This document shows positions 1 to 64,000 of a stretch of DNA of 64,000 nt, piece by piece. The position numbers and the translations under genes were made by a program. The stretch is from Clostridiales bacterium Firm_14 (GTDB lineage: Bacteria; Bacillota; Clostridia; Saccharofermentanales; Saccharofermentanaceae). The stretch covers positions 1-64,000 of the forward strand of contig LVAT01000013.1 in NCBI GenBank assembly GCA_001604135.1. Reading direction: 5' to 3'. Within the stretch, counting starts at the first letter, position 1, and every line of letters begins with the position of its first letter. The notes under the pieces were generated by a model. It was not told the origin of the DNA. It searched no databases and worked only from the letters and a program-made list of their open reading frames with translations.

Positions 1-30
1 TATCAAAGATTTTTAAAACAAATGCGATAA

Positions 31-64
31 AAAAGACCCGAAATATAGTATTTTCGGGTCTTTT
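31..64. terminator. Bidirectional-looking terminator hairpin
   Basis: An A-rich stretch, the stem arm GACCCGAAA, a short AT loop, the matching arm TTTCGGGTC and a T-run form an intrinsic terminator that works on paper in both directions. It probably ends a gene lying left of the window and insulates the alcohol dehydrogenase. Confidence 0.75.
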
Positions 65-123
65 AATACGTGTATCATATGTTTATAAAAGTTACCGGCT
101 ATATAGGAAAGGAGAATGTTTTC

Positions 124-1302
124 ATGTTCGATTTTAAGTATTTCACTCCTACAAAAGTTATTTTTGGCAAGAACACGGAATCTCAGGTCGCAGACCTTAT
201 CAAGGAGTTTGGCGGTACCAAGATCCTTATCCATTATGGCGGCGGAAGCGTTGTGCGTTCCGGCCTTCTTAAGAGAGTAACAGATACTCTGGATGCTGCC
301 GGAATCAGCTATGTTGTTTTGGGCGGTGCAGTTCCGAATCCTCATTTGGGACTTGTTTATGAAGGCATCGAACTTTGCAAGAAAGAAGGCGTTGATTTCC
401 TTCTTGCAGTAGGCGGCGGAAGCGCTATCGATTCAGCAAAGGCTATCGGTTACGGCGTAGCTAACGAAGGCGATGTTTGGGACTTCTACGATTATAAGCG
501 CCAGGCAAAAGGATGCCTTCCCTTGGGTGTTATCCTTACCATCGCAGCTACAGGAAGCGAGATGAGCGATTCTTCCGTTATCACCAAGGAAGAGGGTCTT
601 GTTAAGAGAGGCTACAGCAGCGATTATTCGAGAGCAAAGTTCGCAATCATGAATCCTGAGCTTACCATGACTCTTCCTGATTATCAGACAGCTTGCGGAT
701 GCACCGATATCATGATGCATACGATGGAAAGATATTTCACGAACGGCGGCAACATGGAGATCACAGATGCTCTTGCAGAAGGACTTCTCCGCACGGTTAA
801 GAAGAATGCCGTTATCCTCCGCGACGATCCCCAGAACTACGATGCACGTGCAGAAGTTATGTGGGCAGGAAGCCTTGCACATAACGGCCTTACAGGCTGC
901 GGCAACGACGGCGGAGACTGGATGACGCATAAGCTTGAGCATGAGCTCGGCGGCCTTTACGATGTTGCACACGGCGCAGGTCTTGCAGCCATCTGGGGCA
1001 CATGGGCAAGATACGTATATAAGAACTGTCTGCCGCGCTTTAAGAAGTATGCGATCAATGTTATGGGTGTTGCAGAAGAGGGCACCGATGAGGAGATCGC
1101 ACTTAAGGGTATTGAGGCTATGGAAGACTTTTACAGATCGATCAACATGCCTACAAATCTCCGTGAACTCGGTGTAAATCCCACAGAGGAGGAGCTTAAG
1201 GACATGGCTCATAAGTGCGCTATAGGCGTTGGCGGCGAGATGGGTTCTGCAAAGGTCCTTGATGAGCAGGCAATGTACGATATCTATAAGGCAAGCATGT
1301 AA
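124..1302 (+). CDS. Iron-containing alcohol dehydrogenase (YqhD/butanol dehydrogenase type)
   Basis: A 392-residue cytoplasmic group III alcohol dehydrogenase, expected to reduce aldehydes with NAD(P)H. The nucleotide-binding signature GGGSAIDSAK is at about residues 97-106. The metal ligands Asp195, His199, His269 and His283 are all in place, with the 14-residue spacing of the last two typical of YqhD and BdhA. I chose the ATG at 124 because an AAAGGAG ribosome site lies 8 bases upstream; an in-frame ATG at 70 has no such site. It is followed closely by other redox genes. YqhD-like enzymes act on short aldehydes, from butyraldehyde to toxic aldehydes, so the true substrate is open. Confidence 0.9.
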   Translation: MFDFKYFTPTKVIFGKNTESQVADLIKEFGGTKILIHYGGGSVVRSGLLKRVTDTLDAAGISYVVLGGAVPNPHLGLVYEGIELCKKEGVDFLLAVGGGSAIDSAKAIGYGVANEGDVWDFYDYKRQAKGCLPLGVILTIAATGSEMSDSSVITKEEGLVKRGYSSDYSRAKFAIMNPELTMTLPDYQTACGCTDIMMHTMERYFTNGGNMEITDALAEGLLRTVKKNAVILRDDPQNYDARAEVMWAGSLAHNGLTGCGNDGGDWMTHKLEHELGGLYDVAHGAGLAAIWGTWARYVYKNCLPRFKKYAINVMGVAEEGTDEEIALKGIEAMEDFYRSINMPTNLRELGVNPTEEELKDMAHKCAIGVGGEMGSAKVLDEQAMYDIYKASM

Positions 1303-1335
1303 GTGACCTTTATTTCCTGAAAGGAGGATTCCTTT

Positions 1336-2307
1336 ATGTCAGTAAAATGGGGCGTTCTGGGTACAGCGAATATCGCAAGAGGATGTACTATCCCGGGCAT
1401 GAAGATGGCAGAGAACTGCGAGCTTTATGCAATTGCCGGAAGAAACGAAGCTAAGGTGCAGAGCTATAAGGACGAGTTCGGTTTTGAGAAAGCTTATGTC
1501 GGATACGACAAGCTTTTGGAAGACCCTGAAGTACAGGCAGTTTATATTCCTCTTCCGAATAATCTTCACAAGGAATGGGTCATCAAGGCGCTTAAGGCAG
1601 GAAAGCACGTTCTGTGCGAGAAGCCTTTGGCTTTAAATGCCGCTGATGCAAGAGAGATGTTCGCTGTTGCAAAAGAGAATAACGTAATCCTCATGGAGGC
1701 TTATGCATATCTTCACAGCCCGTATATCAAGTCTTTGAAGGAAGATATCCAGAGCGGGATCATCGGTGACGTTGAGTTCGTCGACACTGCATTCTTCACA
1801 CAGTATTACGTCGAAGATATCAGAATGTATAAAGAGCTTGGCGGCGGCGCAGTTTATGATCTTGGCTGTTATTGTACGACAATGATCTTATCGCTTATTG
1901 ATTCGGCACCTGACTTCGTTACGGCTAAGGCTGAGTTCAATGATAAGGGTGCGGATGTCCTGGCTTCAGTTATCCTGAAGTTCGAAAACGGCGCAAGGGC
2001 AGTATTCAATGTCGGCATGATCTTCGATCCGGGTTCTGACAGAAGAAAAGACATCCTTTACGTTCACGGTTCAAAGGGAACTATCGTATCCGACGTCGAG
2101 TATAACCAGGAAGGAAGAGTCACTTATACGGTTACTTCCGGAAGCAAGGTCTATAATCCTTCGATCAATGTTCCGCAGAATTACATGCTTGAAGTAGAGC
2201 AGCTCGGAAGATGCATCGAAAGAGGCGAGCAGCAGCATATCACACCGGAATTCTCCATTAAGAACGCTGAGCTGCTTGATAAGATATTGGAACAGATCGG
2301 ATATTGA
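1336..2307 (+). CDS. Gfo/Idh/MocA family oxidoreductase
   Basis: A 323-residue NAD(P)-dependent sugar or polyol dehydrogenase-like protein. The N-terminal Rossmann fold opens with WGVLGTANIARG, and the family signature CEKPLALN, carrying the conserved Lys, follows near residue 95. The C-terminal half matches the Gfo/Idh substrate domain, including DLGCY near residue 175. A strong AAAGGAGG site precedes the ATG. It lies 33 bases after the alcohol dehydrogenase and 12 before the nitroreductase, so these genes probably share a transcript. Substrate cannot be told from sequence; family members act on glucose, inositol, dihydrodiols and similar compounds. Confidence 0.88.
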   Translation: MSVKWGVLGTANIARGCTIPGMKMAENCELYAIAGRNEAKVQSYKDEFGFEKAYVGYDKLLEDPEVQAVYIPLPNNLHKEWVIKALKAGKHVLCEKPLALNAADAREMFAVAKENNVILMEAYAYLHSPYIKSLKEDIQSGIIGDVEFVDTAFFTQYYVEDIRMYKELGGGAVYDLGCYCTTMILSLIDSAPDFVTAKAEFNDKGADVLASVILKFENGARAVFNVGMIFDPGSDRRKDILYVHGSKGTIVSDVEYNQEGRVTYTVTSGSKVYNPSINVPQNYMLEVEQLGRCIERGEQQHITPEFSIKNAELLDKILEQIGY

Positions 2308-2319
2308 TGAGGTAATGAT

Positions 2320-2844
2320 ATGAACGAGACATTAAAAGTATTAGAGACAAGAAGAAGCTGCAGAAACTTTAAGCCTGACATGGTCAAAGAGGAAGACTTA
2401 AAGGCAATTATCGAAGCAGGTACATATGCTGCTACAGGCATGGGAAGGCAGAGCCCCATCATCATTGCAGTTACAGACAAAGCTACACGTGATGCGCTGT
2501 CTGCCGCTAACGCAAAGATCGCAGGAATGCCTGAAGGAACAGATCCTTTCTATGGCGCACCCGTAATCCTTATCGTCCTTGCGAAGAAGGATGTTGTTAC
2601 TTATATCTACGACGGTTCACTTGTAATGGGCAATCTCATGAATGCTGCAAAGAGTGTAGGCGTTGACAGTATCTGGATCCACAGGGCAAAGGAAGAATTC
2701 GAGTCTGAGATCGGCAAGGAAATCCTTGCAAAGCTCGGCATCACAGATGAGTATGAGGGTATCGGTCACTGCGCATTAGGTTATGCCGCAGCACCTCTGG
2801 GCGATCCCGCACCTAGAAAAGACAATTACGTTTATTACATTTGA
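2320..2844 (+). CDS. Nitroreductase family flavoprotein
   Basis: A 174-residue protein of the small FMN-dependent nitroreductase family, which transfers electrons from NAD(P)H to quinones, nitroaromatics or flavins. The family opening ETRRSCRNFKPDMV, with its FMN-phosphate-contacting Arg-Ser-X-Arg pattern, is at residues 9-22. The C-terminal GYAAAP segment is also typical. It is slightly shorter than many members (about 180-220). GAGGTAATG upstream serves as ribosome site. Its stop codon nearly touches the ribosome site of the flavodoxin-like gene, indicating an operon of small redox proteins. Confidence 0.85.
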   Translation: MNETLKVLETRRSCRNFKPDMVKEEDLKAIIEAGTYAATGMGRQSPIIIAVTDKATRDALSAANAKIAGMPEGTDPFYGAPVILIVLAKKDVVTYIYDGSLVMGNLMNAAKSVGVDSIWIHRAKEEFESEIGKEILAKLGITDEYEGIGHCALGYAAAPLGDPAPRKDNYVYYI

Positions 2845-2855
2845 TGAGGCCTGTT

Positions 2856-3485
2856 ATGGATAAGCGTTTTAAGGTATTAATGCTTAACGGAAGCCCCAGA
2901 CAGAACGGCAATATCGCCGTTGGTTTTCGTGAGATGCAGAAGATCTTCGATGAGCTTAATGTCGAATATGAGTGCATTGATCTTGGAAAGAAAGACGTAA
3001 GGGGCTGCATTGCCTGCGGTACATGCGGTAACACAGGCAAGTGTGTTTTCGATGACGTCGTAAATGAGATATCCGACAAGTTCGAAAAGGCTGACGGCAT
3101 CGTTGTCGGCTCTCCCGTTTACTACGGCTGTGCCAACGGAACTCTGGTTTCTGCTTTGCAGAGAGTCTTTTACAGCTCTCATTTTGAAAAGCGAATGAAG
3201 GTCGGTGCGAGCGTGGTATGTGCAAGAAGGTCCGGCTGTACGGCCACTTTCGACGAATTGAATAAGTTCTTTACGATATCCAATATGGCAGTCGCTACAA
3301 GTCAGTACTGGAATAATATCCACGGCGGCGCACCGGGAGAAGCTGACCAGGATGAAGAAGGAAAGCAGACGATGAGAGCTCTTGCCCGCAACATGGTATT
3401 CCTTATGGAAAGCATTGCTCTTGGCAAGGAAAAGCTCGGCCTTCCCAAGCAGGAAGAACATCTGTGGACTAATTTCATAGGGTAA
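2856..3485 (+). CDS. Flavodoxin family protein with CxxC-type cysteine cluster
   Basis: A 209-residue NADPH-dependent FMN reductase/iron-sulfur flavoprotein-like protein. The start KVLMLNGSPRQNGN is the flavodoxin-fold FMN phosphate loop, and GSPVYYG near residue 85 is the second flavin loop. Between them GCIACGTCGNTGKC gives closely spaced cysteines as in clostridial proteins that hold an Fe-S cluster; cluster binding is inferred, not seen. ATG at 2856 is preferred because GATGAGG lies just upstream; the longer frame from a TTG at 2841 overlaps the previous stop. A terminator hairpin follows the gene. Confidence 0.82.
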   Translation: MDKRFKVLMLNGSPRQNGNIAVGFREMQKIFDELNVEYECIDLGKKDVRGCIACGTCGNTGKCVFDDVVNEISDKFEKADGIVVGSPVYYGCANGTLVSALQRVFYSSHFEKRMKVGASVVCARRSGCTATFDELNKFFTISNMAVATSQYWNNIHGGAPGEADQDEEGKQTMRALARNMVFLMESIALGKEKLGLPKQEEHLWTNFIG

Positions 3486-3496
3486 TATGGTGATGA

Positions 3497-3527
3497 GCCT
3501 GCTTCTTCAATGGAGCAGGCCGTTTTT
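3497..3527 (+). terminator. Intrinsic terminator after the redox operon
   Basis: Arms GCCTGCT (3497-3503) and AGCAGGC (3514-3520) enclose a 10-base loop and are followed by CGTTTTT. It lies between the flavodoxin-like gene and the next gene, and it covers the upstream in-frame ATGs of the latter, which is why those are rejected as starts. Confidence 0.75.
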
Positions 3528-3539
3528 ATGGGGTGGCAT

Positions 3540-4301
3540 ATGGATAATAAAGTTGATGATATTCCCAGTATTTCAGGCTATATAATTGCTTCTGTTCTGA
3601 CTCAGTTTCTGGCGCTTATGTTTTTCTTCCTGTCGCTTGCCGGCTTTATGACAGGTTCTGTTATAGGCGGGGTGATCCTTGTTGTTTTGGGCGGCCTTTG
3701 CGAGTTCTTATTTGTAAAGATGATACAGAAGATCCTGTTCTGGAAGAAAAAGGAGAAGGAATGCATCTCCCAAGCTCCTGAAGAAGCTGTTTTCGCAGAT
3801 TCGCTCTACAGAAATGACGGTGACAGCTTTGAGACAGCTCGCAGGCTTTATTGTGAGCAGCATGGGAAGAAAGCCGGAAAGCTTACCGGTGAAGACGAGA
3901 ATATCATCTGGCAGTATACCTATGGCGACTTTGCATATCTTTTGATGTGGGTAATCGATAACGGTTTTTACCGTCCTTACAAAGATTACGATGAAGATCA
4001 GGCAGAGGAAGCTAAAGCAGAAATCGCGAAGATTCGGAAAAGGGAAGCGCTGCCGACGGATTTCCTTAACGATTTCGGCGGATTCTTCATGGAAGATGAG
4101 GTCGCGAGAAAGGCACGCGGCTTTGTAAAGGAATATCGCGCAGGTTCTTTCCTTGATGATGTCAGGGCCTTTGCAAAGGATAATCTTGGTACGGAACTTT
4201 ATGGTTTCCCATTCCGCTGGGAAGATTACGATGCGTTTAAGCCCAAGATAGACGAAGCCTATAAGAAGTATCAGGAAGATAAATCACAGCCTGAAAAGTG
4301 A
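3540..4301 (+). CDS. Membrane protein of unknown function, two N-terminal membrane segments
   Basis: A 253-residue protein that I do not recognise. Two hydrophobic stretches at about residues 12-50 form a membrane hairpin (rich in Phe, Leu, Val, with SLAGFMTGSVIGGV between them), followed by a charged cytoplasmic-looking domain rich in Glu, Asp and Lys. The domain has aromatic-rich patches such as IIWQYTYGDFAYLLMWVIDN. Start choice: an ATG at 3510 lies within a terminator hairpin and one at 3528 abuts its T-run, whereas the ATG at 3540 follows GGGGTGG. It converges on the recombinase gene with a 10-base gap. Confidence 0.7.
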   Translation: MDNKVDDIPSISGYIIASVLTQFLALMFFFLSLAGFMTGSVIGGVILVVLGGLCEFLFVKMIQKILFWKKKEKECISQAPEEAVFADSLYRNDGDSFETARRLYCEQHGKKAGKLTGEDENIIWQYTYGDFAYLLMWVIDNGFYRPYKDYDEDQAEEAKAEIAKIRKREALPTDFLNDFGGFFMEDEVARKARGFVKEYRAGSFLDDVRAFAKDNLGTELYGFPFRWEDYDAFKPKIDEAYKKYQEDKSQPEK

Positions 4302-4311
4302 TATCTGCCAG

Positions 4312-5289
4312 CTATTTCTTCTCAGGATCAAAATTGGCTAAAGGGTTGCTCTCTATCGCGCGATGGAGAGCTTCATCATCTACATGGGTATAGATCTGGG
4401 TAGTGGAGACGCTCTGGTGTCCCAAGATCAGCTGAAGATTTCTTATATCGACTTTGCCGTACTTATACATAAGAGTAGCGGCCGTGTGTCTGAGCTTATG
4501 CACTGAATAGACTCTCGTATCGATCCCGGCTTCTTCAAGAAGGCGCTTTATCGTTATCTGGATCATGTCATCGGATATCCTTGTTCCGCGCTTGGACACG
4601 AACAGGGCCTTTTCCGCAGAAGGCTTTATCTTCAGCGACGCTCTCTTGGTCATCCAGTCATCAAGAGCTTCTAGGCAGGCGTCATTAAGATAGATCGTAC
4701 GTTCTTTATTACCTTTACCGATAACGGTTAATGTAGTGCCGTGAATGTCGTTTATATTGATGCCTCTGAGCTCAGATAAACGCATTCCGCAGTTAAGGAA
4801 GAGTGTAAGCATGCAGTAGTCACGCTCGTTGGATTCCTTGGGGGAATCGTAAGCGGCTTTAAGGAGTTCCTGGCTTTGCTCGAGCGTAAGATATTTTGGC
4901 ATGCGCTTGCCGATCTTCGGTGTCTCGATGTCGTATGCGGGATTGTTATCTATAAGTCTTTTCTTCGAATGAAGATATTTGAAAAAACTCTTCAGGGAGG
5001 CGATGTGTCTTGCTCTTGCGGAGTTGGACTGTTTTCGCGAACGGGAAAGCCAGATAACGAAGGCGAGAAGATCGTCAGTTGTTACCTTGTTTAAGATCTT
5101 TGCATCGATATCGGAGATGTCGATCTCTTCTAAAGGCGTATCCTGAGGCACGAGACCTCTGTCGAGCTTTAAGAACCTTGCGAAAAGGATGAGGTCATAG
5201 CGGTATTCCTTGACTGTGTTTTCCGAGCGTCCGAGAGCAGCTTCCATATAGCTCAGGTAATTCTCGAGAAGCGGGAATGTCGGCGTCAT
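4312..5289 (-). CDS. Tyrosine recombinase, XerC/XerD type
   Basis: A 325-residue site-specific recombinase. The N-terminal SAM-like DNA-binding domain (about residues 1-110) contains YLSYMEAALGRSENTVKEYR. The catalytic domain shows all active-site residues: Arg in NCGMRLSELRG, Lys in VIGKGNKER, His-x-x-Arg in VHKLRHTAATLM, His in LILGHQSVSTTQ and the nucleophile Tyr in TQIYTHVD. Its length fits XerC/D (about 300) rather than a phage integrase, and no phage genes or att sites lie nearby, so a housekeeping dimer-resolution role is favoured. Start supported by AAAAGGAGG. Confidence 0.85.
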   Translation of the reverse strand: MTPTFPLLENYLSYMEAALGRSENTVKEYRYDLILFARFLKLDRGLVPQDTPLEEIDISDIDAKILNKVTTDDLLAFVIWLSRSRKQSNSARARHIASLKSFFKYLHSKKRLIDNNPAYDIETPKIGKRMPKYLTLEQSQELLKAAYDSPKESNERDYCMLTLFLNCGMRLSELRGININDIHGTTLTVIGKGNKERTIYLNDACLEALDDWMTKRASLKIKPSAEKALFVSKRGTRISDDMIQITIKRLLEEAGIDTRVYSVHKLRHTAATLMYKYGKVDIRNLQLILGHQSVSTTQIYTHVDDEALHRAIESNPLANFDPEKK

Positions 5290-5318
5290 AAGCTTTAAGA
5301 CCTCCTTTTCTGGTATTC

Positions 5319-5346
5319 AGTATAATTATATTACAAATATCGGCAA
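5319..5346 (-). promoter_or_regulatory. Promoter for the recombinase gene
   Basis: Read on the minus strand, TTGCCG and TATACT are separated by 16 bases, 30 to 57 bases upstream of the recombinase start. Assignment is by pattern only. Confidence 0.45.
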
Positions 5347-5413
5347 TCAATCGGTTTCTGAAGGTTTACATGTTTATTACGGAATAAGAATGCTACAGTG
5401 TATAGAGGTATAA

Positions 5414-6382
5414 ATGAACATTGGGTGTACGGATATGCTATTGACTAATGACGAACTGAAGAAGATATATTTCGGCGCTTATGAATTCGAGCAGACACCT
5501 GACGGATACCTTAAGGCTAACCAATACACAAAAGCACAGATGGAATATTTCAAGGGTGCCTTTGAGATGTGGTATGAGAGGTGCGATGCATCAACCGCTA
5601 AGACCTTGGAACTTAAGACGGATGCTTCGGAGATCTCTTTTGATTATAAGTTCTTATGGAAGGGTTCGGAGGATTCCGTTGAGCTTTATGTTGACGGCCT
5701 TGCACATCAGATCCATTACGTTAAGGACATGAATGAAGAGGGAAGACTTACGTTCTCTCTACCTGAAGGAACACATGATGTCGTCATTTATCTTGCTGCT
5801 GATGCGACGCTTCTTATAAAGGATCTTTCCATAGATTCTGACTATGAGATACCCGTAAAAAATACCAAAGTCCTCTGGCTCGGCGATTCGATAACCCAGG
5901 GTTATGGCCCTCTTCGTTCTTCAGAGACTTATGTCAGCATAGCTAACCGCGAGCTTAACTGGGACATCATAAATCAGGGAATTGGCGGATATATCTACGA
6001 TAAGAAGTCACTCATGAAGATGCCCGGTTACGATCCCGACAAGATCGTTGTGGCTTTGGGCACAAACCAGTACGGAGACGGACCCGAAGCTGTCGAGGAA
6101 TACTATGAGACCCTTACAGGCATATATGGCGTCGAAAAGCCAATCCTTTGCATCTCGCCGATCTGGAGAGGCGATAATATTGAAGCTTTGCCTGTCTTTT
6201 ACGCCTTCTGCGATAAGGTAAAGGCTATTGCCGGCAGATATCCCAACATAAAGGTTATCGATGGCCTTAACCTCGTTCCGCATCTGGAAGAGTACTATCG
6301 TGATAATCTTCACCCCAACTGCCTGGGAACTGAGACATATGCCGTAAATCTCGTAAAGGAGATCAGAAGGGCAGGGTTCTGA
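5414..6382 (+). CDS. SGNH/GDSL hydrolase with N-terminal beta-sandwich domain (CE2-like)
   Basis: A 322-residue esterase-like protein with no signal peptide. The C-terminal half has the SGNH blocks: LGDSITQGYG with the nucleophile Ser near residue 159, a Gly block NQGIGGY, the block III variant LGTNQYGDG, and DNLHPNCLG with the catalytic Asp and His. The N-terminal 140 residues look like a beta-sandwich (SVELYVDGLAHQIHY), the architecture of carbohydrate esterase family 2 and GxDLY-type proteins. Deacetylation of oligosaccharides taken up by the cell is a reasonable inference. A weak TAGAGGT site precedes ATG 5414; the in-frame ATG at 5435 is possible. Confidence 0.8.
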   Translation: MNIGCTDMLLTNDELKKIYFGAYEFEQTPDGYLKANQYTKAQMEYFKGAFEMWYERCDASTAKTLELKTDASEISFDYKFLWKGSEDSVELYVDGLAHQIHYVKDMNEEGRLTFSLPEGTHDVVIYLAADATLLIKDLSIDSDYEIPVKNTKVLWLGDSITQGYGPLRSSETYVSIANRELNWDIINQGIGGYIYDKKSLMKMPGYDPDKIVVALGTNQYGDGPEAVEEYYETLTGIYGVEKPILCISPIWRGDNIEALPVFYAFCDKVKAIAGRYPNIKVIDGLNLVPHLEEYYRDNLHPNCLGTETYAVNLVKEIRRAGF

Positions 6383-6489
6383 CTTTTGCCAAAGCTTTGT
6401 TAAATGGTACAAATCTAACATAGCAAATTGGCTTAAAAGACCTGCATTTGTTGACTATTACCAATTATTCGGTATTTCATTTTTCGCAC

Positions 6490-6518
6490 TTGTTATATAA
6501 AAGGTGTTGTGCTAATAT
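6490..6518 (+). promoter_or_regulatory. Promoter for asd
   Basis: TTGTTA and TAATAT are separated by 17 bases. A transcript would begin near 6525, exactly at the 5' arm of the first leader hairpin, which supports this choice over the TTGACT at 6451 that has no good -10 partner. Confidence 0.5.
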
Positions 6519-6524
6519 GTGTTT

Positions 6525-6598
6525 GCTCGAAAGACAAATGTACGCGGTACGCGGACAAACGAGCTAAAAATACCACGGTGAAAGCCCGTGAAGAGACA
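6525..6598 (+). ncRNA. Structured leader of asd, possible cis-regulatory RNA
   Basis: The 74-base leader can fold into a long-range stem GCTCG (6525-6529) with CGAGC (6560-6564) that encloses a small GTAC-GCG-GTAC hairpin (6540-6550). A second hairpin CACGG (6574-6578) with CCGTG (6586-6590) ends right before the ribosome site. I do not recognise a known riboswitch class; it is far too short for a lysine riboswitch. The size and the position of the second hairpin next to the ribosome site would suit translational control. Confidence 0.4.
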
Positions 6599-7699
6599 AT
6601 GGAGTATTTAGAAATGGAACAGAAACTGAAAGTCGGCATTATCGGAGCTACAGGTTATGTCGGACAAAGATTTATCACACTTCTCGCAGACCACCCCTGG
6701 TTCGAGATCGTTGCTTTATGCGCATCTCCGAGATCTGCCGGTAAGACTTACGAAGAGGCAGTAGAGGGAAGATGGAAGCTTGATATACCTTGCCCGGAAT
6801 TCGTAAAGAAGATGGTAGTTTACGGTACAGACAATATCGAAGAATATTGCAAACAGATCGACTTCACTTTCTGCGCTGTAGATATGAAGAAGGATGAGAT
6901 CCGTGCTCTCGAAGAGAAGATCGCTAAGCTCGAGTGCCCTGTTGTTTCCAACAACTCAGCTAACAGATGGACAGAAGATGTTCCTATGATCATCCCTGAG
7001 GTAAACGCAGATCACGCTCAGCTCATCGAGGCTCAGAAGAAAAGACTCGGCACACAGAGAGGCTTTATCGCTGTTAAGCCTAACTGCTCCATCCAGAGCT
7101 ACGTACCTGCTCTTACACCTTTCCTTAAGAACGGTATCAAGCAGATCTCCGTATGCACATACCAGGCTATCTCCGGTGCCGGCAAGACATTCAAGGATTG
7201 GCCTGAGATGGTAGGAAATGTTATTCCTTACATCGGCGGTGAAGAGGAGAAGTCAGAGAAGGAACCTTTGAAGGTCTGGGGTCAGTTCGCAGGAGATCAC
7301 ATCGAGCTCGCAAAGAATCCCGTCATCTCTGCTCAGTGCTACCGTGTAGCAGTTCAGGAAGGTCATACGGCTGCAGTTTCCGTATCCTTCGAGAACAAGC
7401 CTTCCAAGGAAGAGCTCATCTCTGTATGGAATTCTTATGAGAGCGAAGCAGTAAAGCTCGGTCTTCCTTCAGCTCCTAAGCACTTCCTGCAGTACATCGA
7501 CGAAGATAACCGTCCTCAGCCTAAGCTCGACGCTAATTTCGAGAACGGCATGGGTGTATCCGTAGCAAGACTCAGAGAAGACAATATCTTCGATTACAAG
7601 TTCTGCTGCCTCTCACACAATACATTAAGAGGCGCTGCAGGCGGCGGTGTCCTTACGGCTGAGCTCCTTGTAGCTAAGGGATACATTAAGGCTAAATAA
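6599..7699 (+). CDS. asd: Aspartate-semialdehyde dehydrogenase, archaeal/fungal-type
   Basis: A 366-residue enzyme that reduces aspartyl phosphate to aspartate semialdehyde with NADPH in the lysine, methionine and threonine pathway. The Rossmann loop is GIIGATGYVGQRF; the active-site Cys is in VKPNCSIQSYVPAL and the active-site His in VQEGHTAAVSV. The sequence around the Cys (NCSIQ) and the overall length match the archaeal/yeast-type branch rather than the classical bacterial one. Start at 6599 is chosen since the frame upstream to 6509 runs through the structured leader; ATG 6614 is a further option. The aspartokinase gene lysC lies 29 kb away, not in this operon. Confidence 0.92.
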   Translation: MEYLEMEQKLKVGIIGATGYVGQRFITLLADHPWFEIVALCASPRSAGKTYEEAVEGRWKLDIPCPEFVKKMVVYGTDNIEEYCKQIDFTFCAVDMKKDEIRALEEKIAKLECPVVSNNSANRWTEDVPMIIPEVNADHAQLIEAQKKRLGTQRGFIAVKPNCSIQSYVPALTPFLKNGIKQISVCTYQAISGAGKTFKDWPEMVGNVIPYIGGEEEKSEKEPLKVWGQFAGDHIELAKNPVISAQCYRVAVQEGHTAAVSVSFENKPSKEELISVWNSYESEAVKLGLPSAPKHFLQYIDEDNRPQPKLDANFENGMGVSVARLREDNIFDYKFCCLSHNTLRGAAGGGVLTAELLVAKGYIKAK

Positions 7700-7715
7700 T
7701 TAACCAAAAGTGAGA

Positions 7716-7759
7716 TTTTTCCGGCAGGGGTAAAAATAGTCCCCTTGCCGGAAATTTTC
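7716..7759 (+). terminator. Terminator of asd
   Basis: Arms CCGGCAGGGG (7721-7730) and CCCCTTGCCGG (7741-7751) with one bulged base are flanked by T-rich tracts on both sides. Confidence 0.75.
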
Positions 7760-7761
7760 TC

Positions 7762-7790
7762 TTGACTTAATTAAACTTAATTACTATACT
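7762..7790 (+). promoter_or_regulatory. Promoter of the tRNA pair
   Basis: TTGACT and TATACT with a 17-base spacer lie 40 bases before the first tRNA: a near-consensus strong promoter as expected for stable RNA. Confidence 0.7.
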
Positions 7791-7829
7791 AATCAAGCGC
7801 TTTGAGAAAAGCACGTGTAGTGTGGATGT

Positions 7830-7906
7830 GGGCCTTTAGCTCAGTTGGTCAGAGCTCCCGGCTCATAACCGGTTGGTCCTGGGTTCGAGTCCCCGAAGGC
7901 CCACCA
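7830..7906 (+). tRNA. tRNA with CAT anticodon (Met, or Ile2)
   Basis: A 77-base cloverleaf with acceptor stem GGGCCTT/AAGGCCC, encoded CCA, D-arm GCTC-AGTTGGTCA-GAGC, anticodon loop CTCATAA and T-loop TTCGAGT. The anticodon CAT means elongator Met or, after lysidine modification by TilS, Ile2 reading ATA. The GGGCCTTTAGCTCAGTTGG start resembles both groups in Clostridia. The anticodon stem (first pair) and the T-stem (second pair) each contain one mismatch. Confidence 0.9.
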
Positions 7907-7929
7907 TTACACAACATCTGAATATATAT

Positions 7930-8014
7930 GGGAAGATTCCCGAGCGGCCAAAGGGAACAGACTGTAAATCTGTCGTCACTGACTTCGGTGGTTCGAATCC
8001 ACCTCTTCCCACCA
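7930..8014 (+). tRNA. tRNA-Tyr (GTA)
   Basis: An 85-base tRNA with acceptor stem GGGAAGA/TCTTCCC, encoded CCA, anticodon loop CTGTAAA with anticodon GTA, and a long variable arm as in bacterial type II tRNA-Tyr. It is 23 bases after the CAT tRNA and shares its promoter and terminator. Confidence 0.95.
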
Positions 8015-8024
8015 TAAATCTTTA

Positions 8025-8050
8025 AACCCCTTGAAATATAGGGGTTTTTT
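8025..8050 (+). terminator. Terminator of the tRNA operon
   Basis: Arms AACCCC and GGGGTT enclose a 10-base loop and run into TTTTTT. Confidence 0.75.
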
Positions 8051-8513
8051 GATGCTTTGAGATAGTTTTGAGATTTTTTGAGAAGAGCAGAGGCTTTCTG
8101 TCCAAAGATCGGTTCCTTGTTTATATGGGATTCTTTCAAAAAGACGACATGTAATTTGAAAGAGTTAATTGGTAGCTGAAATGAATCTGATAACAGCTGT
8201 TTGAAATAAAAGGCCTTCTATATATACGTAGGGAAAATGAGCAAAATCAGAACACCTTATCAAAAATAGTCAGATATGAAATACAGATAGTCTTAAATCT
8301 GACAAAAGACTGCGTATATAAATGTTTCTCTACTATTAAGGAATGGGAATGGGCAAAACGATGGGGTAAAACCGAAAGAAGTCTGATATTCGAAATGAAA
8401 AACAAAAGATATAACATTTGCTGTAAAGAGAGTTAGGTTATAAGATAGAAAATGTTAGTACATTAAATCATCAGTTAAATGAATAACTAAGTATATGAAC
8501 AAGGGGTGAAAGC
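8051..8513. other. Long intergenic stretch, no gene seen
   Basis: About 460 AT-rich bases without a convincing reading frame, RNA fold or repeat. Near its end TTGCTG (8418) and TAAGAT (8441) are spaced 17 bases apart and could be the promoter of the lipoprotein gene that follows. Confidence 0.4.
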
Positions 8514-9128
8514 ATGAACAGAAGCACTCGAATTATTTCCGCTATACTGATTGATGTTATGAGAAAGATTACAGCGTTATTGATGGCCGTTGTTACACTG
8601 TTCGCTTTTGCTTCCTGCGCATACAGGGTAAAGAATGAGGACAAGGCGGAAAAGGTCTATACGTGCCCTTCGGACAACATGTATGGCCTTGAGAAGATCG
8701 TTGTTTTCGAAGACGGAATAACGATGGTCTTCGATAAGAGGATCTGTGATAAGTCAAAACACAATGAGTTCGATAAGATGGAGCCCGGCGATGAACTGTA
8801 TGGTAAATATATGAAATTGCGCGGGAAACCTTATTACGATCCCCATATATCAAACAGTCTTCTTGTGAAGAGCGGCAAATACGTTGCCAGTGCGTTCTAT
8901 TACAGTGATAACGAGAAAGCCATTTGCGAGGAAAAGGAATTCGTTATCGGCGGGATGCAGATCTACGGAAAATTCATTGACATCAACGACGGAAACATAA
9001 TCCTGAGTTATGAAGATTGGGGGACCGTTACCGATGGTTTTCTGGTCATAAAGCAGCAGTATGACGCTTCGACAGGCAAATGGGGAGAAGTCGAAGAAGA
9101 GTTCTTTTCAACTTGGTCAGAGGGATGA
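8514..9128 (+). CDS. Putative lipoprotein of unknown function
   Basis: A 204-residue predicted lipoprotein. A hydrophobic segment ending in FAFASC forms a lipobox, with the lipidated Cys at about residue 35. The mature part has no recognisable domain; it is rich in charged residues and looks like a beta-rich extracellular domain (for example EKIVVFEDGITMVFDKR). AAGGGGTGA before ATG 8514 supports this start, giving a long N-region; an internal ATG at 8559 would give a more conventional signal peptide but lacks a ribosome site. It stands alone at the left edge of the accessory region. Confidence 0.7.
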   Translation: MNRSTRIISAILIDVMRKITALLMAVVTLFAFASCAYRVKNEDKAEKVYTCPSDNMYGLEKIVVFEDGITMVFDKRICDKSKHNEFDKMEPGDELYGKYMKLRGKPYYDPHISNSLLVKSGKYVASAFYYSDNEKAICEEKEFVIGGMQIYGKFIDINDGNIILSYEDWGTVTDGFLVIKQQYDASTGKWGEVEEEFFSTWSEG

Positions 9129-9298
9129 TAATCAAGACGGTTACCGGCTGGAAAAATGTGGAGTCACAACACGGTAATTAGAGTACCTTTGTCGAAGCAA
9201 GAGCAGCTGAAACTATCTTTCTTGAGATAGGGTTTCCGAAGATCTGCTTGATAAGCGAAGCGTTTGAAACAGGTTAGATTCTTTGGATTTGAGAATTG

Positions 9299-9328
9299 TT
9301 GACGTATGTTAACCTATAATGCTATATT
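9299..9328 (+). promoter_or_regulatory. Candidate promoter of the zinc-ribbon/TM2 gene
   Basis: TTGACG and TATATT are spaced 18 bases apart, 67 bases before the start codon. The rest of the 266-base gap before the gene holds nothing I can identify. Confidence 0.45.
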
Positions 9329-9394
9329 GATGGTGCACGGTTGTATACCTGGTGTCGGGTGCGATCTGCATGATATTGTGAAGAGGAAAATAGA

Positions 9395-9952
9395 ATGTAT
9401 TGTAGTTCGTGTGGTTCATTGATCAAAGACGGTCAGTCGTTTTGCGCAAATTGCGGAGCACCTGTAACTCCTGCGGTCCAGCCCGCACCTCAACCGGCAG
9501 TCCAGCAGGTTCAGCCTGCACCTCAACCGGCAGTTCAGCAAGTCCAGCCTGCACAGCCTTTATATCAGCAGCCTGTAACACAAGCGACTGCTGCTCCCGC
9601 CGCAGTTCCCGCTGCTCCGGCCAAGAAGGATAAATACAGCAGGCTTAGCAAGAAAAGGGTAAGAACAGCCGGTATTCTGGGAATTATCGTAGGTTCTTTT
9701 GGAGTACACAACTTCATCATGAAGCAACCTGTACGAGGTATTCTCCATATCCTTTTGTTCTTTTTGCCTTTATTACCGGTGTTATTGCTTTTTATTGATA
9801 TCCTTACAAGCGGCGGCGTAAGCGATCTCGGAATTGGCTTAGAGCCGACCAGCGAGTTTATGTGGATGTTACCGAGTTATGTTTCTTGGCTCTGGGGCTT
9901 GATAGAGGGTATCATTTTACTTGCAACCAGTTCCAAATACCATGGCGTATAA
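9395..9952 (+). CDS. Zinc-ribbon protein with TM2-like membrane domain
   Basis: A 185-residue protein in three parts. Residues 2-26 hold a double CxxC zinc ribbon (CSSCG and CANCG, 15 residues apart). Residues 27-75 form a Pro-Gln-Ala linker with repeated PAPQPAVQQVQ units. The rest is a TM2-like domain: the Arg-rich entry KKRVRTAG, a first hydrophobic helix with the GSFGVHNFI element, then a second helix and a third hydrophobic segment at the C-terminus. TM2 proteins sit in the cytoplasmic membrane; function is unknown. AGAGGA serves as ribosome site. The next gene has the same general plan and begins 20 bases later. Confidence 0.78.
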   Translation: MYCSSCGSLIKDGQSFCANCGAPVTPAVQPAPQPAVQQVQPAPQPAVQQVQPAQPLYQQPVTQATAAPAAVPAAPAKKDKYSRLSKKRVRTAGILGIIVGSFGVHNFIMKQPVRGILHILLFFLPLLPVLLLFIDILTSGGVSDLGIGLEPTSEFMWMLPSYVSWLWGLIEGIILLATSSKYHGV

Positions 9953-9972
9953 AGAGAGAGTGAGGTATTAAT

Positions 9973-10710
9973 ATGTATTGTTCAAATTGCGGTGCACAAG
10001 TTGGAGATAATGAGAAGTTTTGTAAAGCGTGCGGAACAGCTGTGAATGTTCAGGCAGCACCTGTAGTTCAACAGCCAGTGGCTCAGCCGGCACCTCAGCC
10101 AGCACCTGTTGCTTATCAGCAGCCGGCATCTCAGCCAGCACCTGCTGTTTATCAGCAGCCTGTATCTCAGCCTGCTCCCGCAGTTTATCAGCAGCCTGTT
10201 CAGGCTGTGCCCCAAGCAGCTCCGGCTGTTACTAATGCAAAAGCCGGTCCGAGACGTACTTGTTTTGTTGTAGGACTTATCAGTTGTATCCTGCTCATAC
10301 TTGAGACCGCTCCTGTGTTTATTATGGGAGGAATGATGGTTGTTTTTGGACCGATCGTGATGGCATTATTCGGAGCAGACACCGGAGATCTCTTTGCGAC
10401 CGGACTTCTGGTATGTTTAGCTGGTTTCATACTTATGGATATAGCTATCGTATCAATCGTGCTTAACGGCATCAGCTCCAAGATAACTGCCAAAAGACCT
10501 GCTTCTAAATGCAGATCATTGAGGATGGCTGCTGCGATCATGACAACTGTTGATGCTGCAATCGTGTTAGCACCCGTTATAGCCTTTAATAATGCTGTGA
10601 GCAATGCAGAGTTCTTCTATGTTATTTATGCTGTAGCTTTCATAATGGCAGTGGTATTCCTGGTTTTGGCTATCATCACAAACAGCAAAGAAAAGAAGCT
10701 TAGCTGTTAA
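9973..10710 (+). CDS. Zinc-ribbon protein with Pro-Ala-Gln linker and four membrane helices
   Basis: A 245-residue membrane protein. An N-terminal double CxxC ribbon (CSNCG, CKACG) is followed by a repetitive linker of QPAPAVYQQPVS-like units (about residues 35-85). The C-terminal part has four hydrophobic helices, beginning with TCFVVGLISCILLILE and ending with FIMAVVFLVLAII. It probably arose from the same ancestor as the upstream gene at the N-terminus only. GTGAGGT precedes the ATG. It overlaps the convergent phosphoesterase gene by 11 bases. No function can be assigned. Confidence 0.75.
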   Translation: MYCSNCGAQVGDNEKFCKACGTAVNVQAAPVVQQPVAQPAPQPAPVAYQQPASQPAPAVYQQPVSQPAPAVYQQPVQAVPQAAPAVTNAKAGPRRTCFVVGLISCILLILETAPVFIMGGMMVVFGPIVMALFGADTGDLFATGLLVCLAGFILMDIAIVSIVLNGISSKITAKRPASKCRSLRMAAAIMTTVDAAIVLAPVIAFNNAVSNAEFFYVIYAVAFIMAVVFLVLAIITNSKEKKLSC

Positions 10711-11302
10711 TAGCCATATCCTCGTCCCAGTATTTGTTCTTTTGGCCGAGCATAAACATTATATCGGCATCGCTGAACAGTCTGAAGTGATTCAAATCAA
10801 CGCCGACATTAAATCCGAAAGGCTTCCAAAGCCCGCCGTATCTGTGCGTATGGCCGAATAAAGTCTGACAATCTTTAGCATGGTCAGTGGGCTTATGTGT
10901 CAGGAAGAACTTCTCACCATTTATGCAGACATAGTCATTCAGCTTTACGTCATCGAATCTGCATGAAGGATCATTCAGGCAGTATTCACGGAACTTATCA
11001 AAAGAACCGTTAAAGAAATCGTCAATAGCACGCTGTTCATTGTTTCCGATAATGAGGATGATATGTGCATTAATCTGCTTTGATACGGCAAGACCGCTCC
11101 TGAAATCCTTTTCGGACTTAGGACCGCAGTTACAGAAATCTCCGAGCACATATATGGTGTCATCCGAAGATGCCTGTTCATTCCAGATCCTTACCTGTGC
11201 TTCTGTATACTCATTAATATCCCTGAAAGGCCGGTTATCACGAACAAGGATCTCTTTTGAGTCCGAACCGAAATGAGTGTCTGCAGTATACCAGTTGCTC
11301 AT
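10700..11302 (-). CDS. Metallophosphoesterase (calcineurin-like)
   Basis: A 200-residue cytoplasmic calcineurin-like phosphoesterase. Motifs in order: TADTHFG (Asp-x-His), a second block YVLGDFCNCG, the third block IIGNNEQR in which the usual GNHE/D His is replaced by Asn, FLTHKP and FGHTHRYG. The replaced His normally acts as general acid, so activity may be altered, though small members of this family vary here. It probably acts on nucleotides or phosphoproteins. It is read towards the zinc-ribbon gene and lies 24 bases after another minus-strand zinc-ribbon gene. Confidence 0.78.
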   Translation of the reverse strand: MSNWYTADTHFGSDSKEILVRDNRPFRDINEYTEAQVRIWNEQASSDDTIYVLGDFCNCGPKSEKDFRSGLAVSKQINAHIILIIGNNEQRAIDDFFNGSFDKFREYCLNDPSCRFDDVKLNDYVCINGEKFFLTHKPTDHAKDCQTLFGHTHRYGGLWKPFGFNVGVDLNHFRLFSDADIMFMLGQKNKYWDEDMAINS

Positions 11303-11326
11303 TGCATGCCACCCCAGTCAATATGG

Positions 11327-12391
11327 TCAGCCCATATTCAAGTGTACCAAGACCATGATAAGGACGTCTAATGCGGCGGCTGCGAAAAGGGCAACTATAC
11401 CGAGAATTATAAGCAGCTTGATATATGTAGGCACATCGCAGTAAGTTTTGCCGGTCTGTCCGTTGATGGCTACCGGATAAGTCTTTTTGCCCACCGTGAA
11501 TGAGGCAAGATACATGGGGGCCATAAGACATCTGAATCTGACGTTATAGTAGTTAGAGTAGATCTTTTCGACCAACAGCCTGTCGAAATAACGATGAATG
11601 TCTTTTTTCAATTTCTTGGCGATCAGCGTTTTCGAGCGATCCCAGCCTTCATCAAGTCCGATCGTATAACGTTCGGTCGGAATGCCGGCGAGGTATTCGG
11701 GTGAATAAGGGACGGCTTTCTTGTAGTCGTAATCAAGGACTTTAGCAATATACGGATGCTTGAGCCTGTTAGTTGCGAAGATCAGGATATCATCAAAGTT
11801 CTGATACCATTTACCGGTGACAGGCTTGCCACGGGAGTTTTCAATATGTTCTCCATAGTAAGTTGAAGCGGTGACAGCGTCAAAAGTCCAGAAAGGAAGA
11901 TAGATGCCGACAACTTTTTCGAGTTTGCAGTCAAATACTTTCTTGTTGACGAGTTTCTTTCTCTTCACGAAATTGAGAAACAGATCCTGAGTCTGTTCTT
12001 TGGTGATGGAGAAGGGGATGACGGCATTGGGAACCATGATCTGGTCTGTCTCAGCTGCAGGCGCAACGCTTGTTGAACCGCAGAAAGGGCACGCGCCCGT
12101 AACCTGTTCGGCGTCGTAAACCGACTGACCGCCGCAGTTAGCGCAGATGATCAGCTTCTTATATTTGCCCCAGTCGACACTTGCACGCTGTAAAGCCGTG
12201 TTGAAATCGAGCTCTGCGGCTACGGCACCTTCCTGAGGTGTCGGAAGCTGTGTTGATAAACCACAGAATGGACAAGTTATGGTTCCGGTGGCGGGATCGA
12301 AACTTATGCCGATGGAAGTACCGCATCCGGGACATTTAATATCCGTGCTTGTAACATTAATGCTGCTAATGACGCTTTTGTCTTCAGACAT
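11327..12391 (-). CDS. TFIIB-like double zinc-ribbon protein with C-terminal membrane anchor
   Basis: A 354-residue protein. Two consecutive four-cysteine ribbons lie in the first 110 residues: CPGCG with CPFCG, then CANCG with CPFCG. A mixed alpha/beta domain follows (residues 120-310, including YLPFWTFDAVTASTYYGEH), and the C-terminus is a single hydrophobic helix (IIRL-like ILGIVALFAAAALDVLIMVL). This resembles clostridial proteins often labelled TFIIB-type zinc ribbon proteins, of unknown role. Start supported by AAAGAGGATAG. With the phosphoesterase downstream it forms a two-gene minus-strand unit. Confidence 0.75.
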   Translation of the reverse strand: MSEDKSVISSINVTSTDIKCPGCGTSIGISFDPATGTITCPFCGLSTQLPTPQEGAVAAELDFNTALQRASVDWGKYKKLIICANCGGQSVYDAEQVTGACPFCGSTSVAPAAETDQIMVPNAVIPFSITKEQTQDLFLNFVKRKKLVNKKVFDCKLEKVVGIYLPFWTFDAVTASTYYGEHIENSRGKPVTGKWYQNFDDILIFATNRLKHPYIAKVLDYDYKKAVPYSPEYLAGIPTERYTIGLDEGWDRSKTLIAKKLKKDIHRYFDRLLVEKIYSNYYNVRFRCLMAPMYLASFTVGKKTYPVAINGQTGKTYCDVPTYIKLLIILGIVALFAAAALDVLIMVLVHLNMG

Positions 12392-12511
12392 TTCTCTATC
12401 CTCTTTCGCAAACTCAAAGATATTTTAACAAAATTGCATGCTTTATGACATATGAGTAAAAGTAATATGTATAATGATAATAGCATCTGAGCGAATAAGA
12501 GGACAGACAGA

Positions 12512-13633
12512 ATGGAACAGAACGAAAACAGATATCGAATTATTAATAATGCACCTGACAATCCGTATAATCAGTATTATCAGCAATACATTGTTGAACC
12601 CGGAGACGAGAAAAAAGAAATATCCAAGGGCAAACGTATAGCTTCGATGGTGCTTTGCGCAGTATCGAACATGGGTTTGCTTTCTTTTTGTGTGTACTGG
12701 GTTGTAGATTTTTATTTGATGGGCATATATGGAGGCGGTAATCAGACTGTCTCTAACAGTGTTGTATTCACATTATCGCTGTTTGCTTATTTTATGACCG
12801 TATTCCTTACTACGTCGGTCGTTGCTATAGTGATCAACCGCAAAAGCAGATGGGCTGTTATCAACTTTATACTTATAGGCGTCGTTTTTTCGACAGTGAT
12901 GCTCATAAGTTACATAGCGCCGTCAAATGTAGCACGCGCAGAGGATAAGCACAGTCCTATCACATCCAATTGGAAATTCTATTCACTGACATCAGGCGGT
13001 AAAACCTCTGAGGCTGAAGACTTCAGCGAGAAAGATATCCCGATGATCATCATCTACGCTGACAGTACGGATTCGCGCTACTATAAAGTCACTTACCGTC
13101 AGAACGGCAAGAATCACGATGCTGACATGATCGTCAGGTCAGCATATGACCGTACATATACGATCGATTATGTTGATTCTGAGCGTGATATGATCGCTAA
13201 GGTAGATGAAGATAAGCTTACACTTACGATCGACGGCGAAAAGGGCATCCGCATCGTTTTTGTGGCTACAGATGAAGAGACGCTTATCCCTGTAGACGAT
13301 GAAGAAGGTCCTGACTATATGAAGGTAAAGATGACCGGTAAAGGCACTGTCGATTTTACTAACGAGAGCGATGCTGAATACGGCTTCTCCTACTTCTATA
13401 AGCTTGAAGTCCTGAAGGATGGTAAGTGGTATTATGCTCGCTATGAAGATTACCTTGCCTGGAATGATAACGGCGGCATCTACCTGTTTCCCGGTGCGAC
13501 TATAACGCAGGAATACGATCTCTCATGCTATGGTAAGCTCAGCCCCGGCGAATACAGGCTTGCAGTTGGCGATGAAGATGCGTGCCTTTATGCATACTTT
13601 ACGGTAAATCCGGACGGCACATTTTCCTACTGA
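12512..13633 (+). CDS. Membrane protein with extracytoplasmic domain, unknown function
   Basis: A 373-residue protein that I do not recognise. After a polar, Tyr/Asn-rich cytoplasmic N-terminus (residues 1-45) there are three hydrophobic segments up to about residue 135. A beta-rich domain of about 230 residues follows, probably outside the membrane. It ends in YAYFTVNPDGTFSY, resembling the Ig-like or intracellular-protease-inhibitor style domains appended to Firmicute envelope sensors, but the match is weak. It is divergent from the double zinc-ribbon gene; a TATAAT at 12470 may serve its promoter. Confidence 0.7.
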   Translation: MEQNENRYRIINNAPDNPYNQYYQQYIVEPGDEKKEISKGKRIASMVLCAVSNMGLLSFCVYWVVDFYLMGIYGGGNQTVSNSVVFTLSLFAYFMTVFLTTSVVAIVINRKSRWAVINFILIGVVFSTVMLISYIAPSNVARAEDKHSPITSNWKFYSLTSGGKTSEAEDFSEKDIPMIIIYADSTDSRYYKVTYRQNGKNHDADMIVRSAYDRTYTIDYVDSERDMIAKVDEDKLTLTIDGEKGIRIVFVATDEETLIPVDDEEGPDYMKVKMTGKGTVDFTNESDAEYGFSYFYKLEVLKDGKWYYARYEDYLAWNDNGGIYLFPGATITQEYDLSCYGKLSPGEYRLAVGDEDACLYAYFTVNPDGTFSY

Positions 13634-13763
13634 TTTCGAACAGGATACCGGCAGGCACATGGCTGGTCCTGATACCGTTTATCTTATATATCGTTCTGAG
13701 AAAAATATCGTTTATACCGCATTACTTCTTGCAACACTTCATTAGAGTTTTGTATATAATAAA

Positions 13764-13798
13764 TTCAATACTCCGTTTTTGTACAATGAAGTATTGAA
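13764..13798 (+). repeat. Inverted repeat in the leader of a zinc-ribbon gene
   Basis: TTCAATACT (13764-13772) and AGTATTGAA (13790-13798) are perfect 9-base arms around a 17-base loop. They begin 4 bases after a TATAAT (13755-13760) and lie 37 bases before the start codon. Could be an operator or a leader hairpin; there is no terminal T-run. Confidence 0.5.
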
Positions 13799-13834
13799 TA
13801 ACGGTAATAAGGATAGATTATTGGGAGGTACGGT

Positions 13835-14647
13835 ATGTTTTGCCCGGATTGTGGAAAGACTGTTTCGAAAGATGATTTGTTTTGCGGAAACTGCGGAAAG
13901 CAGCTGAGAGCTATTTTTGTGCCTTTGAAGCCTCAGCCTGAAGTTAAGCAGAATAGGGCTTCAAATATTGAGCAGAAGCCTGCTCAAAGCTCTTATCCGA
14001 GTGCTTTTTCCAAGCCTCAGACGGGAGTCGTTTCTAAGTATGCTCCCAAGCCTCAGCCTGCTGCGCAAAAGCCTCAGCCTAAGCCTGCTGTAGCTCCGAA
14101 GCCTCAGCCGAAACCCCAGCCCCAGCCGGCAAGCAGGCCGAAGCCTCAGCCACAGCCTGAGCCTCAACAGGCGAGCAGCCCTAAACCCCAGCCTGAGCCT
14201 CAGCCGGTAAGTGTAGCTAAGCCTGAGCAGAACGCTGCCCCTAAAACGGTACTGCCTGTCTTTTCCATTCCTCAGCAGGGTAATCTTCCCCAAGAGGTCT
14301 GTTTTAACGCAGAAGGAAAACTGACTTGGTTTTACAGGGATTATGAGAAAGACCCGTCGGGAAATTTTGTTGTTAAATATGTCTTTGAGGATGATTGCAT
14401 AGCAAAATACGATGGCATAGACCTTAGTACAAAGGCCGGACAGGAAGCTCAAGTAAACATCCGCTACTATTATAAGAGGGTAACTATTGTTGAACGTCAT
14501 GAACAGACCGGCTGGATCTATTTCAGACATGGCATAGACAGATATTTCCTTCAGGTAACTGATGCCCAGTTTGATTACATTCTGGCTGAATTCATGAAGA
14601 GATGCCCGCAATCGAAAATGGGCATTGTAAAAGTGTGGAAAGACTAG
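13835..14647 (+). CDS. Zinc-ribbon protein with Lys-Pro-Gln-Pro linker
   Basis: A 270-residue protein with no signal peptide or membrane helix. Residues 2-24 are a double CxxC ribbon (CPDCG, CGNCG). Residues 30-140 form an extended linker dominated by KPQP and PEPQ units. The C-terminal 120 residues form a compact domain rich in aromatic and charged residues (KLTWFYRDYEKD, YYYKRVTIVERHEQTG), perhaps a small PH-like or beta-sandwich fold. GGGAGGT precedes the ATG. Function unknown; the rigid linker suggests that ribbon and C-terminal domain contact separate partners. Confidence 0.73.
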   Translation: MFCPDCGKTVSKDDLFCGNCGKQLRAIFVPLKPQPEVKQNRASNIEQKPAQSSYPSAFSKPQTGVVSKYAPKPQPAAQKPQPKPAVAPKPQPKPQPQPASRPKPQPQPEPQQASSPKPQPEPQPVSVAKPEQNAAPKTVLPVFSIPQQGNLPQEVCFNAEGKLTWFYRDYEKDPSGNFVVKYVFEDDCIAKYDGIDLSTKAGQEAQVNIRYYYKRVTIVERHEQTGWIYFRHGIDRYFLQVTDAQFDYILAEFMKRCPQSKMGIVKVWKD

Positions 14648-14694
14648 TTCTGCTGACAGCTTCTGAATTTATAAAGAAGTCAATGTGAGGTTAT

Positions 14695-15726
14695 ATGCCG
14701 GTTATTCCGTTAGAGTGTCCTTCGTGCGGAACTGAGTTGAGAATAGACTCGGATGAGAGTGCTGCGATCTGTAAGCATTGCGGCAAGCCTTTCGTTGTTA
14801 ATGAAGCGATCGTTCTGAACTATATCAAGCTCGTTACCGCCGTTGACGAGAAATCACTCGTGCTCAATGAATTTGAGACAGACGGTGATATCCTGACGAA
14901 ATACAACGGAATGTCACCTGTGGTTGTTGTTCCTGACAACGTTAAGGTCATCGGCTGCAAGGCCTTTGAAGACTGCAGGGAAGTGGTTGAGGTCCATCTT
15001 CCTGATTCTGTCAGGGAGATAGAAGACAACGCTTTCGCTGGCTGTGATAGTCTCAAGGATATTGATCTTCCGGAGTCTCTTAAGAAAATCGGCAGTTATG
15101 CTTTTGCGGAATGCGGCAGCCTGAAAACTTTGGAGCTTCCTTATTCAATTGAAGAGATCGGCTCATACGCGTTCGTCAGATGTTATACGCTTGATTCCGT
15201 AAGGCTCCCGTCCTCACGGGCGAATATTCATGAGACGGCCTTTACGGGCGATAAGGATGCAAGTTTTATATGGCCTGATGATTGGGCGAAAAAGCAGATA
15301 GATAAACTGAGGCTCGCTGCTCCTTCGCTGGGCGGCCTTATCGAGATCGTCGATACTGCGGGTGGGAACGATACGTTCCTGTACCTGGGTATTTCTGACC
15401 TTGGCATGAGCGTGGAAGCCACTACTTATTATTTTTACGCCTACAAGGATTTCATGAGGATATTCTCGATAGAAAACAATAACAATGATCCATATCTCCT
15501 GAGAGTAAGCGTAGAGAATGCACAGCTCAGATATGAGGCCATTTCGGATATTCAGAGAAGCTATTCTGAACTGATCAGCCTGCTAGACCGTGCGAAGATA
15601 GGACGAAGCAAGGTTGAGACGATCAACATTCCTCACTTTATCTGGAAACAGGGCAAAGGCCTTAATTATAAGGTCACCGACATCGGTTCGGTACAGGTTC
15701 TGCAGATCAGGCTCACTCAGGAGTAA
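14695..15726 (+). CDS. Zinc-ribbon protein with BspA-type leucine-rich repeats
   Basis: A 343-residue protein. It begins with a ribbon (CPSCG, CKHCG; residues 6-27). Residues 75-185 hold about four BspA/LRR_5-type repeats with the pattern of VKVIGCKAFEDCREVVEVHLP and IEEIGSYAFVRCYTL. A C-terminal globular domain of about 140 residues has no recognisable family. BspA-type repeats are usually on surface proteins, yet this one has no signal peptide and carries a cytoplasmic-type ribbon, so an intracellular scaffold is more likely. GTGAGGT precedes ATG; it lies 47 bases after the preceding zinc-ribbon gene and may be cotranscribed. Confidence 0.75.
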   Translation: MPVIPLECPSCGTELRIDSDESAAICKHCGKPFVVNEAIVLNYIKLVTAVDEKSLVLNEFETDGDILTKYNGMSPVVVVPDNVKVIGCKAFEDCREVVEVHLPDSVREIEDNAFAGCDSLKDIDLPESLKKIGSYAFAECGSLKTLELPYSIEEIGSYAFVRCYTLDSVRLPSSRANIHETAFTGDKDASFIWPDDWAKKQIDKLRLAAPSLGGLIEIVDTAGGNDTFLYLGISDLGMSVEATTYYFYAYKDFMRIFSIENNNNDPYLLRVSVENAQLRYEAISDIQRSYSELISLLDRAKIGRSKVETINIPHFIWKQGKGLNYKVTDIGSVQVLQIRLTQE

Positions 15727-15835
15727 GCGGGCTAAATAATCATCAGTTTACAACGGACAAAACTCCGAATTCTAAGACAGGATTTATTGAACGGGACATA
15801 GTACCTTTAAGTTGAACACCAAAGGAGAACAAAAA

Positions 15836-16741
15836 ATGAAATGGGCTGATGTTATCAATGAGACACTCCGTTATATGGAGGACAACATCATGACGGTAGA
15901 AGGCCCGAAGGAGGTTGCTATGTCAGTTAATGTTTCTTTAAGTTATTTGCAGAACAGTTTTCAGATGATCACCGGTTACTCAATTGGTGAGTACATCAGG
16001 AGCAGGCGTCTTTATCTGGCCGCAATGGATCTGATCGAAAAAGATGAGAAAATCATTGATGTAGCGGAAAAGTACGGCTATGAGACTCCTGAAAGTTTTT
16101 CCAAGGCATTCAGCCGTTTTCACGATGCAACGCCTAACGAGATCAAAAAGAAGAAAAAGGCTGCCAAGGCTTTTCTTCCTCTTAAACTGACTTTCTCGGT
16201 CAAGGGGGCGGACACTGTCGACGTGATAATCGAAAAGATGCCGAAGTTCTACATCTTAGGCGAAGCGGATGTATTTAATGTCGACACATGCTTTGAGAAG
16301 ATCCCAGGATTCGTCTATGACTTTATTAACAAGCATTATTCGGATTTAGGCGCCAACGTTTTCTATGGTGTCAGTGTCGGTGAGTGCGATACGATCTTAA
16401 ATGCTGAAGGAAGACCCTGGATATCTGAATATGAAGGAATTTCTTTTGATGAGCGTTTCTTATTCATGACAGGTGTAGATTACGACGGTGGAAAGATACC
16501 TGAAGGAATGACTGTAATAGAAATACCTGAGACTCTCTGGGCGAAGTTTAAGTGCAGGGACAACTCAGTCGAAGCCAGTCAGGAGATGCGACGCTATATA
16601 TTCAGAGAATGGCTTTTCGACGTTGATGAGTACGATCTTATCGATGAATACAATGTAGAACGTTACGGAGTGCCGAACGAGGAAGGCAAGGGACTTCATA
16701 ACGAGATTTGGTTACCGGTAAGAAGAAAGAAAAATAGTTAA
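15836..16741 (+). CDS. AraC-family regulator with GyrI-like effector domain
   Basis: A 301-residue regulator. The N-terminal 100 residues are the two helix-turn-helix AraC domain (MSVNVSLSYLQNSFQMITGYS and the signature IIDVAEKYGYETPESFSKAFSRFHDATPNEI). The remainder is a GyrI-like/effector-binding domain (VDVIIEKMPKFYILGE), the architecture of Rob/BmrR-like multidrug-response regulators, though here the DNA-binding domain comes first as in Rob. Start at 15836 is set by AAAGGAG; the longer frame from a TTG at 15812 is not. It lies just upstream of the BlaI operon; whether it controls it is unknown. Confidence 0.85.
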   Translation: MKWADVINETLRYMEDNIMTVEGPKEVAMSVNVSLSYLQNSFQMITGYSIGEYIRSRRLYLAAMDLIEKDEKIIDVAEKYGYETPESFSKAFSRFHDATPNEIKKKKKAAKAFLPLKLTFSVKGADTVDVIIEKMPKFYILGEADVFNVDTCFEKIPGFVYDFINKHYSDLGANVFYGVSVGECDTILNAEGRPWISEYEGISFDERFLFMTGVDYDGGKIPEGMTVIEIPETLWAKFKCRDNSVEASQEMRRYIFREWLFDVDEYDLIDEYNVERYGVPNEEGKGLHNEIWLPVRRKKNS

Positions 16742-16769
16742 TTGTCTGTTGTGATTTTCCGATTGAATT

Positions 16770-16802
16770 CAGGAGTTGCCATTATCTGGCGCTCCTGTTT
16801 TC
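16770..16802 (+). terminator. Terminator of the AraC/GyrI gene
   Basis: Arms CAGGAG and CTCCTG with inner GCCA/TGGC pairing are followed by TTTTC. It separates the regulator from the BlaI operon. Confidence 0.7.
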
Positions 16803-16851
16803 ATGTTATGGCACCTGTCAGAAGCACTGCCGGTCAATTATACAAATATTC

Positions 16852-16880
16852 TTGACGCAACTGGTTTATAAGTGTAAACT
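16852..16880 (+). promoter_or_regulatory. Promoter of the blaI-like operon
   Basis: TTGACG (16852-16857) and TAAACT (16875-16880) are spaced 17 bases. The spacer and the -10 box are inside the first operator, so a bound repressor would block polymerase directly. Confidence 0.65.
16863..16880 (+). promoter_or_regulatory. BlaI-type operator 1
   Basis: GGTTTATAAGTGTAAACT is an 18-base imperfect palindrome. Its core TATA-AG-TGTA differs from the BlaI/MecI box TACA-NN-TGTA at one position. It overlaps the -10 box. Confidence 0.6.
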
Positions 16881-16886
16881 GAACTT

Positions 16887-16904
16887 GGTTTATAAATGTA
16901 AACC
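16887..16904 (+). promoter_or_regulatory. BlaI-type operator 2
   Basis: GGTTTATAAATGTAAACC has perfect 6-base arms GGTTTA/TAAACC and core TATA-AA-TGTA. It lies 24 bases downstream of operator 1, centre to centre, around the transcription start. Tandem operators of this kind are typical for BlaI/MecI dimers. Confidence 0.6.
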
Positions 16905-16927
16905 GAGTATTTTTAAGGCAGGGCATT

Positions 16928-17296
16928 ATGGAAGAATTGATCTTGTGTGATTCAGAAAAGCGTCTGATGGAGATTATCTGGGAGGAAGAACCGCTTGAGT
17001 CAGGTAAGCTGGTTAAACTTGCCAATGATAAGATCTATTGGAACAAATCCACCACATACACGATTCTTCGCAAGCTGATTGCCAAGGGCTTTGTCAAGAA
17101 CGAAGATACGATCGTAAGTGCTCTCATCCCGAAGGAAAAGGTGTTGATCTCTGAGAGCAATCATATCGTTGAAGACAGCTTTTCTGGCTCTCTTCCGAAA
17201 TTTGTTTCTGCTTTCTTTGGCAGCAAGAAGACACTTACGGATAAGGAAGCTGATGATTTGATCAGGATCATCAGGGAGAATATGGAAGGAGACTAA
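16928..17296 (+). CDS. BlaI/MecI/CopY family repressor
   Basis: A 122-residue winged-helix repressor close to the usual 120-126. The DNA-recognition region is YWNKSTTYTILRKLIAKGF (residues 37-55). The C-terminal dimerisation part holds DSFSGSLPKFVSAFF at residues 83-97, the segment in which BlaI and MecI are cut by activated BlaR1/MecR1; Ser84-Phe85 stands where Asn-Phe is cut in the staphylococcal proteins. The next gene encodes the matching protease. It should repress its own operon through the two operators upstream. A GCAGGG sequence serves as ribosome site. Confidence 0.88.
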   Translation: MEELILCDSEKRLMEIIWEEEPLESGKLVKLANDKIYWNKSTTYTILRKLIAKGFVKNEDTIVSALIPKEKVLISESNHIVEDSFSGSLPKFVSAFFGSKKTLTDKEADDLIRIIRENMEGD

Positions 17297-17298
17297 AG

Positions 17299-19050
17299 GT
17301 GGGTGCTTTATTCTTTAAAGTGCTTGAGATGTCTTTCATGGGAAGTGTGGTAATCCTTATTACTATACTTGCCAGATTCCTCCTGCGTAAAAGATCCAAG
17401 AATTTCATCATGATCTTATGGGTTGTAGTTGCCTTAAGACTGGTAGTGCCTTTCGGCATTGAATCTGCATTCAGCATCTTTAATTATCTTCCTGTTCCTG
17501 CACAGACCGTGCCTGTAGCTGAACAGGTTTCCGAAGCAGTATTACCTGACAATTATGTTGTTCCTGAAGCAACATTCAATGCTGCTGAGATCGTTGATAT
17601 GGAAACTAAAGGAGGAGAGATTTCTGTTGCTCCTTCAAATAATCATGCAGATGCAAGGTCATTACCGGATATCAAAACAATTATTGCTGTGATTTGGATT
17701 ATTGGAACTGCCGGAGTTATCTCTTACTGTTCCATCCGCTATATTGGTCTTAAGAGGAAACTTAAGACTGCAAAAAGAATAGATAAGAACATCTATGAAT
17801 CTGACAAGATCAAGTCGCCGTTCGTATTTGGTTTCTTTGTTCCGAAAATGTATTTACCTGACTCGCTCGACGAAGCTGAACGAGAATACGTTTTGATTCA
17901 TGAGAGAACACATATCAAGCATGGTGACTGGATCAAGAAATTCCTTGGCATAGCTGTTCTTTCCGTTCACTGGTTTAATCCGCTCGTATGGCTCGCTTTT
18001 GCTCTTTTCGAGCAGGATATTGAGATGAGCTGTGATGAGACGACGATTTCTACTCTTGATGCAGGCATGAGAAAAGCGTATGCGATCTCACTCGTATCTT
18101 ATGCAAAGATCAGCAGCAATAAGAACTATCTGGTAACCCCGTTGGGATTCAGTAAGAATGCTTTCGGTAAAGCGGAGGTTACAAACAGAGTTATGAATAT
18201 AGTTAATTTCAGAAAGGGTACCAAAGTAACAACTGTTGCCATTACGGCTGCTATTCTGGTTCTTGCTGCAGTATGCGGTTTTGATTCCAGACCTACAGAA
18301 AATACACAGGATTCATCTGAGACAACCGGAGAATCAGTTTTCGAATTACCGGTCGATAATCCAATTGCCAAAAATGTGATCAACAATGAGCACAAGTTTG
18401 AAAACGGTGTCTGCAAAGACTGCGGAATGCTTTGGTCTGAGTATTATTTTGAATGCCTCCAAAAGCTCGATAAGTATCATGAAGAGGGCGGATGGTATTC
18501 CGTATACGGCGCAGAATCTGCCGCCAGGATAGACGAGAGCGATTATGTTCAATTCATAGCAACGGAAAAGAACGCAGCTACGATCTACTATCAGCATCTT
18601 GATGACAACTTTAATAAGGAATCCTGCACTGTTTCCATCCAGGATAGCGGAGATGGAAAGTCAATTGCATTTATTGAATTTGATCTGTCACAGGGACAGG
18701 TTAGTATCGGAGAAGGCGTATTTGCTTATAAGTATCAGTATTCTCTCATTATTAATGTCGATCCTGGCGATTACGATAAGGTCTTTAAGTCGAAAGAATC
18801 ATTTGCCGAGTACTGCAAACCTTATCTGTTCGTATTAGGTGAAGACAATGTAGGTACGGATGTCTGGTCTACCATGAGTGACGCTGAGATCAAGCAGATG
18901 TTCGATGACGCTGATGGAAGCAGATACTTTAGCAAAGATGAACTGATTGACTTGTTCTGGAATGATTATGCAAGGATGTTTGCAAGTATCGATTATGGTT
19001 TGACGCAGATGAACACATCTCTGGCTGAAACAGGAATCAACTGGAAATAA
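17299..19050 (+). CDS. BlaR1/MecR1-like M56 membrane protease with novel C-terminal domain
   Basis: A 583-residue sensor-protease. Residues 1-330 form the M56 module: membrane helices near 2-28, 35-56, 124-150 and 210-235, the zinc site HERTH at 201-205, the downstream EMSCDE acidic ligand, and a last helix near 310-330. In BlaR1 a penicillin-binding domain follows. Here there is instead a Thr/Ser-rich linker and an unrecognised domain at residues 365-583, opening with HKFENGVCKDCGMLWSEYY; no SxxK/KTG penicillin motifs are visible in it. The same domain ends the next gene product and the lipoprotein at 48.8 kb. GTG start at 17299 sits 2 bases after the repressor stop, with GGAAGGAG upstream. 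Confidence 0.85.
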   Translation: MGALFFKVLEMSFMGSVVILITILARFLLRKRSKNFIMILWVVVALRLVVPFGIESAFSIFNYLPVPAQTVPVAEQVSEAVLPDNYVVPEATFNAAEIVDMETKGGEISVAPSNNHADARSLPDIKTIIAVIWIIGTAGVISYCSIRYIGLKRKLKTAKRIDKNIYESDKIKSPFVFGFFVPKMYLPDSLDEAEREYVLIHERTHIKHGDWIKKFLGIAVLSVHWFNPLVWLAFALFEQDIEMSCDETTISTLDAGMRKAYAISLVSYAKISSNKNYLVTPLGFSKNAFGKAEVTNRVMNIVNFRKGTKVTTVAITAAILVLAAVCGFDSRPTENTQDSSETTGESVFELPVDNPIAKNVINNEHKFENGVCKDCGMLWSEYYFECLQKLDKYHEEGGWYSVYGAESAARIDESDYVQFIATEKNAATIYYQHLDDNFNKESCTVSIQDSGDGKSIAFIEFDLSQGQVSIGEGVFAYKYQYSLIINVDPGDYDKVFKSKESFAEYCKPYLFVLGEDNVGTDVWSTMSDAEIKQMFDDADGSRYFSKDELIDLFWNDYARMFASIDYGLTQMNTSLAETGINWK

Positions 19051-19087
19051 CCAGTGATAATAAAAATCAAAAAAGGGGTAGAGAAAA

Positions 19088-20449
19088 ATGAAAAAAGTTA
19101 TTGCGCTGCTCTTATGCGGAGCTATGATGTCGTCTTATGTTCTTTGCGGCTGTTCCAGCTTGATAAAGAAAACAGAAGATAACGATGAAGGAGAAACTCA
19201 GACAGAAGAGACTGAGGCTTCTTCCGGGACAGAAGCTGATGAGACAGATCCAGGTCCGACCAAGCTTCAGCAGGTAATTGATCTCTATAATACAAAGCAG
19301 CCTGAAGGAAAATGGGGTGTCCCTGTTTTTGCTGACGGAATAAGAGGCAACGGCAGCTATTCTGTTCACGAAAACAGCGTCTATTTCTACTATAGTAATT
19401 TAGACAGATCTACTCTTCAGTTCAACGTAGATACCAATACGATGGAGGTCAGATTCACTTTCGATCTGCAATTCGATGACAACACCCGTTATTACGGAAC
19501 AAATCACGATTACATTGGCGTTGATCAGTTCGAATCGTTTATCGGCGATATCCTGGAAAAGAATTCTTCAACGGTTGAGATATACGACGAGGCTGCTTGG
19601 GCTGTCAATGAGGACAAAATCAAGTCTGATCTGCCTGTCTATTATTCCAGATTGATCACTTTGGCTAGCAAGGCTTTTCCTGAACTCGGATTTGGAATTG
19701 AGGACCTTGGTCTGGATTTCGGTAACAAATATAGAAATGTTGATCCTACACAGTCTACCAGCACCGAACTTACGATCAAGAATGATCATAAGTTCGAGAA
19801 AGGTGTCTGCAAAGAGTGCGGAATGCTCTGGTCTGAATACTATTACGAAACGCTTGAGAAGTTGGATAAAGATACCGCAAAAGGAGAGTGGCATTCAGTT
19901 TATGGACAGGCTTCAGCTACAATGTTTTCTCCTAGCGATTATGTCCAATATTCTGCTTACAATAAGAATTGGGCTGAGCTCTATTATCAGTATCTTGAAG
20001 ATACGTTTGAAGAAAGTTGCTACATTGTTGTTCTTAACTCGAACGGCACCCCGTTCATTGATATTTTATTCTGTTATGAAATGGGAACTTTTCCTCTCGG
20101 AGAAGGAGTGTTTGAAACCAGGTTTAAGTATATTCTTGAGTTCACTGCTGCACCTGGTGAATATGATAAGGTCTTTGAATCGAAGGAGTCTTTTGCCAAA
20201 TATTGTAAACTGCAGTTGAGATATACCACTGATGATGAAAAGAAATCGGATTTGTATGCTGATAAGAGTGAAGAAGAGATCAAAGAGATGATGGCTAATG
20301 CTAAGGAGAAAGACTGCACCTATTATACCAAAGAGGAGATAATCGACAGATTCTGGGAAGATTACCAGAGGATCCTCGCCAGCATGGATTCCGGTATGGT
20401 CTGGATGGACACATCCCTGAACGATATTGGAGTTAATTGGAAGAAATAA
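19088..20449 (+). CDS. Two-domain lipoprotein sharing the sensor domain of the BlaR1-like protein
   Basis: A 453-residue predicted lipoprotein. The signal peptide ends in VLCGC, with the lipidated Cys at residue 22, followed by an acidic Glu/Thr/Asp-rich linker to about residue 57. Domain 1 (about 58-225) includes FADGIRGNG and ends with FPELGFGIEDLGLDFG. Domain 2 (234-453) begins HKFEKGVCKECGMLWSEYYYE and ends MDTSLNDIGVNWKK; it aligns over its whole length with the C-terminus of the BlaR1-like protein upstream. The gap of 37 bases has no terminator, so the three genes form one operon. It could be a decoy, co-receptor or effector on the outer face of the membrane. No known function. Confidence 0.8.
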   Translation: MKKVIALLLCGAMMSSYVLCGCSSLIKKTEDNDEGETQTEETEASSGTEADETDPGPTKLQQVIDLYNTKQPEGKWGVPVFADGIRGNGSYSVHENSVYFYYSNLDRSTLQFNVDTNTMEVRFTFDLQFDDNTRYYGTNHDYIGVDQFESFIGDILEKNSSTVEIYDEAAWAVNEDKIKSDLPVYYSRLITLASKAFPELGFGIEDLGLDFGNKYRNVDPTQSTSTELTIKNDHKFEKGVCKECGMLWSEYYYETLEKLDKDTAKGEWHSVYGQASATMFSPSDYVQYSAYNKNWAELYYQYLEDTFEESCYIVVLNSNGTPFIDILFCYEMGTFPLGEGVFETRFKYILEFTAAPGEYDKVFESKESFAKYCKLQLRYTTDDEKKSDLYADKSEEEIKEMMANAKEKDCTYYTKEEIIDRFWEDYQRILASMDSGMVWMDTSLNDIGVNWKK

Positions 20450-20474
20450 CTCTTTTGCACGAAGTAACGTTATC

Positions 20475-20506
20475 GGAGCTGTCCTCGTGAAGGGCAGCTC
20501 CTTTTA
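20475..20506 (+). terminator. Terminator of the BlaI/BlaR1-like operon
   Basis: Arms GGAGCTG and CAGCTCC with inner CCT/AGG pairs are followed by TTTTA. Confidence 0.75.
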
Positions 20507-20530
20507 TTCATACAGGAATAACGGTTCTGA

Positions 20531-20558
20531 TTGAGTTTTTTCCGGGCAAATATATAAT
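20531..20558 (+). promoter_or_regulatory. Promoter of the small membrane protein gene
   Basis: TTGAGT and TATAAT are spaced 16 bases apart, 40 bases before the start codon. Confidence 0.6.
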
Positions 20559-20597
20559 TGATTTAAGGATACATACATAGGATAGGGGGATAATCTT

Positions 20598-20933
20598 ATG
20601 GCAGATTCAAAAGAAAGAAATTCCGAAGGCGCAGATTTCAAGTTCCGTGGGCCGGAACGCTATTATGCAGTAGCGGGACGCCAATTGGACGAGGAAACCA
20701 ACGATGGAACTGACAAATATGTTAATGCTAAGGGCAGATTTGTTTTCGGCACATCTTTTGCTTCGATCGTAGTTGTAGCCATTATCGGCTTCGTTATTTC
20801 GGCGATCGCATGGTTCGGAGCTACTTTTATCGAATTCCTGATAGCTGCAGGAATATCAGCAATAGTCCTTATCTTCACCGTCGTTAAGGTCATCCTGTAT
20901 AAGGTGCGCAACAAAAAGCAGGATGAATATTGA
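20598..20933 (+). CDS. Small two-helix membrane protein, unknown
   Basis: A 111-residue protein: a polar, charged N-terminal region of about 50 residues, then two hydrophobic helices (FASIVVVAIIGFVISAIAWF and FLIAAGISAIVLIFTVVKVIL) and a short basic tail. AGGGGGA precedes the ATG and it has its own promoter. I do not recognise a family. The Fur-family gene follows after 89 bases with a separate promoter. Confidence 0.7.
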   Translation: MADSKERNSEGADFKFRGPERYYAVAGRQLDEETNDGTDKYVNAKGRFVFGTSFASIVVVAIIGFVISAIAWFGATFIEFLIAAGISAIVLIFTVVKVILYKVRNKKQDEY

Positions 20934-20959
20934 GCTTTAAGGCTGCTTAGGTCCGATTA

Positions 20960-20987
20960 TTGACAAGGAAGATTATCGCTATAAAAT
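20960..20987 (+). promoter_or_regulatory. Promoter of the Fur-family gene
   Basis: TTGACA and TAAAAT are spaced 16 bases. Just downstream the hexamer TGATAA occurs twice (near 20987 and 21004), loosely like Fur/Per box halves; autoregulation is possible but not shown. Confidence 0.55.
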
Positions 20988-21022
20988 GATAATTGCTTTC
21001 AAATTGATAACGGAGGCTCCTG

Positions 21023-21451
21023 ATGGGCAGAACAAAAAGTGGTTCCTATAATACCAAGCAGTCATGTGAAATATTGAATTTCCTTAAGGATAATGCAGGT
21101 TCGCATTTTACGAGCCAGGAAATATCCGATCATTTCAGAGCGCAGGGTATAAATATCGGTCAGGCAACGATCTACAGACGTCTGGACCGTTTAACCACTG
21201 ATGGTCTTGTAAATAAGTACATCATTGATGAGAAGTCTCCAGCATGTTACGAATACATCGGAACCGAGCATTGCAAGCACGGCAACTGCTATCATATGAA
21301 ATGTGAGAAGTGCAATAAGCTGATTCACCTGTCTTGCGATGAGATCAATGAGTTCTTTGAGCATGTATCTACAGAGCACGGATTCGTGCTCGATCCCAAG
21401 CGTACTGTTTTTTACGGTATTTGCGAGGATTGTATTAAGGAAGAATCCTGA
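21023..21451 (+). CDS. Fur family metal-responsive repressor
   Basis: A 142-residue Fur-family winged-helix repressor. The DNA-binding part contains TSQEISDHFRAQGINIGQATIYRRLDRL. Two CxxC pairs, CEKC near residue 95 and CEDC near residue 136, make the structural zinc site, and a His-rich segment (HCKHGNCYHMKC) holds likely regulatory ligands. Sequence alone does not separate Fur, PerR and Zur; the density of His and Cys in this segment leans toward Zur. CGGAGG precedes the ATG. Its stop codon abuts the stop of the convergent carboxypeptidase gene. Confidence 0.85.
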   Translation: MGRTKSGSYNTKQSCEILNFLKDNAGSHFTSQEISDHFRAQGINIGQATIYRRLDRLTTDGLVNKYIIDEKSPACYEYIGTEHCKHGNCYHMKCEKCNKLIHLSCDEINEFFEHVSTEHGFVLDPKRTVFYGICEDCIKEES

Positions 21452-22879
21452 TCAGAGCATATTGGCGCGCTTCGTTGCTTCTTCTCTTCTGTGCTTGATT
21501 ACACGGGCACGGAAGATGAGCAGTACTATAACAAGAAGCAGGATAAGTCCTGACAGCACCGCGAAAGTGATGAGGATGCTCTTTACGTTCGTAAGGTTTG
21601 TAAGCTTCTCAGGGTTGACCTCAACGACTCCGGCTTTTTTATCGATCTCTACGACCAGTGTTCCTATCAGATAGGTCTTGTCCGCATACACCTTGCATAA
21701 AGGCAATTCCAGTGTCTGATGATCTATCGAAGTGTCTATTACAGCTTTCGATAGGTCTATTCTGTTGGAACTTCCGAGCTGGGCTCTTGAAGATGTAGTA
21801 GTGATGTAAGGATCAAGGATAAGCCTGTGGTCTGACAGATAGAGGTTAGTATCGGCCAGGAGCTGAGTGATCTGCTTGTGTGTCTCATCAACAAGAGGCG
21901 TAAATTCGCTGTCCGTGATCTCGACGGTAGTAAAGCTTGAGTAGCCATACTCGAAGAGCTTGATGAGGTCTGCATATCTGACGTCGGAATCTGCGGCGTT
22001 GAAGACGCATCCGATGAGTGTTCTGTTGTTCTTCTTGGCAGCGGCGCAGAGTGTATATCCTGCAGAATCGGTAAATCCCGTCTTACCGCCGAGATAGTAT
22101 TCATAGCCGTACTTGGTGGTGCTTACGAATCTGCTTGAATTTGTAAGCTCACGCTCACTGCTGTATTTATTTGTAGCGCTGATGGTGTAGTTCAGCGTTT
22201 TCGCGATCTCGGAGTACTTCGTGGTAGTTACGGCCTCATTGAGGATGAGTGCCATATCGAGAGGAGTCGTAACATTATCAGGCGATGAAACACCGTATGC
22301 CGAACAGAAATGAGTATTTGTGCAGCCGATATCAACGGCTCTAGAGTTCATGAGTTCGCAGAAATCCTGCTCGGTTCCGGCCATGTACATGCCGAGAACA
22401 AGGCTTGCGTCGTTGGCGGACTTAAGGATGCAGGCATAGATAAGGTCCTTAACGCTTATCTCTTCACCTTCCTGAAGACCTAACTTAACATAGGTCTTGG
22501 GGATCGTTTTGATCGCATCAGCCATCTCGTGGGTGATGGTTACGATATCTGCCTCATTCAGACGCTCGAATGCCAGAAGGATAGTCATGACCTTTGTCAT
22601 TGAAGCAGGCTCTTTCTGGACATCGTAATCCTTGCCGAGGAGAATGGTTCCGCTCGTAGCGTCATAAAGGATATAAGATGCGGCATTGACATTAGGCGCA
22701 TCTTCGAGTGTTTCGCTTAAGAGATCTGTCTTGCGCTCGTTGGCGGTTATGATGCCGTCGTTAGGGTCATCGGGTACAACCTCTGCAGAAACAGATGTTC
22801 CCGTAAATGCCCAAAGGGACGTTAAAGTGATAAGAACTGCTGCCAGACTTGCTGTTATTCTTTTTGAGAATAGCTTCAT
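21452..22879 (-). CDS. D-alanyl-D-alanine carboxypeptidase (DacF/PBP5-like)
   Basis: A 475-residue peptidoglycan enzyme that trims the terminal D-Ala of stem peptides. The N-terminal signal peptide ends near SVSA. Active-site motifs are in order: SMTK within PASMTKVMT (SxxK), SAND (SxN), and KTG in GGKTGFTDSAGYT. A C-terminal domain of about 110 residues precedes a membrane helix (SILITFAVLSGLILLLVIVLLIF) and a basic tail, so it is anchored at both ends unless the signal peptide is cleaved. Typical members run to 400-450 residues; the true C-terminal helix replaces the usual amphipathic anchor. Confidence 0.88.
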   Translation of the reverse strand: MKLFSKRITASLAAVLITLTSLWAFTGTSVSAEVVPDDPNDGIITANERKTDLLSETLEDAPNVNAASYILYDATSGTILLGKDYDVQKEPASMTKVMTILLAFERLNEADIVTITHEMADAIKTIPKTYVKLGLQEGEEISVKDLIYACILKSANDASLVLGMYMAGTEQDFCELMNSRAVDIGCTNTHFCSAYGVSSPDNVTTPLDMALILNEAVTTTKYSEIAKTLNYTISATNKYSSERELTNSSRFVSTTKYGYEYYLGGKTGFTDSAGYTLCAAAKKNNRTLIGCVFNAADSDVRYADLIKLFEYGYSSFTTVEITDSEFTPLVDETHKQITQLLADTNLYLSDHRLILDPYITTTSSRAQLGSSNRIDLSKAVIDTSIDHQTLELPLCKVYADKTYLIGTLVVEIDKKAGVVEVNPEKLTNLTNVKSILITFAVLSGLILLLVIVLLIFRARVIKHRREEATKRANML

Positions 22880-23022
22880 TTAGATCTCCTAATCTTTGAA
22901 TTGACCAATACATATTATAACTTTTTGCATAAAAAACAAATAAATGGCGGTTAATCCAATTTTTAATAAAAATAAAAGGTGATTTACTGTATAATTAGCG
23001 GGTAAATGGAAAGAGGCTATAA

Positions 23023-24486
23023 ATGGCGATAATTAAGACTACAGTAAGCGACAAGCTTGATTTTGATGCTGCTATCACGGAGCTTAGAGAGTATTTCTCG
23101 TCTCTCGGAGCTCGAAAAGGCAGACAATTGACCTATAACGTTCTGACATACGGCTGCCAGCTCAACGAATCAGATTCCGAGAAGCTCTCAGGAATGCTTG
23201 CATCCATGGGACTTACGGCATCTTCCGGCGGCGAACTGGATGACGCTGACGTCATCGTTTTCAACACCTGTTCGATAAGAGAGAATGCCGACAGGCATTT
23301 GTTCGGCAATTTAGGTGTATTTAAGACACTTAAGAAAAATGACCGTGATGTCGTGATAGCCGTAGGCGGCTGTATGATGAAAGTCCCTGAGAACGTTGAG
23401 AGGATAAAGAAGTCTTATCCTTATGTCGATCTCGTTTTCGATCCCCAGCAGCTTCACAGGTTCCCGGTGCTCATGAGGGATGCCATCCGCAAGGACAAGC
23501 AGCTGGTAAATATCTCGGCAGATGACTATATTGCTGAAGATGACTTTTTCCCGATCGACAGAAAGAGGAAGTTCAGAGCGCTCGTGCCGATCATGTACGG
23601 CTGCAACAACTTCTGCACGTACTGCATCGTTCCTTATGCAAGAGGCAGGGAGAGATCCAGAGACTTTAATGAGATAGTAAACGAACTGGCCGGTCTCGCA
23701 GCTCAGGGCTACAAGGAAGTCATGCTGCTTGGCCAGAACGTCAATTCTTATAAGGGCGAAGGCGGTGAGACCTTTGCTGACATCTTGAGAGCCGCTTCGG
23801 ATTTTAAGGAGTTCTCCAGAGTAAGATTCATGTCTTCGCATCCGAAGGACTTATCTGATGAAGTTATCGACATCATGGCAACAAGGCCTAATGTTGAAAA
23901 GCACCTGCACCTTGCCATGCAGTCAGGTTCAAATACCGTCCTCAAGGCAATGAACAGGCCTTATACGATCGAGAGATTCCAGGAGATCGTGGATACATTC
24001 AGAACAAAGGTCGAGGGAGGATCCCTTACGACTGACATCATCGTCGGTTTCCCGGGTGAGACAGATGACGACTTCGAAGAGACCCTTGTGGCTGTAGACA
24101 AGGCCAAATTTGATGCCTGCTTTACTTTCCAGTATTCTGCAAGGCCCGGTACCAAGGCGGCATCCTATGAGAACCAGATCCCGCAGGATGTAGTAACAGA
24201 ACGCTTCGGAAGGCTTACTGATTATACGAACCGCTATGCTGAAGAGTCCAACAAGAACCTGGTCGGAAAGACCATGGAAGTCCTTATCGAGGGCATCAGC
24301 AAGGCTGGTGACATGACCTTCTCGGGAAGGACCATTACCAATCATCTTGTAAACTTTACCATCCCTGAAGAACTGGGAATCGACGTCGGTGATGATTATC
24401 TTGAGGGCAGGCTCTGCGAAGTCCGTATTGACCGCGCGAGACCTTATTCTGTTGACGGCATTCTCGTCAGCTTGAAGGGAGAATGA
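23023..24486 (+). CDS. miaB: tRNA-2-methylthio-N6-dimethylallyladenosine synthase MiaB
   Basis: A 487-residue radical-SAM methylthiotransferase that adds the 2-methylthio group to i6A37 of tRNA. The N-terminal UPF0004 domain has its three cluster cysteines in TYGCQLN, NTCSIRE and VGGCMMK. The radical-SAM motif CNNFCTYC (CxxxCxxC) follows, and a TRAM domain closes the protein. The substrate-making enzyme MiaA is encoded three genes downstream. AAAGAGG precedes the ATG, and a TATAAT at 22990 is a probable -10. Its stop overlaps the mutS start. Confidence 0.95.
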   Translation: MAIIKTTVSDKLDFDAAITELREYFSSLGARKGRQLTYNVLTYGCQLNESDSEKLSGMLASMGLTASSGGELDDADVIVFNTCSIRENADRHLFGNLGVFKTLKKNDRDVVIAVGGCMMKVPENVERIKKSYPYVDLVFDPQQLHRFPVLMRDAIRKDKQLVNISADDYIAEDDFFPIDRKRKFRALVPIMYGCNNFCTYCIVPYARGRERSRDFNEIVNELAGLAAQGYKEVMLLGQNVNSYKGEGGETFADILRAASDFKEFSRVRFMSSHPKDLSDEVIDIMATRPNVEKHLHLAMQSGSNTVLKAMNRPYTIERFQEIVDTFRTKVEGGSLTTDIIVGFPGETDDDFEETLVAVDKAKFDACFTFQYSARPGTKAASYENQIPQDVVTERFGRLTDYTNRYAEESNKNLVGKTMEVLIEGISKAGDMTFSGRTITNHLVNFTIPEELGIDVGDDYLEGRLCEVRIDRARPYSVDGILVSLKGE

Positions 24487-27221
24487 GCGTGACAGACAAT
24501 AACGGTTTTGACGAGAATCACGTAAAAGCGGCCGGACAGTTCCCGATGAGCCTTACAGACTTGAAGCCTGAAGAGTTGTCTCCCATGATGCAGCACTATG
24601 CCGAGATGAAGGCAAAGTGCCAGGATTCGTTCCTTCTTTACAGACTCGGCGACTTCTATGAGATGTTTTTCGATGATGCCGTGAAGGCAGCAAAGATCCT
24701 GGAGCTTGCACTTACGAGAAGAGACTGTGGTTCGGGCTACAGAGCACCCATGTGCGGTATTCCTTTCCATGCATATTCATCATACGCAAATAAGCTCGTT
24801 CAGGCCGGCTATAAGGTCGCGATCTGCGAGCAGCTTGAAGACCCTTCGGTTGCAACAGGTCTTGTTAAGCGCGGCATCATTAAGATATTGACTCCCGGTA
24901 CGATCACTGAATCGGGCGGGCTTGAAGACCGCAAGAACAACTTTCTCATGAGTATCTACTGTGTAGGTTCGCAGTTCGGCGTTGCCTGCGCAGATATCTC
25001 GACAGGTGATTTCGAAGCGACTCAGCTGACGCTTACCGACAACGGCGAGCACCTGATAAATCTCATCGGCAAGTATTCTCCTTCGGAGATCATTTATAAC
25101 TCGAATTTTGAATCAACTCCTGAGATGCAGGCAATAAGGAGCGGTACGGACATCGCGCTTACACGCCGTAATGACAGGGACTTTTCCGAGAGTGTTTTCA
25201 AGAACAGCGGCGCGGCAGTTCAGGATGCCAAGCTCTTCACAAATCCTGAGATGATGTATTGCGCCTGCGCAGCGCTGATCCTCTATGCTGAGGAGACTCA
25301 GACAGATAAGGTCACTTACCTTGATGTTGTAAGATGCTACAAGATCTCTGATACGATGGAACTTGATATTGCTACACGTACGGGTCTGGAGCTTACTGCA
25401 ACTATCAGGACAAAGCAGAAGAAGGGTTCACTCCTCTGGGCTATCGACCGTACCAAGACTTCCATGGGCGCAAGACTCTTAAGAAAGTGGGTCGAAGAAC
25501 CACTTATTTCCGTAAAAGCCATCAATAGAAGGCTTGATGCAGTTGAAGAAGCCAAGGATAAATACATGGCACGCCAGCAGATCATGGAGGGCCTTTCAGG
25601 CCTTTACGATATCGAACGTCTGGCAGGCAAGGTCTCGCTCGGTACTTGTAATGCCAGAGATCTCCTGTCTCTTAGAAATTCGCTGCGTAAGGTCCCGTTC
25701 GTAAGAGAAGGCCTCGAAGAGTTCTCAAAGGGCATGTTTAAAGAGATCAAGATGTCCATGGATCCTCTGACGGATATCGCTGATCTCCTGGAGAAGTCCA
25801 TAAATGAGGATGCGCCGGTAACCGTTAAGGACGGTGACATCATCAAGCGCGGCTATAATGCCGAGTGCGATGAACTCTATGACCTCGCCATGAATGCTAA
25901 GGAATATATCCTCCAGCTCGAGAACAATGAGCGTGAGAGGACCGGTATAAAGACTTTGAAGATCGGCTATAACAAGGTCTTCGGTTACTTTATAGACATT
26001 CCGAGATCACAGTCAGACAAGGTTCCTGAAGAGTATGTAAGAAAGCAGACACTCGTAAATAACGAGCGTTACATCACGCCTCAGATAAAGGAACTTGAGG
26101 ATAAGATCGTAAGCGCTTCATCGCGCCGTATCGCTCTGGAATATGAGCTTTTCACTGAAGTAAGAGAAAAGGTCTGCGCCGTATCTGACAAGCTCTTTAA
26201 TACTGCAAGAGCTATCGCCCAGACTGACGTTATCACTTCGCTTGCAGAGCTTGCAGAAGTCGAGAACTATGTAAAGCCTGTGATCGACGATTCCGAGATC
26301 ATCGACATCAAGGGCGGAAGACATCCTGTTGTTGAGCAGATGATGAGGTATTCCCATGAGACATTCGTTCCCAACGATATCTCAATGGACGATGAGAAGA
26401 GGCTCATGGTCCTAACTGGTCCTAACATGGCCGGTAAATCGACATTCATGAGACAGACGGCGCTTATCGTTCTTATGGCACAGATAGGATCTTTCGTTCC
26501 TGCCGGAAGCGCGAAGATCGGTCTTGTAGATCACATCTTTACGAGGATCGGTGCCTCTGACGATATCTCAACCGGCCAGTCAACATTCATGGTCGAGATG
26601 AGGGAAGTATCCTACATTCTTAAGAACGCTACCCGTAAGAGCCTCCTGCTCCTTGACGAAGTCGGAAGAGGCACGAGCACATACGACGGTCTTTCTATCG
26701 CATGGGCTGTCATCGAATACATAATCGATCCGAATATCCTTTATGCGAGAACGATCTTTGCCACGCATTACCACGAGCTCAACCAGCTTGAGCGCCTTAA
26801 CCGCGGTGTTTATAACAACCACGTAGAGGTTAAGGAAGAAGGCGACAGCGTAACGTTCCTGCATAAGATCTCTGACGGTGGCACTTCAGACAGCTACGGT
26901 ATCGAAGTTGCAAGGCTCGCAGGCCTTCCGTCCGATGTCTTAAAGAGATCCAATGCTATCCTTTCTGAGCTCGAGAGGATCGGCAAGTTTAAGGTCAAGG
27001 GTAACCGAGAGACATTGGGCAACGATGAAGAGCTCTCTAAAGACGTCATGCCCGGACAGGAATCCTTCTTCAATCCTGACAATGTCGTCTACAGAAAAGA
27101 GGACAAGATCCGTCAGACTTTAAGAGATCTCGATCCGACGAGATTAACGCCTATCGAAGCCATGAACATACTCTATGAATTGAAGCAGAAGTGCCAGGAG
27201 GAAGACATTGGGCAGGATTAA
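24483..27221 (+). CDS. mutS: DNA mismatch repair protein MutS
   Basis: A 912-residue mismatch-recognition ATPase. The mismatch-binding N-terminal domain has the Phe-x-Glu element in RLGDFYEMFFDDA. The ATPase domain has Walker A TGPNMAGKSTFMRQ and Walker B LLLLDEVGRGTSTYDG, followed by the ATHYHEL switch. GGGAG precedes the ATG, which overlaps the miaB stop by 4 bases; translational coupling is likely. Length is normal for MutS1 (850-930). It works with MutL, encoded next. Confidence 0.97.
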   Translation: MSVTDNNGFDENHVKAAGQFPMSLTDLKPEELSPMMQHYAEMKAKCQDSFLLYRLGDFYEMFFDDAVKAAKILELALTRRDCGSGYRAPMCGIPFHAYSSYANKLVQAGYKVAICEQLEDPSVATGLVKRGIIKILTPGTITESGGLEDRKNNFLMSIYCVGSQFGVACADISTGDFEATQLTLTDNGEHLINLIGKYSPSEIIYNSNFESTPEMQAIRSGTDIALTRRNDRDFSESVFKNSGAAVQDAKLFTNPEMMYCACAALILYAEETQTDKVTYLDVVRCYKISDTMELDIATRTGLELTATIRTKQKKGSLLWAIDRTKTSMGARLLRKWVEEPLISVKAINRRLDAVEEAKDKYMARQQIMEGLSGLYDIERLAGKVSLGTCNARDLLSLRNSLRKVPFVREGLEEFSKGMFKEIKMSMDPLTDIADLLEKSINEDAPVTVKDGDIIKRGYNAECDELYDLAMNAKEYILQLENNERERTGIKTLKIGYNKVFGYFIDIPRSQSDKVPEEYVRKQTLVNNERYITPQIKELEDKIVSASSRRIALEYELFTEVREKVCAVSDKLFNTARAIAQTDVITSLAELAEVENYVKPVIDDSEIIDIKGGRHPVVEQMMRYSHETFVPNDISMDDEKRLMVLTGPNMAGKSTFMRQTALIVLMAQIGSFVPAGSAKIGLVDHIFTRIGASDDISTGQSTFMVEMREVSYILKNATRKSLLLLDEVGRGTSTYDGLSIAWAVIEYIIDPNILYARTIFATHYHELNQLERLNRGVYNNHVEVKEEGDSVTFLHKISDGGTSDSYGIEVARLAGLPSDVLKRSNAILSELERIGKFKVKGNRETLGNDEELSKDVMPGQESFFNPDNVVYRKEDKIRQTLRDLDPTRLTPIEAMNILYELKQKCQEEDIGQD

Positions 27222-29133
27222 TGTACTTGATACAAAGACCGCCAATGCCATCAAGGCCGGCGAAGTCATAGAGCGCCCCGTATCTGTTGTTAAAGAACTT
27301 GTCGATAACGCGATAGACAGCGGCGCAACCAGAGTAACAGTTGAGTTTGCAGGCGGCGGTATCTCATTGATCCGCGTATCTGATGACGGCTGCGGAATGG
27401 ACAGGGAAGACGCTGAGAAGGCTTTCCTCATCCATGCGACATCCAAACTTCATTCGATAGAAGATATCTATTCTCTTTCGACGATGGGATTCAGAGGAGA
27501 AGCTCTGGCTTCCATTGCCGCGTGTTCCGACGTAACTCTTACGACATGTTTAAAGGGCGAGAAGACCGGAACAAAAGTCGTTTATGAAGACGGCTCTCTT
27601 AAGGACGTTTACGATAATCCCGAATGCGTCGGAACTACCGTCGAAGTAAGGAACCTATTTAAGAATCTTCCTGCAAGATATAAGTTCCTTAAGAAAGATT
27701 CCACAGAAGGCATGTACATAACAGGCCTTATCGAGAAGCTCGCTGTAATTGCTCCTGAGATCTCGATAAAGCTCATTAAGGACGGCGCGACGCTTTTTAC
27801 CACACCTGGTAACGGCTCATCTCTTGATGCAGTTTACGCCGTATATGGAAAAGAGACCGCGAAAGCGCTCGTTCCTGTTAGCTTCAAATACGAAGGCGGC
27901 AGGATAGAAGGCTTTACGGGACTTACATCATTTGTAAGAGGCAACAGGGGGCTTCAGGTCATCTTTGTTAACGGAAGACTGATCCACAGCAAGACCGTAT
28001 CAGCTGCAATCGATGAAGCTTATAAGAATGCGGTCATGAAGAATAAGTTCCCCATCTGTTTCCTCATGATCTACTGCGAACCTGGAACTGTTGACGTAAA
28101 TGTTCATCCGCAGAAATCGGAGGTCAAGTTCAGCAACGACGGGGATATCTTCAGACTCGTATATCACGGCATTAAGGACGCTCTGACAAAGAACGGTGAA
28201 GCAGGAATGACCTTCAACGGAATTGCCGAGAAGGTCGAAGAGGAAGCAAATTCCGGAACACAGCTCCGATATGATTTCTCAACGGCTTCGGCTGCACCCA
28301 AAGCTTCATCAAGATATTCTGCTGCGCCCACTGCTTCCCACAAGCTCGGACAGCAGGGCGATCCCGCACAGGCCAATAAACTTCTGCAGATCTTATCAGA
28401 GTTCAAGCCTGATATCGAAGCGCTGAAAGAAGCTTCAGAAGAGCCTTCTGCCAAGCAGGAACCTGTAGCTGAATCTGAAGTTTTCGAGACTGTTCAGGCT
28501 GCTCCTGCCATAATCGAAGATGTTCAGGAAAACAGGACGCTTACGGATATCGACAGACTCGCTGCTGCAGACTTTGTCGGTATAATCTTCTCTACTTACA
28601 TCATCCTCCAGAACGAGGATGTCTGCTTTATTGTTGACCAGCACGCTGCTCACGAGAGAGTTCTTTACGAAGAATTCATGGTAAAGAAGAAGCCCGGTAC
28701 CGCACCTGCCGTTGAACAGGTGTTAACTCCTCAGATAATCACTCTTTCATGGGAAGACTACAGCTTCGTTGAGGACAATATCGAGAGATTTAAGGAAAAC
28801 GGTTTTGAATTAGAGCTCTTAGGCGACAGACAGGTCGCAGTAAGAACTGTTCCTCTCGGAAAAGCCGGAAAACAGTCAGAAGTCTTCAGTGCTATCCTTG
28901 TCGATCTTAAGCGTGAAGTTCCTTCCAAATCTGAGATATGGTATCAGCTGATCCAGACAACAGCCTGCAAGGCGGCCATAAGAGCAGGCGACAGGATCAC
29001 ACAGCAGGAAGCCATGAGGCTTATTGAAGAACTCTCCATGTGTGAAGATCCTTACCACTGCGCTCACGGAAGACCTACGTTCTTTACGGTCGCCAAGAAG
29101 GATTACGAGAAGAATTTCAAGAGAATCGTCTGA
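27208..29133 (+). CDS. mutL: DNA mismatch repair protein MutL with endonuclease motif
   Basis: A 641-residue mismatch repair factor. The N-terminal GHKL ATPase has GEVIERPVSVVKELVDNAID with the catalytic Glu, and SDDGCGM and GFRGEAL motifs. A Pro/Ala/Glu-rich linker follows (about 345-450). The C-terminal domain has DQHAAHERVLYEE, matching the metal-dependent nicking motif DQHAx2Ex4E, and CAHGRP near the end. This is the endonuclease-type MutL of bacteria without MutH. The start is a TTG at 27208, placed by AGGAGG 7 bases upstream and overlapping mutS by 14 bases. Confidence 0.96.
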   Translation: MGRINVLDTKTANAIKAGEVIERPVSVVKELVDNAIDSGATRVTVEFAGGGISLIRVSDDGCGMDREDAEKAFLIHATSKLHSIEDIYSLSTMGFRGEALASIAACSDVTLTTCLKGEKTGTKVVYEDGSLKDVYDNPECVGTTVEVRNLFKNLPARYKFLKKDSTEGMYITGLIEKLAVIAPEISIKLIKDGATLFTTPGNGSSLDAVYAVYGKETAKALVPVSFKYEGGRIEGFTGLTSFVRGNRGLQVIFVNGRLIHSKTVSAAIDEAYKNAVMKNKFPICFLMIYCEPGTVDVNVHPQKSEVKFSNDGDIFRLVYHGIKDALTKNGEAGMTFNGIAEKVEEEANSGTQLRYDFSTASAAPKASSRYSAAPTASHKLGQQGDPAQANKLLQILSEFKPDIEALKEASEEPSAKQEPVAESEVFETVQAAPAIIEDVQENRTLTDIDRLAAADFVGIIFSTYIILQNEDVCFIVDQHAAHERVLYEEFMVKKKPGTAPAVEQVLTPQIITLSWEDYSFVEDNIERFKENGFELELLGDRQVAVRTVPLGKAGKQSEVFSAILVDLKREVPSKSEIWYQLIQTTACKAAIRAGDRITQQEAMRLIEELSMCEDPYHCAHGRPTFFTVAKKDYEKNFKRIV

Positions 29134-30086
29134 TGAATACATCTTTCCCTGTTTTCGAAAAGTATTCATATATACCGATAATCGCAGGACCTACTGCGAG
29201 CGGTAAGAGCGCGCTTGCATTAGAGATTTGCAGGATCGCAGACGGTGAGCTTGTCTGCGCTGATTCGATGCAGATCTATAAAGGCCTTGATGTCGGTACG
29301 GCAAAAGACAGCAAGGAAGAGATAGGTGATATCCCTCATTATCTGACGGACATCGTTGAGCCCGGTGCTAATTTCTCCGTCTATGACTATGTCTGCACGG
29401 CTCTTCCGATCATCCGGGATATTCTAGAGCGCGGAAAGCTTCCTGTCGTTTGCGGCGGAACAGGCCAATATATCTCATCTCTGCTCTATGGCCTTGATTA
29501 TGGAACCGGTGATGAGGAAGCAGAGATCAAAGCTACTAAGGAATTAACTGAAGAATTCGAACAAAAGGGAATAGAGCCTTTATATTCAAGACTTAAAGAT
29601 GTCGACCCCGAAGCTGCGGAAAAGATCGATCCGCAGAATACAAGGCGTGTAATAAGAGCCCTTGCCGTATATGATGCACTGGGGATTACATTCACTGAGA
29701 AAAATAAGAAGTCAAAAGCAAACGGACCGGAGTTCCCTTTTAAGGTATTTATGATCGATTGGGACAGGGAAGTATTATACGACCGCATTAACAGAAGAGT
29801 CGGCGTCATGATCGACAACGGACTCGTTGATGAAGCGAAGATGCTTCTGGAGCTTAAGGTGGACAGAACTTCGACCTGCTGGCAGGCAATCGGTTATAAA
29901 GAGATGCTCAAGTACCTTGATGGTGAAGAAACACTGGAGCAGGCTGCCGACAGGATCAGGATCGGAACGAGACATTATGCAAAACGTCAATTAACATGGC
30001 TTAGAAGCATGGGTGAAGACGTAACTCCGGTAAAGCCTGATGCCCCTGCCGTAAACGCTAAAATTGTTTTGAGTCTCTGTAAATAA
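29133..30086 (+). CDS. miaA: tRNA dimethylallyltransferase MiaA
   Basis: A 317-residue enzyme that puts the dimethylallyl group on A37 of tRNAs reading UNN codons, giving the substrate of MiaB. The P-loop GPTASGKSALALE is near residue 20, with ADSMQIYKGLDVGTAK as substrate and tRNA-contact segment. It shares one base with the mutL stop, ending the miaB-mutS-mutL-miaA operon. hfq, which often follows miaA, is absent. A terminator follows directly. Confidence 0.96.
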   Translation: MNTSFPVFEKYSYIPIIAGPTASGKSALALEICRIADGELVCADSMQIYKGLDVGTAKDSKEEIGDIPHYLTDIVEPGANFSVYDYVCTALPIIRDILERGKLPVVCGGTGQYISSLLYGLDYGTGDEEAEIKATKELTEEFEQKGIEPLYSRLKDVDPEAAEKIDPQNTRRVIRALAVYDALGITFTEKNKKSKANGPEFPFKVFMIDWDREVLYDRINRRVGVMIDNGLVDEAKMLLELKVDRTSTCWQAIGYKEMLKYLDGEETLEQAADRIRIGTRHYAKRQLTWLRSMGEDVTPVKPDAPAVNAKIVLSLCK

Positions 30087-30089
30087 AAA

Positions 30090-30113
30090 ACTGCACATTT
30101 TTGTGCAGTTTTC
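30090..30113 (+). terminator. Terminator of the miaB-mutS-mutL-miaA operon
   Basis: Arms ACTGCACA and TGTGCAGT with a four-T loop, followed by TTT. An A-run precedes it, so it may also stop transcripts coming from lexA on the other strand. Confidence 0.75.
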
Positions 30114-30253
30114 AGTCATTTTGCTTTATACAGATAAACGAAATATCAAATTTGGGCTAAAAATGTTAAATCTGTGATTTTTTACTTGAAAAACTCCGCA
30201 GAGCACACATAATAGAATTATCCAAACACTGATTGTCAAAAGGGAGGAGGTAG

Positions 30254-30910
30254 TTAATCGATGGAATATCTATGCAGCCCGACTACCTTGCCCAGGATCC
30301 TACATCCTTCGGTGTTGAATGGGATTGGCGAGTAATCGTCATTCTCAGGGAAAAGATAAGGGATTCCGTTCTTTTTGCCAAAACGCTTCACGGTAGCTTC
30401 GTCCTCTATCAAAGCGGCAATTATATCTCCCTCTTCGCACGTATTTTGTTTACGCACGATTATAAGGTCGCCATCAAGAATGTGAGCGTTGATCATGCTG
30501 TTCCCCCGAACTTTAAGCATGAATGCTTCGGAATCGCCAATCAATGACTTGTTAACCAAGAAAGAATCGCTATAGTCTTCGTGAGCCAGGATCGGAATGC
30601 CGGCAGTGATCTTACCGATAACAGGAACTTTCCTGTATTCGGTCAACTCAGTGATATTTGAGGATCCCGAGTATTCCTGAACAGATTCATCCGCTCCTTG
30701 TCTGATAACGATAGCTCTTCTTAATCCCGGTCTGTATTCGATACGGCCCTGGCTATCAAGTTGTTTTAAGTACGTATGTACAGAGGAGGTGGACTTAAGT
30801 CCAACACCGGCGCAGATATCACGTACAGAAGGTGAGATCTGATTCTGGTTTATGTAATTGCAAATATAGTTATATACTCGTTCGATTGTCTTTCTGTCGC
30901 TTGACTGCAT
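30254..30910 (-). CDS. lexA: SOS regulator LexA
   Basis: A 218-residue repressor of the DNA-damage response. The N-terminal winged helix includes SPSVRDICAGVGLKSTSSVHTYL. The C-terminal self-cleaving domain has the Ala-Gly scissile bond in ITAGIP, the nucleophile Ser in GNSMINAHI and the general-base Lys in EATVKRF. The start at 30910 (MQSSDRKTI) is chosen because GGAGGG lies 7 bases upstream; a longer frame from 30928 has no ribosome site. A LexA-type palindrome sits between it and the divergent gene. Confidence 0.94.
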   Translation of the reverse strand: MQSSDRKTIERVYNYICNYINQNQISPSVRDICAGVGLKSTSSVHTYLKQLDSQGRIEYRPGLRRAIVIRQGADESVQEYSGSSNITELTEYRKVPVIGKITAGIPILAHEDYSDSFLVNKSLIGDSEAFMLKVRGNSMINAHILDGDLIIVRKQNTCEEGDIIAALIEDEATVKRFGKKNGIPYLFPENDDYSPIPFNTEGCRILGKVVGLHRYSID

Positions 30911-30963
30911 AAGGCACCCTCCAAACATATTTTCTATAATTTTATCATTTTAGTGTAATGTGT

Positions 30964-30977
30964 CAAACGAATGTTTG
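30964..30977. promoter_or_regulatory. lexA: LexA-type operator
   Basis: CAAACGAATGTTTG has perfect 5-base arms around GAAT and matches the Gram-positive SOS box plan CGAAC-N4-GTTCG with the arms shifted to CAAAC/GTTTG. It lies between the divergent lexA and HTH genes. A half-like site, CAAACATAT, is near 30923. Confidence 0.55.
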
Positions 30978-31066
30978 GCATAACGAGAATACGCACAAAA
31001 ATCAAGCACAAAAATCAAGAACAAAAAATAAGCACAATAATTGAAGAAAGGAGAATAGTACAGAAT

Positions 31067-31684
31067 ATGTATAATTCTTATAGAAAAGAAAAAATCAATA
31101 CTATTAGGATAATGAAGGACGAAGCAATAGAAAATGCAACATCTTTCGAAGAGGCGAGAGCCATTATCGTCTCAAGACTTAACCGCCTTCGTGAAGATCT
31201 GGCTTTTAATACTTCGATAGAAGACCCGATCGTATCAGAGATATGCAAGGTAAGAGATGACAGTTCGATAAACCTTATGGATCTCTATGCAGGTTACTAT
31301 TCTCCGTGCAAAGTATCAGAGCCGGCTTTTGTTCCAAAAGGGCAGGGCGACATGAATGACATCATGATCAGTTTTTCTGAAGGCTTCAGTGAGTTTATTG
31401 AATCTTTGGAAGAGCAATATGTGGATCTTATCATCAGAAGAAGACGTGCCACCATCCTTCTGAACAGGATGCTTTCGGTGAACCTTCCTTTAGCAAGGTT
31501 GATGTATCTTTATTATTATCAGCGCATTGATCTGGGTGAAGTAACGCGTAAGCTTTATTGCAGCAGGGCAACTTTTTACAGATTGAAATCAGATGCCATT
31601 GATGCTGTCACAACAATGTATTACCCGTCTTATCCCAAAAGGATCAGCGGCGCAGATAATGACAGTTCCGAAGAATCTGCCTAA
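31067..31684 (+). CDS. Uncharacterised protein with C-terminal sigma-like helix-turn-helix
   Basis: A 205-residue protein divergent from lexA. No family is certain. The C-terminal 60 residues, with LPLARLMYLYYYQRIDLGEV and KLYCSRATFYRLKSDAI, look like the sigma-region-4-like helix-turn-helix of ArpU/RinA-type phage late regulators. The N-terminal half is helical and charged. ATG 31067 is preferred: AAAGGAG is 13 bases upstream, longer than usual, while the upstream ATG at 30971 lies inside the LexA-type operator. If the operator acts on both sides, this gene belongs to the SOS response. Confidence 0.65.
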   Translation: MYNSYRKEKINTIRIMKDEAIENATSFEEARAIIVSRLNRLREDLAFNTSIEDPIVSEICKVRDDSSINLMDLYAGYYSPCKVSEPAFVPKGQGDMNDIMISFSEGFSEFIESLEEQYVDLIIRRRRATILLNRMLSVNLPLARLMYLYYYQRIDLGEVTRKLYCSRATFYRLKSDAIDAVTTMYYPSYPKRISGADNDSSEESA

Positions 31685-31741
31685 TTCTCGACTTCTTACT
31701 TTTGATAAACAATGCTATAATCGCCCTTAAGGTAAATTGAT

Positions 31742-32218
31742 ATGGCTATTAATCAGGAAGACAGAAATACGGATCCTATTTCATCAGGCAGCTTGAAGAG
31801 CAGTGTAGTGCTCGATTTTCTGGGCTGCTCATATCGGGCTACAGTACGACTCATCAAGGGCCTGCCTTCCAGATTTGTTGCATTTGTTAAGCGTAAGGTA
31901 AAAGAGTATCGTAACAGACCGAAGAGAACTGATATCAGTCGTGTTTACGTAGTTGTCGGATATACAACTAAGAAACGCGTTGATGAGAAGTTCAATGCAG
32001 AAAGAAGAATGATGATCATTAGACGTGGTCTCTTGGTCTTGATCTTCCTTTTGGTAATCTTTATCACGGTAGACCGGTTTACGGGTGTTATTAACTACGG
32101 AGAGTTATCCCAGATATTCGGGATCGACTCTTTGGACGAAGTAGTTGAGAACGATCCGTTTGCCGACAGAACAACAGAAAGCACATCCGGGATTGCTACT
32201 GAGGGAACTCAATCCTGA
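31742..32218 (+). CDS. Single-pass membrane protein, unknown
   Basis: A 158-residue protein. A basic N-terminal half (many Lys and Arg, with VYVVVGYTTKKRVDEKF) precedes one hydrophobic helix (RRGLLVLIFLLVIFITVDRF, about residues 97-116) and a short acidic, Thr/Ser-rich C-terminal tail outside. No domain recognised. It follows the HTH gene by 57 bases; a TATAAT at 31716 may be its own -10. The ribosome site is weak (AAGGT). A strong terminator follows. Confidence 0.65.
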   Translation: MAINQEDRNTDPISSGSLKSSVVLDFLGCSYRATVRLIKGLPSRFVAFVKRKVKEYRNRPKRTDISRVYVVVGYTTKKRVDEKFNAERRMMIIRRGLLVLIFLLVIFITVDRFTGVINYGELSQIFGIDSLDEVVENDPFADRTTESTSGIATEGTQS

Positions 32219-32250
32219 TGTGAGAAGCAAACAATTAACTAACTAAGCAA

Positions 32251-32286
32251 AAATGAAAGTTCGCAAATGTGAACTTTCATTTTTTA
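32251..32286 (+). terminator. Terminator before gdhA
   Basis: Perfect 10-base arms ATGAAAGTTC and GAACTTTCAT with an 8-base loop run into six Ts. Confidence 0.8.
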
Positions 32287-32294
32287 ATTGCCTA

Positions 32295-32323
32295 TTGAAA
32301 TCTAGAAAGTCTTGTAATACTAT
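32295..32323 (+). promoter_or_regulatory. gdhA: Promoter of gdhA
   Basis: TTGAAA and TACTAT are spaced 17 bases apart. It leaves an untranslated leader of about 110 bases with two weak hairpins (32344-32359 and 32370-32388), neither followed by a terminator-type T-run. Confidence 0.5.
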
Positions 32324-32380
32324 ACATAACGATTGGTTTAAACTAGGTTGTTTTACCTAAGCTTTCAGTCTAAAAAATGA

Positions 32381-33805
<1,425 letters not shown>

Positions 33806-33832
33806 TAGATTTAATCAGTAAGGTAAATAGAA

Positions 33833-33863
33833 GGGGTTGTGACATGAGTCACAGCCCCTTTTT
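33833..33863 (+). terminator. gdhA: Terminator of gdhA
   Basis: Arms GGGGTTGTGAC and GTCACAGCCCC around ATGA, followed by five Ts. One G-T wobble. Confidence 0.8.
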
Positions 33864-34017
33864 GTTATGAAGATTACACAAACCAAAGCAAATTGCCACA
33901 GGATTCTTCTAATATCTGTTATTAGGAAAATGACAGTCTGATGATATAATTGTTTAGTTAATATGGAGAATTATGAGTACCTGACTGAGATCTTTGTCAG
34001 GGACAGACTATATAGAT

Positions 34018-34039
34018 TTTGCTTTTTCGAAAAAGCAAA
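34018..34039. repeat. 22-base perfect palindrome in a leader
   Basis: The sequence is centred on TTCGAA with arms TTTGCTTTTT/AAAAAGCAAA and lies 27 bases before the start codon of the PP2C-like gene. A second small hairpin (CTGAC at 33981 with GTCAG at 33996) precedes it. It could be an operator or a leader stem. Confidence 0.5.
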
Positions 34040-34066
34040 GCACAAACAAAATATGGAGCGATAAAG

Positions 34067-35914
34067 ATGAGTAAGACTGTAGCAACTTGTATTGCCGAGA
34101 CTAATCTGGTTCAGGGAGAGCCGCAGGAGAACGTATTCTTTCTTACACTTTCACGTAAGATCGAAGATTTCCCCAACGAGTTCTTAAGAACCGCCAGATC
34201 GACATCACCTATTCAGATCTGTGCGATTTTCTCGACGATCGGTCCGGATAACCTTTCCGCAGTATTGAACCTTGAGCTTAATGCAGAGTTAGAGAGAATA
34301 GCTTCCGCTTGCTCGAATCAGGCTGTTCTCGATTTCGACGGCTTTGCAAATCAGGTAATCAACAATCTCAACGTTAAGGTCTGCAATTTCGCAGCCAACA
34401 AGGGAACACAGTTCAAGACTTCAATGTCTATGTTCGTTATTGAGGGCGATATCCTTCGTGTAATCCATGTAGGTATCACAAAGGCTGTTCTGTTCAGAAA
34501 TAACCGCATCATGCTCCTCACAGAAGAGCAGACCGTAGCGCACAGATATGTTCAGATGGGCGCTATCCAGCCTTCCGAAGAGCTTACGCATCCTGAGAAC
34601 ATGAATCTTACCCAGTATTTGGGAAAGATGCCTCAGGAAGGTCCCGTCAACGCTGACAAGAAGGTTCACTTAAAGCTTCAGGACAACGATGAGCTTTTCC
34701 TCATGGGTGTAGGCCTTTCCAGAAGACTTCCTTCCCAGATGAGAAATTCCATCATCGCAAAGCCCTTATCTACTGAAGTAAAGTCCAAAGAGATCATTAA
34801 TGCGGCTGTAAGCTACGGCATCAAGTCCGGCCTTACGCTTATAGACATGAAGGTCGAATCAACATTCCTGCTTCCCGGCGATGCCGTTATCAACAGCAAT
34901 CTGAGAACTGAAGCAGGTCTTTCCAGAAGAGATAATCAGAGGAACGCAGAATCCAACGCCTTTACTGAATTCGATAATGATGACGATCCGGATTTCGGTT
35001 CCGATTCTTCCGATACGATAAACTATGTACCCGGTTCGGCAAGCGCAAGCTATGCAGAGAGCGATGAAGAGGAACTTATCGTAAACGAGAGTAAGGAAAG
35101 ACTTAAGACAATAATCATTCCTCTTGTTATCTTCATAGTCTGCATCATCCTCGGATTCGGTGTAACATTCATGATCTTCAACATGAAGGATCTCATTGAT
35201 CTGGGCGGCTCTACAACGACAACGATGCCCGTTGGCGTTGGCTCAGTCCTCTATGCATCCGAGAACATGGTTCCCGTATATTCCAAGGCTTCCGAAGAAG
35301 CAACTGTTATCGGAACCCTTAACCTCGGTGATGCCGTAACTCTTAAGGAGATCACCAACGAGGCATTTTCCAAGATCGTTACTGCTAACAACGTAACAGG
35401 ATATGTCGCAAGCGATAAGCTTACAGCCGAGAATCCCATCAAGGGAACGACCGAATTTGATCCTTTCGGTGACGCAACATCAGTAACAACAGGCGAAGTT
35501 ACACTCCCTGACGGTGAGACGGTTCAGACAACAGGCGTTAAGAAGGATAACATCTACTATCCTGCAACGCCTACTCCGAAGCCGACTCTCGAGTCTATCG
35601 GCACCGACGCGGAAGGCAATCCTATCTATCCTTCGCCGACACCTGATCCGAATAAGCCCACGCCGACGGTGGATCCGAATAATCCGACACCTACACCTAA
35701 GCAGGATAATCCGGATAACCCTACTCCAACACCTAAACAGGATAATCCGGATAACCCTACTCCAACACCGAAGCAGGATAATCCGGATAAGCCTACAGAG
35801 GCACCTAAGCCGACTGATCCGCCTAAGCCGACTGATCCGCCGAAGCCGACTGATCCGCCGCCGCCGCCGAAGCCCACAGATCCTCCGGCAAATGGTGAAG
35901 ATAATAACGGCTAA
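34067..35914 (+). CDS. Membrane protein with degenerate PP2C-like domain, SH3-like domain and Pro-rich tail
   Basis: A 615-residue single-pass protein. Residues 1-270 (cytoplasmic) resemble the PP2C/SpoIIE phosphatase fold: the strand-helix pattern around DILRVIHVGITKAVLFRNNR and LLTEEQTVAHRYVQMGAI is typical, but the metal-binding Asp residues (NQD, DG, GDS motifs) are replaced by QEN, none and GIT. A helix (TIIIPLVIFIVCIILGFGV, about 347-370) follows an acidic stretch. Outside lies an SH3-type domain (VPVYSKASEEATVIGTLNLG) and a tail of Pro-Thr repeats. ATG 34067 follows TGGAG. Probably a pseudo-phosphatase linked to wall sensing; function is inferred only. Confidence 0.68.
   Translation: MSKTVATCIAETNLVQGEPQENVFFLTLSRKIEDFPNEFLRTARSTSPIQICAIFSTIGPDNLSAVLNLELNAELERIASACSNQAVLDFDGFANQVINNLNVKVCNFAANKGTQFKTSMSMFVIEGDILRVIHVGITKAVLFRNNRIMLLTEEQTVAHRYVQMGAIQPSEELTHPENMNLTQYLGKMPQEGPVNADKKVHLKLQDNDELFLMGVGLSRRLPSQMRNSIIAKPLSTEVKSKEIINAAVSYGIKSGLTLIDMKVESTFLLPGDAVINSNLRTEAGLSRRDNQRNAESNAFTEFDNDDDPDFGSDSSDTINYVPGSASASYAESDEEELIVNESKERLKTIIIPLVIFIVCIILGFGVTFMIFNMKDLIDLGGSTTTTMPVGVGSVLYASENMVPVYSKASEEATVIGTLNLGDAVTLKEITNEAFSKIVTANNVTGYVASDKLTAENPIKGTTEFDPFGDATSVTTGEVTLPDGETVQTTGVKKDNIYYPATPTPKPTLESIGTDAEGNPIYPSPTPDPNKPTPTVDPNNPTPTPKQDNPDNPTPTPKQDNPDNPTPTPKQDNPDKPTEAPKPTDPPKPTDPPKPTDPPPPPKPTDPPANGEDNNG
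35681..35788 (+). repeat. Three 36-base tandem repeats in the coding tail
   Basis: Three in-frame units encode NPTPTPKQDNPD, near-identical at the DNA level. They are followed at 35807-35860 by three 18-base units encoding KPTDPP. Such arrays span the cell wall and vary in length between strains. Confidence 0.8.
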
Positions 35915-35942
35915 CGCTGTTTTCGAGCAACCTAAAAACTAC

Positions 35943-35973
35943 AGAGCTGTCTCATATGAGGCAGCTCTTTTTT
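35943..35973 (+). terminator. Terminator of the PP2C-like gene
   Basis: Arms AGAGCTG and CAGCTCT with inner CTC/GAG pairs around ATAT, followed by six Ts. Confidence 0.8.
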
Positions 35974-36003
35974 ATGATTGAGAACCTATACAGCAATAAA
36001 GGC

Positions 36004-36675
36004 TTATTCTATCCAGATCTTATATGTGTTACCCGATATATCTTCAACTTCGTAAGGGGGTATTATTGCCATGGCAACATAAAAGACTTCAGGAGTCAGA
36101 CCGATATATGATGAACGGACAACTTTATCGTTATAGGTAAAGCTCTTGCTTACAAATAAATAGGGAAGATCGTCCTTTTCGCAGATTGCAAAATAGGCTC
36201 CATTATCCTTTATCTTAATGATCTTGTTAGTCTCATACGGATACTTCGAAATATTGCCTTCAAACTCTACGACTATAGACTTTTTGCTGTCAGTTACATG
36301 TTGGAAGCCGTTCTGAGTAAAAGCCCGTTCACTTATGTTAAGTTCCTTTGCTTCAAGGTCAGTCGGGATATAGTAATCAAAGCGCAGATATGTATCCTGG
36401 ATCTTATCCATATATTCAATGCGTTCATCATAAGGCTTTTCAAACAGTGCTTCGCTTCCGCATTCTTTCCAGGCCTTATACCATTTATCTTTGTCCAAAT
36501 TGCTGTCGATGTAGAACCCGCATACTCTGCATAATTCTGAATGCCAGTCAGGTTTTCCTTCAGTATGTTCAAATGCAAAACCGATCTGTGAACACACGGG
36601 GCAGATATACTCCGGCTTTCTCTCATCTTTTAAACTGCCAAGACCCATATATCTTTTCAAATAACGTTCTGCCAT
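36004..36675 (-). CDS. Zinc-ribbon protein of unknown function
   Basis: A 223-residue soluble protein. A ribbon-like pair CPVC and CRVC is spaced 23 residues apart, with a conserved-looking WHSELCRVCGFYID segment (about residues 25-60). The C-terminal half is rich in beta-strand and aromatic residues (GAYFAICEKDDLPYLFVSKSF). I do not recognise a family. Start: ATG at 36675 follows GGGGG; the longer frame from 36708 begins without a ribosome site. It ends shortly after the terminator of the opposite gene. Confidence 0.65.
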   Translation of the reverse strand: MAERYLKRYMGLGSLKDERKPEYICPVCSQIGFAFEHTEGKPDWHSELCRVCGFYIDSNLDKDKWYKAWKECGSEALFEKPYDERIEYMDKIQDTYLRFDYYIPTDLEAKELNISERAFTQNGFQHVTDSKKSIVVEFEGNISKYPYETNKIIKIKDNGAYFAICEKDDLPYLFVSKSFTYNDKVVRSSYIGLTPEVFYVAMAIIPPYEVEDISGNTYKIWIE

Positions 36676-36744
36676 ATTTTCCCCCGAAAAAGTAATATCC
36701 TTTTTCATAAAGTATCACACGATAGTATTACGGAAAAGGGCGAA

Positions 36745-36779
36745 TAAAAAAGGGGCCATCTCATTCGAGACAGCCCCTT
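36745..36779 (-). terminator. lysC: Terminator of lysC
   Basis: On the minus strand GGGGCTGTCTC and GAGATGGCCCC pair around GAAT and run into six Ts. Confidence 0.78.
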
Positions 36780-36803
36780 CAGTTAACTTATCTTAATCCG
36801 GTA

Positions 36804-38156
36804 TCAATAACGGAAGAGTTCCTTGTAGAGGACCTTTACGGCGTATGAGCAGTAGGACTCGGATACACCGAACATCATTGAGATCTCTGATGCGCCCTGG
36901 TTAACGATGCGGAGGTTGATACCTGCGTTGGAGAGGGCAGAAGCTGCACGCGCCATGATACCTACGGAATTTGCCATGGCTTCGCCGACGATCATGACGA
37001 TTGCGAGGTCTCTGTCGACCTTAACGTCAGCACCGAGTTCCTTCTTGATGCGGTCAACGATGATTGCTTCTTTCTCTTCTGTGAAGTACTTCTTACGAAG
37101 AACGATCGTTACCGTATCGATTCCGGAAGGAATGTGGTCGATTGAGATAGCTTCGTCAGAGAAGATCTTAAGGAGTGCTGCAAGGAAACCTACCTGACGG
37201 TTCATCATGTACTTGCTTACAGTAACTGTAGCAAAGCCCTTGTCGCCTGCGATACCTGTTACGAGCGAATCGTAGTGAGTACGCTTGGATACGATCCATG
37301 TGCCCTTAGCTGCAGGGTTGTTAGTATTCTTGATGTTGAGAGGGATGCCTCTTGCAAATACAGGGTAGATAGCTTCTTCGTGAAGAACCGTGAATCCTGC
37401 ATAAGAGAGCTCTCTCATCTCGTCGTATGTGATCTCCGTGATAGGGAAGGGGTTCTTAACAAGGTTGGGGTTAACAGCGAAAACGTTGTCAACGTCTGTC
37501 CAGTTCTCGTAAACGTCAGCACCGACTGATGCTGCGAGGATGGAACCTGTGATGTCTGAACCGCCTCTGGAGAATGTGATGATCTTGCCGCTCTTGGATA
37601 CGCCGTAGAAACCGGGGAAGACGAGGAGCTTGTCTGCCTCGTCCTTGAGCTTTGCGAGGTTATCGTATGTCTCGGGAAGGATAACTGCTTTGCCTGCTTT
37701 GTCGTGCTCTAAGTAAAGACCGCACTCTTCAGGATTGCAGTATTTAGCGGGATGACCTGTTGATGTGAGGTAGAAAGCTACGAGTCTTGCGCAGCAGTCT
37801 TCACCCATTGCCTTAACGGAGTCAAGGTAAGCGATGTCTTCTGTGTAATCAGCTTTTACGATCTCAAGAAGTCTTCCTTCGATGTCGGGAAGGATCTCCT
37901 TAACGTTGAGTTCGTCAGCGATCTCTTCGTAACGTGCGAGAACGGCTGCGACTTCCTTGTCATATGATTCACCGGCGATCCTTGCCTTGGCAACAGCAAT
38001 AAGAAGGTCCGTTACCTTGGTATCATCCTTGGTGCGCTTTCCGGGCGCGGATACGACCATGATCTTACGGTCTTCGTCTGCCAAAAGAATGTTGCAGACT
38101 TTCTGAATCTGGAATGCGTTGGCAAGAGATGATCCGCCGAATTTTGTAACTTTCAT
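36804..38156 (-). CDS. lysC: Aspartate kinase
   Basis: A 450-residue kinase that starts the lysine/threonine/methionine pathway by phosphorylating aspartate. The N-terminal MKVTKFGGSSLANA is the kinase signature; TFSRGGSDITGS near residue 210 binds substrate; two ACT domains at the C-terminus (from about residue 305) include VGFLAALLKIFSDEAISID and should bind a feedback inhibitor. ATG 38156 has AAGGAG 9 bases upstream; an upstream extension of the frame crosses the intergenic region. The partner asd is elsewhere in the window. Confidence 0.94.
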   Translation of the reverse strand: MKVTKFGGSSLANAFQIQKVCNILLADEDRKIMVVSAPGKRTKDDTKVTDLLIAVAKARIAGESYDKEVAAVLARYEEIADELNVKEILPDIEGRLLEIVKADYTEDIAYLDSVKAMGEDCCARLVAFYLTSTGHPAKYCNPEECGLYLEHDKAGKAVILPETYDNLAKLKDEADKLLVFPGFYGVSKSGKIITFSRGGSDITGSILAASVGADVYENWTDVDNVFAVNPNLVKNPFPITEITYDEMRELSYAGFTVLHEEAIYPVFARGIPLNIKNTNNPAAKGTWIVSKRTHYDSLVTGIAGDKGFATVTVSKYMMNRQVGFLAALLKIFSDEAISIDHIPSGIDTVTIVLRKKYFTEEKEAIIVDRIKKELGADVKVDRDLAIVMIVGEAMANSVGIMARAASALSNAGINLRIVNQGASEISMMFGVSESYCSYAVKVLYKELFRY

Positions 38157-38291
38157 AGCTTTTGTGCTCCTTGACTTGTCATTTAGCCTTAATATAATAA
38201 CACAAGCGCGAAAATATATATTTATAATTATTTTGTCGCCAAATATTAGTCTGTATGTAACAGTTGCACAGTCGGGAACAGGAGAAAAATA

Positions 38292-38789
38292 TTGAATATC
38301 TTCAAAGCAATGAGACCTGAGAAAGTGTATGAGGATCTGACCAAGATGCCTTGGCAGAAGCTCTATGACGAAGGCATCAGGACGGCGCTTCTGGATTTCG
38401 ATAACACCTTGGGACCTGACCATGCGACTGAGCCTGAGGAGTACAGCTACCGGTGCGTGAAGATGATCGAAGAGACCGGCATTAAGTGCTGTCTGGTATC
38501 GAATGCCAAGTCGGGAAGATCTGCCAAGATCGCACAGATGCTCAATATCCCTGTGGTTACTTATGCGAATAAGCCAGGCACATCAGGTGTGCTGAAGGCG
38601 ATTAAGCTGATGGAATCAACGGCTGATAAGTCCATTATGGTCGGCGACCAGGTTTTTACGGACGTCATTGCAGGCAACAGGTCGGGTGTAAGGACATTCA
38701 TGGTCGAGAAGCTTCATAAATCAGAGATTTGGTACGTTTTATTGAAGAGACCATTTGAAAAACTTGTTCGAGTTGTAGGAAAATTCTGA
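38292..38789 (+). CDS. yqeG: YqeG family HAD-type phosphatase
   Basis: A 165-residue HAD-superfamily phosphatase, close to the family length of about 170. Motif I is LLDFDNTLGPDH, with the nucleophile Asp; motif II SNAKSGR; the loop GDQVFTDVIAGN gives the late acidic residues. YqeG proteins are conserved in Firmicutes; relatives dephosphorylate phosphatidylglycerophosphate or nucleotides, and the substrate is not settled. A TTG start at 38292 is supported by CAGGAG 8 bases upstream. Divergent from lysC. Confidence 0.88.
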   Translation: MNIFKAMRPEKVYEDLTKMPWQKLYDEGIRTALLDFDNTLGPDHATEPEEYSYRCVKMIEETGIKCCLVSNAKSGRSAKIAQMLNIPVVTYANKPGTSGVLKAIKLMESTADKSIMVGDQVFTDVIAGNRSGVRTFMVEKLHKSEIWYVLLKRPFEKLVRVVGKF

Positions 38790-38804
38790 TTGTATTTGTA
38801 ATAC

Positions 38805-38833
38805 TTGCATAGAAACACTCTTTCAAGTAAAAT
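38805..38833 (+). promoter_or_regulatory. efp: Promoter of efp
   Basis: TTGCAT and TAAAAT are spaced 17 bases apart, 45 bases before the start codon. Confidence 0.6.
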
Positions 38834-38877
38834 TACTGAGTTAAACGCTTATTTATTTAAAAAAAGGAGACATAGTT

Positions 38878-39435
38878 ATGATCAGCGCAGGAGATTTCAG
38901 AAACGGTTTATGTTTTGAGATGGACGACCAGGTATATCAGGTCGTTGAATTCCAGCACGTTAAGCCCGGTAAGGGAGCAGCATTCGTAAGAACAAAGTAT
39001 AAGAACGTAAAGACAGGATCCGTTGTTGAAAGATCCTTCAACCCTAACGAGAAGTTTGAGCAGGCTCAGCTTACAAGACAGGACATGCAGTTCATCTATG
39101 CTGACGGCGACCTCTACTACTTCATGGATCAGGATACATATGAGCAGACACCTATTCACCAGGATAAGATCGGTGACGGCATCAAGTTCCTTAAGGAAGA
39201 GATGGTTTGCAAGGTTGTATCTTACAAGGGTGATATCTTCCAGGTTGAGCTTCCTATCACAGTTATCCTCGAGATCACTGAGTGCGAGCCCGGCGTAAAG
39301 GGTGATACTGCAAACAACGCTTCCAAGTACGCTACACTTGAGACAGGCGCTGTTGTTAAGGTACCTCTCTTCGTTAACCAGGGCGAGAAGATCAAGGTTG
39401 ACACAAGAACAGGCGAATACTTAGAAAGAGCTTAA
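38878..39435 (+). CDS. efp: Elongation factor P
   Basis: A 185-residue translation factor that relieves ribosome stalling at polyproline, relevant here because several neighbours encode Pro-rich proteins. The N-terminal KOW-like domain has [14 protein letters not shown] with the loop Lys. The middle and C-terminal OB domains are complete ([22 protein letters not shown]). AAAAAGGAG precedes the ATG. Codon use is highly biased, as in gdhA. It has its own promoter and terminator. Confidence 0.97.
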
Positions 39436-39448
39436 TTTTTGTTATCAT

Positions 39449-39487
39449 CTGCCGCAAGCGGAGTAATATCCGCTTACGGCAGTTTTT
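39449..39487 (+). terminator. efp: Terminator of efp
   Basis: Arms CTGCCGCAAGCGGA and TCCGCTTACGGCAG (one mismatch) around GTAATA, followed by five Ts. Confidence 0.82.
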
Positions 39488-39526
39488 ATCCGCACCTTTA
39501 AAGTTTAGATCATTCAAGGAACCGAT

Positions 39527-39895
39527 ATGGAAGACAATACAAACATCGAATCCATAAAAGGCGATCGTTCAATGACACAGGGCTTTGTTGCCCAGTACGC
39601 ATCTGAAGCAGCGCTCCAGATCAACGGTGTTTTGTCATTGGTTCCTTCATTTGCGGTCGCACTTAAAGAGAAAGCGGGCGTAGTCCATGAGGGCAAAGGG
39701 GTTAGAGTAGTTTTCGGCGACGCAGCCGAAGGTACAGTATCGATCACCGTATATCCTATCGTTAAGTACGGAATGATCATTCCCGAGATTGCCTGGATGA
39801 TTCAAGAGAAGGTAAAAAAAGACGTCGAGCGCTTTACCGGTCTTACGGTAGAGAGTGTCGACGTTTATGTTTGCGGGGTCGAGGAGGTGTCATGA
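39527..39895 (+). CDS. Asp23/Gls24 family protein (YqhY-like)
   Basis: A 122-residue Asp23-family envelope stress protein. The family pattern is clear: QYASEAALQINGVLSL at the N-terminus, GVRVVFGDAAEGTVSITVYP in the middle and IQEKVKKDVERFTGLTVESVDVYV at the end. In Bacillus the yqhY gene holds the same place before nusB. Its stop overlaps the start of the membrane anchor gene, and the two products presumably interact. AAGGAACCGAT is the ribosome site. Confidence 0.9.
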   Translation: MEDNTNIESIKGDRSMTQGFVAQYASEAALQINGVLSLVPSFAVALKEKAGVVHEGKGVRVVFGDAAEGTVSITVYPIVKYGMIIPEIAWMIQEKVKKDVERFTGLTVESVDVYVCGVEEVS

Positions 39896-40446
39896 ATTCC
39901 TTTATTAGAGCATTGATGTTCATTTATTCCGTTGTAATAGCCGTTATCTCAGTCGTGCTGTTATATGCGCTTGTCGATGACGGTATCTTTGCGGATATCC
40001 TGTCACCTTTGTCATCTATCGTTACAGGCCCCGTAAGCAGATATATCTATCTGGGCGTTCTGATGCTTTTGTTCATCACGTCCATCGTATCGATCACAAA
40101 CATCATCACATCAGGAAGACTTAACCGTACGAGATTAAGAAAGAACGATATCGGTACTGTCGATATCGGACCTGATGCTATCGAGAGTATTGCCCTCAAT
40201 GCAGCAAAGTCTGCACAGGTAGGCATCAAGAGTGCAAGATGTCACGTTGCTCCTGCAAAGAACCAGTCTTTGAAGGTAACGGTATCTTGCGAGCTTTATT
40301 CCAATGTTGAGATCCCTGCATCAATGGCTAAGGTTCAGGAGAAGGTAAAGAAGGACATCGAGCGCTTTACCGGAATCGCAGTCGAGCAGGTTATTGTCAG
40401 AGTCGCCAAGGTTGAGCAGGCTCAGACCAGGGTAGAGAGCAGATAA
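39892..40446 (+). CDS. amaP: Alkaline shock response membrane anchor protein AmaP
   Basis: A 184-residue protein. Two N-terminal helices (LMFIYSVVIAVISVVLLYAL and YIYLGVLMLLFITSIVSIT) are followed by an Asp23-like region ending EKVKKDIERFTGIAVEQVIVRV, nearly repeating the end of the upstream protein. This is AmaP, which tethers Asp23 at the membrane. ATG 39892 follows GAGGAGG and overlaps the asp23 stop by 4 bases, so expression is coupled. Confidence 0.88.
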   Translation: MNSFIRALMFIYSVVIAVISVVLLYALVDDGIFADILSPLSSIVTGPVSRYIYLGVLMLLFITSIVSITNIITSGRLNRTRLRKNDIGTVDIGPDAIESIALNAAKSAQVGIKSARCHVAPAKNQSLKVTVSCELYSNVEIPASMAKVQEKVKKDIERFTGIAVEQVIVRVAKVEQAQTRVESR

Positions 40447-40448
40447 GA

Positions 40449-40685
40449 ATGGAAAGGTTTTTATCCAAACTTTTCGAGAAACTTCGTAACACCAGAGCAG
40501 GTGTTATATTTGCTGTCCTGTTTTTTATCATTGGATTATTACTTTGTATATTCGGGTTCTTTAAGACCCTATTTATCATATTAATGACTGCGGTTGGCTT
40601 CTTTGTAGGTTCGTTCCTCTTTTCCGATACGAGCAGGTTCAAGAAATTTCTTGACAGGATTTTGCCACCGGGGAGGTTCAGATGA
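40449..40685 (+). CDS. DUF2273-type small membrane protein
   Basis: A 78-residue protein with two hydrophobic helices (GVIFAVLFFIIGLLLCIFGF and LFIILMTAVGFFVGSFLF) and basic ends. Small DUF2273 proteins accompany amaP and asp23 in many Firmicutes; the assignment rests on that context and the two-helix plan. It starts 2 bases after amaP ends and overlaps nusB by 4. Confidence 0.8.
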   Translation: MERFLSKLFEKLRNTRAGVIFAVLFFIIGLLLCIFGFFKTLFIILMTAVGFFVGSFLFSDTSRFKKFLDRILPPGRFR

Positions 40686-41080
40686 GCAGAATCGAGACAA
40701 GAGAGCATGCATTGGAGTTTTTGTTCCAGACAGGATTTAGAAATGATCCCGTCAGCGAGCAGATAGAACTTTTCAGGGAAACATATCCTGATATTACAGA
40801 GGATGAACCTTACTTCCTCGACATTGTCTATGGCGTAATCAACAGCAGAGACGAGCTTGATGAGAAGTTCGTTCCTTTCCTTAAGAGATGGAAGTTAGAG
40901 CGCCTTCCGCAGACAGACCGTATCATCTTGGAGATCGCTGTATATGAGATCCTCACGGTCGAGGATATTCCTACTTCCGTATCCATCAATGAGGCTGTTA
41001 AGCTTGCAAAGAAGTATGGAACAGACAGCTCATCTTCTTATATCAACGGCGTATTGAGCAACTTCGTTAAGAGCCTCTGA
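40682..41080 (+). CDS. nusB: Transcription antitermination protein NusB
   Basis: A 132-residue all-helical antitermination factor that binds boxA RNA with NusE. The start SRIETREHALEFLFQ is the Arg-rich RNA-binding helix, and PTSVSINEAVKLAKKYG and the C-terminal SSYINGVLSNF are family signatures. It overlaps the small membrane gene by 4 bases. GGGGAGG upstream. Confidence 0.95.
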   Translation: MSRIETREHALEFLFQTGFRNDPVSEQIELFRETYPDITEDEPYFLDIVYGVINSRDELDEKFVPFLKRWKLERLPQTDRIILEIAVYEILTVEDIPTSVSINEAVKLAKKYGTDSSSSYINGVLSNFVKSL

Positions 41081-41084
41081 ACTC

Positions 41085-42311
41085 ATGTTCGATTTTGATA
41101 GCGTAAGCCATCTTAATGGCTACATAAAGCAATCCCTGCAAGACAATCCTTATCTTGCCGAGTTTACTGTTGTCGGCGAGATCTCACAGTATACTGTGTC
41201 TGCCAGGGACCACGCTTATTTCTCTATCAAAGATGATCAGTCAGTTATCAACTGCGTAATCTTCTCCAGAAACCGTTCAATGCTTAAGATAGAGCCTTCT
41301 GTCGGCATGAAGGTAAAGGTTACGGGCGGTTTGGACTTCTATTCTGCAGGCGGAAAGCTTCAGGTCATTGCAACCAATATCGAAGATAAAGGCGCAGGTG
41401 ATCTTCATGAACAGTTCAATAAGCTCTTTAAAAAGCTCCAGGATGAGGGCCTTTTCGAGACATCACACAAGAAGGCGATTCCCGTATTGCCCAGAAGGAT
41501 CGGTGTCGTCACTTCTTCATCGGGTAAGGTCATTTCCGATATCGTAAATACGATCAGGAAGAGAAATCCCCATCACGACATCCTGCTTTATCCCGCAAGT
41601 GTTCAGGGCGACATGTGTCCGCCTGAAGTAATAAGCGGTATCAGGTATTTTAATGATAATAAGAATGTCGACGTAATCATCGTCGCAAGGGGCGGAGGAT
41701 CTTACGAAGAGCTCTTCTGCTTTAACGATGAAGGCATCGCGAGAGCCGTTTATGCGAGCGAGATCCCTGTTATCTCAGCCATCGGCCATGAGCCCGATTA
41801 CACGATAATCGACTATGTTGCTGATGTCAGGGCGGCAACGCCTACTGCGGCAGGTGAGATGGTAATCGCATCTTACGATGACCAGCAGAAAGAGATAGAT
41901 AATCTTGCGCTTAATCTGGATATCGCGATCAACCAGTTCGTTGATTCCAGACGCAAGGCATTAGACGTATATAAGAACCACAAAGCGCTTCATTCTCCGG
42001 CATTCTACGCCAGAGAGCAGCTTGCGGTAGTAAGCGAGCTCCGCACGAAGCTTGATGCCTTGTCTGACAGATTCGTGAAGAAGACTTCGTCAGAGATAAA
42101 TGAGGTTAAAGTAAGGCTCGATGCGCTTAATCCAAATAACGTTCTTACCAGAGGCTATTCATACGTATGTGATAAGAGCGGCAGGGCGATCGAGTCGGCA
42201 AAGTCAGTCAAAAAAGGCGATAACGTCAGCATCGTATTGTCTGACGGTTCGCTGTTAAGTGAGATAAAGGATATTTCGATCAAAACGCACGGAGGAGCCA
42301 ACAATGCCTAA
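41085..42311 (+). CDS. xseA: Exodeoxyribonuclease VII large subunit
   Basis: A 408-residue nuclease subunit. An N-terminal OB domain (FTVVGEISQYTVSARDHAYFSIKD) is followed by the catalytic domain with RRIGVVTSSSGKVISDI, VARGGGSYEELFCFND, and ISAIGHEPDYTIIDYVADVRAATPTAA, all diagnostic. The C-terminal coiled-coil region binds XseB. Starts 5 bases after nusB with a weak ribosome site; folD, which separates them in Bacillus, is missing here. Confidence 0.95.
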   Translation: MFDFDSVSHLNGYIKQSLQDNPYLAEFTVVGEISQYTVSARDHAYFSIKDDQSVINCVIFSRNRSMLKIEPSVGMKVKVTGGLDFYSAGGKLQVIATNIEDKGAGDLHEQFNKLFKKLQDEGLFETSHKKAIPVLPRRIGVVTSSSGKVISDIVNTIRKRNPHHDILLYPASVQGDMCPPEVISGIRYFNDNKNVDVIIVARGGGSYEELFCFNDEGIARAVYASEIPVISAIGHEPDYTIIDYVADVRAATPTAAGEMVIASYDDQQKEIDNLALNLDIAINQFVDSRRKALDVYKNHKALHSPAFYAREQLAVVSELRTKLDALSDRFVKKTSSEINEVKVRLDALNPNNVLTRGYSYVCDKSGRAIESAKSVKKGDNVSIVLSDGSLLSEIKDISIKTHGGANNA

Positions 42312-42546
42312 GGCTAAGGAAAATGAGATGACATACGAAGCGGCAATGTCCGAACTTCGTCAGACAGTAGCAAAGCTCTCTGAAGGCAAAGCAACACTCG
42401 ATGAGTCATTGAAGCTCTATGAGAGAGGAATCGAGCTCGTCGGCATTTGCGAGAACAGACTTAATGAAGTAACAGCCAGGATCGAAGCCGTTAACAAAGC
42501 TAACGGAACAACTGATCCTCTTAACATAAGCGAGACCGGAGTCTGA
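42304..42546 (+). CDS. xseB: Exodeoxyribonuclease VII small subunit
   Basis: An 80-residue helical protein with the family core TYEAAMSELRQTVAKLSEG followed by LDESLKLYERGIELV. It packs on the long helices of XseA. It overlaps xseA by 8 bases, with ACGGAGGAG as ribosome site inside the xseA end. Confidence 0.94.
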   Translation: MPKAKENEMTYEAAMSELRQTVAKLSEGKATLDESLKLYERGIELVGICENRLNEVTARIEAVNKANGTTDPLNISETGV

Positions 42547-43472
42547 TGATGGAAAGAGACAGCATTAATGCTCTGATGGAAAAGACAGAGCAGTGGATAT
42601 TACCTGAACTGGAAAATGTCTTTACCCTTGAAGAGGCTGAAGACATTACCGTTAAGGCTGCACTTTACAGCCTTTATGCCGGCGGCAAGAGATTAAGGCC
42701 CCTCATGATGTACCTTACCTCCGATATGTTAAAGCTCGATTTTGACATTGATGCAGATGTTAAGTATTTTGCCGCAACATTGGAGATGCTCCATACATAT
42801 TCTCTTATCCACGATGATCTCCCGGCGTTGGACAACGATGACTTAAGAAGGGGAAAGCCCACATGTCATAAGGCTTTTGGCGAGGGAATAGCCGTTCTTG
42901 CAGGAGATTTGCTGCTCAATAAGGCCATGGAGAGGTTATTCCTGATGTGCGAAAAGCATCCCGGTTATACATATGCAGCTTCTGCAATGGCTGAGAATTC
43001 CGGTATCAGCGGAATGCTCGGAGGCCAGAGCATAGATATCGCATCAGAAGACAAAGAGATCTCTCTTGAGCTCCTTACTGAACTCCAGAGAAAGAAGACC
43101 GGTGCTTTTATCGAAGCTGCGGTTGTTACTCCTTATTATCTTTCGAAGCTCATGAAAAGAAGTGACAGCGCAAAGGATGAGACCGCAACAGACTTAAGAA
43201 AGCTTGCCGAGCATATAGGCCTCGCGTTCCAGATCAAAGATGATATCCTTGACGTGACTTCGGACAGAGAGACTCTAGGCAAGAGTACAGGCAAGGACAT
43301 AAGGGATTCCAAAGCAACGTTTGTTACTCTTTTGGGTCTTGAAGGCGCTAAGAAGAGATTGGAAGACGAATCAGACTGTATCAGGGTGATCCTTGATAAG
43401 TTTGATAATAACGGTTTTGATACGACAGATTACAGGACATTAACGGACTTTCTTGTTAACAGGGACAGATAA
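42546..43472 (+). CDS. ispA: Polyprenyl (farnesyl) diphosphate synthase
   Basis: A 308-residue short-chain prenyl transferase that makes farnesyl or geranylgeranyl diphosphate. First Asp-rich motif HDDLPALDNDDLRRGKPT, second QIKDDILDVTSD, with GGKRLRP near the N-terminus for the homoallylic substrate. Two ATGs in a row (42546, 42549) leave the start uncertain by one codon. It overlaps the xseB stop and dxs, the pathway's first enzyme, follows at once. Confidence 0.93.
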   Translation: MMERDSINALMEKTEQWILPELENVFTLEEAEDITVKAALYSLYAGGKRLRPLMMYLTSDMLKLDFDIDADVKYFAATLEMLHTYSLIHDDLPALDNDDLRRGKPTCHKAFGEGIAVLAGDLLLNKAMERLFLMCEKHPGYTYAASAMAENSGISGMLGGQSIDIASEDKEISLELLTELQRKKTGAFIEAAVVTPYYLSKLMKRSDSAKDETATDLRKLAEHIGLAFQIKDDILDVTSDRETLGKSTGKDIRDSKATFVTLLGLEGAKKRLEDESDCIRVILDKFDNNGFDTTDYRTLTDFLVNRDR

Positions 43473-45352
43473 TGGATTATAAGTTTCTAGGGAAAGATAC
43501 ATCGCCTGAGTTCCTTCAGTCTTTAAAGCCTGAAGAGCGTAAGCAGCTGTGTGAGGAATTAAGGGATAAGATCCTTAATACCGTATCTTCCAATGGCGGA
43601 CACCTGGCAAGTAACCTCGGTGCCGTTGAACTTACTGTTGCATTGCTTTCAGTATTTGACTATAAGCAGGACAAGATCGTTTTCGACGTTGGACACCAGG
43701 CTTATTCATATAAGCTTTTGACAGGCAGATTCGACAGATTCAATACATTAAGACAGAAAGAAGGCATCTCAGGATTCCCCAGAATAACGGAATCACCGTA
43801 CGATGCCTTTGATACGGGCCACAGCTCGACTTCGATATCCGCTGCAATGGGTATCGCCAGGGCAAGAGATCTCGAAGGCAAAAATTATAATGTCGTATCG
43901 ATAATAGGTGACGGCGCGCTTACGGGCGGCCTTGCTTATGAAGCGATAAACGATCTGGGACACAGCAAGACCAGGATGATAATCATCTTGAACGATAATG
44001 AAATGAGTATCGATAAGAATGTCGGAGGCCTCTCCAAGCACTTATCGAAGCTCAGAATCTCCTCAGGATATATCTCAGCTAAGCAGACAACGGAATCGTT
44101 CCTGCAAAAGCTCGGCTTCTTAGGACGCGGCCTTATCAAGATGATCCTTGCCATCAAGGACTTCTTCAGGTTCTTGTTGTACCGCAAGACGCCTTCTATG
44201 TTCGATGACTTAGGCCTTAACTATTACGGACCTGTTGACGGTCACAATATGGAAGATCTGATCAAGGCTTTCAACGGTGCGAAAGAGATCAGGGGACCTG
44301 TTCTTATTCACGTTATCACTAAGAAGGGTAAGGGTTATGCGCCTGCAGAGACCAATCCTTCCGATTATCACGGCGTCGGACCTTTTGACCTGGCAACAGG
44401 CGTCGGTCCTTCTAAGACAAGCTATACAACGGTCTTTGCCAACACTATGACCGAGCTTGCTGCGAAGAACCCCAAGATAGTTGCGATCTCCGCAGCCATG
44501 ACGCTCGGTACCGGCTTAGATAACTTCCAGATGAAGTATCCGGCGAGGTTCTTTGACTGCGGCATCGCGGAAGAACACAGCGTTACGATGGCAGGCGGCC
44601 TTGCAGTATCGGGATTCATTCCCGTCGTTGCGATCTATTCATCGTTCCTGCAAAGAGCATATGATGAGATGATCACAGACTGCTGCTTCATGAACAGCCA
44701 TGTTGTTTTCGCGATAGACAGAGCAGGCTTTGTCGGTAACGACGGACATACGCATCACGGACTTCTCGATATCTCTTATCTGAATTCGATGGTCAACATG
44801 ACCGTCTTGTCGCCGAGAGATTATACGGATCTTAAGAGATGCCTTACATATGCAGTCGAATCACTGAAGGGCCCTGTTGCCGTAAGATACCCGAGAGGCG
44901 CTTCTCCTTTCGAAGCAAACGGACCTTTGTATACGGAGATGGAAGATATCACGATGCCCCATGTCGTATGCGATTACGGCAATGATTTCGCGATCGTTTC
45001 CACGGGTAAGATCTGTGAAGAAGCTGACATTGCCATGGAGATCCTCAAAGAGCAGGGAATAATGGGCAAGCATATCAACCTGACGCTTATTAAGCCTCTT
45101 CCCGCAAAGGAGATCTGGGATCTTTTAGTCGGCATCAAGTATGTATTCAGCCTTGAAGAAGGCATCATTAGCGGCGGCTTCGGCGAATCATTGGAGCGCG
45201 AGCTTCAGATACTGGGATTCGAGAAAGACGTTACCGTATTCGGCGTAAGGAATCCTATCGTTAGAGCAATGTCACAGAAAGAACAGCTTAAGTACTGCGG
45301 CCTTGACGGTAATACTGTGGCATCTTCTATTAAATCGGCATTATCTCGTTAA
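43472..45352 (+). CDS. dxs: 1-deoxy-D-xylulose-5-phosphate synthase
   Basis: A 626-residue thiamine-dependent enzyme that joins pyruvate and glyceraldehyde 3-phosphate as the first step of the non-mevalonate isoprenoid pathway. Motifs: SNLGAVELTVAL, GHSSTSISAAMGIA, the thiamine-diphosphate motif GDGALTGGLAYEAIND, and FDCGIAEEHSVTMAGGLA in the pyrimidine domain. Length is normal (620-640). It follows ispA with one shared base. No tlyA-type gene lies downstream, unlike Bacillus. Confidence 0.96.
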   Translation: MDYKFLGKDTSPEFLQSLKPEERKQLCEELRDKILNTVSSNGGHLASNLGAVELTVALLSVFDYKQDKIVFDVGHQAYSYKLLTGRFDRFNTLRQKEGISGFPRITESPYDAFDTGHSSTSISAAMGIARARDLEGKNYNVVSIIGDGALTGGLAYEAINDLGHSKTRMIIILNDNEMSIDKNVGGLSKHLSKLRISSGYISAKQTTESFLQKLGFLGRGLIKMILAIKDFFRFLLYRKTPSMFDDLGLNYYGPVDGHNMEDLIKAFNGAKEIRGPVLIHVITKKGKGYAPAETNPSDYHGVGPFDLATGVGPSKTSYTTVFANTMTELAAKNPKIVAISAAMTLGTGLDNFQMKYPARFFDCGIAEEHSVTMAGGLAVSGFIPVVAIYSSFLQRAYDEMITDCCFMNSHVVFAIDRAGFVGNDGHTHHGLLDISYLNSMVNMTVLSPRDYTDLKRCLTYAVESLKGPVAVRYPRGASPFEANGPLYTEMEDITMPHVVCDYGNDFAIVSTGKICEEADIAMEILKEQGIMGKHINLTLIKPLPAKEIWDLLVGIKYVFSLEEGIISGGFGESLERELQILGFEKDVTVFGVRNPIVRAMSQKEQLKYCGLDGNTVASSIKSALSR

Positions 45353-45358
45353 GCTGAT

Positions 45359-45387
45359 TTGCTTGATGTATTTTTATTCATTATAAT
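45359..45387 (+). promoter_or_regulatory. nadK: Internal promoter before nadK
   Basis: TTGCTT and a consensus TATAAT are spaced 17 bases apart in the 75-base gap between dxs and nadK. It could drive nadK-argR-recN separately. Confidence 0.6.
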
Positions 45388-45427
45388 GTTTAAATATCTA
45401 TAGCTTCTTGACGGGAGGTTTGTCTTC

Positions 45428-46309
45428 ATGAATTACGGAATCTGTTCCAATAGTTCAAGAGATAACGGCTATGAGACAGCGAAAAAGACTGCTGAGATCC
45501 TCAGCCGCCTTGGCGCGACGCCGGTATTTGAGATCGGCATGGATGATGTCTGCCCGAAGCTTAAGGAAGTGCCGGGTGTTCTTTTCGAAGACTTCTCCGA
45601 TATCGACTTAAAGACGATCATATCGATCGGCGGCGACGGTACGTTCCTCTCAAAGGTAGCTAAATACAGAGACCTTGATACTGAGTTCATCGGTGTCAAC
45701 TTAGGCTCCATCGGTTTCCTTAACGAGATCCTTAATGAAGACCTCGAGAAGGACTTAGAGCAGCTCGTTTCCGGAAACTATAAGACGATAGACAGAACCC
45801 AGCTTAAGTGCGAAGTCTATAACAAGAACGGCAAGCTCAAGGGAACAAGCGTCTGCCTTAACGACATCATCATCGTAAGAGGCGCTAAGCCCCACATCAC
45901 CACGCTTGTTTTATCCATAGACGGCCAGATCATCGAGAGATTCAGGGGCGACGGTCTTGTTGTTTCTACTGCAACGGGATCTTCGGCTTATTCTCTTTCT
46001 GCCGGCGGCCCCATCCTCATGCCCGGCATGAAGGACATCATCGTAACACCCATCTGCTCACATACTCTGAATGGCTATACATACGTAGCCACATCGGAAA
46101 GTGAGATCAAGATAACGCTTGAAGCAATCGAGTCAGCGCCTCTTATCTGTCCTGACGGCAGGGATTTTGTTGAGCTCGAGAGCTTCGATTCGATAGTAAT
46201 TAAGAGATACGACAAGGAGCTTAAGACTGTCTGCCTGAAGCCTGACAGCTTTTTTGCCAATGTAAGAAAGAAGATCGTACAGAGAGGTTACTTCTATGAA
46301 AACCGCTAA
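45428..46309 (+). CDS. nadK: NAD kinase
   Basis: A 293-residue kinase producing NADP. The family loop SIGGDGTFLSKVAKY near residue 60 and SIGFLNEI, DGLVVSTATGSSAYSLSAGGPI are unmistakable. GGGAGGT upstream supports ATG 45428. It overlaps argR by 14 bases. Together with argR and recN it makes the common clostridial trio. Confidence 0.95.
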   Translation: MNYGICSNSSRDNGYETAKKTAEILSRLGATPVFEIGMDDVCPKLKEVPGVLFEDFSDIDLKTIISIGGDGTFLSKVAKYRDLDTEFIGVNLGSIGFLNEILNEDLEKDLEQLVSGNYKTIDRTQLKCEVYNKNGKLKGTSVCLNDIIIVRGAKPHITTLVLSIDGQIIERFRGDGLVVSTATGSSAYSLSAGGPILMPGMKDIIVTPICSHTLNGYTYVATSESEIKITLEAIESAPLICPDGRDFVELESFDSIVIKRYDKELKTVCLKPDSFFANVRKKIVQRGYFYENR

Positions 46310-46760
46310 GAATTCGAGACAGGAAAAGATCTTATCACTCATAAGGGATAACGATATCTCCACACAGGAAGACCTGACAGCCAGAGTCAATCAGGAGGGC
46401 TTCGAAGCAACACAGGCTACGATCTCCAGAGACATCAAGGAACTTGGTATCATCAAGATCACGCTCCCTAACAGAGCCACCAAATACTGCGTGCTCGACA
46501 GGACCGGCGATACGGCTCCCGGAAGACTTCTTGCGGTATTTTCCAACAGCATCATCTCAGTTACACAGGCGATGAACATCATCATCATCAAGACATTGCC
46601 CGGCATGGCAAGTGCAGCTGCATCAGCACTTGACTCCATGCATTTGGAAGACTGTGCAGGAACGATCGCAGGCGATGATACGATCTTTGCTGCCTGCCCC
46701 GGAATCGAAGAGGCAAAGGCACTTCTTACAACTATACAAGACATGACGGATAAAGGCTGA
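46296..46760 (+). CDS. argR: Arginine repressor ArgR
   Basis: A 154-residue hexameric repressor of arginine genes. The winged helix NSRQEKILSLIRDNDISTQEDL and ATQATISRDIKELGIIK bind DNA; the C-terminal part has AMNIIIIKTLPGMASAAASAL and CAGTIAGDDTIF, with the Gly-Asp-Asp arginine-binding site. No arginine biosynthesis genes are in the window. It starts inside nadK and ends 5 bases before recN. Confidence 0.95.
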   Translation: MKTAKNSRQEKILSLIRDNDISTQEDLTARVNQEGFEATQATISRDIKELGIIKITLPNRATKYCVLDRTGDTAPGRLLAVFSNSIISVTQAMNIIIIKTLPGMASAAASALDSMHLEDCAGTIAGDDTIFAACPGIEEAKALLTTIQDMTDKG

Positions 46761-46765
46761 TATCA

Positions 46766-48454
46766 ATGCTTGTAAGACTTGAGATCAGAGATTTTGCGGT
46801 CATCAGCAATATCGTTTTCGAGCCCGGAAAAGGACTCAATGTAATAAGCGGTGAGACCGGTGCGGGAAAGAGCCTTATCGTTGATGCGATCGGCCTTATC
46901 ATGGGCGCAAAGGCATCCAGGAACCTCATAAGGACGGGAAGCCCTTCGGCATTTGCCGAAGCTGTTTTCGACTGCTCTGATCTTAATGATGACGAATTCA
47001 GAAAGATCTTAAGTGACAACGGAATAGAAGATGACGACGGAATGCTCATCATCAGCAGGACTGTCTATGACAGCGGCAAGTCCGTTGCCAGAGTTAACGG
47101 CACGGGCGTTACCAATGCCGTTCTTAAGGACATCTCATCCAGGCTTGTAGATATCCACGGCCAGCACGACACTCAGGCCATCTTTGACGAATCAACGCAC
47201 GTGAAACTTCTTGACCGTTTCGCAGGAGATAAGTGCGTAAAGCTCCACAAAGACTACGTTAAGAGCCTTCAGGAATTCAAGGATCTTGTCATAAGGATCA
47301 AGGAGATATCTTCTTCGCCTGATTACCTGGAGCGCCGCCGCGATTATCTGGAGTTTGCCGTAACCGAGATCGAAGCAGCAGGTTTTAAGGACGGTGAAGA
47401 GGAAGAGCTTCACGACACGAAGAAGAAGCTGATGCAGAATGAGGTTCTTTTCGAGAGCCTCAAAAATGCAGGTGACCTTCTTAATACAGAGACTAACTAT
47501 CAGAGTCCTGTCCAGTCCGTAAACCAGGCGAGCCGCGAGCTTCTTAAAGCTTCCCAGAACGATGAGAGCCTGAAGGAGATCGCTGAAAGGGCGCAGGCAT
47601 TGGCATTAGACCTTGATGCGTTGGCTTCTGATGTCGATAAAGTCTTATCCGACCGCAACTACGACGAGGGCCTCAAAGAACGCACCGAGCAGCGTATCGG
47701 CCTGCTTTACGAGCTTAAGGCAAAGTATGGCGCGACCATTGCTGAGATCAATAAGTTCGCATCCGATTCCAAAGCTGAACTGGATGATATCGAGAAGAAC
47801 AAGGATATCCTTCAGGAATTAAAGAAGCAGCGCACCATTAAGGAGAAGGAACTTTTGGAACTTGCAGAAAAGCTTTCATCTGAGCGCAAAGATTATGCTA
47901 AGAAGCTCGAAAAGGCCATCACTAAGGAACTTTCCGACCTTGAGATGCCTGATGCGATATTTGAAGTAAGCTTCGTAAGAAGAGAGAAGGCCAAGTTCTT
48001 CTCGATGTCCGGCATTGACGACATATCATTCCGCTTCAGCGCGAACCCCGGCCAGCAGGTAAGGCCGCTGTCCGCGATCGTTTCAGGCGGTGAGGCTTCA
48101 AGGATCATGCTCGCGGTAAAGAACGTATTGAGCAGAGTGGATCTAATACCGACACTTATCTTTGACGAGATCGATACAGGTGTATCAGGCAAGGCATCTC
48201 TTGCAATCGCGAACAAGCTTAAGGCGATCGCATCAGATCACCAGGTGCTCTGCGTAACACATACAGCGCAGATCGCAGCAGCTTCCGACAGAGGCTTTGT
48301 ACTTACGAAGAAAGTCGCAAACGGCAGCACCGAGACTGTCTGCACTGTTCTTGAAGGCGCAGGCAAGACAAACGAAGTATCGAGACTCCTTTCCGGCAGT
48401 GATACAGAATCTTCGTTGAGGCTTGCAGAAGATCTCATAAAGTCCTTTAACTGA
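46766..48454 (+). CDS. recN: DNA repair protein RecN
   Basis: A 562-residue SMC-like protein for double-strand-break repair. Walker A GETGAGKSLIVDA is near residue 30; a central coiled coil spans about residues 150-370; the signature RPLSAIVSGGEASRIMLAVK and Walker B PTLIFDEIDTGVSG follow. Length is normal (550-570). In spore formers spoIVB and spo0A usually come next; here a non-coding stretch and a lipoprotein gene do. Confidence 0.95.
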   Translation: MLVRLEIRDFAVISNIVFEPGKGLNVISGETGAGKSLIVDAIGLIMGAKASRNLIRTGSPSAFAEAVFDCSDLNDDEFRKILSDNGIEDDDGMLIISRTVYDSGKSVARVNGTGVTNAVLKDISSRLVDIHGQHDTQAIFDESTHVKLLDRFAGDKCVKLHKDYVKSLQEFKDLVIRIKEISSSPDYLERRRDYLEFAVTEIEAAGFKDGEEEELHDTKKKLMQNEVLFESLKNAGDLLNTETNYQSPVQSVNQASRELLKASQNDESLKEIAERAQALALDLDALASDVDKVLSDRNYDEGLKERTEQRIGLLYELKAKYGATIAEINKFASDSKAELDDIEKNKDILQELKKQRTIKEKELLELAEKLSSERKDYAKKLEKAITKELSDLEMPDAIFEVSFVRREKAKFFSMSGIDDISFRFSANPGQQVRPLSAIVSGGEASRIMLAVKNVLSRVDLIPTLIFDEIDTGVSGKASLAIANKLKAIASDHQVLCVTHTAQIAAASDRGFVLTKKVANGSTETVCTVLEGAGKTNEVSRLLSGSDTESSLRLAEDLIKSFN

Positions 48455-48552
48455 TATCTCTTTGTCCTGATGTTGTTATCTCAAAAGACAAAGCAATGGA
48501 GTGCATCAGGGAATTTCTGGAAACCGGAAAGCAGCCTGAATGCATTAAGTGG

Positions 48553-48574
48553 CAGGCGCTTTAAGCCTGTTTTT
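48553..48574 (+). terminator. Terminator downstream of recN
   Basis: Arms CAGGC and GCCTG with a 7-base loop, followed by five Ts. Confidence 0.6.
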
Positions 48575-48617
48575 GGATAGTTTCCATTAAAAGATTTCCG
48601 CTGACTGATTAAATATG

Positions 48618-48649
48618 TATATGTTAGATATATTGCATATATGTCAGAT
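48618..48649 (+). repeat. Pair of 12-base direct repeats upstream of a promoter
   Basis: TATATGTTAGAT (48618-48629) and TATATGTCAGAT (48638-48649) match at 11 of 12 bases with a 20-base period, about two helical turns. They end 17 bases before the candidate -35 box, a usual place for tandem activator sites. Confidence 0.5.
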
Positions 48650-48666
48650 TTATGCGTAAAATTATC

Positions 48667-48695
48667 TTGATATCTTTTATTCTCTACAAGATATT
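48667..48695 (+). promoter_or_regulatory. Candidate promoter of the lipoprotein gene
   Basis: TTGATA and GATATT are spaced 17 bases apart. The -10 box is poor, which fits a promoter that needs an activator. Confidence 0.4.
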
Positions 48696-48769
48696 TGACT
48701 GAATGGAAAAAGGGGGTCAGTCTTGCAGGGAAAGAGGATATCTAATCTATATTGGAAAGGGATCAGAAA

Positions 48770-50122
48770 ATGAAAAGAATGAAGAAAGCGGTTGCTCTTG
48801 TGTTGAGCGGGGTCATGCTGACATCGCTTGTCCTTTGCGCATGCCAAAAGGCAGATGAAAGCGAAGGAATTGAAACGGGAAATGGTTCAGATTCGGAATC
48901 TGTTACTGAAGAGTTATGGACACCGCCCACAAAACTAAATGAAGACAATATCAAAAAGGCACAGGAGTATTGCTCAACTGTTGATCCGGAAGGACATGAA
49001 GGAATTGTCGTCTATCTCGACGGCATCAGAGGCGAAAGTTCAACTATAGTAGATGATAGTCTCATCTATTTTGATTATTCATCTAATGATGGTGATACAT
49101 TTGGCATTAATGTAATGAGAGATACCGGCGAAGTACATCTTTCTATTTATACGATGTATGGTGATACTGGTTATGCTGCAAATCTGGAATTTTCTCTTGG
49201 AGAATTTGAAAAGACTTTTGATAAGATTTGCGAAGATCCCGAGTCTGTAGAGCCATATAATTATGATGCTCTTGATTCACATAAAGAAGATATCAAGAAG
49301 GACTTTGCGATCATCTTTGCCAGAATGGCTGCATTTTCAGATGTTGCTTTTCCTGAGCTGGGAATCGGCTTAAAGGATCTCGGCGTGGATATGGGTGATA
49401 AGTACAGGAATATCGATCCCAAGCAGTTAACCAGCAAAGAAGTCGAAGTAACTAATGAGCATAAGTTCGAAAACGGTTTCTGTACTGACTGCGGTATGGC
49501 TTGGACAGAATATTATTATGATGTTGTCGGAAAGTTCATGAAAACTGATTTGGGTAATGGTCAGCATTCTACATCAGGCCAGGGATCTTCTGCAATGTTG
49601 TCTATATCTGATCAGGTACAGTATTCTGCAGATAATGGCAGCCGCGCAAGCATGTATTTTCGCCATATGGATATTGATAACGACCTCCACATTACAACGA
49701 GTGATATGTGTCATGTTATAGCATCCACACGCAAAGATAGTGTTAGTATTGCCGTCCAGTATTATTATGAACTCGAGAAGCGTACTACGGATGGCAAAAC
49801 TTATAGTTACTTTCTGGGCTTTGGCGCTAAACCGGGTGAATTAGATAAGGTTTTTGAATCGAAAGAGGCATTTAAGGATTGCGTTGATATTAATATGTCT
49901 ATTACTACCAGAGAACACGACAACGATATTGACGATGCATGGGGAACAATGAAGGAAGAGGACATCCGCGCTATGATGGAAGCAGACGGCTTCGCGTATT
50001 TGTCGAAGGATGATATCATCGACAGATTCTGGGATATGCGTTCTACCTTCTTTACAAGTCTCGACAACGGTATGGTCTGGATGAAGACATCCCTTAAGGA
50101 TTTCGGATTCAACTGGAAGTAA
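48770..50122 (+). CDS. Paralogous two-domain lipoprotein with the BlaR1-linked domain
   Basis: A 450-residue predicted lipoprotein and full-length relative of the one encoded at 19.1 kb. Signal peptide ends LVLCAC, with the lipid Cys near residue 24, then a Glu/Ser/Asp-rich linker. Domain 1 shares DGIRG and FPELGIGLKDLGVDMG with its paralogue; domain 2 (231-450) opens HKFENGFCTDCGMAWTEYYYD and ends MKTSLKDFGFNWK. No repressor or protease gene lies beside it. Start at ATG 48770 because GGAAAGGG is upstream; a longer frame from a TTG at 48752 would include the ribosome site. Function unknown. Confidence 0.78.
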   Translation: MKRMKKAVALVLSGVMLTSLVLCACQKADESEGIETGNGSDSESVTEELWTPPTKLNEDNIKKAQEYCSTVDPEGHEGIVVYLDGIRGESSTIVDDSLIYFDYSSNDGDTFGINVMRDTGEVHLSIYTMYGDTGYAANLEFSLGEFEKTFDKICEDPESVEPYNYDALDSHKEDIKKDFAIIFARMAAFSDVAFPELGIGLKDLGVDMGDKYRNIDPKQLTSKEVEVTNEHKFENGFCTDCGMAWTEYYYDVVGKFMKTDLGNGQHSTSGQGSSAMLSISDQVQYSADNGSRASMYFRHMDIDNDLHITTSDMCHVIASTRKDSVSIAVQYYYELEKRTTDGKTYSYFLGFGAKPGELDKVFESKEAFKDCVDINMSITTREHDNDIDDAWGTMKEEDIRAMMEADGFAYLSKDDIIDRFWDMRSTFFTSLDNGMVWMKTSLKDFGFNWK

Positions 50123-50157
50123 CAGAAAACTCTTAAAAGGTCGTAAACGTTAATAAA

Positions 50158-50191
50158 AATCCCCCTCAAAAGATTGGTTTTGAGGGGGATT
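50158..50191 (+). terminator. Strong hairpin after the lipoprotein gene
   Basis: Perfect 14-base arms AATCCCCCTCAAAA and TTTTGAGGGGGATT enclose GATTGG. There is no T-run after it, so it may block RNA decay or act together with the AT-rich sequence that follows. Confidence 0.6.
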
Positions 50192-50221
50192 AATAATGCC
50201 TTATTATTCGCTTGTATTTTT

Positions 50222-50250
50222 TTGAACTTAAGTTTATAAATGTTTTAGAT
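50222..50250 (+). promoter_or_regulatory. Promoter of the O-acetylation operon with BlaI-operator-like spacer
   Basis: TTGAAC and TTAGAT are spaced 17 bases apart. The spacer contains GTTTATAAATGT (50232-50243), identical over 12 bases to operator 2 of the BlaI-like operon. Confidence 0.45.
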
Positions 50251-50302
50251 ATTTTTGATATCTGCATTATATCTGCCAATAAAAAACAAAAGGAATAGTT
50301 TT

Positions 50303-51076
50303 GTGGGTAAAGTATTCAATAAGGTAGTCTTACTTATTGTCGTTGTAACGATTGGGATCATGTTCATTCGTTTACTTACTATCCTTATTCCCCAGAAGCA
50401 GACAGCAGTCGATCCTTCGGCAGGCATTTCCTATCTCAATGAACGCGAGACCGCGATCTATACTGAAGCATCGCCGACACCTGAGCCGACTCAGGCAGCA
50501 GCGCCTGCAGAGACCGGCTTTTATGAGATAAAGGACAATAACTATAAGGCCGCTTTTAAGGATATCTATATCTGCGGCGACAGCCTTATGCGTGCTATCT
50601 CTGAATACGATATCCTGGACTACAATCATGTAACTGCGGATGTCGGTGTTAATTCGAGCCACATAGACGCTAATCTTCCTTATATCGTAGCGTTAAAGCC
50701 GAAAGTCCTCGTGCTTCATTACGGTTCCAATACAATCGGCTCGAAAGATGCTGCCGACAAATTCATTGATGACTATAAGGCCAGCATCCTGAAGCTCAAA
50801 GAGCAGCTGCCTGATACCGTTATCTTTGTCGACGGGATCTTCCCGGTAAAGCCCGGTGTCGCAGCCAAGCAGAAGAAGTTCCAGAACATCAGTTACTATA
50901 ATGAGCGCCTTGCCGGAATGTGTTCCGAGCTCGGCATACATTTCCTTGACTATACGATCCTTTTTAACGATTTTGAGGAGAACTATTACGATGCAGACGG
51001 CATCCATCCTCTGAAGAAATTCTATACGGACCAGTACCTCCCATTTGTTTATACGGAGGTCATGAAAAAGACGTGA
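50303..51076 (+). CDS. Membrane-anchored SGNH hydrolase of an O-acetylation operon
   Basis: A 257-residue type II membrane protein. An N-terminal helix (VVLLIVVVTIGIMFIRLLTIL) is followed by a Thr/Pro/Ala stalk (SPTPEPTQAAAPAE) and an SGNH domain: CGDSLMRA with the nucleophile Ser, the Asn block LHYGSNTIG, and DADGIHP with catalytic Asp and His. In such operons an external SGNH protein transfers or removes acetyl groups on surface polymers together with an MBOAT protein. A GTG start at 50303 follows AAAAGGAA; the frame from a TTG at 50255 has no ribosome site. Confidence 0.8.
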   Translation: MGKVFNKVVLLIVVVTIGIMFIRLLTILIPQKQTAVDPSAGISYLNERETAIYTEASPTPEPTQAAAPAETGFYEIKDNNYKAAFKDIYICGDSLMRAISEYDILDYNHVTADVGVNSSHIDANLPYIVALKPKVLVLHYGSNTIGSKDAADKFIDDYKASILKLKEQLPDTVIFVDGIFPVKPGVAAKQKKFQNISYYNERLAGMCSELGIHFLDYTILFNDFEENYYDADGIHPLKKFYTDQYLPFVYTEVMKKT

Positions 51077-51552
51077 AGTACAAGAATTACTTAATCTATG
51101 AAGTCCTTTGCGTGATCTTCCTGTTCGTATTCATCATATGGATCTGCGCAACACACAGCGGCGGTACTCAGAAGAGTATCGAGGAAGTTTCCGCGCCTGT
51201 CTTGAGCGCCCTCGGGCAGGACCAGATGGTGAAGAAGACCAATGCCGATGCGGGAAAGGCATTCGGCTTTGATATCGAAAAGACTGAAGGCATTGTCTAT
51301 TACGCAAATGACAATGTCATGGATGTATCTGAGATGCTGATAGTCAAGCTCAATGATTCCAATGATGCAAATGAGATCAAAGAGGCTATCCGGAACAGGG
51401 TAACTGACAGGGAGAATCTGTATAAAAATTATGCTCCGGAGCAATATGCGCTTCTGGAAGATTCTGTCATCAAGGTAAACGGAAACATCATATTCTACTG
51501 CACGGCCGTCAATTCCGACGAGCTTTACGAAGCATATAAAAAGGCACTATAA
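51073..51552 (+). CDS. DUF4358-like envelope protein
   Basis: A 159-residue protein with an N-terminal membrane helix (YEVLCVIFLFVFIIWICA) and an external domain of about 120 residues. The pattern DAGKAFGFDIEKTEGIVYYANDN fits DUF4358, small proteins often placed next to MBOAT and SGNH genes; the family call is from memory. GTG start overlaps the SGNH gene by 4 bases. The MBOAT gene follows after 15 bases. Confidence 0.72.
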   Translation: MKYKNYLIYEVLCVIFLFVFIIWICATHSGGTQKSIEEVSAPVLSALGQDQMVKKTNADAGKAFGFDIEKTEGIVYYANDNVMDVSEMLIVKLNDSNDANEIKEAIRNRVTDRENLYKNYAPEQYALLEDSVIKVNGNIIFYCTAVNSDELYEAYKKAL

Positions 51553-51567
51553 GGGTAAGGATAAGAA

Positions 51568-52986
51568 ATGGTATTCAGTTCAGCTACATTTTTAATAGTA
51601 TTCCTGCCCTTAACGATGGCACTGTATTATCTGCTCGGCGTAAAGATAACGAAGAGCATGGCAGTCAAGAATCTCATATTGCTCATCGCAAGCCTTATTT
51701 TCTATGCTTGGGGCGAGCCTGTCTACATCATCCTCATGCTGCTAAGCATATTCTTCAATTTCATAGCAGGTAAGGACATAGAGCAGGCCCAGAGGAGGAA
51801 GGATAAGAAAAAGGCTAAGTCGGTCTTTATCTTTGCGATCATTTTCAATATCGGCGTTCTGGGATTCTTCAAATACGCGAACCTGTTTATAAGCACCTTC
51901 GCAGGCATAACCGGACTTGGCCTAAGACCGCTTAATCTTCCGCTTCCGGTCGGCATTTCCTTCTATACGTTCCAGATCATGTCTTACATAATCGATCTTT
52001 ATAAGGGAAATATCAAAGCGCAGAAGAAGCTCTTTGTTTTTGCGCTCTACGTATCATTGTTCCCGCAGCTTATTGCCGGACCTATCGTCAAGTATAAGGA
52101 TATTTCCGACCAGCTCATGAACCGCAAGGAGAACTGGGCCTCTTACTCGAAGGGCATCAACAGGTTTATCATCGGTCTATCCAAAAAGCTCATCCTCGCC
52201 AACACTTTGGGCAGCATCTATGCCTCTGTACAGGCATCAGGTGCTGAGAATATGAGCGTACTTACAGCGTGGATCGGAATATTCTGTTATACGCTTCAGA
52301 TCTATTTCGACTTCTCGGGCTATTCCGACATGGCGATCGGCCTTGGCGGCGTGTTCGGCTTCGAATTCTGCGAGAACTTCAATTATCCGTATATCGCCAT
52401 ATCGATCACGGATTTCTGGAGAAGATGGCACATGTCACTGTCATCCTGGTTCAGGGATTATGTCTATATTCCTCTCGGAGGCAACAGATGTAAGGTCCCG
52501 AGAGTTATATTCAACCTCATGGTCGTTTGGCTCTTAACGGGATTCTGGCACGGCGCGGCATGGAATTTCGTGCTGTGGGGTGTATATTACGGAATCCTGC
52601 TGATATTGGAGAAATACATCCTCGATAATCTGGTCAAGAAGATTCCGAAGATCTTAAGATGGTTCGTAACGATGGTAGCCGTCATGGTGGGCTGGGTCAT
52701 GTTCTCAGCGCCTTCTATCGGCGAAGCGTTCAGATATATCGGTGTCATGTTCGGAAGATCGGCATCTTTTGCGGATGCGACAGGCTCGTTCCTGCTTACG
52801 ACTGACTTTGCGCTACTGCTCATAGGCTTTGCATGCGCACTTCCTGTCTATTCGTTCCTCACGGGATTATTGAGCCCGAAGAAGCGCAGCAGGCTGATTC
52901 TGGCCTTAACTCCGCTCCTGTTCGTTTTGTGCATCATCTTCATGATCAGTGAGACATATAACCCATTCTTGTATTTCAGGTTCTGA
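51568..52986 (+). CDS. MBOAT family O-acyltransferase (AlgI/DltB type)
   Basis: A 472-residue polytopic membrane protein with about ten or more helices that moves acetyl groups across the membrane. The MBOAT core is clear: FSGYSDMAIGLGGVFGFEF, NYPYIAISITDFWRRWHMSL, SSWFRDYVYIPLGGNR, and LLTGFWHGAAWNF with the catalytic His. AlgI-like members work with SGNH or DHHW partners on exopolysaccharide; DltB-like members need dltA and dltC, which are absent here. AAGGATAAG is the ribosome site. Confidence 0.92.
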   Translation: MVFSSATFLIVFLPLTMALYYLLGVKITKSMAVKNLILLIASLIFYAWGEPVYIILMLLSIFFNFIAGKDIEQAQRRKDKKKAKSVFIFAIIFNIGVLGFFKYANLFISTFAGITGLGLRPLNLPLPVGISFYTFQIMSYIIDLYKGNIKAQKKLFVFALYVSLFPQLIAGPIVKYKDISDQLMNRKENWASYSKGINRFIIGLSKKLILANTLGSIYASVQASGAENMSVLTAWIGIFCYTLQIYFDFSGYSDMAIGLGGVFGFEFCENFNYPYIAISITDFWRRWHMSLSSWFRDYVYIPLGGNRCKVPRVIFNLMVVWLLTGFWHGAAWNFVLWGVYYGILLILEKYILDNLVKKIPKILRWFVTMVAVMVGWVMFSAPSIGEAFRYIGVMFGRSASFADATGSFLLTTDFALLLIGFACALPVYSFLTGLLSPKKRSRLILALTPLLFVLCIIFMISETYNPFLYFRF

Positions 52987-52990
52987 CGGT

Positions 52991-54175
52991 ATGGAAAAGA
53001 AAAAGGTAAACAGCAAAAATGTTAAGCGCACCAAGAAGTCCTCCAAGCAGGATTACTTTGTGTATGAATGTTTATCTGCGCTTATCGTAACCGTGATCCT
53101 CTTTGCGGTGAGTCTTCTGTCGCTTATCGGAAAGGACAGGGAATACAGCGAGAACGAGAACAGGTATCTTACTACTAAGCCCCAGTTCAGCTGGTCATCT
53201 CTCATGGACGGCAAGTTCATGGATGATGCAGAGGCCTATCTGTCCGACCAGTTCCTCTTAAGGGATAAGCTCGTAAGCCTAAGGACCGACATCGACGTTT
53301 TCTTCGGAAAGCGCGAGATAAATGACGTTTACATCGGCAAGAAGCATTTCCTTTTCGAGAAGCCCTCAGTATTTAACGAGGCAAGAGTAAAGAAGACTAC
53401 GGATGCCATGAATAACCTTAAGGCAAAGAACCAGGGCATCAACACTTATATCGCGATAGCTCCGAATTCTACTGAGATCTTAGGCGGTTATCTGCCTTCG
53501 AATGCGCCGGTGCCGAACCAGACAGAGCAGATCAATAAAATATACCAAAGCTTAAGCGGCTATACTCCGATCGATCTTTGTGGACCGCTCAAGAAGGTGC
53601 AGGATCCGCAGGAACTCTATTACAGGACTGACCATCACTGGACTTCAAAGGCTGTAGATATTGCATATGCCGAGATCGCCAGAGGCATGGGCCTTGATCC
53701 TGCAGCTTATCAGTATCAGAATTTGCCTGTAACTGACAGCTTCCAGGGAACGCTCGCTTCATCTGCCGGCATATTCAGCGCGAAAGACACGATCAGCGTT
53801 CCGACATGTCCTTCCGACGTCATGTACCGTGTTACTTACGTTGATGAGAACAGGGTAACGACATCGGTTTTCGATCCTCAGAAACTGAATTCCAAGAGTA
53901 AGTATGAGGTCTTCTTCGGAGGCAACTATTCCCAGGTAGTAATTGAGAGCAGTTCATCGAGCGAGAAGGTCCTGATGGTAGTAAAGGATTCTTATGCAAA
54001 CAGCCTTATCCCGCTCTTGATCCCTCATTACAAGAAGATAATCATCGTCGACCCGAGATATTACAACGACAATATCCAGAACATAATAGACACTGAGAGC
54101 GTAACGGACATTCTCTGGCTCTATAATGCGAATACGTTCCTGAACGATACTTCGATAGCTGCAAAGCTGTCTTGA
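52991..54175 (+). CDS. DHHW/AlgJ-like O-acetyltransferase partner
   Basis: A 394-residue protein with a basic cytoplasmic N-terminus, one helix (ECLSALIVTVILFAVSLLSLI, about residues 27-47) and an external domain of the DHHW/AlgX-AlgJ type. YYRTDHHWTSKAV holds the Asp-His-His-Trp motif, IAIAPNSTEI the first loop, and VVKDSYANSLIPLLIPHY the nucleophile Ser block. It likely puts the acetyl group delivered by the MBOAT protein onto a surface glycan. ATG 52991 starts 4 bases after the MBOAT stop. It ends one base before the convergent synthase gene. Confidence 0.85.
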   Translation: MEKKKVNSKNVKRTKKSSKQDYFVYECLSALIVTVILFAVSLLSLIGKDREYSENENRYLTTKPQFSWSSLMDGKFMDDAEAYLSDQFLLRDKLVSLRTDIDVFFGKREINDVYIGKKHFLFEKPSVFNEARVKKTTDAMNNLKAKNQGINTYIAIAPNSTEILGGYLPSNAPVPNQTEQINKIYQSLSGYTPIDLCGPLKKVQDPQELYYRTDHHWTSKAVDIAYAEIARGMGLDPAAYQYQNLPVTDSFQGTLASSAGIFSAKDTISVPTCPSDVMYRVTYVDENRVTTSVFDPQKLNSKSKYEVFFGGNYSQVVIESSSSSEKVLMVVKDSYANSLIPLLIPHYKKIIIVDPRYYNDNIQNIIDTESVTDILWLYNANTFLNDTSIAAKLS

Positions 54176-55075
54176 TCAGCGGATCTCATCCACCAGCTTC
54201 TGCATGTCAGATGGGAGCGGCGCTTCGAAAACCTTAGTGGTTCCCATGTCAAAAGGATCGTTATATTCGATCTTATATGCGTGTAGGGCGACTCTGCCGA
54301 CCTTATCATCGTAGATTGCTGCCTGCGGCTTAAGATCTTCATTGGGATTATCGTCAGACAGCGGACCATAGAGGCCGTCGCTTAAGAGCGGATGGCCAAC
54401 ATGACAGCAATGAGTCCTTATCTGATGGCATCTTCCGGTCTCAAGCTCGAATCTTACGAGCGAGATGTCAGCTTTCTCAAAGTATTCAACGGTCTTATAG
54501 TGTGTGACTGAAGGCTTGCCGTCTTCGACGCAGTCCCTGATCATGACGGAGTTGGGGCGCCTGGCGATAGGGAAGGAAAGCGTGCCGTCGGAAGGCTCGA
54601 ACCTTCCGTAGCAGAGAGCCAGATAGCTTTTCCTGATGTCTGCGTTGGCGAGCATGTTATGGGCATATCCGTCTTTCGCGACGATAAGAAGACCTGATGT
54701 CTCCCTGTCCAGACGCATGACGGGATGCAATGTCTTTTCGGAGAGGTTTGTCAGAAGCGAATCTTCGAGATGCCCGTGGGAAGGGTGGGTGACCATTCCG
54801 GCGGGTTTGTTCACGACTGCATACGAATCCGTCTCGTATAAGATCTCTACATTTGCGGGCGGGGTGAGCTTTTCGGAATTATCTTCGTATTCGAAAAAGA
54901 GTTTGTCGCCGGTCTTAACGGGGTCCTTGACTCTGGCGTGGACGTCGTTAAGTTCCACTGTTCCGTAGAGCTTTACGCGTTTTACCCATGTGGTGCTCAT
55001 CTTGAATTCGCGCCTCATGATCTGCTGTATTTCGCAGCCGTTATATTCATTTTGAACAAAATAAACTATTCGCAT
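54176..55075 (-). CDS. RluA family pseudouridine synthase
   Basis: A 299-residue RNA pseudouridine synthase. The N-terminal S4-like region (QIMRREFKMSTTWVKRVKLYG) precedes the catalytic domain with VNKPAGMVTHPSHGH and HPVMRLDRETSGLL holding the catalytic Asp, plus ETGRCHQIRTHCCHVGHPLL. Probably acts on 23S rRNA or tRNA; a second family member is encoded at 58.6 kb. No clear ribosome site precedes ATG 55075; a TAGAAT about 10 bases upstream may mean a nearly leaderless message. Confidence 0.9.
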   Translation of the reverse strand: MRIVYFVQNEYNGCEIQQIMRREFKMSTTWVKRVKLYGTVELNDVHARVKDPVKTGDKLFFEYEDNSEKLTPPANVEILYETDSYAVVNKPAGMVTHPSHGHLEDSLLTNLSEKTLHPVMRLDRETSGLLIVAKDGYAHNMLANADIRKSYLALCYGRFEPSDGTLSFPIARRPNSVMIRDCVEDGKPSVTHYKTVEYFEKADISLVRFELETGRCHQIRTHCCHVGHPLLSDGLYGPLSDDNPNEDLKPQAAIYDDKVGRVALHAYKIEYNDPFDMGTTKVFEAPLPSDMQKLVDEIR

Positions 55076-55095
55076 TGTTACATTCTAACAAATTA

Positions 55096-55124
55096 TTGAC
55101 AGATAAGGCATTTATTTCTAAAAT
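55096..55124 (+). promoter_or_regulatory. rny: Promoter of rny
   Basis: A consensus TTGACA and TAAAAT are spaced 17 bases apart, 71 bases before the GTG start. Confidence 0.7.
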
Positions 55125-55194
55125 ATTCAATGGCTTGTCAGAGCCATTCTATACGTTCTTTGACAACTAAATAATTTTGGAGGTGAGTACCAAC

Positions 55195-56766
55195 GTGCCA
55201 CAAGTATCGTTATTATTTGTAATAATTGCGGGCGTTGTTGGACTTATTCTGGGTATATTAATTGCGGCAGTCTATTTTAAATCCGGTATTTCCGGTGAGC
55301 AAAAGAGACTTGCGGAGGATATTGCTAAATCTAAGGAGGAAAGCAATGTGCTTCTCGCAAATGCACAGAAAGAAGCTGAAAACAACAAGCGTGATTTGCT
55401 TTTGCAGGCAAAAGAAGAAGTCTCACTGGTACGTTCTGAATTGGAGCGTGAAGCCAGAGAGAAGAAGCAGGAGCTTGCAAAAGAGCGCAATAGGCTCGAG
55501 CAGAAAGAAGAGAATATCAATCGTATTGAAGCTAATTGTGAGCGCAAGCAGGAGGAGATCGAGAGACGTCAGCAGAATATTGCTGAACTCGAGGCCAGAG
55601 CCAAGGATTACGAGCAGCGTAAGAAGACTGAACTTGAGAGAGTGTCAGGACTTACGGTTGCAGATGCCAGAAGCTTAGTGCTTGACGAAGCAAAGCGTGA
55701 ATATACACACGATATGGCCTTAATGCTCAAGCAGATGGAAGAGAAAACTAAACAGGATGCAGATAAGGTTGCAAAAGACATTATCGTAAACGCGATCCAG
55801 CGTTATGCATCTGACTATGTTTCCGAAGTCACAGTATCTGTTGTAAATCTCCCCAATGACGAGATGAAAGGAAGAATCATCGGTCGTGAGGGACGTAACA
55901 TCAGAGCAATCGAGACGATCACCGGAGTCGATCTTATTATCGACGATACTCCCGAAGCTATCGTTCTCTCATCTTTCGATCCTATCAGAAGAGAGATCGC
56001 AAGGATGACGATAGAGAGACTCGTAGCAGACGGAAGAATCCACCCGGCCAGAATCGAAGAGATGGCCGGCAAGGCAAAGAAGGAACTCAATCAGACTATC
56101 AAGACAGAGGGCGAGAAGGCAGCCTTTGACACAGGTGTAATGAATTTGCATCCTGAGCTTATCAAGCTTTTGGGCCGTCTCCGTTACCGCACATCGTACG
56201 GACAGAACGTACTGCAGCATTCCATCGAAGTATCCTGGATCGCGGCAATGATGGCGGACGAACTCGGACTTGACAGTAATCTTGCAAGACGCGGCGGTCT
56301 TTTGCATGATATCGGTAAGGCAGTAGACTTCGAGCAGGAAGGAACACATATCCAGCTCGGTGTCGAGATCGCGAAGAAGTATCATGAGAGTCCCGCAGTC
56401 ATCAACTGCATCGAGGCGCATCACGGCGATGTAGAGCCTCTCAGCGCTGAAGCTGTTTTGGTGGCAGCAGCAGATGCTATTTCAGCAGCAAGACCTGGAG
56501 CAAGAAGAGAGAATCTCGAGACATATATCAAGAGAATCGAGAAGCTTGAGGAGATAGCGACAAGCTTCGAGGGTGTTGAAAAGAGCTTTGCCATTCAGGC
56601 AGGCAGAGAGATTCGTGTTATCGTTTCACCTGATAAGGTTTCAGATGACGAGATGACGCTCAAAGCCCGTGATATCTGCAAGAAGATTGAGGACGAACTC
56701 GATTACCCCGGACAGATCAAGGTAAATGTGATCAGAGAAACTAGGGCAACTGACGTTGCTAAATAA
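55195..56766 (+). CDS. rny: Ribonuclease Y
   Basis: A 523-residue membrane endoribonuclease that starts mRNA decay. N-terminal helix [23 protein letters not shown], long coiled coil to about residue 200, KH domain [17 protein letters not shown], and HD domain with [19 protein letters not shown]. The start is GTG 55195 because GGAGGTGA ends 8 bases before it; the frame from TTG 55177 would place the ribosome site inside the gene. In spore formers spoVS usually follows; it does not here. Confidence 0.96.
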
Positions 56767-56827
56767 TACTTTAATCAATTTTTATATATATTATTTAACA
56801 CGTTAGTATCATCTATCAAAACAAGCA

Positions 56828-56863
56828 AGGACCTTAAGCCTATATGGCTTGAGGTCCTTTTTG
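56828..56863 (+). terminator. rny: Terminator of rny
   Basis: Arms AGGACCTTAAGCC and GGCTTGAGGTCCT with a TATAT loop and a following T-run. Outer arms AACAAGCAA and TTGCTTGTT extend the stem beyond the T-run. Confidence 0.82.
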
Positions 56864-56939
56864 TTTGCTTGTTTTTTCCGAAAATCTGATTTATTTGATT
56901 TGTAGGGTTTAGGGTCTTTGAATATGGGGTAGATGTTCA

Positions 56940-57253
56940 ATGGCAAATTTGACCAGTTATACATGTGCTAAATGCGGTATGATCCTGGCTGAGGGAAATA
57001 TCCGCTCGTTAGATTCTCTCAAAGATCCTGAGAAACTGATACATGCGGATCGTAATAAAGCAAACTTATGTGCAGATCTTGTGGTGTCGCATATGGAACT
57101 TCACTGTTCTTCGGAATTATTAAAAAGAGAGCGTCAGAAGCTTTGAATGCCTGTGAATACATAGAAGCTGAACAAAGATATCTTCATGCGCTTATGCTTG
57201 ATCCGCGGAAAATAAGTAATACTCAAAACTTCGGAATTAAAGCTCTCATGTGA
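56940..57253 (+). pseudogene. Frameshifted zinc-ribbon gene
   Basis: Two overlapping frames add up to one protein of about 104 residues. The first (from ATG 56940, with GGGG upstream) gives a ribbon half CAKCG; near 57066 the reading moves by one base into the second frame, whose CRSCG would complete a four-cysteine ribbon and continue as a helical, TPR-like tail (EYIEAEQRYLHALMLDP) to the stop at 57253. In the first frame translation ends at 57146 without the second cysteine pair. It is either a recent one-base deletion or a sequencing error; there is no slippery heptamer for programmed shifting. Confidence 0.55.
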
Positions 57254-57259
57254 TATAAT
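57251..57259 (+). promoter_or_regulatory. ymdB: Extended -10 promoter of ymdB
   Basis: TGATATAAT is a consensus extended -10; no good -35 is seen upstream, which such promoters do not need. Confidence 0.5.
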
Positions 57260-57294
57260 TTTTAATTAATAAAAAGAATGGGGGTATATTCCTA

Positions 57295-58077
57295 ATGAGA
57301 GTATGTTTTGTCGGCGATGTTGTCGGTAATGCCGGTCGTCGCGCTTTCAAAACAGTTATGCCTGCATTCCTTAAGAGCAATGCCATAGATTGCTGTATCG
57401 TTAATGCGGAGAACAGTGTTCACGGTCTTGGCGCATCCGTCAATATGCTGAGAGATCTGGAAGCTTCGGGCGCCGATCTTTTCACGATGGGGAATCACAC
57501 ATTTTCCAACAGGGAATTCATCAGCCAGATATCCAAGATCAGGAATGTTGCCAGACCGGCTAATTTCAGCCCTTCGTGGCCGGGCAACGATTACTGTATC
57601 TTCGAGAAGAACGGGGAGAAATTGGGAGTTTTTAACCTCTTGGGTCAGGTATATGCCAATGTGCTGCCTGATAATCCTTTCTCATGCGCTGACAGGATAG
57701 TCGACAGACTTAAGCGCGTGGAAGGCTGCAATACCGTCGTTCTGGATTTCCATTGTGATGCCACATCAGAGAAGTGTGCCATGGGTTATTATCTTGACGG
57801 CAAGGTTTCCGTTGTTGCCGGCACGCATACGCACGTGCAGACGGCTGATTGCGCGATCCTGCCTTACGGTACCGGATATATCACTGACTGCGGAATGTGC
57901 GGAGCGAAGGAATCCATCCTCGGAATGAGCATCGATGCGTCTATCAAGAGGCTTGCTTATAAGCTGCCCGCGAAATATGAGCCTGCAGATGGCCCGGGTT
58001 TTGTGTGCGGCATTGTTTTCGAGACTGACAGAAATGGAAGGTGTACCGAGATCAAGCGGTTTTGTGAATATGAGTGA
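57295..58077 (+). CDS. ymdB: YmdB-type metallophosphoesterase
   Basis: A 260-residue phosphodiesterase of the YmdB family (TIGR00282). RVCFVGDVVGNAGRRAF opens with the metal-binding Asp; VNAENSVHGLG, FTMGNHTF, LDFHCDATSEKCAMGYYLDG and GTHTHVQTAD supply the other ligands. In Bacillus YmdB hydrolyses 2',3'-cyclic nucleotides and is encoded directly after rny, as here apart from the broken zinc-ribbon gene. GGGGG upstream of ATG. Confidence 0.94.
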   Translation: MRVCFVGDVVGNAGRRAFKTVMPAFLKSNAIDCCIVNAENSVHGLGASVNMLRDLEASGADLFTMGNHTFSNREFISQISKIRNVARPANFSPSWPGNDYCIFEKNGEKLGVFNLLGQVYANVLPDNPFSCADRIVDRLKRVEGCNTVVLDFHCDATSEKCAMGYYLDGKVSVVAGTHTHVQTADCAILPYGTGYITDCGMCGAKESILGMSIDASIKRLAYKLPAKYEPADGPGFVCGIVFETDRNGRCTEIKRFCEYE

Positions 58078-58633
58078 TAATGTTGTTAAAACCAGGTTGC
58101 CCCGTCCGGCTGCCTGTATTATCTTTTCTGTTATTGCAGTTGTTCTTATCGTGGCAGACCAGCTGCTCAAGAGAGCTGTAGTAGCAAATGTCGGTGTTTA
58201 TGAGCAGGTAGATGTGATAAAAGGATTTTTCTCGATCTATCACTGCCGCAATACGGGAAGCGCTTTCTCGCTTTTTGCAGATAAGCCGTGGGGAATCTAT
58301 ATGCTCACAGGCATTTCTGTTGTGTTGGGACTTGTAATCTTCTTCCTCATGCTCTATGCGGCTTTGTATGACATGAAGCTCATATCGGTCGCTTTCTGTC
58401 TTTTGTCTTCAGGCGCTATCGGAAACCTTATAGACAGGTTTGCTTTAAAGTATGTTGTTGACTACTTGAGATTTGATTTCGGAAGCTATACTTTCCCGAT
58501 CTTCAATTTTGCGGACATCTGCGCAGTAATAGGCACCGCGCTCCTGATCTTTATAATTCTCATCAAGTCAAAATACTTCGAAGAATTTTGGAATATCCTT
58601 GTGAAAAAGAGGAAGACAGAGAATGCCGATTGA
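58070..58633 (+). CDS. lspA: Lipoprotein signal peptidase
   Basis: A 187-residue aspartic membrane protease that cuts lipoprotein signal peptides, as needed by the three lipoproteins of this window. Four helices; catalytic Asp residues in GNLIDRF and FNFADICAVIG. A longer N-terminus than usual precedes the first helix. The start ATG 58070 lies within the ymdB end (8-base overlap); upstream frame belongs to ymdB. Confidence 0.92.
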   Translation: MSDNVVKTRLPRPAACIIFSVIAVVLIVADQLLKRAVVANVGVYEQVDVIKGFFSIYHCRNTGSAFSLFADKPWGIYMLTGISVVLGLVIFFLMLYAALYDMKLISVAFCLLSSGAIGNLIDRFALKYVVDYLRFDFGSYTFPIFNFADICAVIGTALLIFIILIKSKYFEEFWNILVKKRKTENAD

Positions 58634-59537
58634 ATCCCAGACTTGTCAAAATGAAGGAATAAGACTCGACAGCTTTGTCACGGAAGCCTTTGATTCCACG
58701 TATTCCAGATCATTTTATAAACGCCTGATAGATGACGGCAAGGTCTCTGTCAACGGTAAAGTAATTACCAAGGCCGGAACCAAGCTTTCTGCAGGCGACG
58801 TAGTCGAAGCAGACATCCCGGAACCCACTCCTGACGATTCATTCATCGCTCAGGACATCCCGCTTGATATTGTCTATGAAGATTCCGATCTTCTTGTCAT
58901 CAACAAGCCGCAGGGAATGGTGGTCCATCCCGCAGCAGGACACAGCGAAGGCACGCTGGTCAATGCTCTCCTTGCTTACTGCAAGGACGATCTGTCTGAT
59001 ATCAACGGCGTTGTAAGACCCGGTATCGTCCACCGCATCGACAAGGATACTTCAGGCCTGATGCTTGCCTGCAAGAATAACTTCACGCATCTTAAGCTCG
59101 CTGACATGCTCTCGAGGCATGAGATCGTCAGAGAATACAGGGCTCTCGTCTATGGCTTTGTCAAAGAGGACAAGGGTATGATCGATGCTCCGATCGGGCG
59201 TTCATCCAATGACAGGCGCAAAATGGCCGTAAATAAGGACGGTAAGTCTGCCGTCACTCATTTCGAAGTGCTCGAAAGGCTCGGCGAGATCACGGACCTT
59301 AAGCTCGTGCTTGAGACCGGAAGAACTCATCAGATCAGAGTCCACATGGCTTATATCGGACATCCGGTCGTAGGCGATCCCGTCTATGCATCGAGAAGAA
59401 AGACATACGGCCTGGAAGGTCAGGCTCTGCACAGCCAGGCGATAACTTTTGTACATCCCAGGACCGGTGAGACCATGCATTTTGAAGTCGACATTCCTGA
59501 TTACTACAAGAAGGTGCTTAACAGCTTTAAGGCCTGA
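58623..59537 (+). CDS. rluD: Ribosomal large subunit pseudouridine synthase RluD-type
   Basis: A 304-residue pseudouridine synthase. S4 domain at the N-terminus (RSFYKRLIDDGKVSVNGKVI), then INKPQGMVVHPAAGH and the catalytic HRIDKDTSGLMLACK, then ETGRTHQIRVHMAYIGHPV. It follows lspA with an 11-base overlap, the common lspA-rluD order (ylyA/ylyB in Bacillus). Exact 23S position not provable from sequence. Confidence 0.92.
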   Translation: MPIESQTCQNEGIRLDSFVTEAFDSTYSRSFYKRLIDDGKVSVNGKVITKAGTKLSAGDVVEADIPEPTPDDSFIAQDIPLDIVYEDSDLLVINKPQGMVVHPAAGHSEGTLVNALLAYCKDDLSDINGVVRPGIVHRIDKDTSGLMLACKNNFTHLKLADMLSRHEIVREYRALVYGFVKEDKGMIDAPIGRSSNDRRKMAVNKDGKSAVTHFEVLERLGEITDLKLVLETGRTHQIRVHMAYIGHPVVGDPVYASRRKTYGLEGQALHSQAITFVHPRTGETMHFEVDIPDYYKKVLNSFKA

Positions 59538-59540
59538 TTG

Positions 59541-59569
59541 TTGACGTAATCTTTAATTAGCATAATAAT
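59541..59569 (+). promoter_or_regulatory. Promoter of phoH-pgpH-ybeY-era
   Basis: TTGACG and AATAAT are spaced 17 bases apart, 20 bases before the TTG start codon. Confidence 0.5.
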
Positions 59570-59589
59570 TCTTTTATAGGAGATCTCAT

Positions 59590-60528
59590 TTGGAAGAAAG
59601 AATCGAACAGCTTAAGAACTCGCTACAGACGGCCGGCGTTTACGCTTCTAAAATTGCCGATTATTTTGATGTCTCGATCGAGCATGACGGCAAGGGATTT
59701 GTGATCGAAGGCGAGACAAAAGACGTATTAACGGCCAAGGATGTATTTGTAGCATTGGATAAGCTGTCGTCAGATTCTGAGATCGATGAAACAGATATCT
59801 CATATCTTTTGAATATAGCAGGTGAAGGAAGGCTCGAAGAGTTCCTTAAGACTTCGGACGAAGTCTTCTACATGACGCCTTCGGGCAGGGCTATCAAGCC
59901 CCGAACACTGGGCCAGAGGCTCTATGTTGATTCATTGAAAAAGTCAGAACTTGTTATCTGCTGCGGCCCTGCGGGAACAGGCAAGACGTTCCTCGGAGTT
60001 GCCATGGCAGTTAAGGCTTTGAAGAGCAGGGAAGTATCGAAGATCATTCTTACGAGACCTGCGATCGAAGCCGGTGAGCGTTTGGGATTTTTGCCGGGCG
60101 ACATCGAGGAGAAGGTAAATCCGTACATGCGTCCTATCTACGATGCTCTTTCCGCGCTCTTGGGCCAGGAGATGTTCGAGCGTTATTACGATAAGGGCGT
60201 TATCGAAGTATCTCCTCTGGCATTCATGCGAGGCAGAAACCTTGATGACTGTTTTGTCCTTCTTGATGAAGCGCAGAACACGACACCTGAACAGATGAAG
60301 ATGTTCCTTACGAGATTAGGAGTTAATTGCAGGGCCTGCGTATGCGGAGACTTTACGCAGATCGACCTGCCAAGGGGAATACCTAATGGCCTCAAAGATG
60401 CCATTACGGTATTAGACGGAGTAGAAGGTATTAGAATCGTAAGCCTCAATGATTCTGACATTGTAAGAAACAGTCTTGTGGCCAGGATCGTCAGAGCTTA
60501 TGAGAATGCTAAGCAAGGTGACTTATGA
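59590..60528 (+). CDS. phoH: PhoH-like ATPase
   Basis: A 312-residue RNA-associated ATPase. An N-terminal KH-like region (to about 110) precedes Walker A GPAGTGKTFLGVAMA and Walker B DCFVLLDEAQNTTPEQMKMFLTRLG. Members are linked to rRNA maturation next to ybeY, as here. A TTG start is placed by AGGAG 7 bases upstream. yqfC and yqfD, the sporulation genes usually in front, are missing. It overlaps pgpH by 4 bases. Confidence 0.94.
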   Translation: MEERIEQLKNSLQTAGVYASKIADYFDVSIEHDGKGFVIEGETKDVLTAKDVFVALDKLSSDSEIDETDISYLLNIAGEGRLEEFLKTSDEVFYMTPSGRAIKPRTLGQRLYVDSLKKSELVICCGPAGTGKTFLGVAMAVKALKSREVSKIILTRPAIEAGERLGFLPGDIEEKVNPYMRPIYDALSALLGQEMFERYYDKGVIEVSPLAFMRGRNLDDCFVLLDEAQNTTPEQMKMFLTRLGVNCRACVCGDFTQIDLPRGIPNGLKDAITVLDGVEGIRIVSLNDSDIVRNSLVARIVRAYENAKQGDL

Positions 60529-62594
60529 GCAGTAACAAAAACACAAAGATCAAGTTCCATCAGATCCTTTCCCTGGTGCTCGCAGCGCTGACCGTTATCT
60601 TCCTTGTTTTCTACGGTTCGCTTCCTGTGAGCTACGATTATGAGGTCGGCTCGATCGCAGGTCAGGATATTTATGCGACAAGAACTTTCGCAGATTCATA
60701 TGAGACACAGAGAAGAGCGATTATCGCCAAGAATACCGTTGACGATATTTTCGTAAGGTCTGAGAAGCAGTCGCAGGAATTCGTTGATAACGTTGACGAA
60801 TTCTTTGACCTTGCCAACCAGATCAGAAAGAGTTCTCAGTCAACTGATCTTCAGGCTCCGCTGTCTCCGTCATCTGCTGCTTACCAGTTGTCCGTAAATG
60901 TTGAACAGACACTTGGCAAGAAGATCGAACCGGAGAATCTTACGGTATTCTTCGAGATGAGTAATTCGACATTTACTTATATCAGAGAGAAGACTACCGC
61001 AATTGCCGAGCTCGTAATGCTTGGCGATGTAAATGATGCGATCCTTCCCACGAAGATCACGGAACAGATCAATACCTTCTGCGAGTCCAATCCTTCGTAT
61101 TCAAAGTTCGCTGATTCAATGTTTGCGGTACTTATAACGATCCTTGAACCCAACACCGTTTACGATGAGAAGGCGACGGAAGACGCTGCAAACAATGCTT
61201 ATAACGCAGTCTTAAATGAGCCCGTAATGATCGAGAAGGGTACGAAATTAGCTGAAGCAGGTTCCATCATCGACGAACACGTTTTCAGTAATCTCGTTGA
61301 ACTCGAGCTCATCAGAGACCAGTCTTTCAACCTCGTCATTTTCGCGAGAGTCGCGATCTACGTATTGATAATCTCTGGCGTCATACTTGCTTATCTTAAT
61401 ATTGAGCGAAAGAAGCTTAAGGTCGAGACACCTGTATTCTACCTTATGATCATCACAGCGCTGATCACTATCGGTACTTCGGTCTATCTTTCGTCTATTT
61501 CGTCTCTTCTTTGTATCGTCATATTCTTTGCGGCTGTAAGCTCGACTTATTTGGGCACGCAGAACGGCATCATCCTGTCAGTAATGAATCTTCTGTTCAT
61601 CTGGCCGATGTACTCTTTTGATCCTGAATTATTCTTTATCAATCTCGTCGGAATCATACTCTGTTCGATCTTTGCGGGCAGAACAGATAAGATCGTAAAT
61701 AATGCTTCGCTTATTTTCTTCCCGACGCTTGCCACGATCGCCACGAGTGTTGCGTATAATTTCCTCATCGGTAATACGAGAGGCGAATATTTGAATTCCG
61801 TTATCTTCACGTTTGTAAGCACTATCGCTTCGCTCGTTGCAGCTATCGGTCTCTCACCGATCTTCGAGCTCGTATGCAATGCTGCTTCACCTGTTAAGCT
61901 CATCGCGTTGAGCCAGCCTGGACAGCATATCATGAAGCGGTTGTTCCTTGAAGCTTCAGGTACGCACCAGCATTCGATGATGGTCGCTAACCTCGCAGAC
62001 TCCGCTGCCGAAGCGATCGGTGCCGACTCACTTCTTTGTAAGGTTGCTGCGTACTATCACGATATCGGTAAGCTCGAGAATCCCGAGTATTTCACTGAGA
62101 ACCAGCATGGCGGTGAGAATCCCCATGACAAGCTTACTATCATGGAGAGCGTTGCCATCATCACAAAGCATCCTGAAGACGGTGTTAAGCTCGCGAAAAA
62201 GGAAAGGCTCCCCAATGCGATCATCAAGATCATCGACGAGCACCACGGAACCACATATCCCTCTTATTTCTATAAGAAGGCTGTAGAGGATGCCAAGGCA
62301 AGAGGCTTGGAACCCCCGGATGTTAATAATTTCAGATACAGAGGCCATATACCTTCTTCAAGAGAATCTGCGATCGTAATGCTTGCTGATACCTGTGAAG
62401 CAGCAGTTAGGTCCATGAAGACATCTGATGTTGCAGGCGCTGAGCAGCTCATCAGAGTTCTCATTAGAGATAAGATCGATCAGGACCAGCTCATCAATTC
62501 CGGACTCTCTTTTGACGATGTTGAGAAGATCATCATTGCTTTCAAGCAGGTATATGCCGGCGTCTTCCACGAAAGGATCAAGTACCCTGAATGA
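60525..62594 (+). CDS. pgpH: Cyclic-di-AMP phosphodiesterase PgpH (YqfF)
   Basis: A 689-residue 7TM-HD protein. One N-terminal helix, an external domain of about 240 residues, seven helices (about 275-460) and a cytoplasmic HD domain with KRLFLEASGTHQHSMM, YYHDIGKLENPEYFTENQ and IDEHHGT. It degrades c-di-AMP and so links to wall and potassium control. It starts in the phoH stop and its own stop overlaps the ybeY-era start. Confidence 0.94.
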   Translation: MSSNKNTKIKFHQILSLVLAALTVIFLVFYGSLPVSYDYEVGSIAGQDIYATRTFADSYETQRRAIIAKNTVDDIFVRSEKQSQEFVDNVDEFFDLANQIRKSSQSTDLQAPLSPSSAAYQLSVNVEQTLGKKIEPENLTVFFEMSNSTFTYIREKTTAIAELVMLGDVNDAILPTKITEQINTFCESNPSYSKFADSMFAVLITILEPNTVYDEKATEDAANNAYNAVLNEPVMIEKGTKLAEAGSIIDEHVFSNLVELELIRDQSFNLVIFARVAIYVLIISGVILAYLNIERKKLKVETPVFYLMIITALITIGTSVYLSSISSLLCIVIFFAAVSSTYLGTQNGIILSVMNLLFIWPMYSFDPELFFINLVGIILCSIFAGRTDKIVNNASLIFFPTLATIATSVAYNFLIGNTRGEYLNSVIFTFVSTIASLVAAIGLSPIFELVCNAASPVKLIALSQPGQHIMKRLFLEASGTHQHSMMVANLADSAAEAIGADSLLCKVAAYYHDIGKLENPEYFTENQHGGENPHDKLTIMESVAIITKHPEDGVKLAKKERLPNAIIKIIDEHHGTTYPSYFYKKAVEDAKARGLEPPDVNNFRYRGHIPSSRESAIVMLADTCEAAVRSMKTSDVAGAEQLIRVLIRDKIDQDQLINSGLSFDDVEKIIIAFKQVYAGVFHERIKYPE

Positions 62595-64000
62595 GAATAG
62601 ATATAGTAAACAACGCAGAAGGTTTTTCTGAAGACAAGCTTAACGGGCTTGATGAATACATCGTAAGCTTAAGTGAAGCCGTATTAAGCGGCGATTATAC
62701 TTCGCCCCAGGTTACAAGGTCATTAAAGGACGCTTATGCAACATTGACTTTTGTAACTCCTGAAGAGATCAGAGAGATCAACAAAGAGCAAAGAGACATC
62801 GATAAAGAGACTGACTGTCTTTCTTTTCCCATGCTGGAATTAAGAGAAGGCGAGTTTATAGAGATCCCTGACAGCGGAGATTTCGAGACTGACGAAGACG
62901 GCAATCAGGTCCTCTGCTACGGTGATATCCTTATCAATCCGACGGCATGTGAAGCACAGGCTGAGAGCTACGGTCATTCTTTCGAGCGCGAGGCAACGTT
63001 CCTCATCGCTCATTCGCTTCTGCATCTTTTGGGCTACGATCACATTGAATCTGTTGACGAGAAGATCATGATCGACAGGCAGAAGAGACTCATGAGAGAT
63101 ATCGGACTTGCTTTCGATGACGAGATTCAGGACATCTATGAGATGGATAACCACAAAGACCTCATTCAGTCTGAGAACCTGATCCCTGCCGGATCTCCTT
63201 GCAAGCACTGCGGTACGGTAGCTTTGCTCGGCCGTCCGAACGTCGGAAAATCAACGCTTTTGAACTATATCACGGGCATGAAGATCGCTATTGTATCTCA
63301 TAAGCCACAGACTACAAGAACAAACATTAAGACCATCTACAATACCGAAGATACGCAGATCATCTTTACAGATACTCCGGGTATCCATAAGCCTACATCG
63401 AAGATGGGCGAGTTCATGGTCGACAGATCCTACAAGGCTGCTCTTGGTGCCGACTGCGTTGTGCTTATCGCAGACGGCAGATTCCCTGAGCCGGGCGCGG
63501 TCGAAAAGAAACTCATGGACCTCTTAAGAGAAGAGAATAAGAAGGTCATCCTTGCTATCAACAAATATGATGAAGCAGGCCAGGAAAAGCTCCTGCCGCT
63601 TACACAGAAGTATTCCGAACTCTATGACTTTGAGGACATCGTTCCGATAAGTGCCAAGACAGGAAAGAACGTTGAACTTCTGTTGTCTATCATCACGAAG
63701 ATGCTTCCCGAAGGCCCCAGGCTCTATGACAGCGAATACATGACGGACCAGACAGAGCGTGTTATCGCAGCTGAGCTCATCCGTGAGCAGGTTCTTCATT
63801 ATACGGATCAGGAGATCCCTCACGGTACTGCCGTCATCATCAATGAATTCAAGGAAAAGAATGACGACGGAGAGATCACTTCAGGCGACGACAGGACTAT
63901 GGCAGTCATTAAGGCTGACATCATCTGCAACAGGGATTCCCATAAGGCTATCATCATCGGAAAAGACGGTCAGATGATCAAGCGTATCGGTACGGCTGCA
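62591..64000 (+). CDS. ybeY-era: YbeY-Era fusion protein, cut by the window end
   Basis: One uninterrupted frame of 470 codons to the window edge. Residues 1-170 are the rRNA-maturation nuclease YbeY: DCLSFP and the zinc motif AHSLLHLLGYDH with His141, His145 and His151. After a linker containing CKHCG, residues 207-470 are the GTPase Era: GRPNVGKST (214-222), TTRTN, FTDTPGIHK, INKYD and ISAKTGKN, then the KH loop IIIGKDGQMIKRIG. About 30-40 residues of the KH end are missing. No stop, internal ribosome site or frame change lies at the join. dgkA and cdd, which separate the genes in Bacillus, are absent. Both proteins act in 16S rRNA 3'-end maturation. Confidence 0.93.
   Translation, partial: MRIDIVNNAEGFSEDKLNGLDEYIVSLSEAVLSGDYTSPQVTRSLKDAYATLTFVTPEEIREINKEQRDIDKETDCLSFPMLELREGEFIEIPDSGDFETDEDGNQVLCYGDILINPTACEAQAESYGHSFEREATFLIAHSLLHLLGYDHIESVDEKIMIDRQKRLMRDIGLAFDDEIQDIYEMDNHKDLIQSENLIPAGSPCKHCGTVALLGRPNVGKSTLLNYITGMKIAIVSHKPQTTRTNIKTIYNTEDTQIIFTDTPGIHKPTSKMGEFMVDRSYKAALGADCVVLIADGRFPEPGAVEKKLMDLLREENKKVILAINKYDEAGQEKLLPLTQKYSELYDFEDIVPISAKTGKNVELLLSIITKMLPEGPRLYDSEYMTDQTERVIAAELIREQVLHYTDQEIPHGTAVIINEFKEKNDDGEITSGDDRTMAVIKADIICNRDSHKAIIIGKDGQMIKRIGTAA

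Follow-up and report, generated by a model that had tools for sequence, protein, structure and literature searches.

The gene at 48770-50122 of the window (the whole stretch of DNA that was analysed, 64,000 nucleotides from Clostridiales bacterium Firm_14) encodes, as judged from comparison with its relatives, a surface lipoprotein that is real, old and under separate regulation, and whose outer domain is also that of a BlaR1-like receptor. The gene appears to be a long-established, recN-linked member of a surface lipoprotein family built from what would be two copies of one domain and, because it is without the DNA control site of the receptor operon, we regard this orphan as a separately controlled sister of the operon lipoprotein rather than as a hidden target. 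BlaR1-type receptors are best known for the sensing of antibiotics; the BlaR1-like frame found here bears other antennae, one of which is also worn by surface lipoproteins with readable genes, and this common antenna offers a way to find out what BlaR1-like receptors other than penicillin sensors respond to. The case also corrects a tempting inference, since a paralogue located elsewhere in a genome need not share the same repressor. The features involved are collected in Table 1.

Table 1. Features of the orphan lipoprotein locus and of the receptor operon in the window.
Feature	Position	Strand	Remarks
Paired operator	16864..16903	.	Two GTTTA-N6-TAAAC dyads 24 bp apart, before blaI
BlaI-like repressor	16928..17296	+	Pfam Penicillinase_R 1.9e-18
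BlaR1-like M56 receptor, domain 2 as C-terminal outer domain	17299..19050	+	Pfam M56 1e-48; HERTH
Receptor-linked two-domain lipoprotein, paralogue of the orphan	19088..20449	+	
Upstream region of the orphan	48455..48769	+	315 bp; best GTTTA-N6-TAAAC match with 3 mismatches (chance level)
Orphan two-domain lipoprotein	48770..50122	+	450 aa; lipobox-like LCAC
Domain 1 of the orphan	48923..49447	+	About residues 52-226; helix, strands, helices
Domain 2 of the orphan	49448..50119	+	Residues 227-450; HKFENGxCxxCG knuckle, terminal NWK; common to the M56 receptor
Hairpin behind the orphan	50158..50191	.	14-bp stem; -23.1 kcal/mol for the stretch, z -5.3

For the orphan gene, the ATG at 48770 was preferred as the start over a TTG at 48752, further upstream in the list of open reading frames; the protein start MKRMxK is identical in its two nearest relatives. 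A signal peptide with a lipobox was recognised, using a loose pattern and no trained predictor, and the same kind of pattern detected a lipobox-like motif in 42 of the 42 two-domain proteins scanned. BLASTP aligned the orphan nearly end to end with the operon lipoprotein (173 of 471 columns identical, 37%; 276 bits; E 5e-93), and its match to the M56 receptor was confined to domain 2 (86/230 identical, 37%; E 6e-41), within which the operon lipoprotein and the receptor are 47% identical. The initial annotation had proposed that the orphan shares both domains with the lipoprotein at 19.1 kb, domain 1 being found only in the two lipoproteins and domain 2 in all three proteins. Within the genome of the window this description was borne out: the DGIRG, AFPELG..DLG, HKFE.G.C..C and terminal NWK motifs are all present in the orphan, the whole-length alignment excludes a similarity restricted to HKFxxGxCxxCG, and the proposed receptor-linked family with an orphan member is seen in the two domains common to the lipoproteins, one of them also in the receptor. 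No curated family for the orphan was found in Pfam, NCBIfam or PADLOC, and comparison of 18 rows of the family alignment with Pfam returned two families only, with one member each (E 0.0075 and 0.0098).

The orphan lies directly downstream of recN (RecN TIGR00634, E 3e-145), itself preceded by dxs and by nadK-like and argR-like genes (both below the NCBIfam cut-offs), and is followed by GDSL-lipase-like, DUF4358 and MBOAT genes. In agreement with the absence of a repressor or protease noted in the initial annotation, no BlaI or M56 gene was found beside it, and its upstream region is indeed its own. The orphan protein is 88% identical to its relative in genome G016 and 85% to that in G067 (dN/dS 0.20), and 62.5% identical to one of the G071 copies (dN/dS 0.21), ratios to these three relatives that indicate purifying selection. 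Its upstream region contains a 16-nt direct repeat 20 bp apart (TATATGTTAGATATAT at 48618-48633 and TATATGTCAGATTTAT at 48638-48653), kept in G016 and G067 and absent from G071, which is a possible candidate site for some other regulator. The hairpin behind the gene may mark the end of its transcription; this role is unsure because the T-rich tail sits on the minus-strand side.

The linked operon resembles the BlaI-BlaR1 and MecI-MecR1 systems in several respects: the gene of a BlaI-type repressor adjoins that of an M56 receptor with an HExxH zinc motif (HERTH) and an outer C-terminal domain, operator-like dyads (GTTTATAAGTGTAAAC at 16864 and GTTTATAAATGTAAAC at 16888) precede the repressor gene, and the sensor domain is homologous to a linked product. 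The NCBIfam models for BlaR1, MecR1 and BlaI match this operon below their cut-offs. Unlike in those systems, no penicillin-binding sensor domain was found on the receptor, for which Pfam up to E 1 gives M56 and a weak M48 match only; its unnamed outer domain is common to lipoproteins, and the orphan stands outside the operon and has no recognisable copy of its operator. A further likeness is offered by the BlaI repressors of C. thermocellum. The part of PMC8457756 consulted describes paired dyads for each proposed target of BlaI_0696, an autoregulated operon with BlaR1-like genes and, as a target proposed from in vitro binding, a separate hypothetical gene; the dyad differs, being an inverted GTCTAT five nucleotides apart, and the section covered does not report the sharing of a domain between sensor and lipoprotein. 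Word searches of the open-licence PMC literature found no description of the present sensor or lipoprotein family.

The last membrane helix ends in AAAC in five of the six receptors with domain 2 (L070, L072, L075, L080 and L084) and in AAVC in the receptor of the window (helix at 18223-18276, approximate); with this lipobox-like end, the sensor part of the receptor might be released or lipidated. The genome of the window encodes seven BlaI-family repressors (on contigs C9, C13, C14, C15, C20, which has two, and C45), each with an M56 coding sequence nearby. The M56-holding open frames range from 306 to 1099 residues, and because their lengths vary so much, other outer domains probably exist in this genome.

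A search of the genome of the window for the paired operator, allowing up to three mismatches, returned the place before blaI and no other (control, 0). Allowing up to one mismatch in 85 genomes of the genus, 36 places in 27 genomes were obtained (control, 0 in each), a specificity that makes the regulon predictable across species. A BlaI-M56 operon follows at 25 of these places, and 19 of the 25 receptors are without domain 2. Pfam, run on all 19, placed an NlpC/P60 outer domain in 11 (nine above the cut-off and two below it with E <0.001; L116:4087-5652 and ten similar receptors); the outer domain of the other eight is unassigned, with a weak DUF6591 match in two. All eight readable NlpC/P60 sequences (four of the 12 looked at could not be judged) have a non-cysteine at what we take to be the usual place of the catalytic cysteine, and this replacement suggests that the NlpC/P60 antenna binds rather than cuts. 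In G070 (L135) a cysteine is found one residue further on, and its domain may still be active. On these comparisons, the M56 receptor frame appears to carry interchangeable outer domains, be it domain 2, NlpC/P60 or an unassigned one. A broader reading, which we advance tentatively, is that of one BlaI/M56/paired-operator frame with exchangeable antennae, each a copied or degenerate surface-protein domain, where the two-domain lipoproteins would be the ligand-binding source of one antenna and the recN-linked orphan its constitutive older partner.

For the orphan itself, the explanation that we prefer, and to which we give about an even chance, is that it is expressed separately and binds, at the cell surface, the class of ligand that the receptor senses. 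Ligand binding is proposed because the domain serves as a receptor antenna, and by analogy: the BlaR1 sensor of S. aureus is related to class D beta-lactamases, according to the part of PMC9834060 consulted. The lipoprotein domain would bind a ligand at the cell surface, and the BlaR1-like M56 receptor would similarly have taken it over as its antenna. When the ligand appears, the receptor would free the promoter from BlaI and the lipoprotein of its own operon would be switched on; in sister species, the receptor would also switch on a domain-2-only lipoprotein and a transglutaminase-domain protein. The orphan would add binding or protective activity of the same kind under its own control and, to judge from the missing operator, probably at a basal level. 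An alternative is that the receptor senses the lipoproteins themselves through a putative pairing of domain 2 with domain 2, their amount or maturation being the signal and the orphan an input of the circuit. The presence of the same domain in receptor and lipoproteins would fit this, as would the occurrence of a recN-linked copy in all six genomes with a receptor of this type, and the AAAC helix end, which is a little like the lipoboxes of domain-2-only lipoproteins, hints that a free sensor could arise. The outer domains other than domain 2 on most receptors behind the same operator speak against it, and overall we consider sensing of the lipoproteins rather unlikely.

The binder explanation concerns a protein made of two modelled domains. 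AlphaFold2, run with an 18-row alignment, gave a mean pLDDT of 86.5 and a pTM of 0.80 for the whole orphan, with low confidence for residues 1-52, and 93.3 and 0.89, respectively, for domain 2 modelled alone. Both domains are modelled with a similar order of elements (helix, several strands, short helices and a long helix with a DLG/DFG-like end), domain 2 having one additional strand. Global hhalign comparison of the two domains was weak (probability 0.5%); the local score was 26.3 over 29 columns, whereas 59 column shuffles and one reversal reached 23.1 at most. This suggestive local score and the similar order of elements in the model make it probable that the two lipoprotein domains are copies of one fold that arose by internal duplication. 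Neither the whole protein nor domain 2 gave a Foldseek hit with an E value as good as 0.001, and the best scores of the VIA structure search, Z 7.1 (TamA) and 7.5 (BamA barrel), were within the stated background, with polo-box (domain 1), capping protein, p32 and TipC2 below those rows. Among PDB chains searched by sequence, the best E values were 0.035 and 0.059. Neither these nor the profile searches revealed a ligand, an enzyme motif or a clear structural relative of the two domains, which counts against the binder explanation.

TipC is the immunity protein of the LXG toxin TelC. Its possibly similar sheet-and-helix outline raises the alternative that the lipoproteins are immunity-like proteins against surface-acting toxins, as TipC of Streptococcus intermedius. 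TipC2 (6dhx) aligns over all of domain 2, with Z 6.2 (148 residues, rmsd 5.1) and 6.1 (149 residues, rmsd 5.0), and the tandem arrays and strong divergence of the family would fit such a role. However, these Z values are at the stated background, five and 14 other rows rank higher in the two lists, and no toxin gene was noticed in the neighbourhoods, which were inspected by reading and not by profile. We consider this role improbable.

The CxxC knuckle of domain 2 is common but dispensable across the sequences compared. C238 is a cysteine in 43 of 50 rows (missing in seven) and C241 in 42 of 51 (missing in nine), and tryptophan 245 is kept in 51 of 51. Since the pair is missing in some members, there is no fixed metal site common to the family, another point against the binder explanation. 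Seven copies have lost both cysteines together and kept the following tryptophan (L071:9878-11236, two in L053, two in L056, L060 and L062).

Regarding control of the orphan, the initial annotation had raised the possibility of regulation in trans by the BlaI-like repressor. In sister species such control is likely, to judge from the operator pairs found away from the BlaI-M56 operons. The paired operator precedes a domain-2-only lipoprotein at four places (G071, G073, G079 and a contig-end piece in G017; L073:6990-7029, L081:7489-7528, L085:1141-1180 and L121:451-490, all away from the BlaI operon) and a protein of 611-612 aa (638 in one longer frame) at five (G016, G017, G067, G071 and G073). 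In the latter protein, Pfam detected a transglutaminase core above the cut-off and leucine-rich repeats below it, as determined in the G016 copy (L120) only. The transglutaminase-domain proteins, which have a signal peptide, are found at L120:2086-3921, L122:2573-4408, L133:4107-5945, L136:4062-5978 and L137:443-2281. The two remaining places, each with one mismatch, precede a lipoprotein-like NlpC/P60 piece in G014 (L119), free of an M56 part and looking like a receptor that has lost it, and a zinc-ribbon protein in G025, perhaps by chance. In the genome of the window, a search for the transglutaminase-domain target yielded partial weak matches, of which the best had E 5.6e-14 over 80 residues, and the paired operator was not found a second time. 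A single GTTTA-N6-TAAAC dyad was observed near the G073 BlaI operon (L080:12660-12675), 37 bp before a lipoprotein-like gene (11853-12623, minus strand) that is a possible further BlaI target.

None of the 36 places precedes a recN-linked lipoprotein, so that the proposal of trans control is not supported for the orphan. No dyad of the cognate operator with up to two mismatches was found within 500 bp of it, and its best single dyad was equalled in 177 of 200 block shuffles. When 13 recN-linked copies were scanned over 500 bp of upstream sequence, their best single dyads had two to four mismatches and never fewer than two, and the two copies with a two-mismatch dyad have it more than 470 bp away, inside the preceding gene. 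The genome has six further BlaI-family repressors, of which four (C9, C14, C15 and C45) were considered as possible controllers: their operator-like patterns, defined by eye, gave no good match upstream of the orphan, a weak test given how short they are. In spite of the likely trans targets in sister species, it is therefore very improbable that this BlaI regulon extends in trans to the orphan.

A domain-2 profile search of the genome of the window (3.12 Mb in 45 contigs, 99.25% complete) found three places, a fourth match on C10 being at chance level (E 0.21, one internal stop). A two-row lipoprotein profile matched 79 of 115 genomes of the family, mostly with weak matches that lie largely at positions 1 to 60-80 (signal peptide); 29 genomes had a place at E <1e-12, and such places were taken further except for the small pieces G096:C86 and G073:C39. 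With an 18-row domain-2 profile and a threshold of E 1e-6, 30 of 188 genomes of the order gave a match; all of them belong to the family of the window, in two of 30 genera. The 41 fetched loci and the window contain 41 proteins with both domains, six receptor fusions (in G000, G017, G067, G071, G073 and G079) and several domain-2-only proteins or pieces. In all six fusions BlaI is followed by the receptor and then by a two-domain lipoprotein (truncated in G017, where the contig ends), and in G073 and G079 one more small gene intervenes.

As judged by sequence, an orphan-type lipoprotein lies behind recN in nine genomes (that of the window, G016, G067, G071, G008, G051, G073, G079 and G017). 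G071 has three copies in tandem there, and G073 and G079 have two each, the second of G079 being truncated; a small gene separates recN from the first copy in G071 and G073. The trees left out five rows whose domain-2 match was short, as well as proteins lacking this domain, including the domain-1 pieces L077 and L083:3197. The 39-row tree grouped the orphan with G016, G067, two G071 copies, one G073 copy, G008, G100 and G096 as a clade of nine rows (100/99); in the sequence read, the G100 and G096 members do not lie behind recN. This clade excludes the operon lipoprotein of the window, which groups with those of G071 and G067 (96/93); three further operon lipoproteins, a second one from G067 and one each from G073 and G079, make up a separate clade (100/100), and other recN-linked copies (G051, G017, G073 and G079) form another (100/100). 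No receptor fusion was found in the clade genomes G008 (100% completeness), G016, G096 and G100 (80-89%). The tree and the recN synteny therefore indicate that both loci predate these species, and the expansion within the genome suggested in the initial annotation, if taken as recent, is not supported: although one contig carries both loci at a distance of 28 kb, they are likewise separated by 32 kb in G067 and the paralogues are only 37% identical vs 85-88% for the same-locus orthologues, leaving next to no credence for the orphan as a recent duplicate of the operon lipoprotein.

These phylogenies also indicate that species differ in which tandem copies they have retained behind recN. The resolution of the domain-2 tree is poor (19 of its 48 inner branches are open, and the placement of two long rows at the root was not used). 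In this tree the receptor of the window groups with domain-2-only lipoproteins (96/95), and the five receptors of the other genomes stand apart from it (100/100), a pattern that hints at several fusion events or at exchange among copies. With the receptors split in this way and the operon lipoproteins in two clades, the history would not have been one clean fusion, a further point against the binder explanation. Those relatives that have names are metagenome-assembled genomes, among them Saccharofermentans sp. Tb.RUG.504 (RUG presumably standing for rumen genomes) and others labelled goat omasum or reindeer, so the host seems to be a gut-type bacterium with its nearest named relatives in the rumen.
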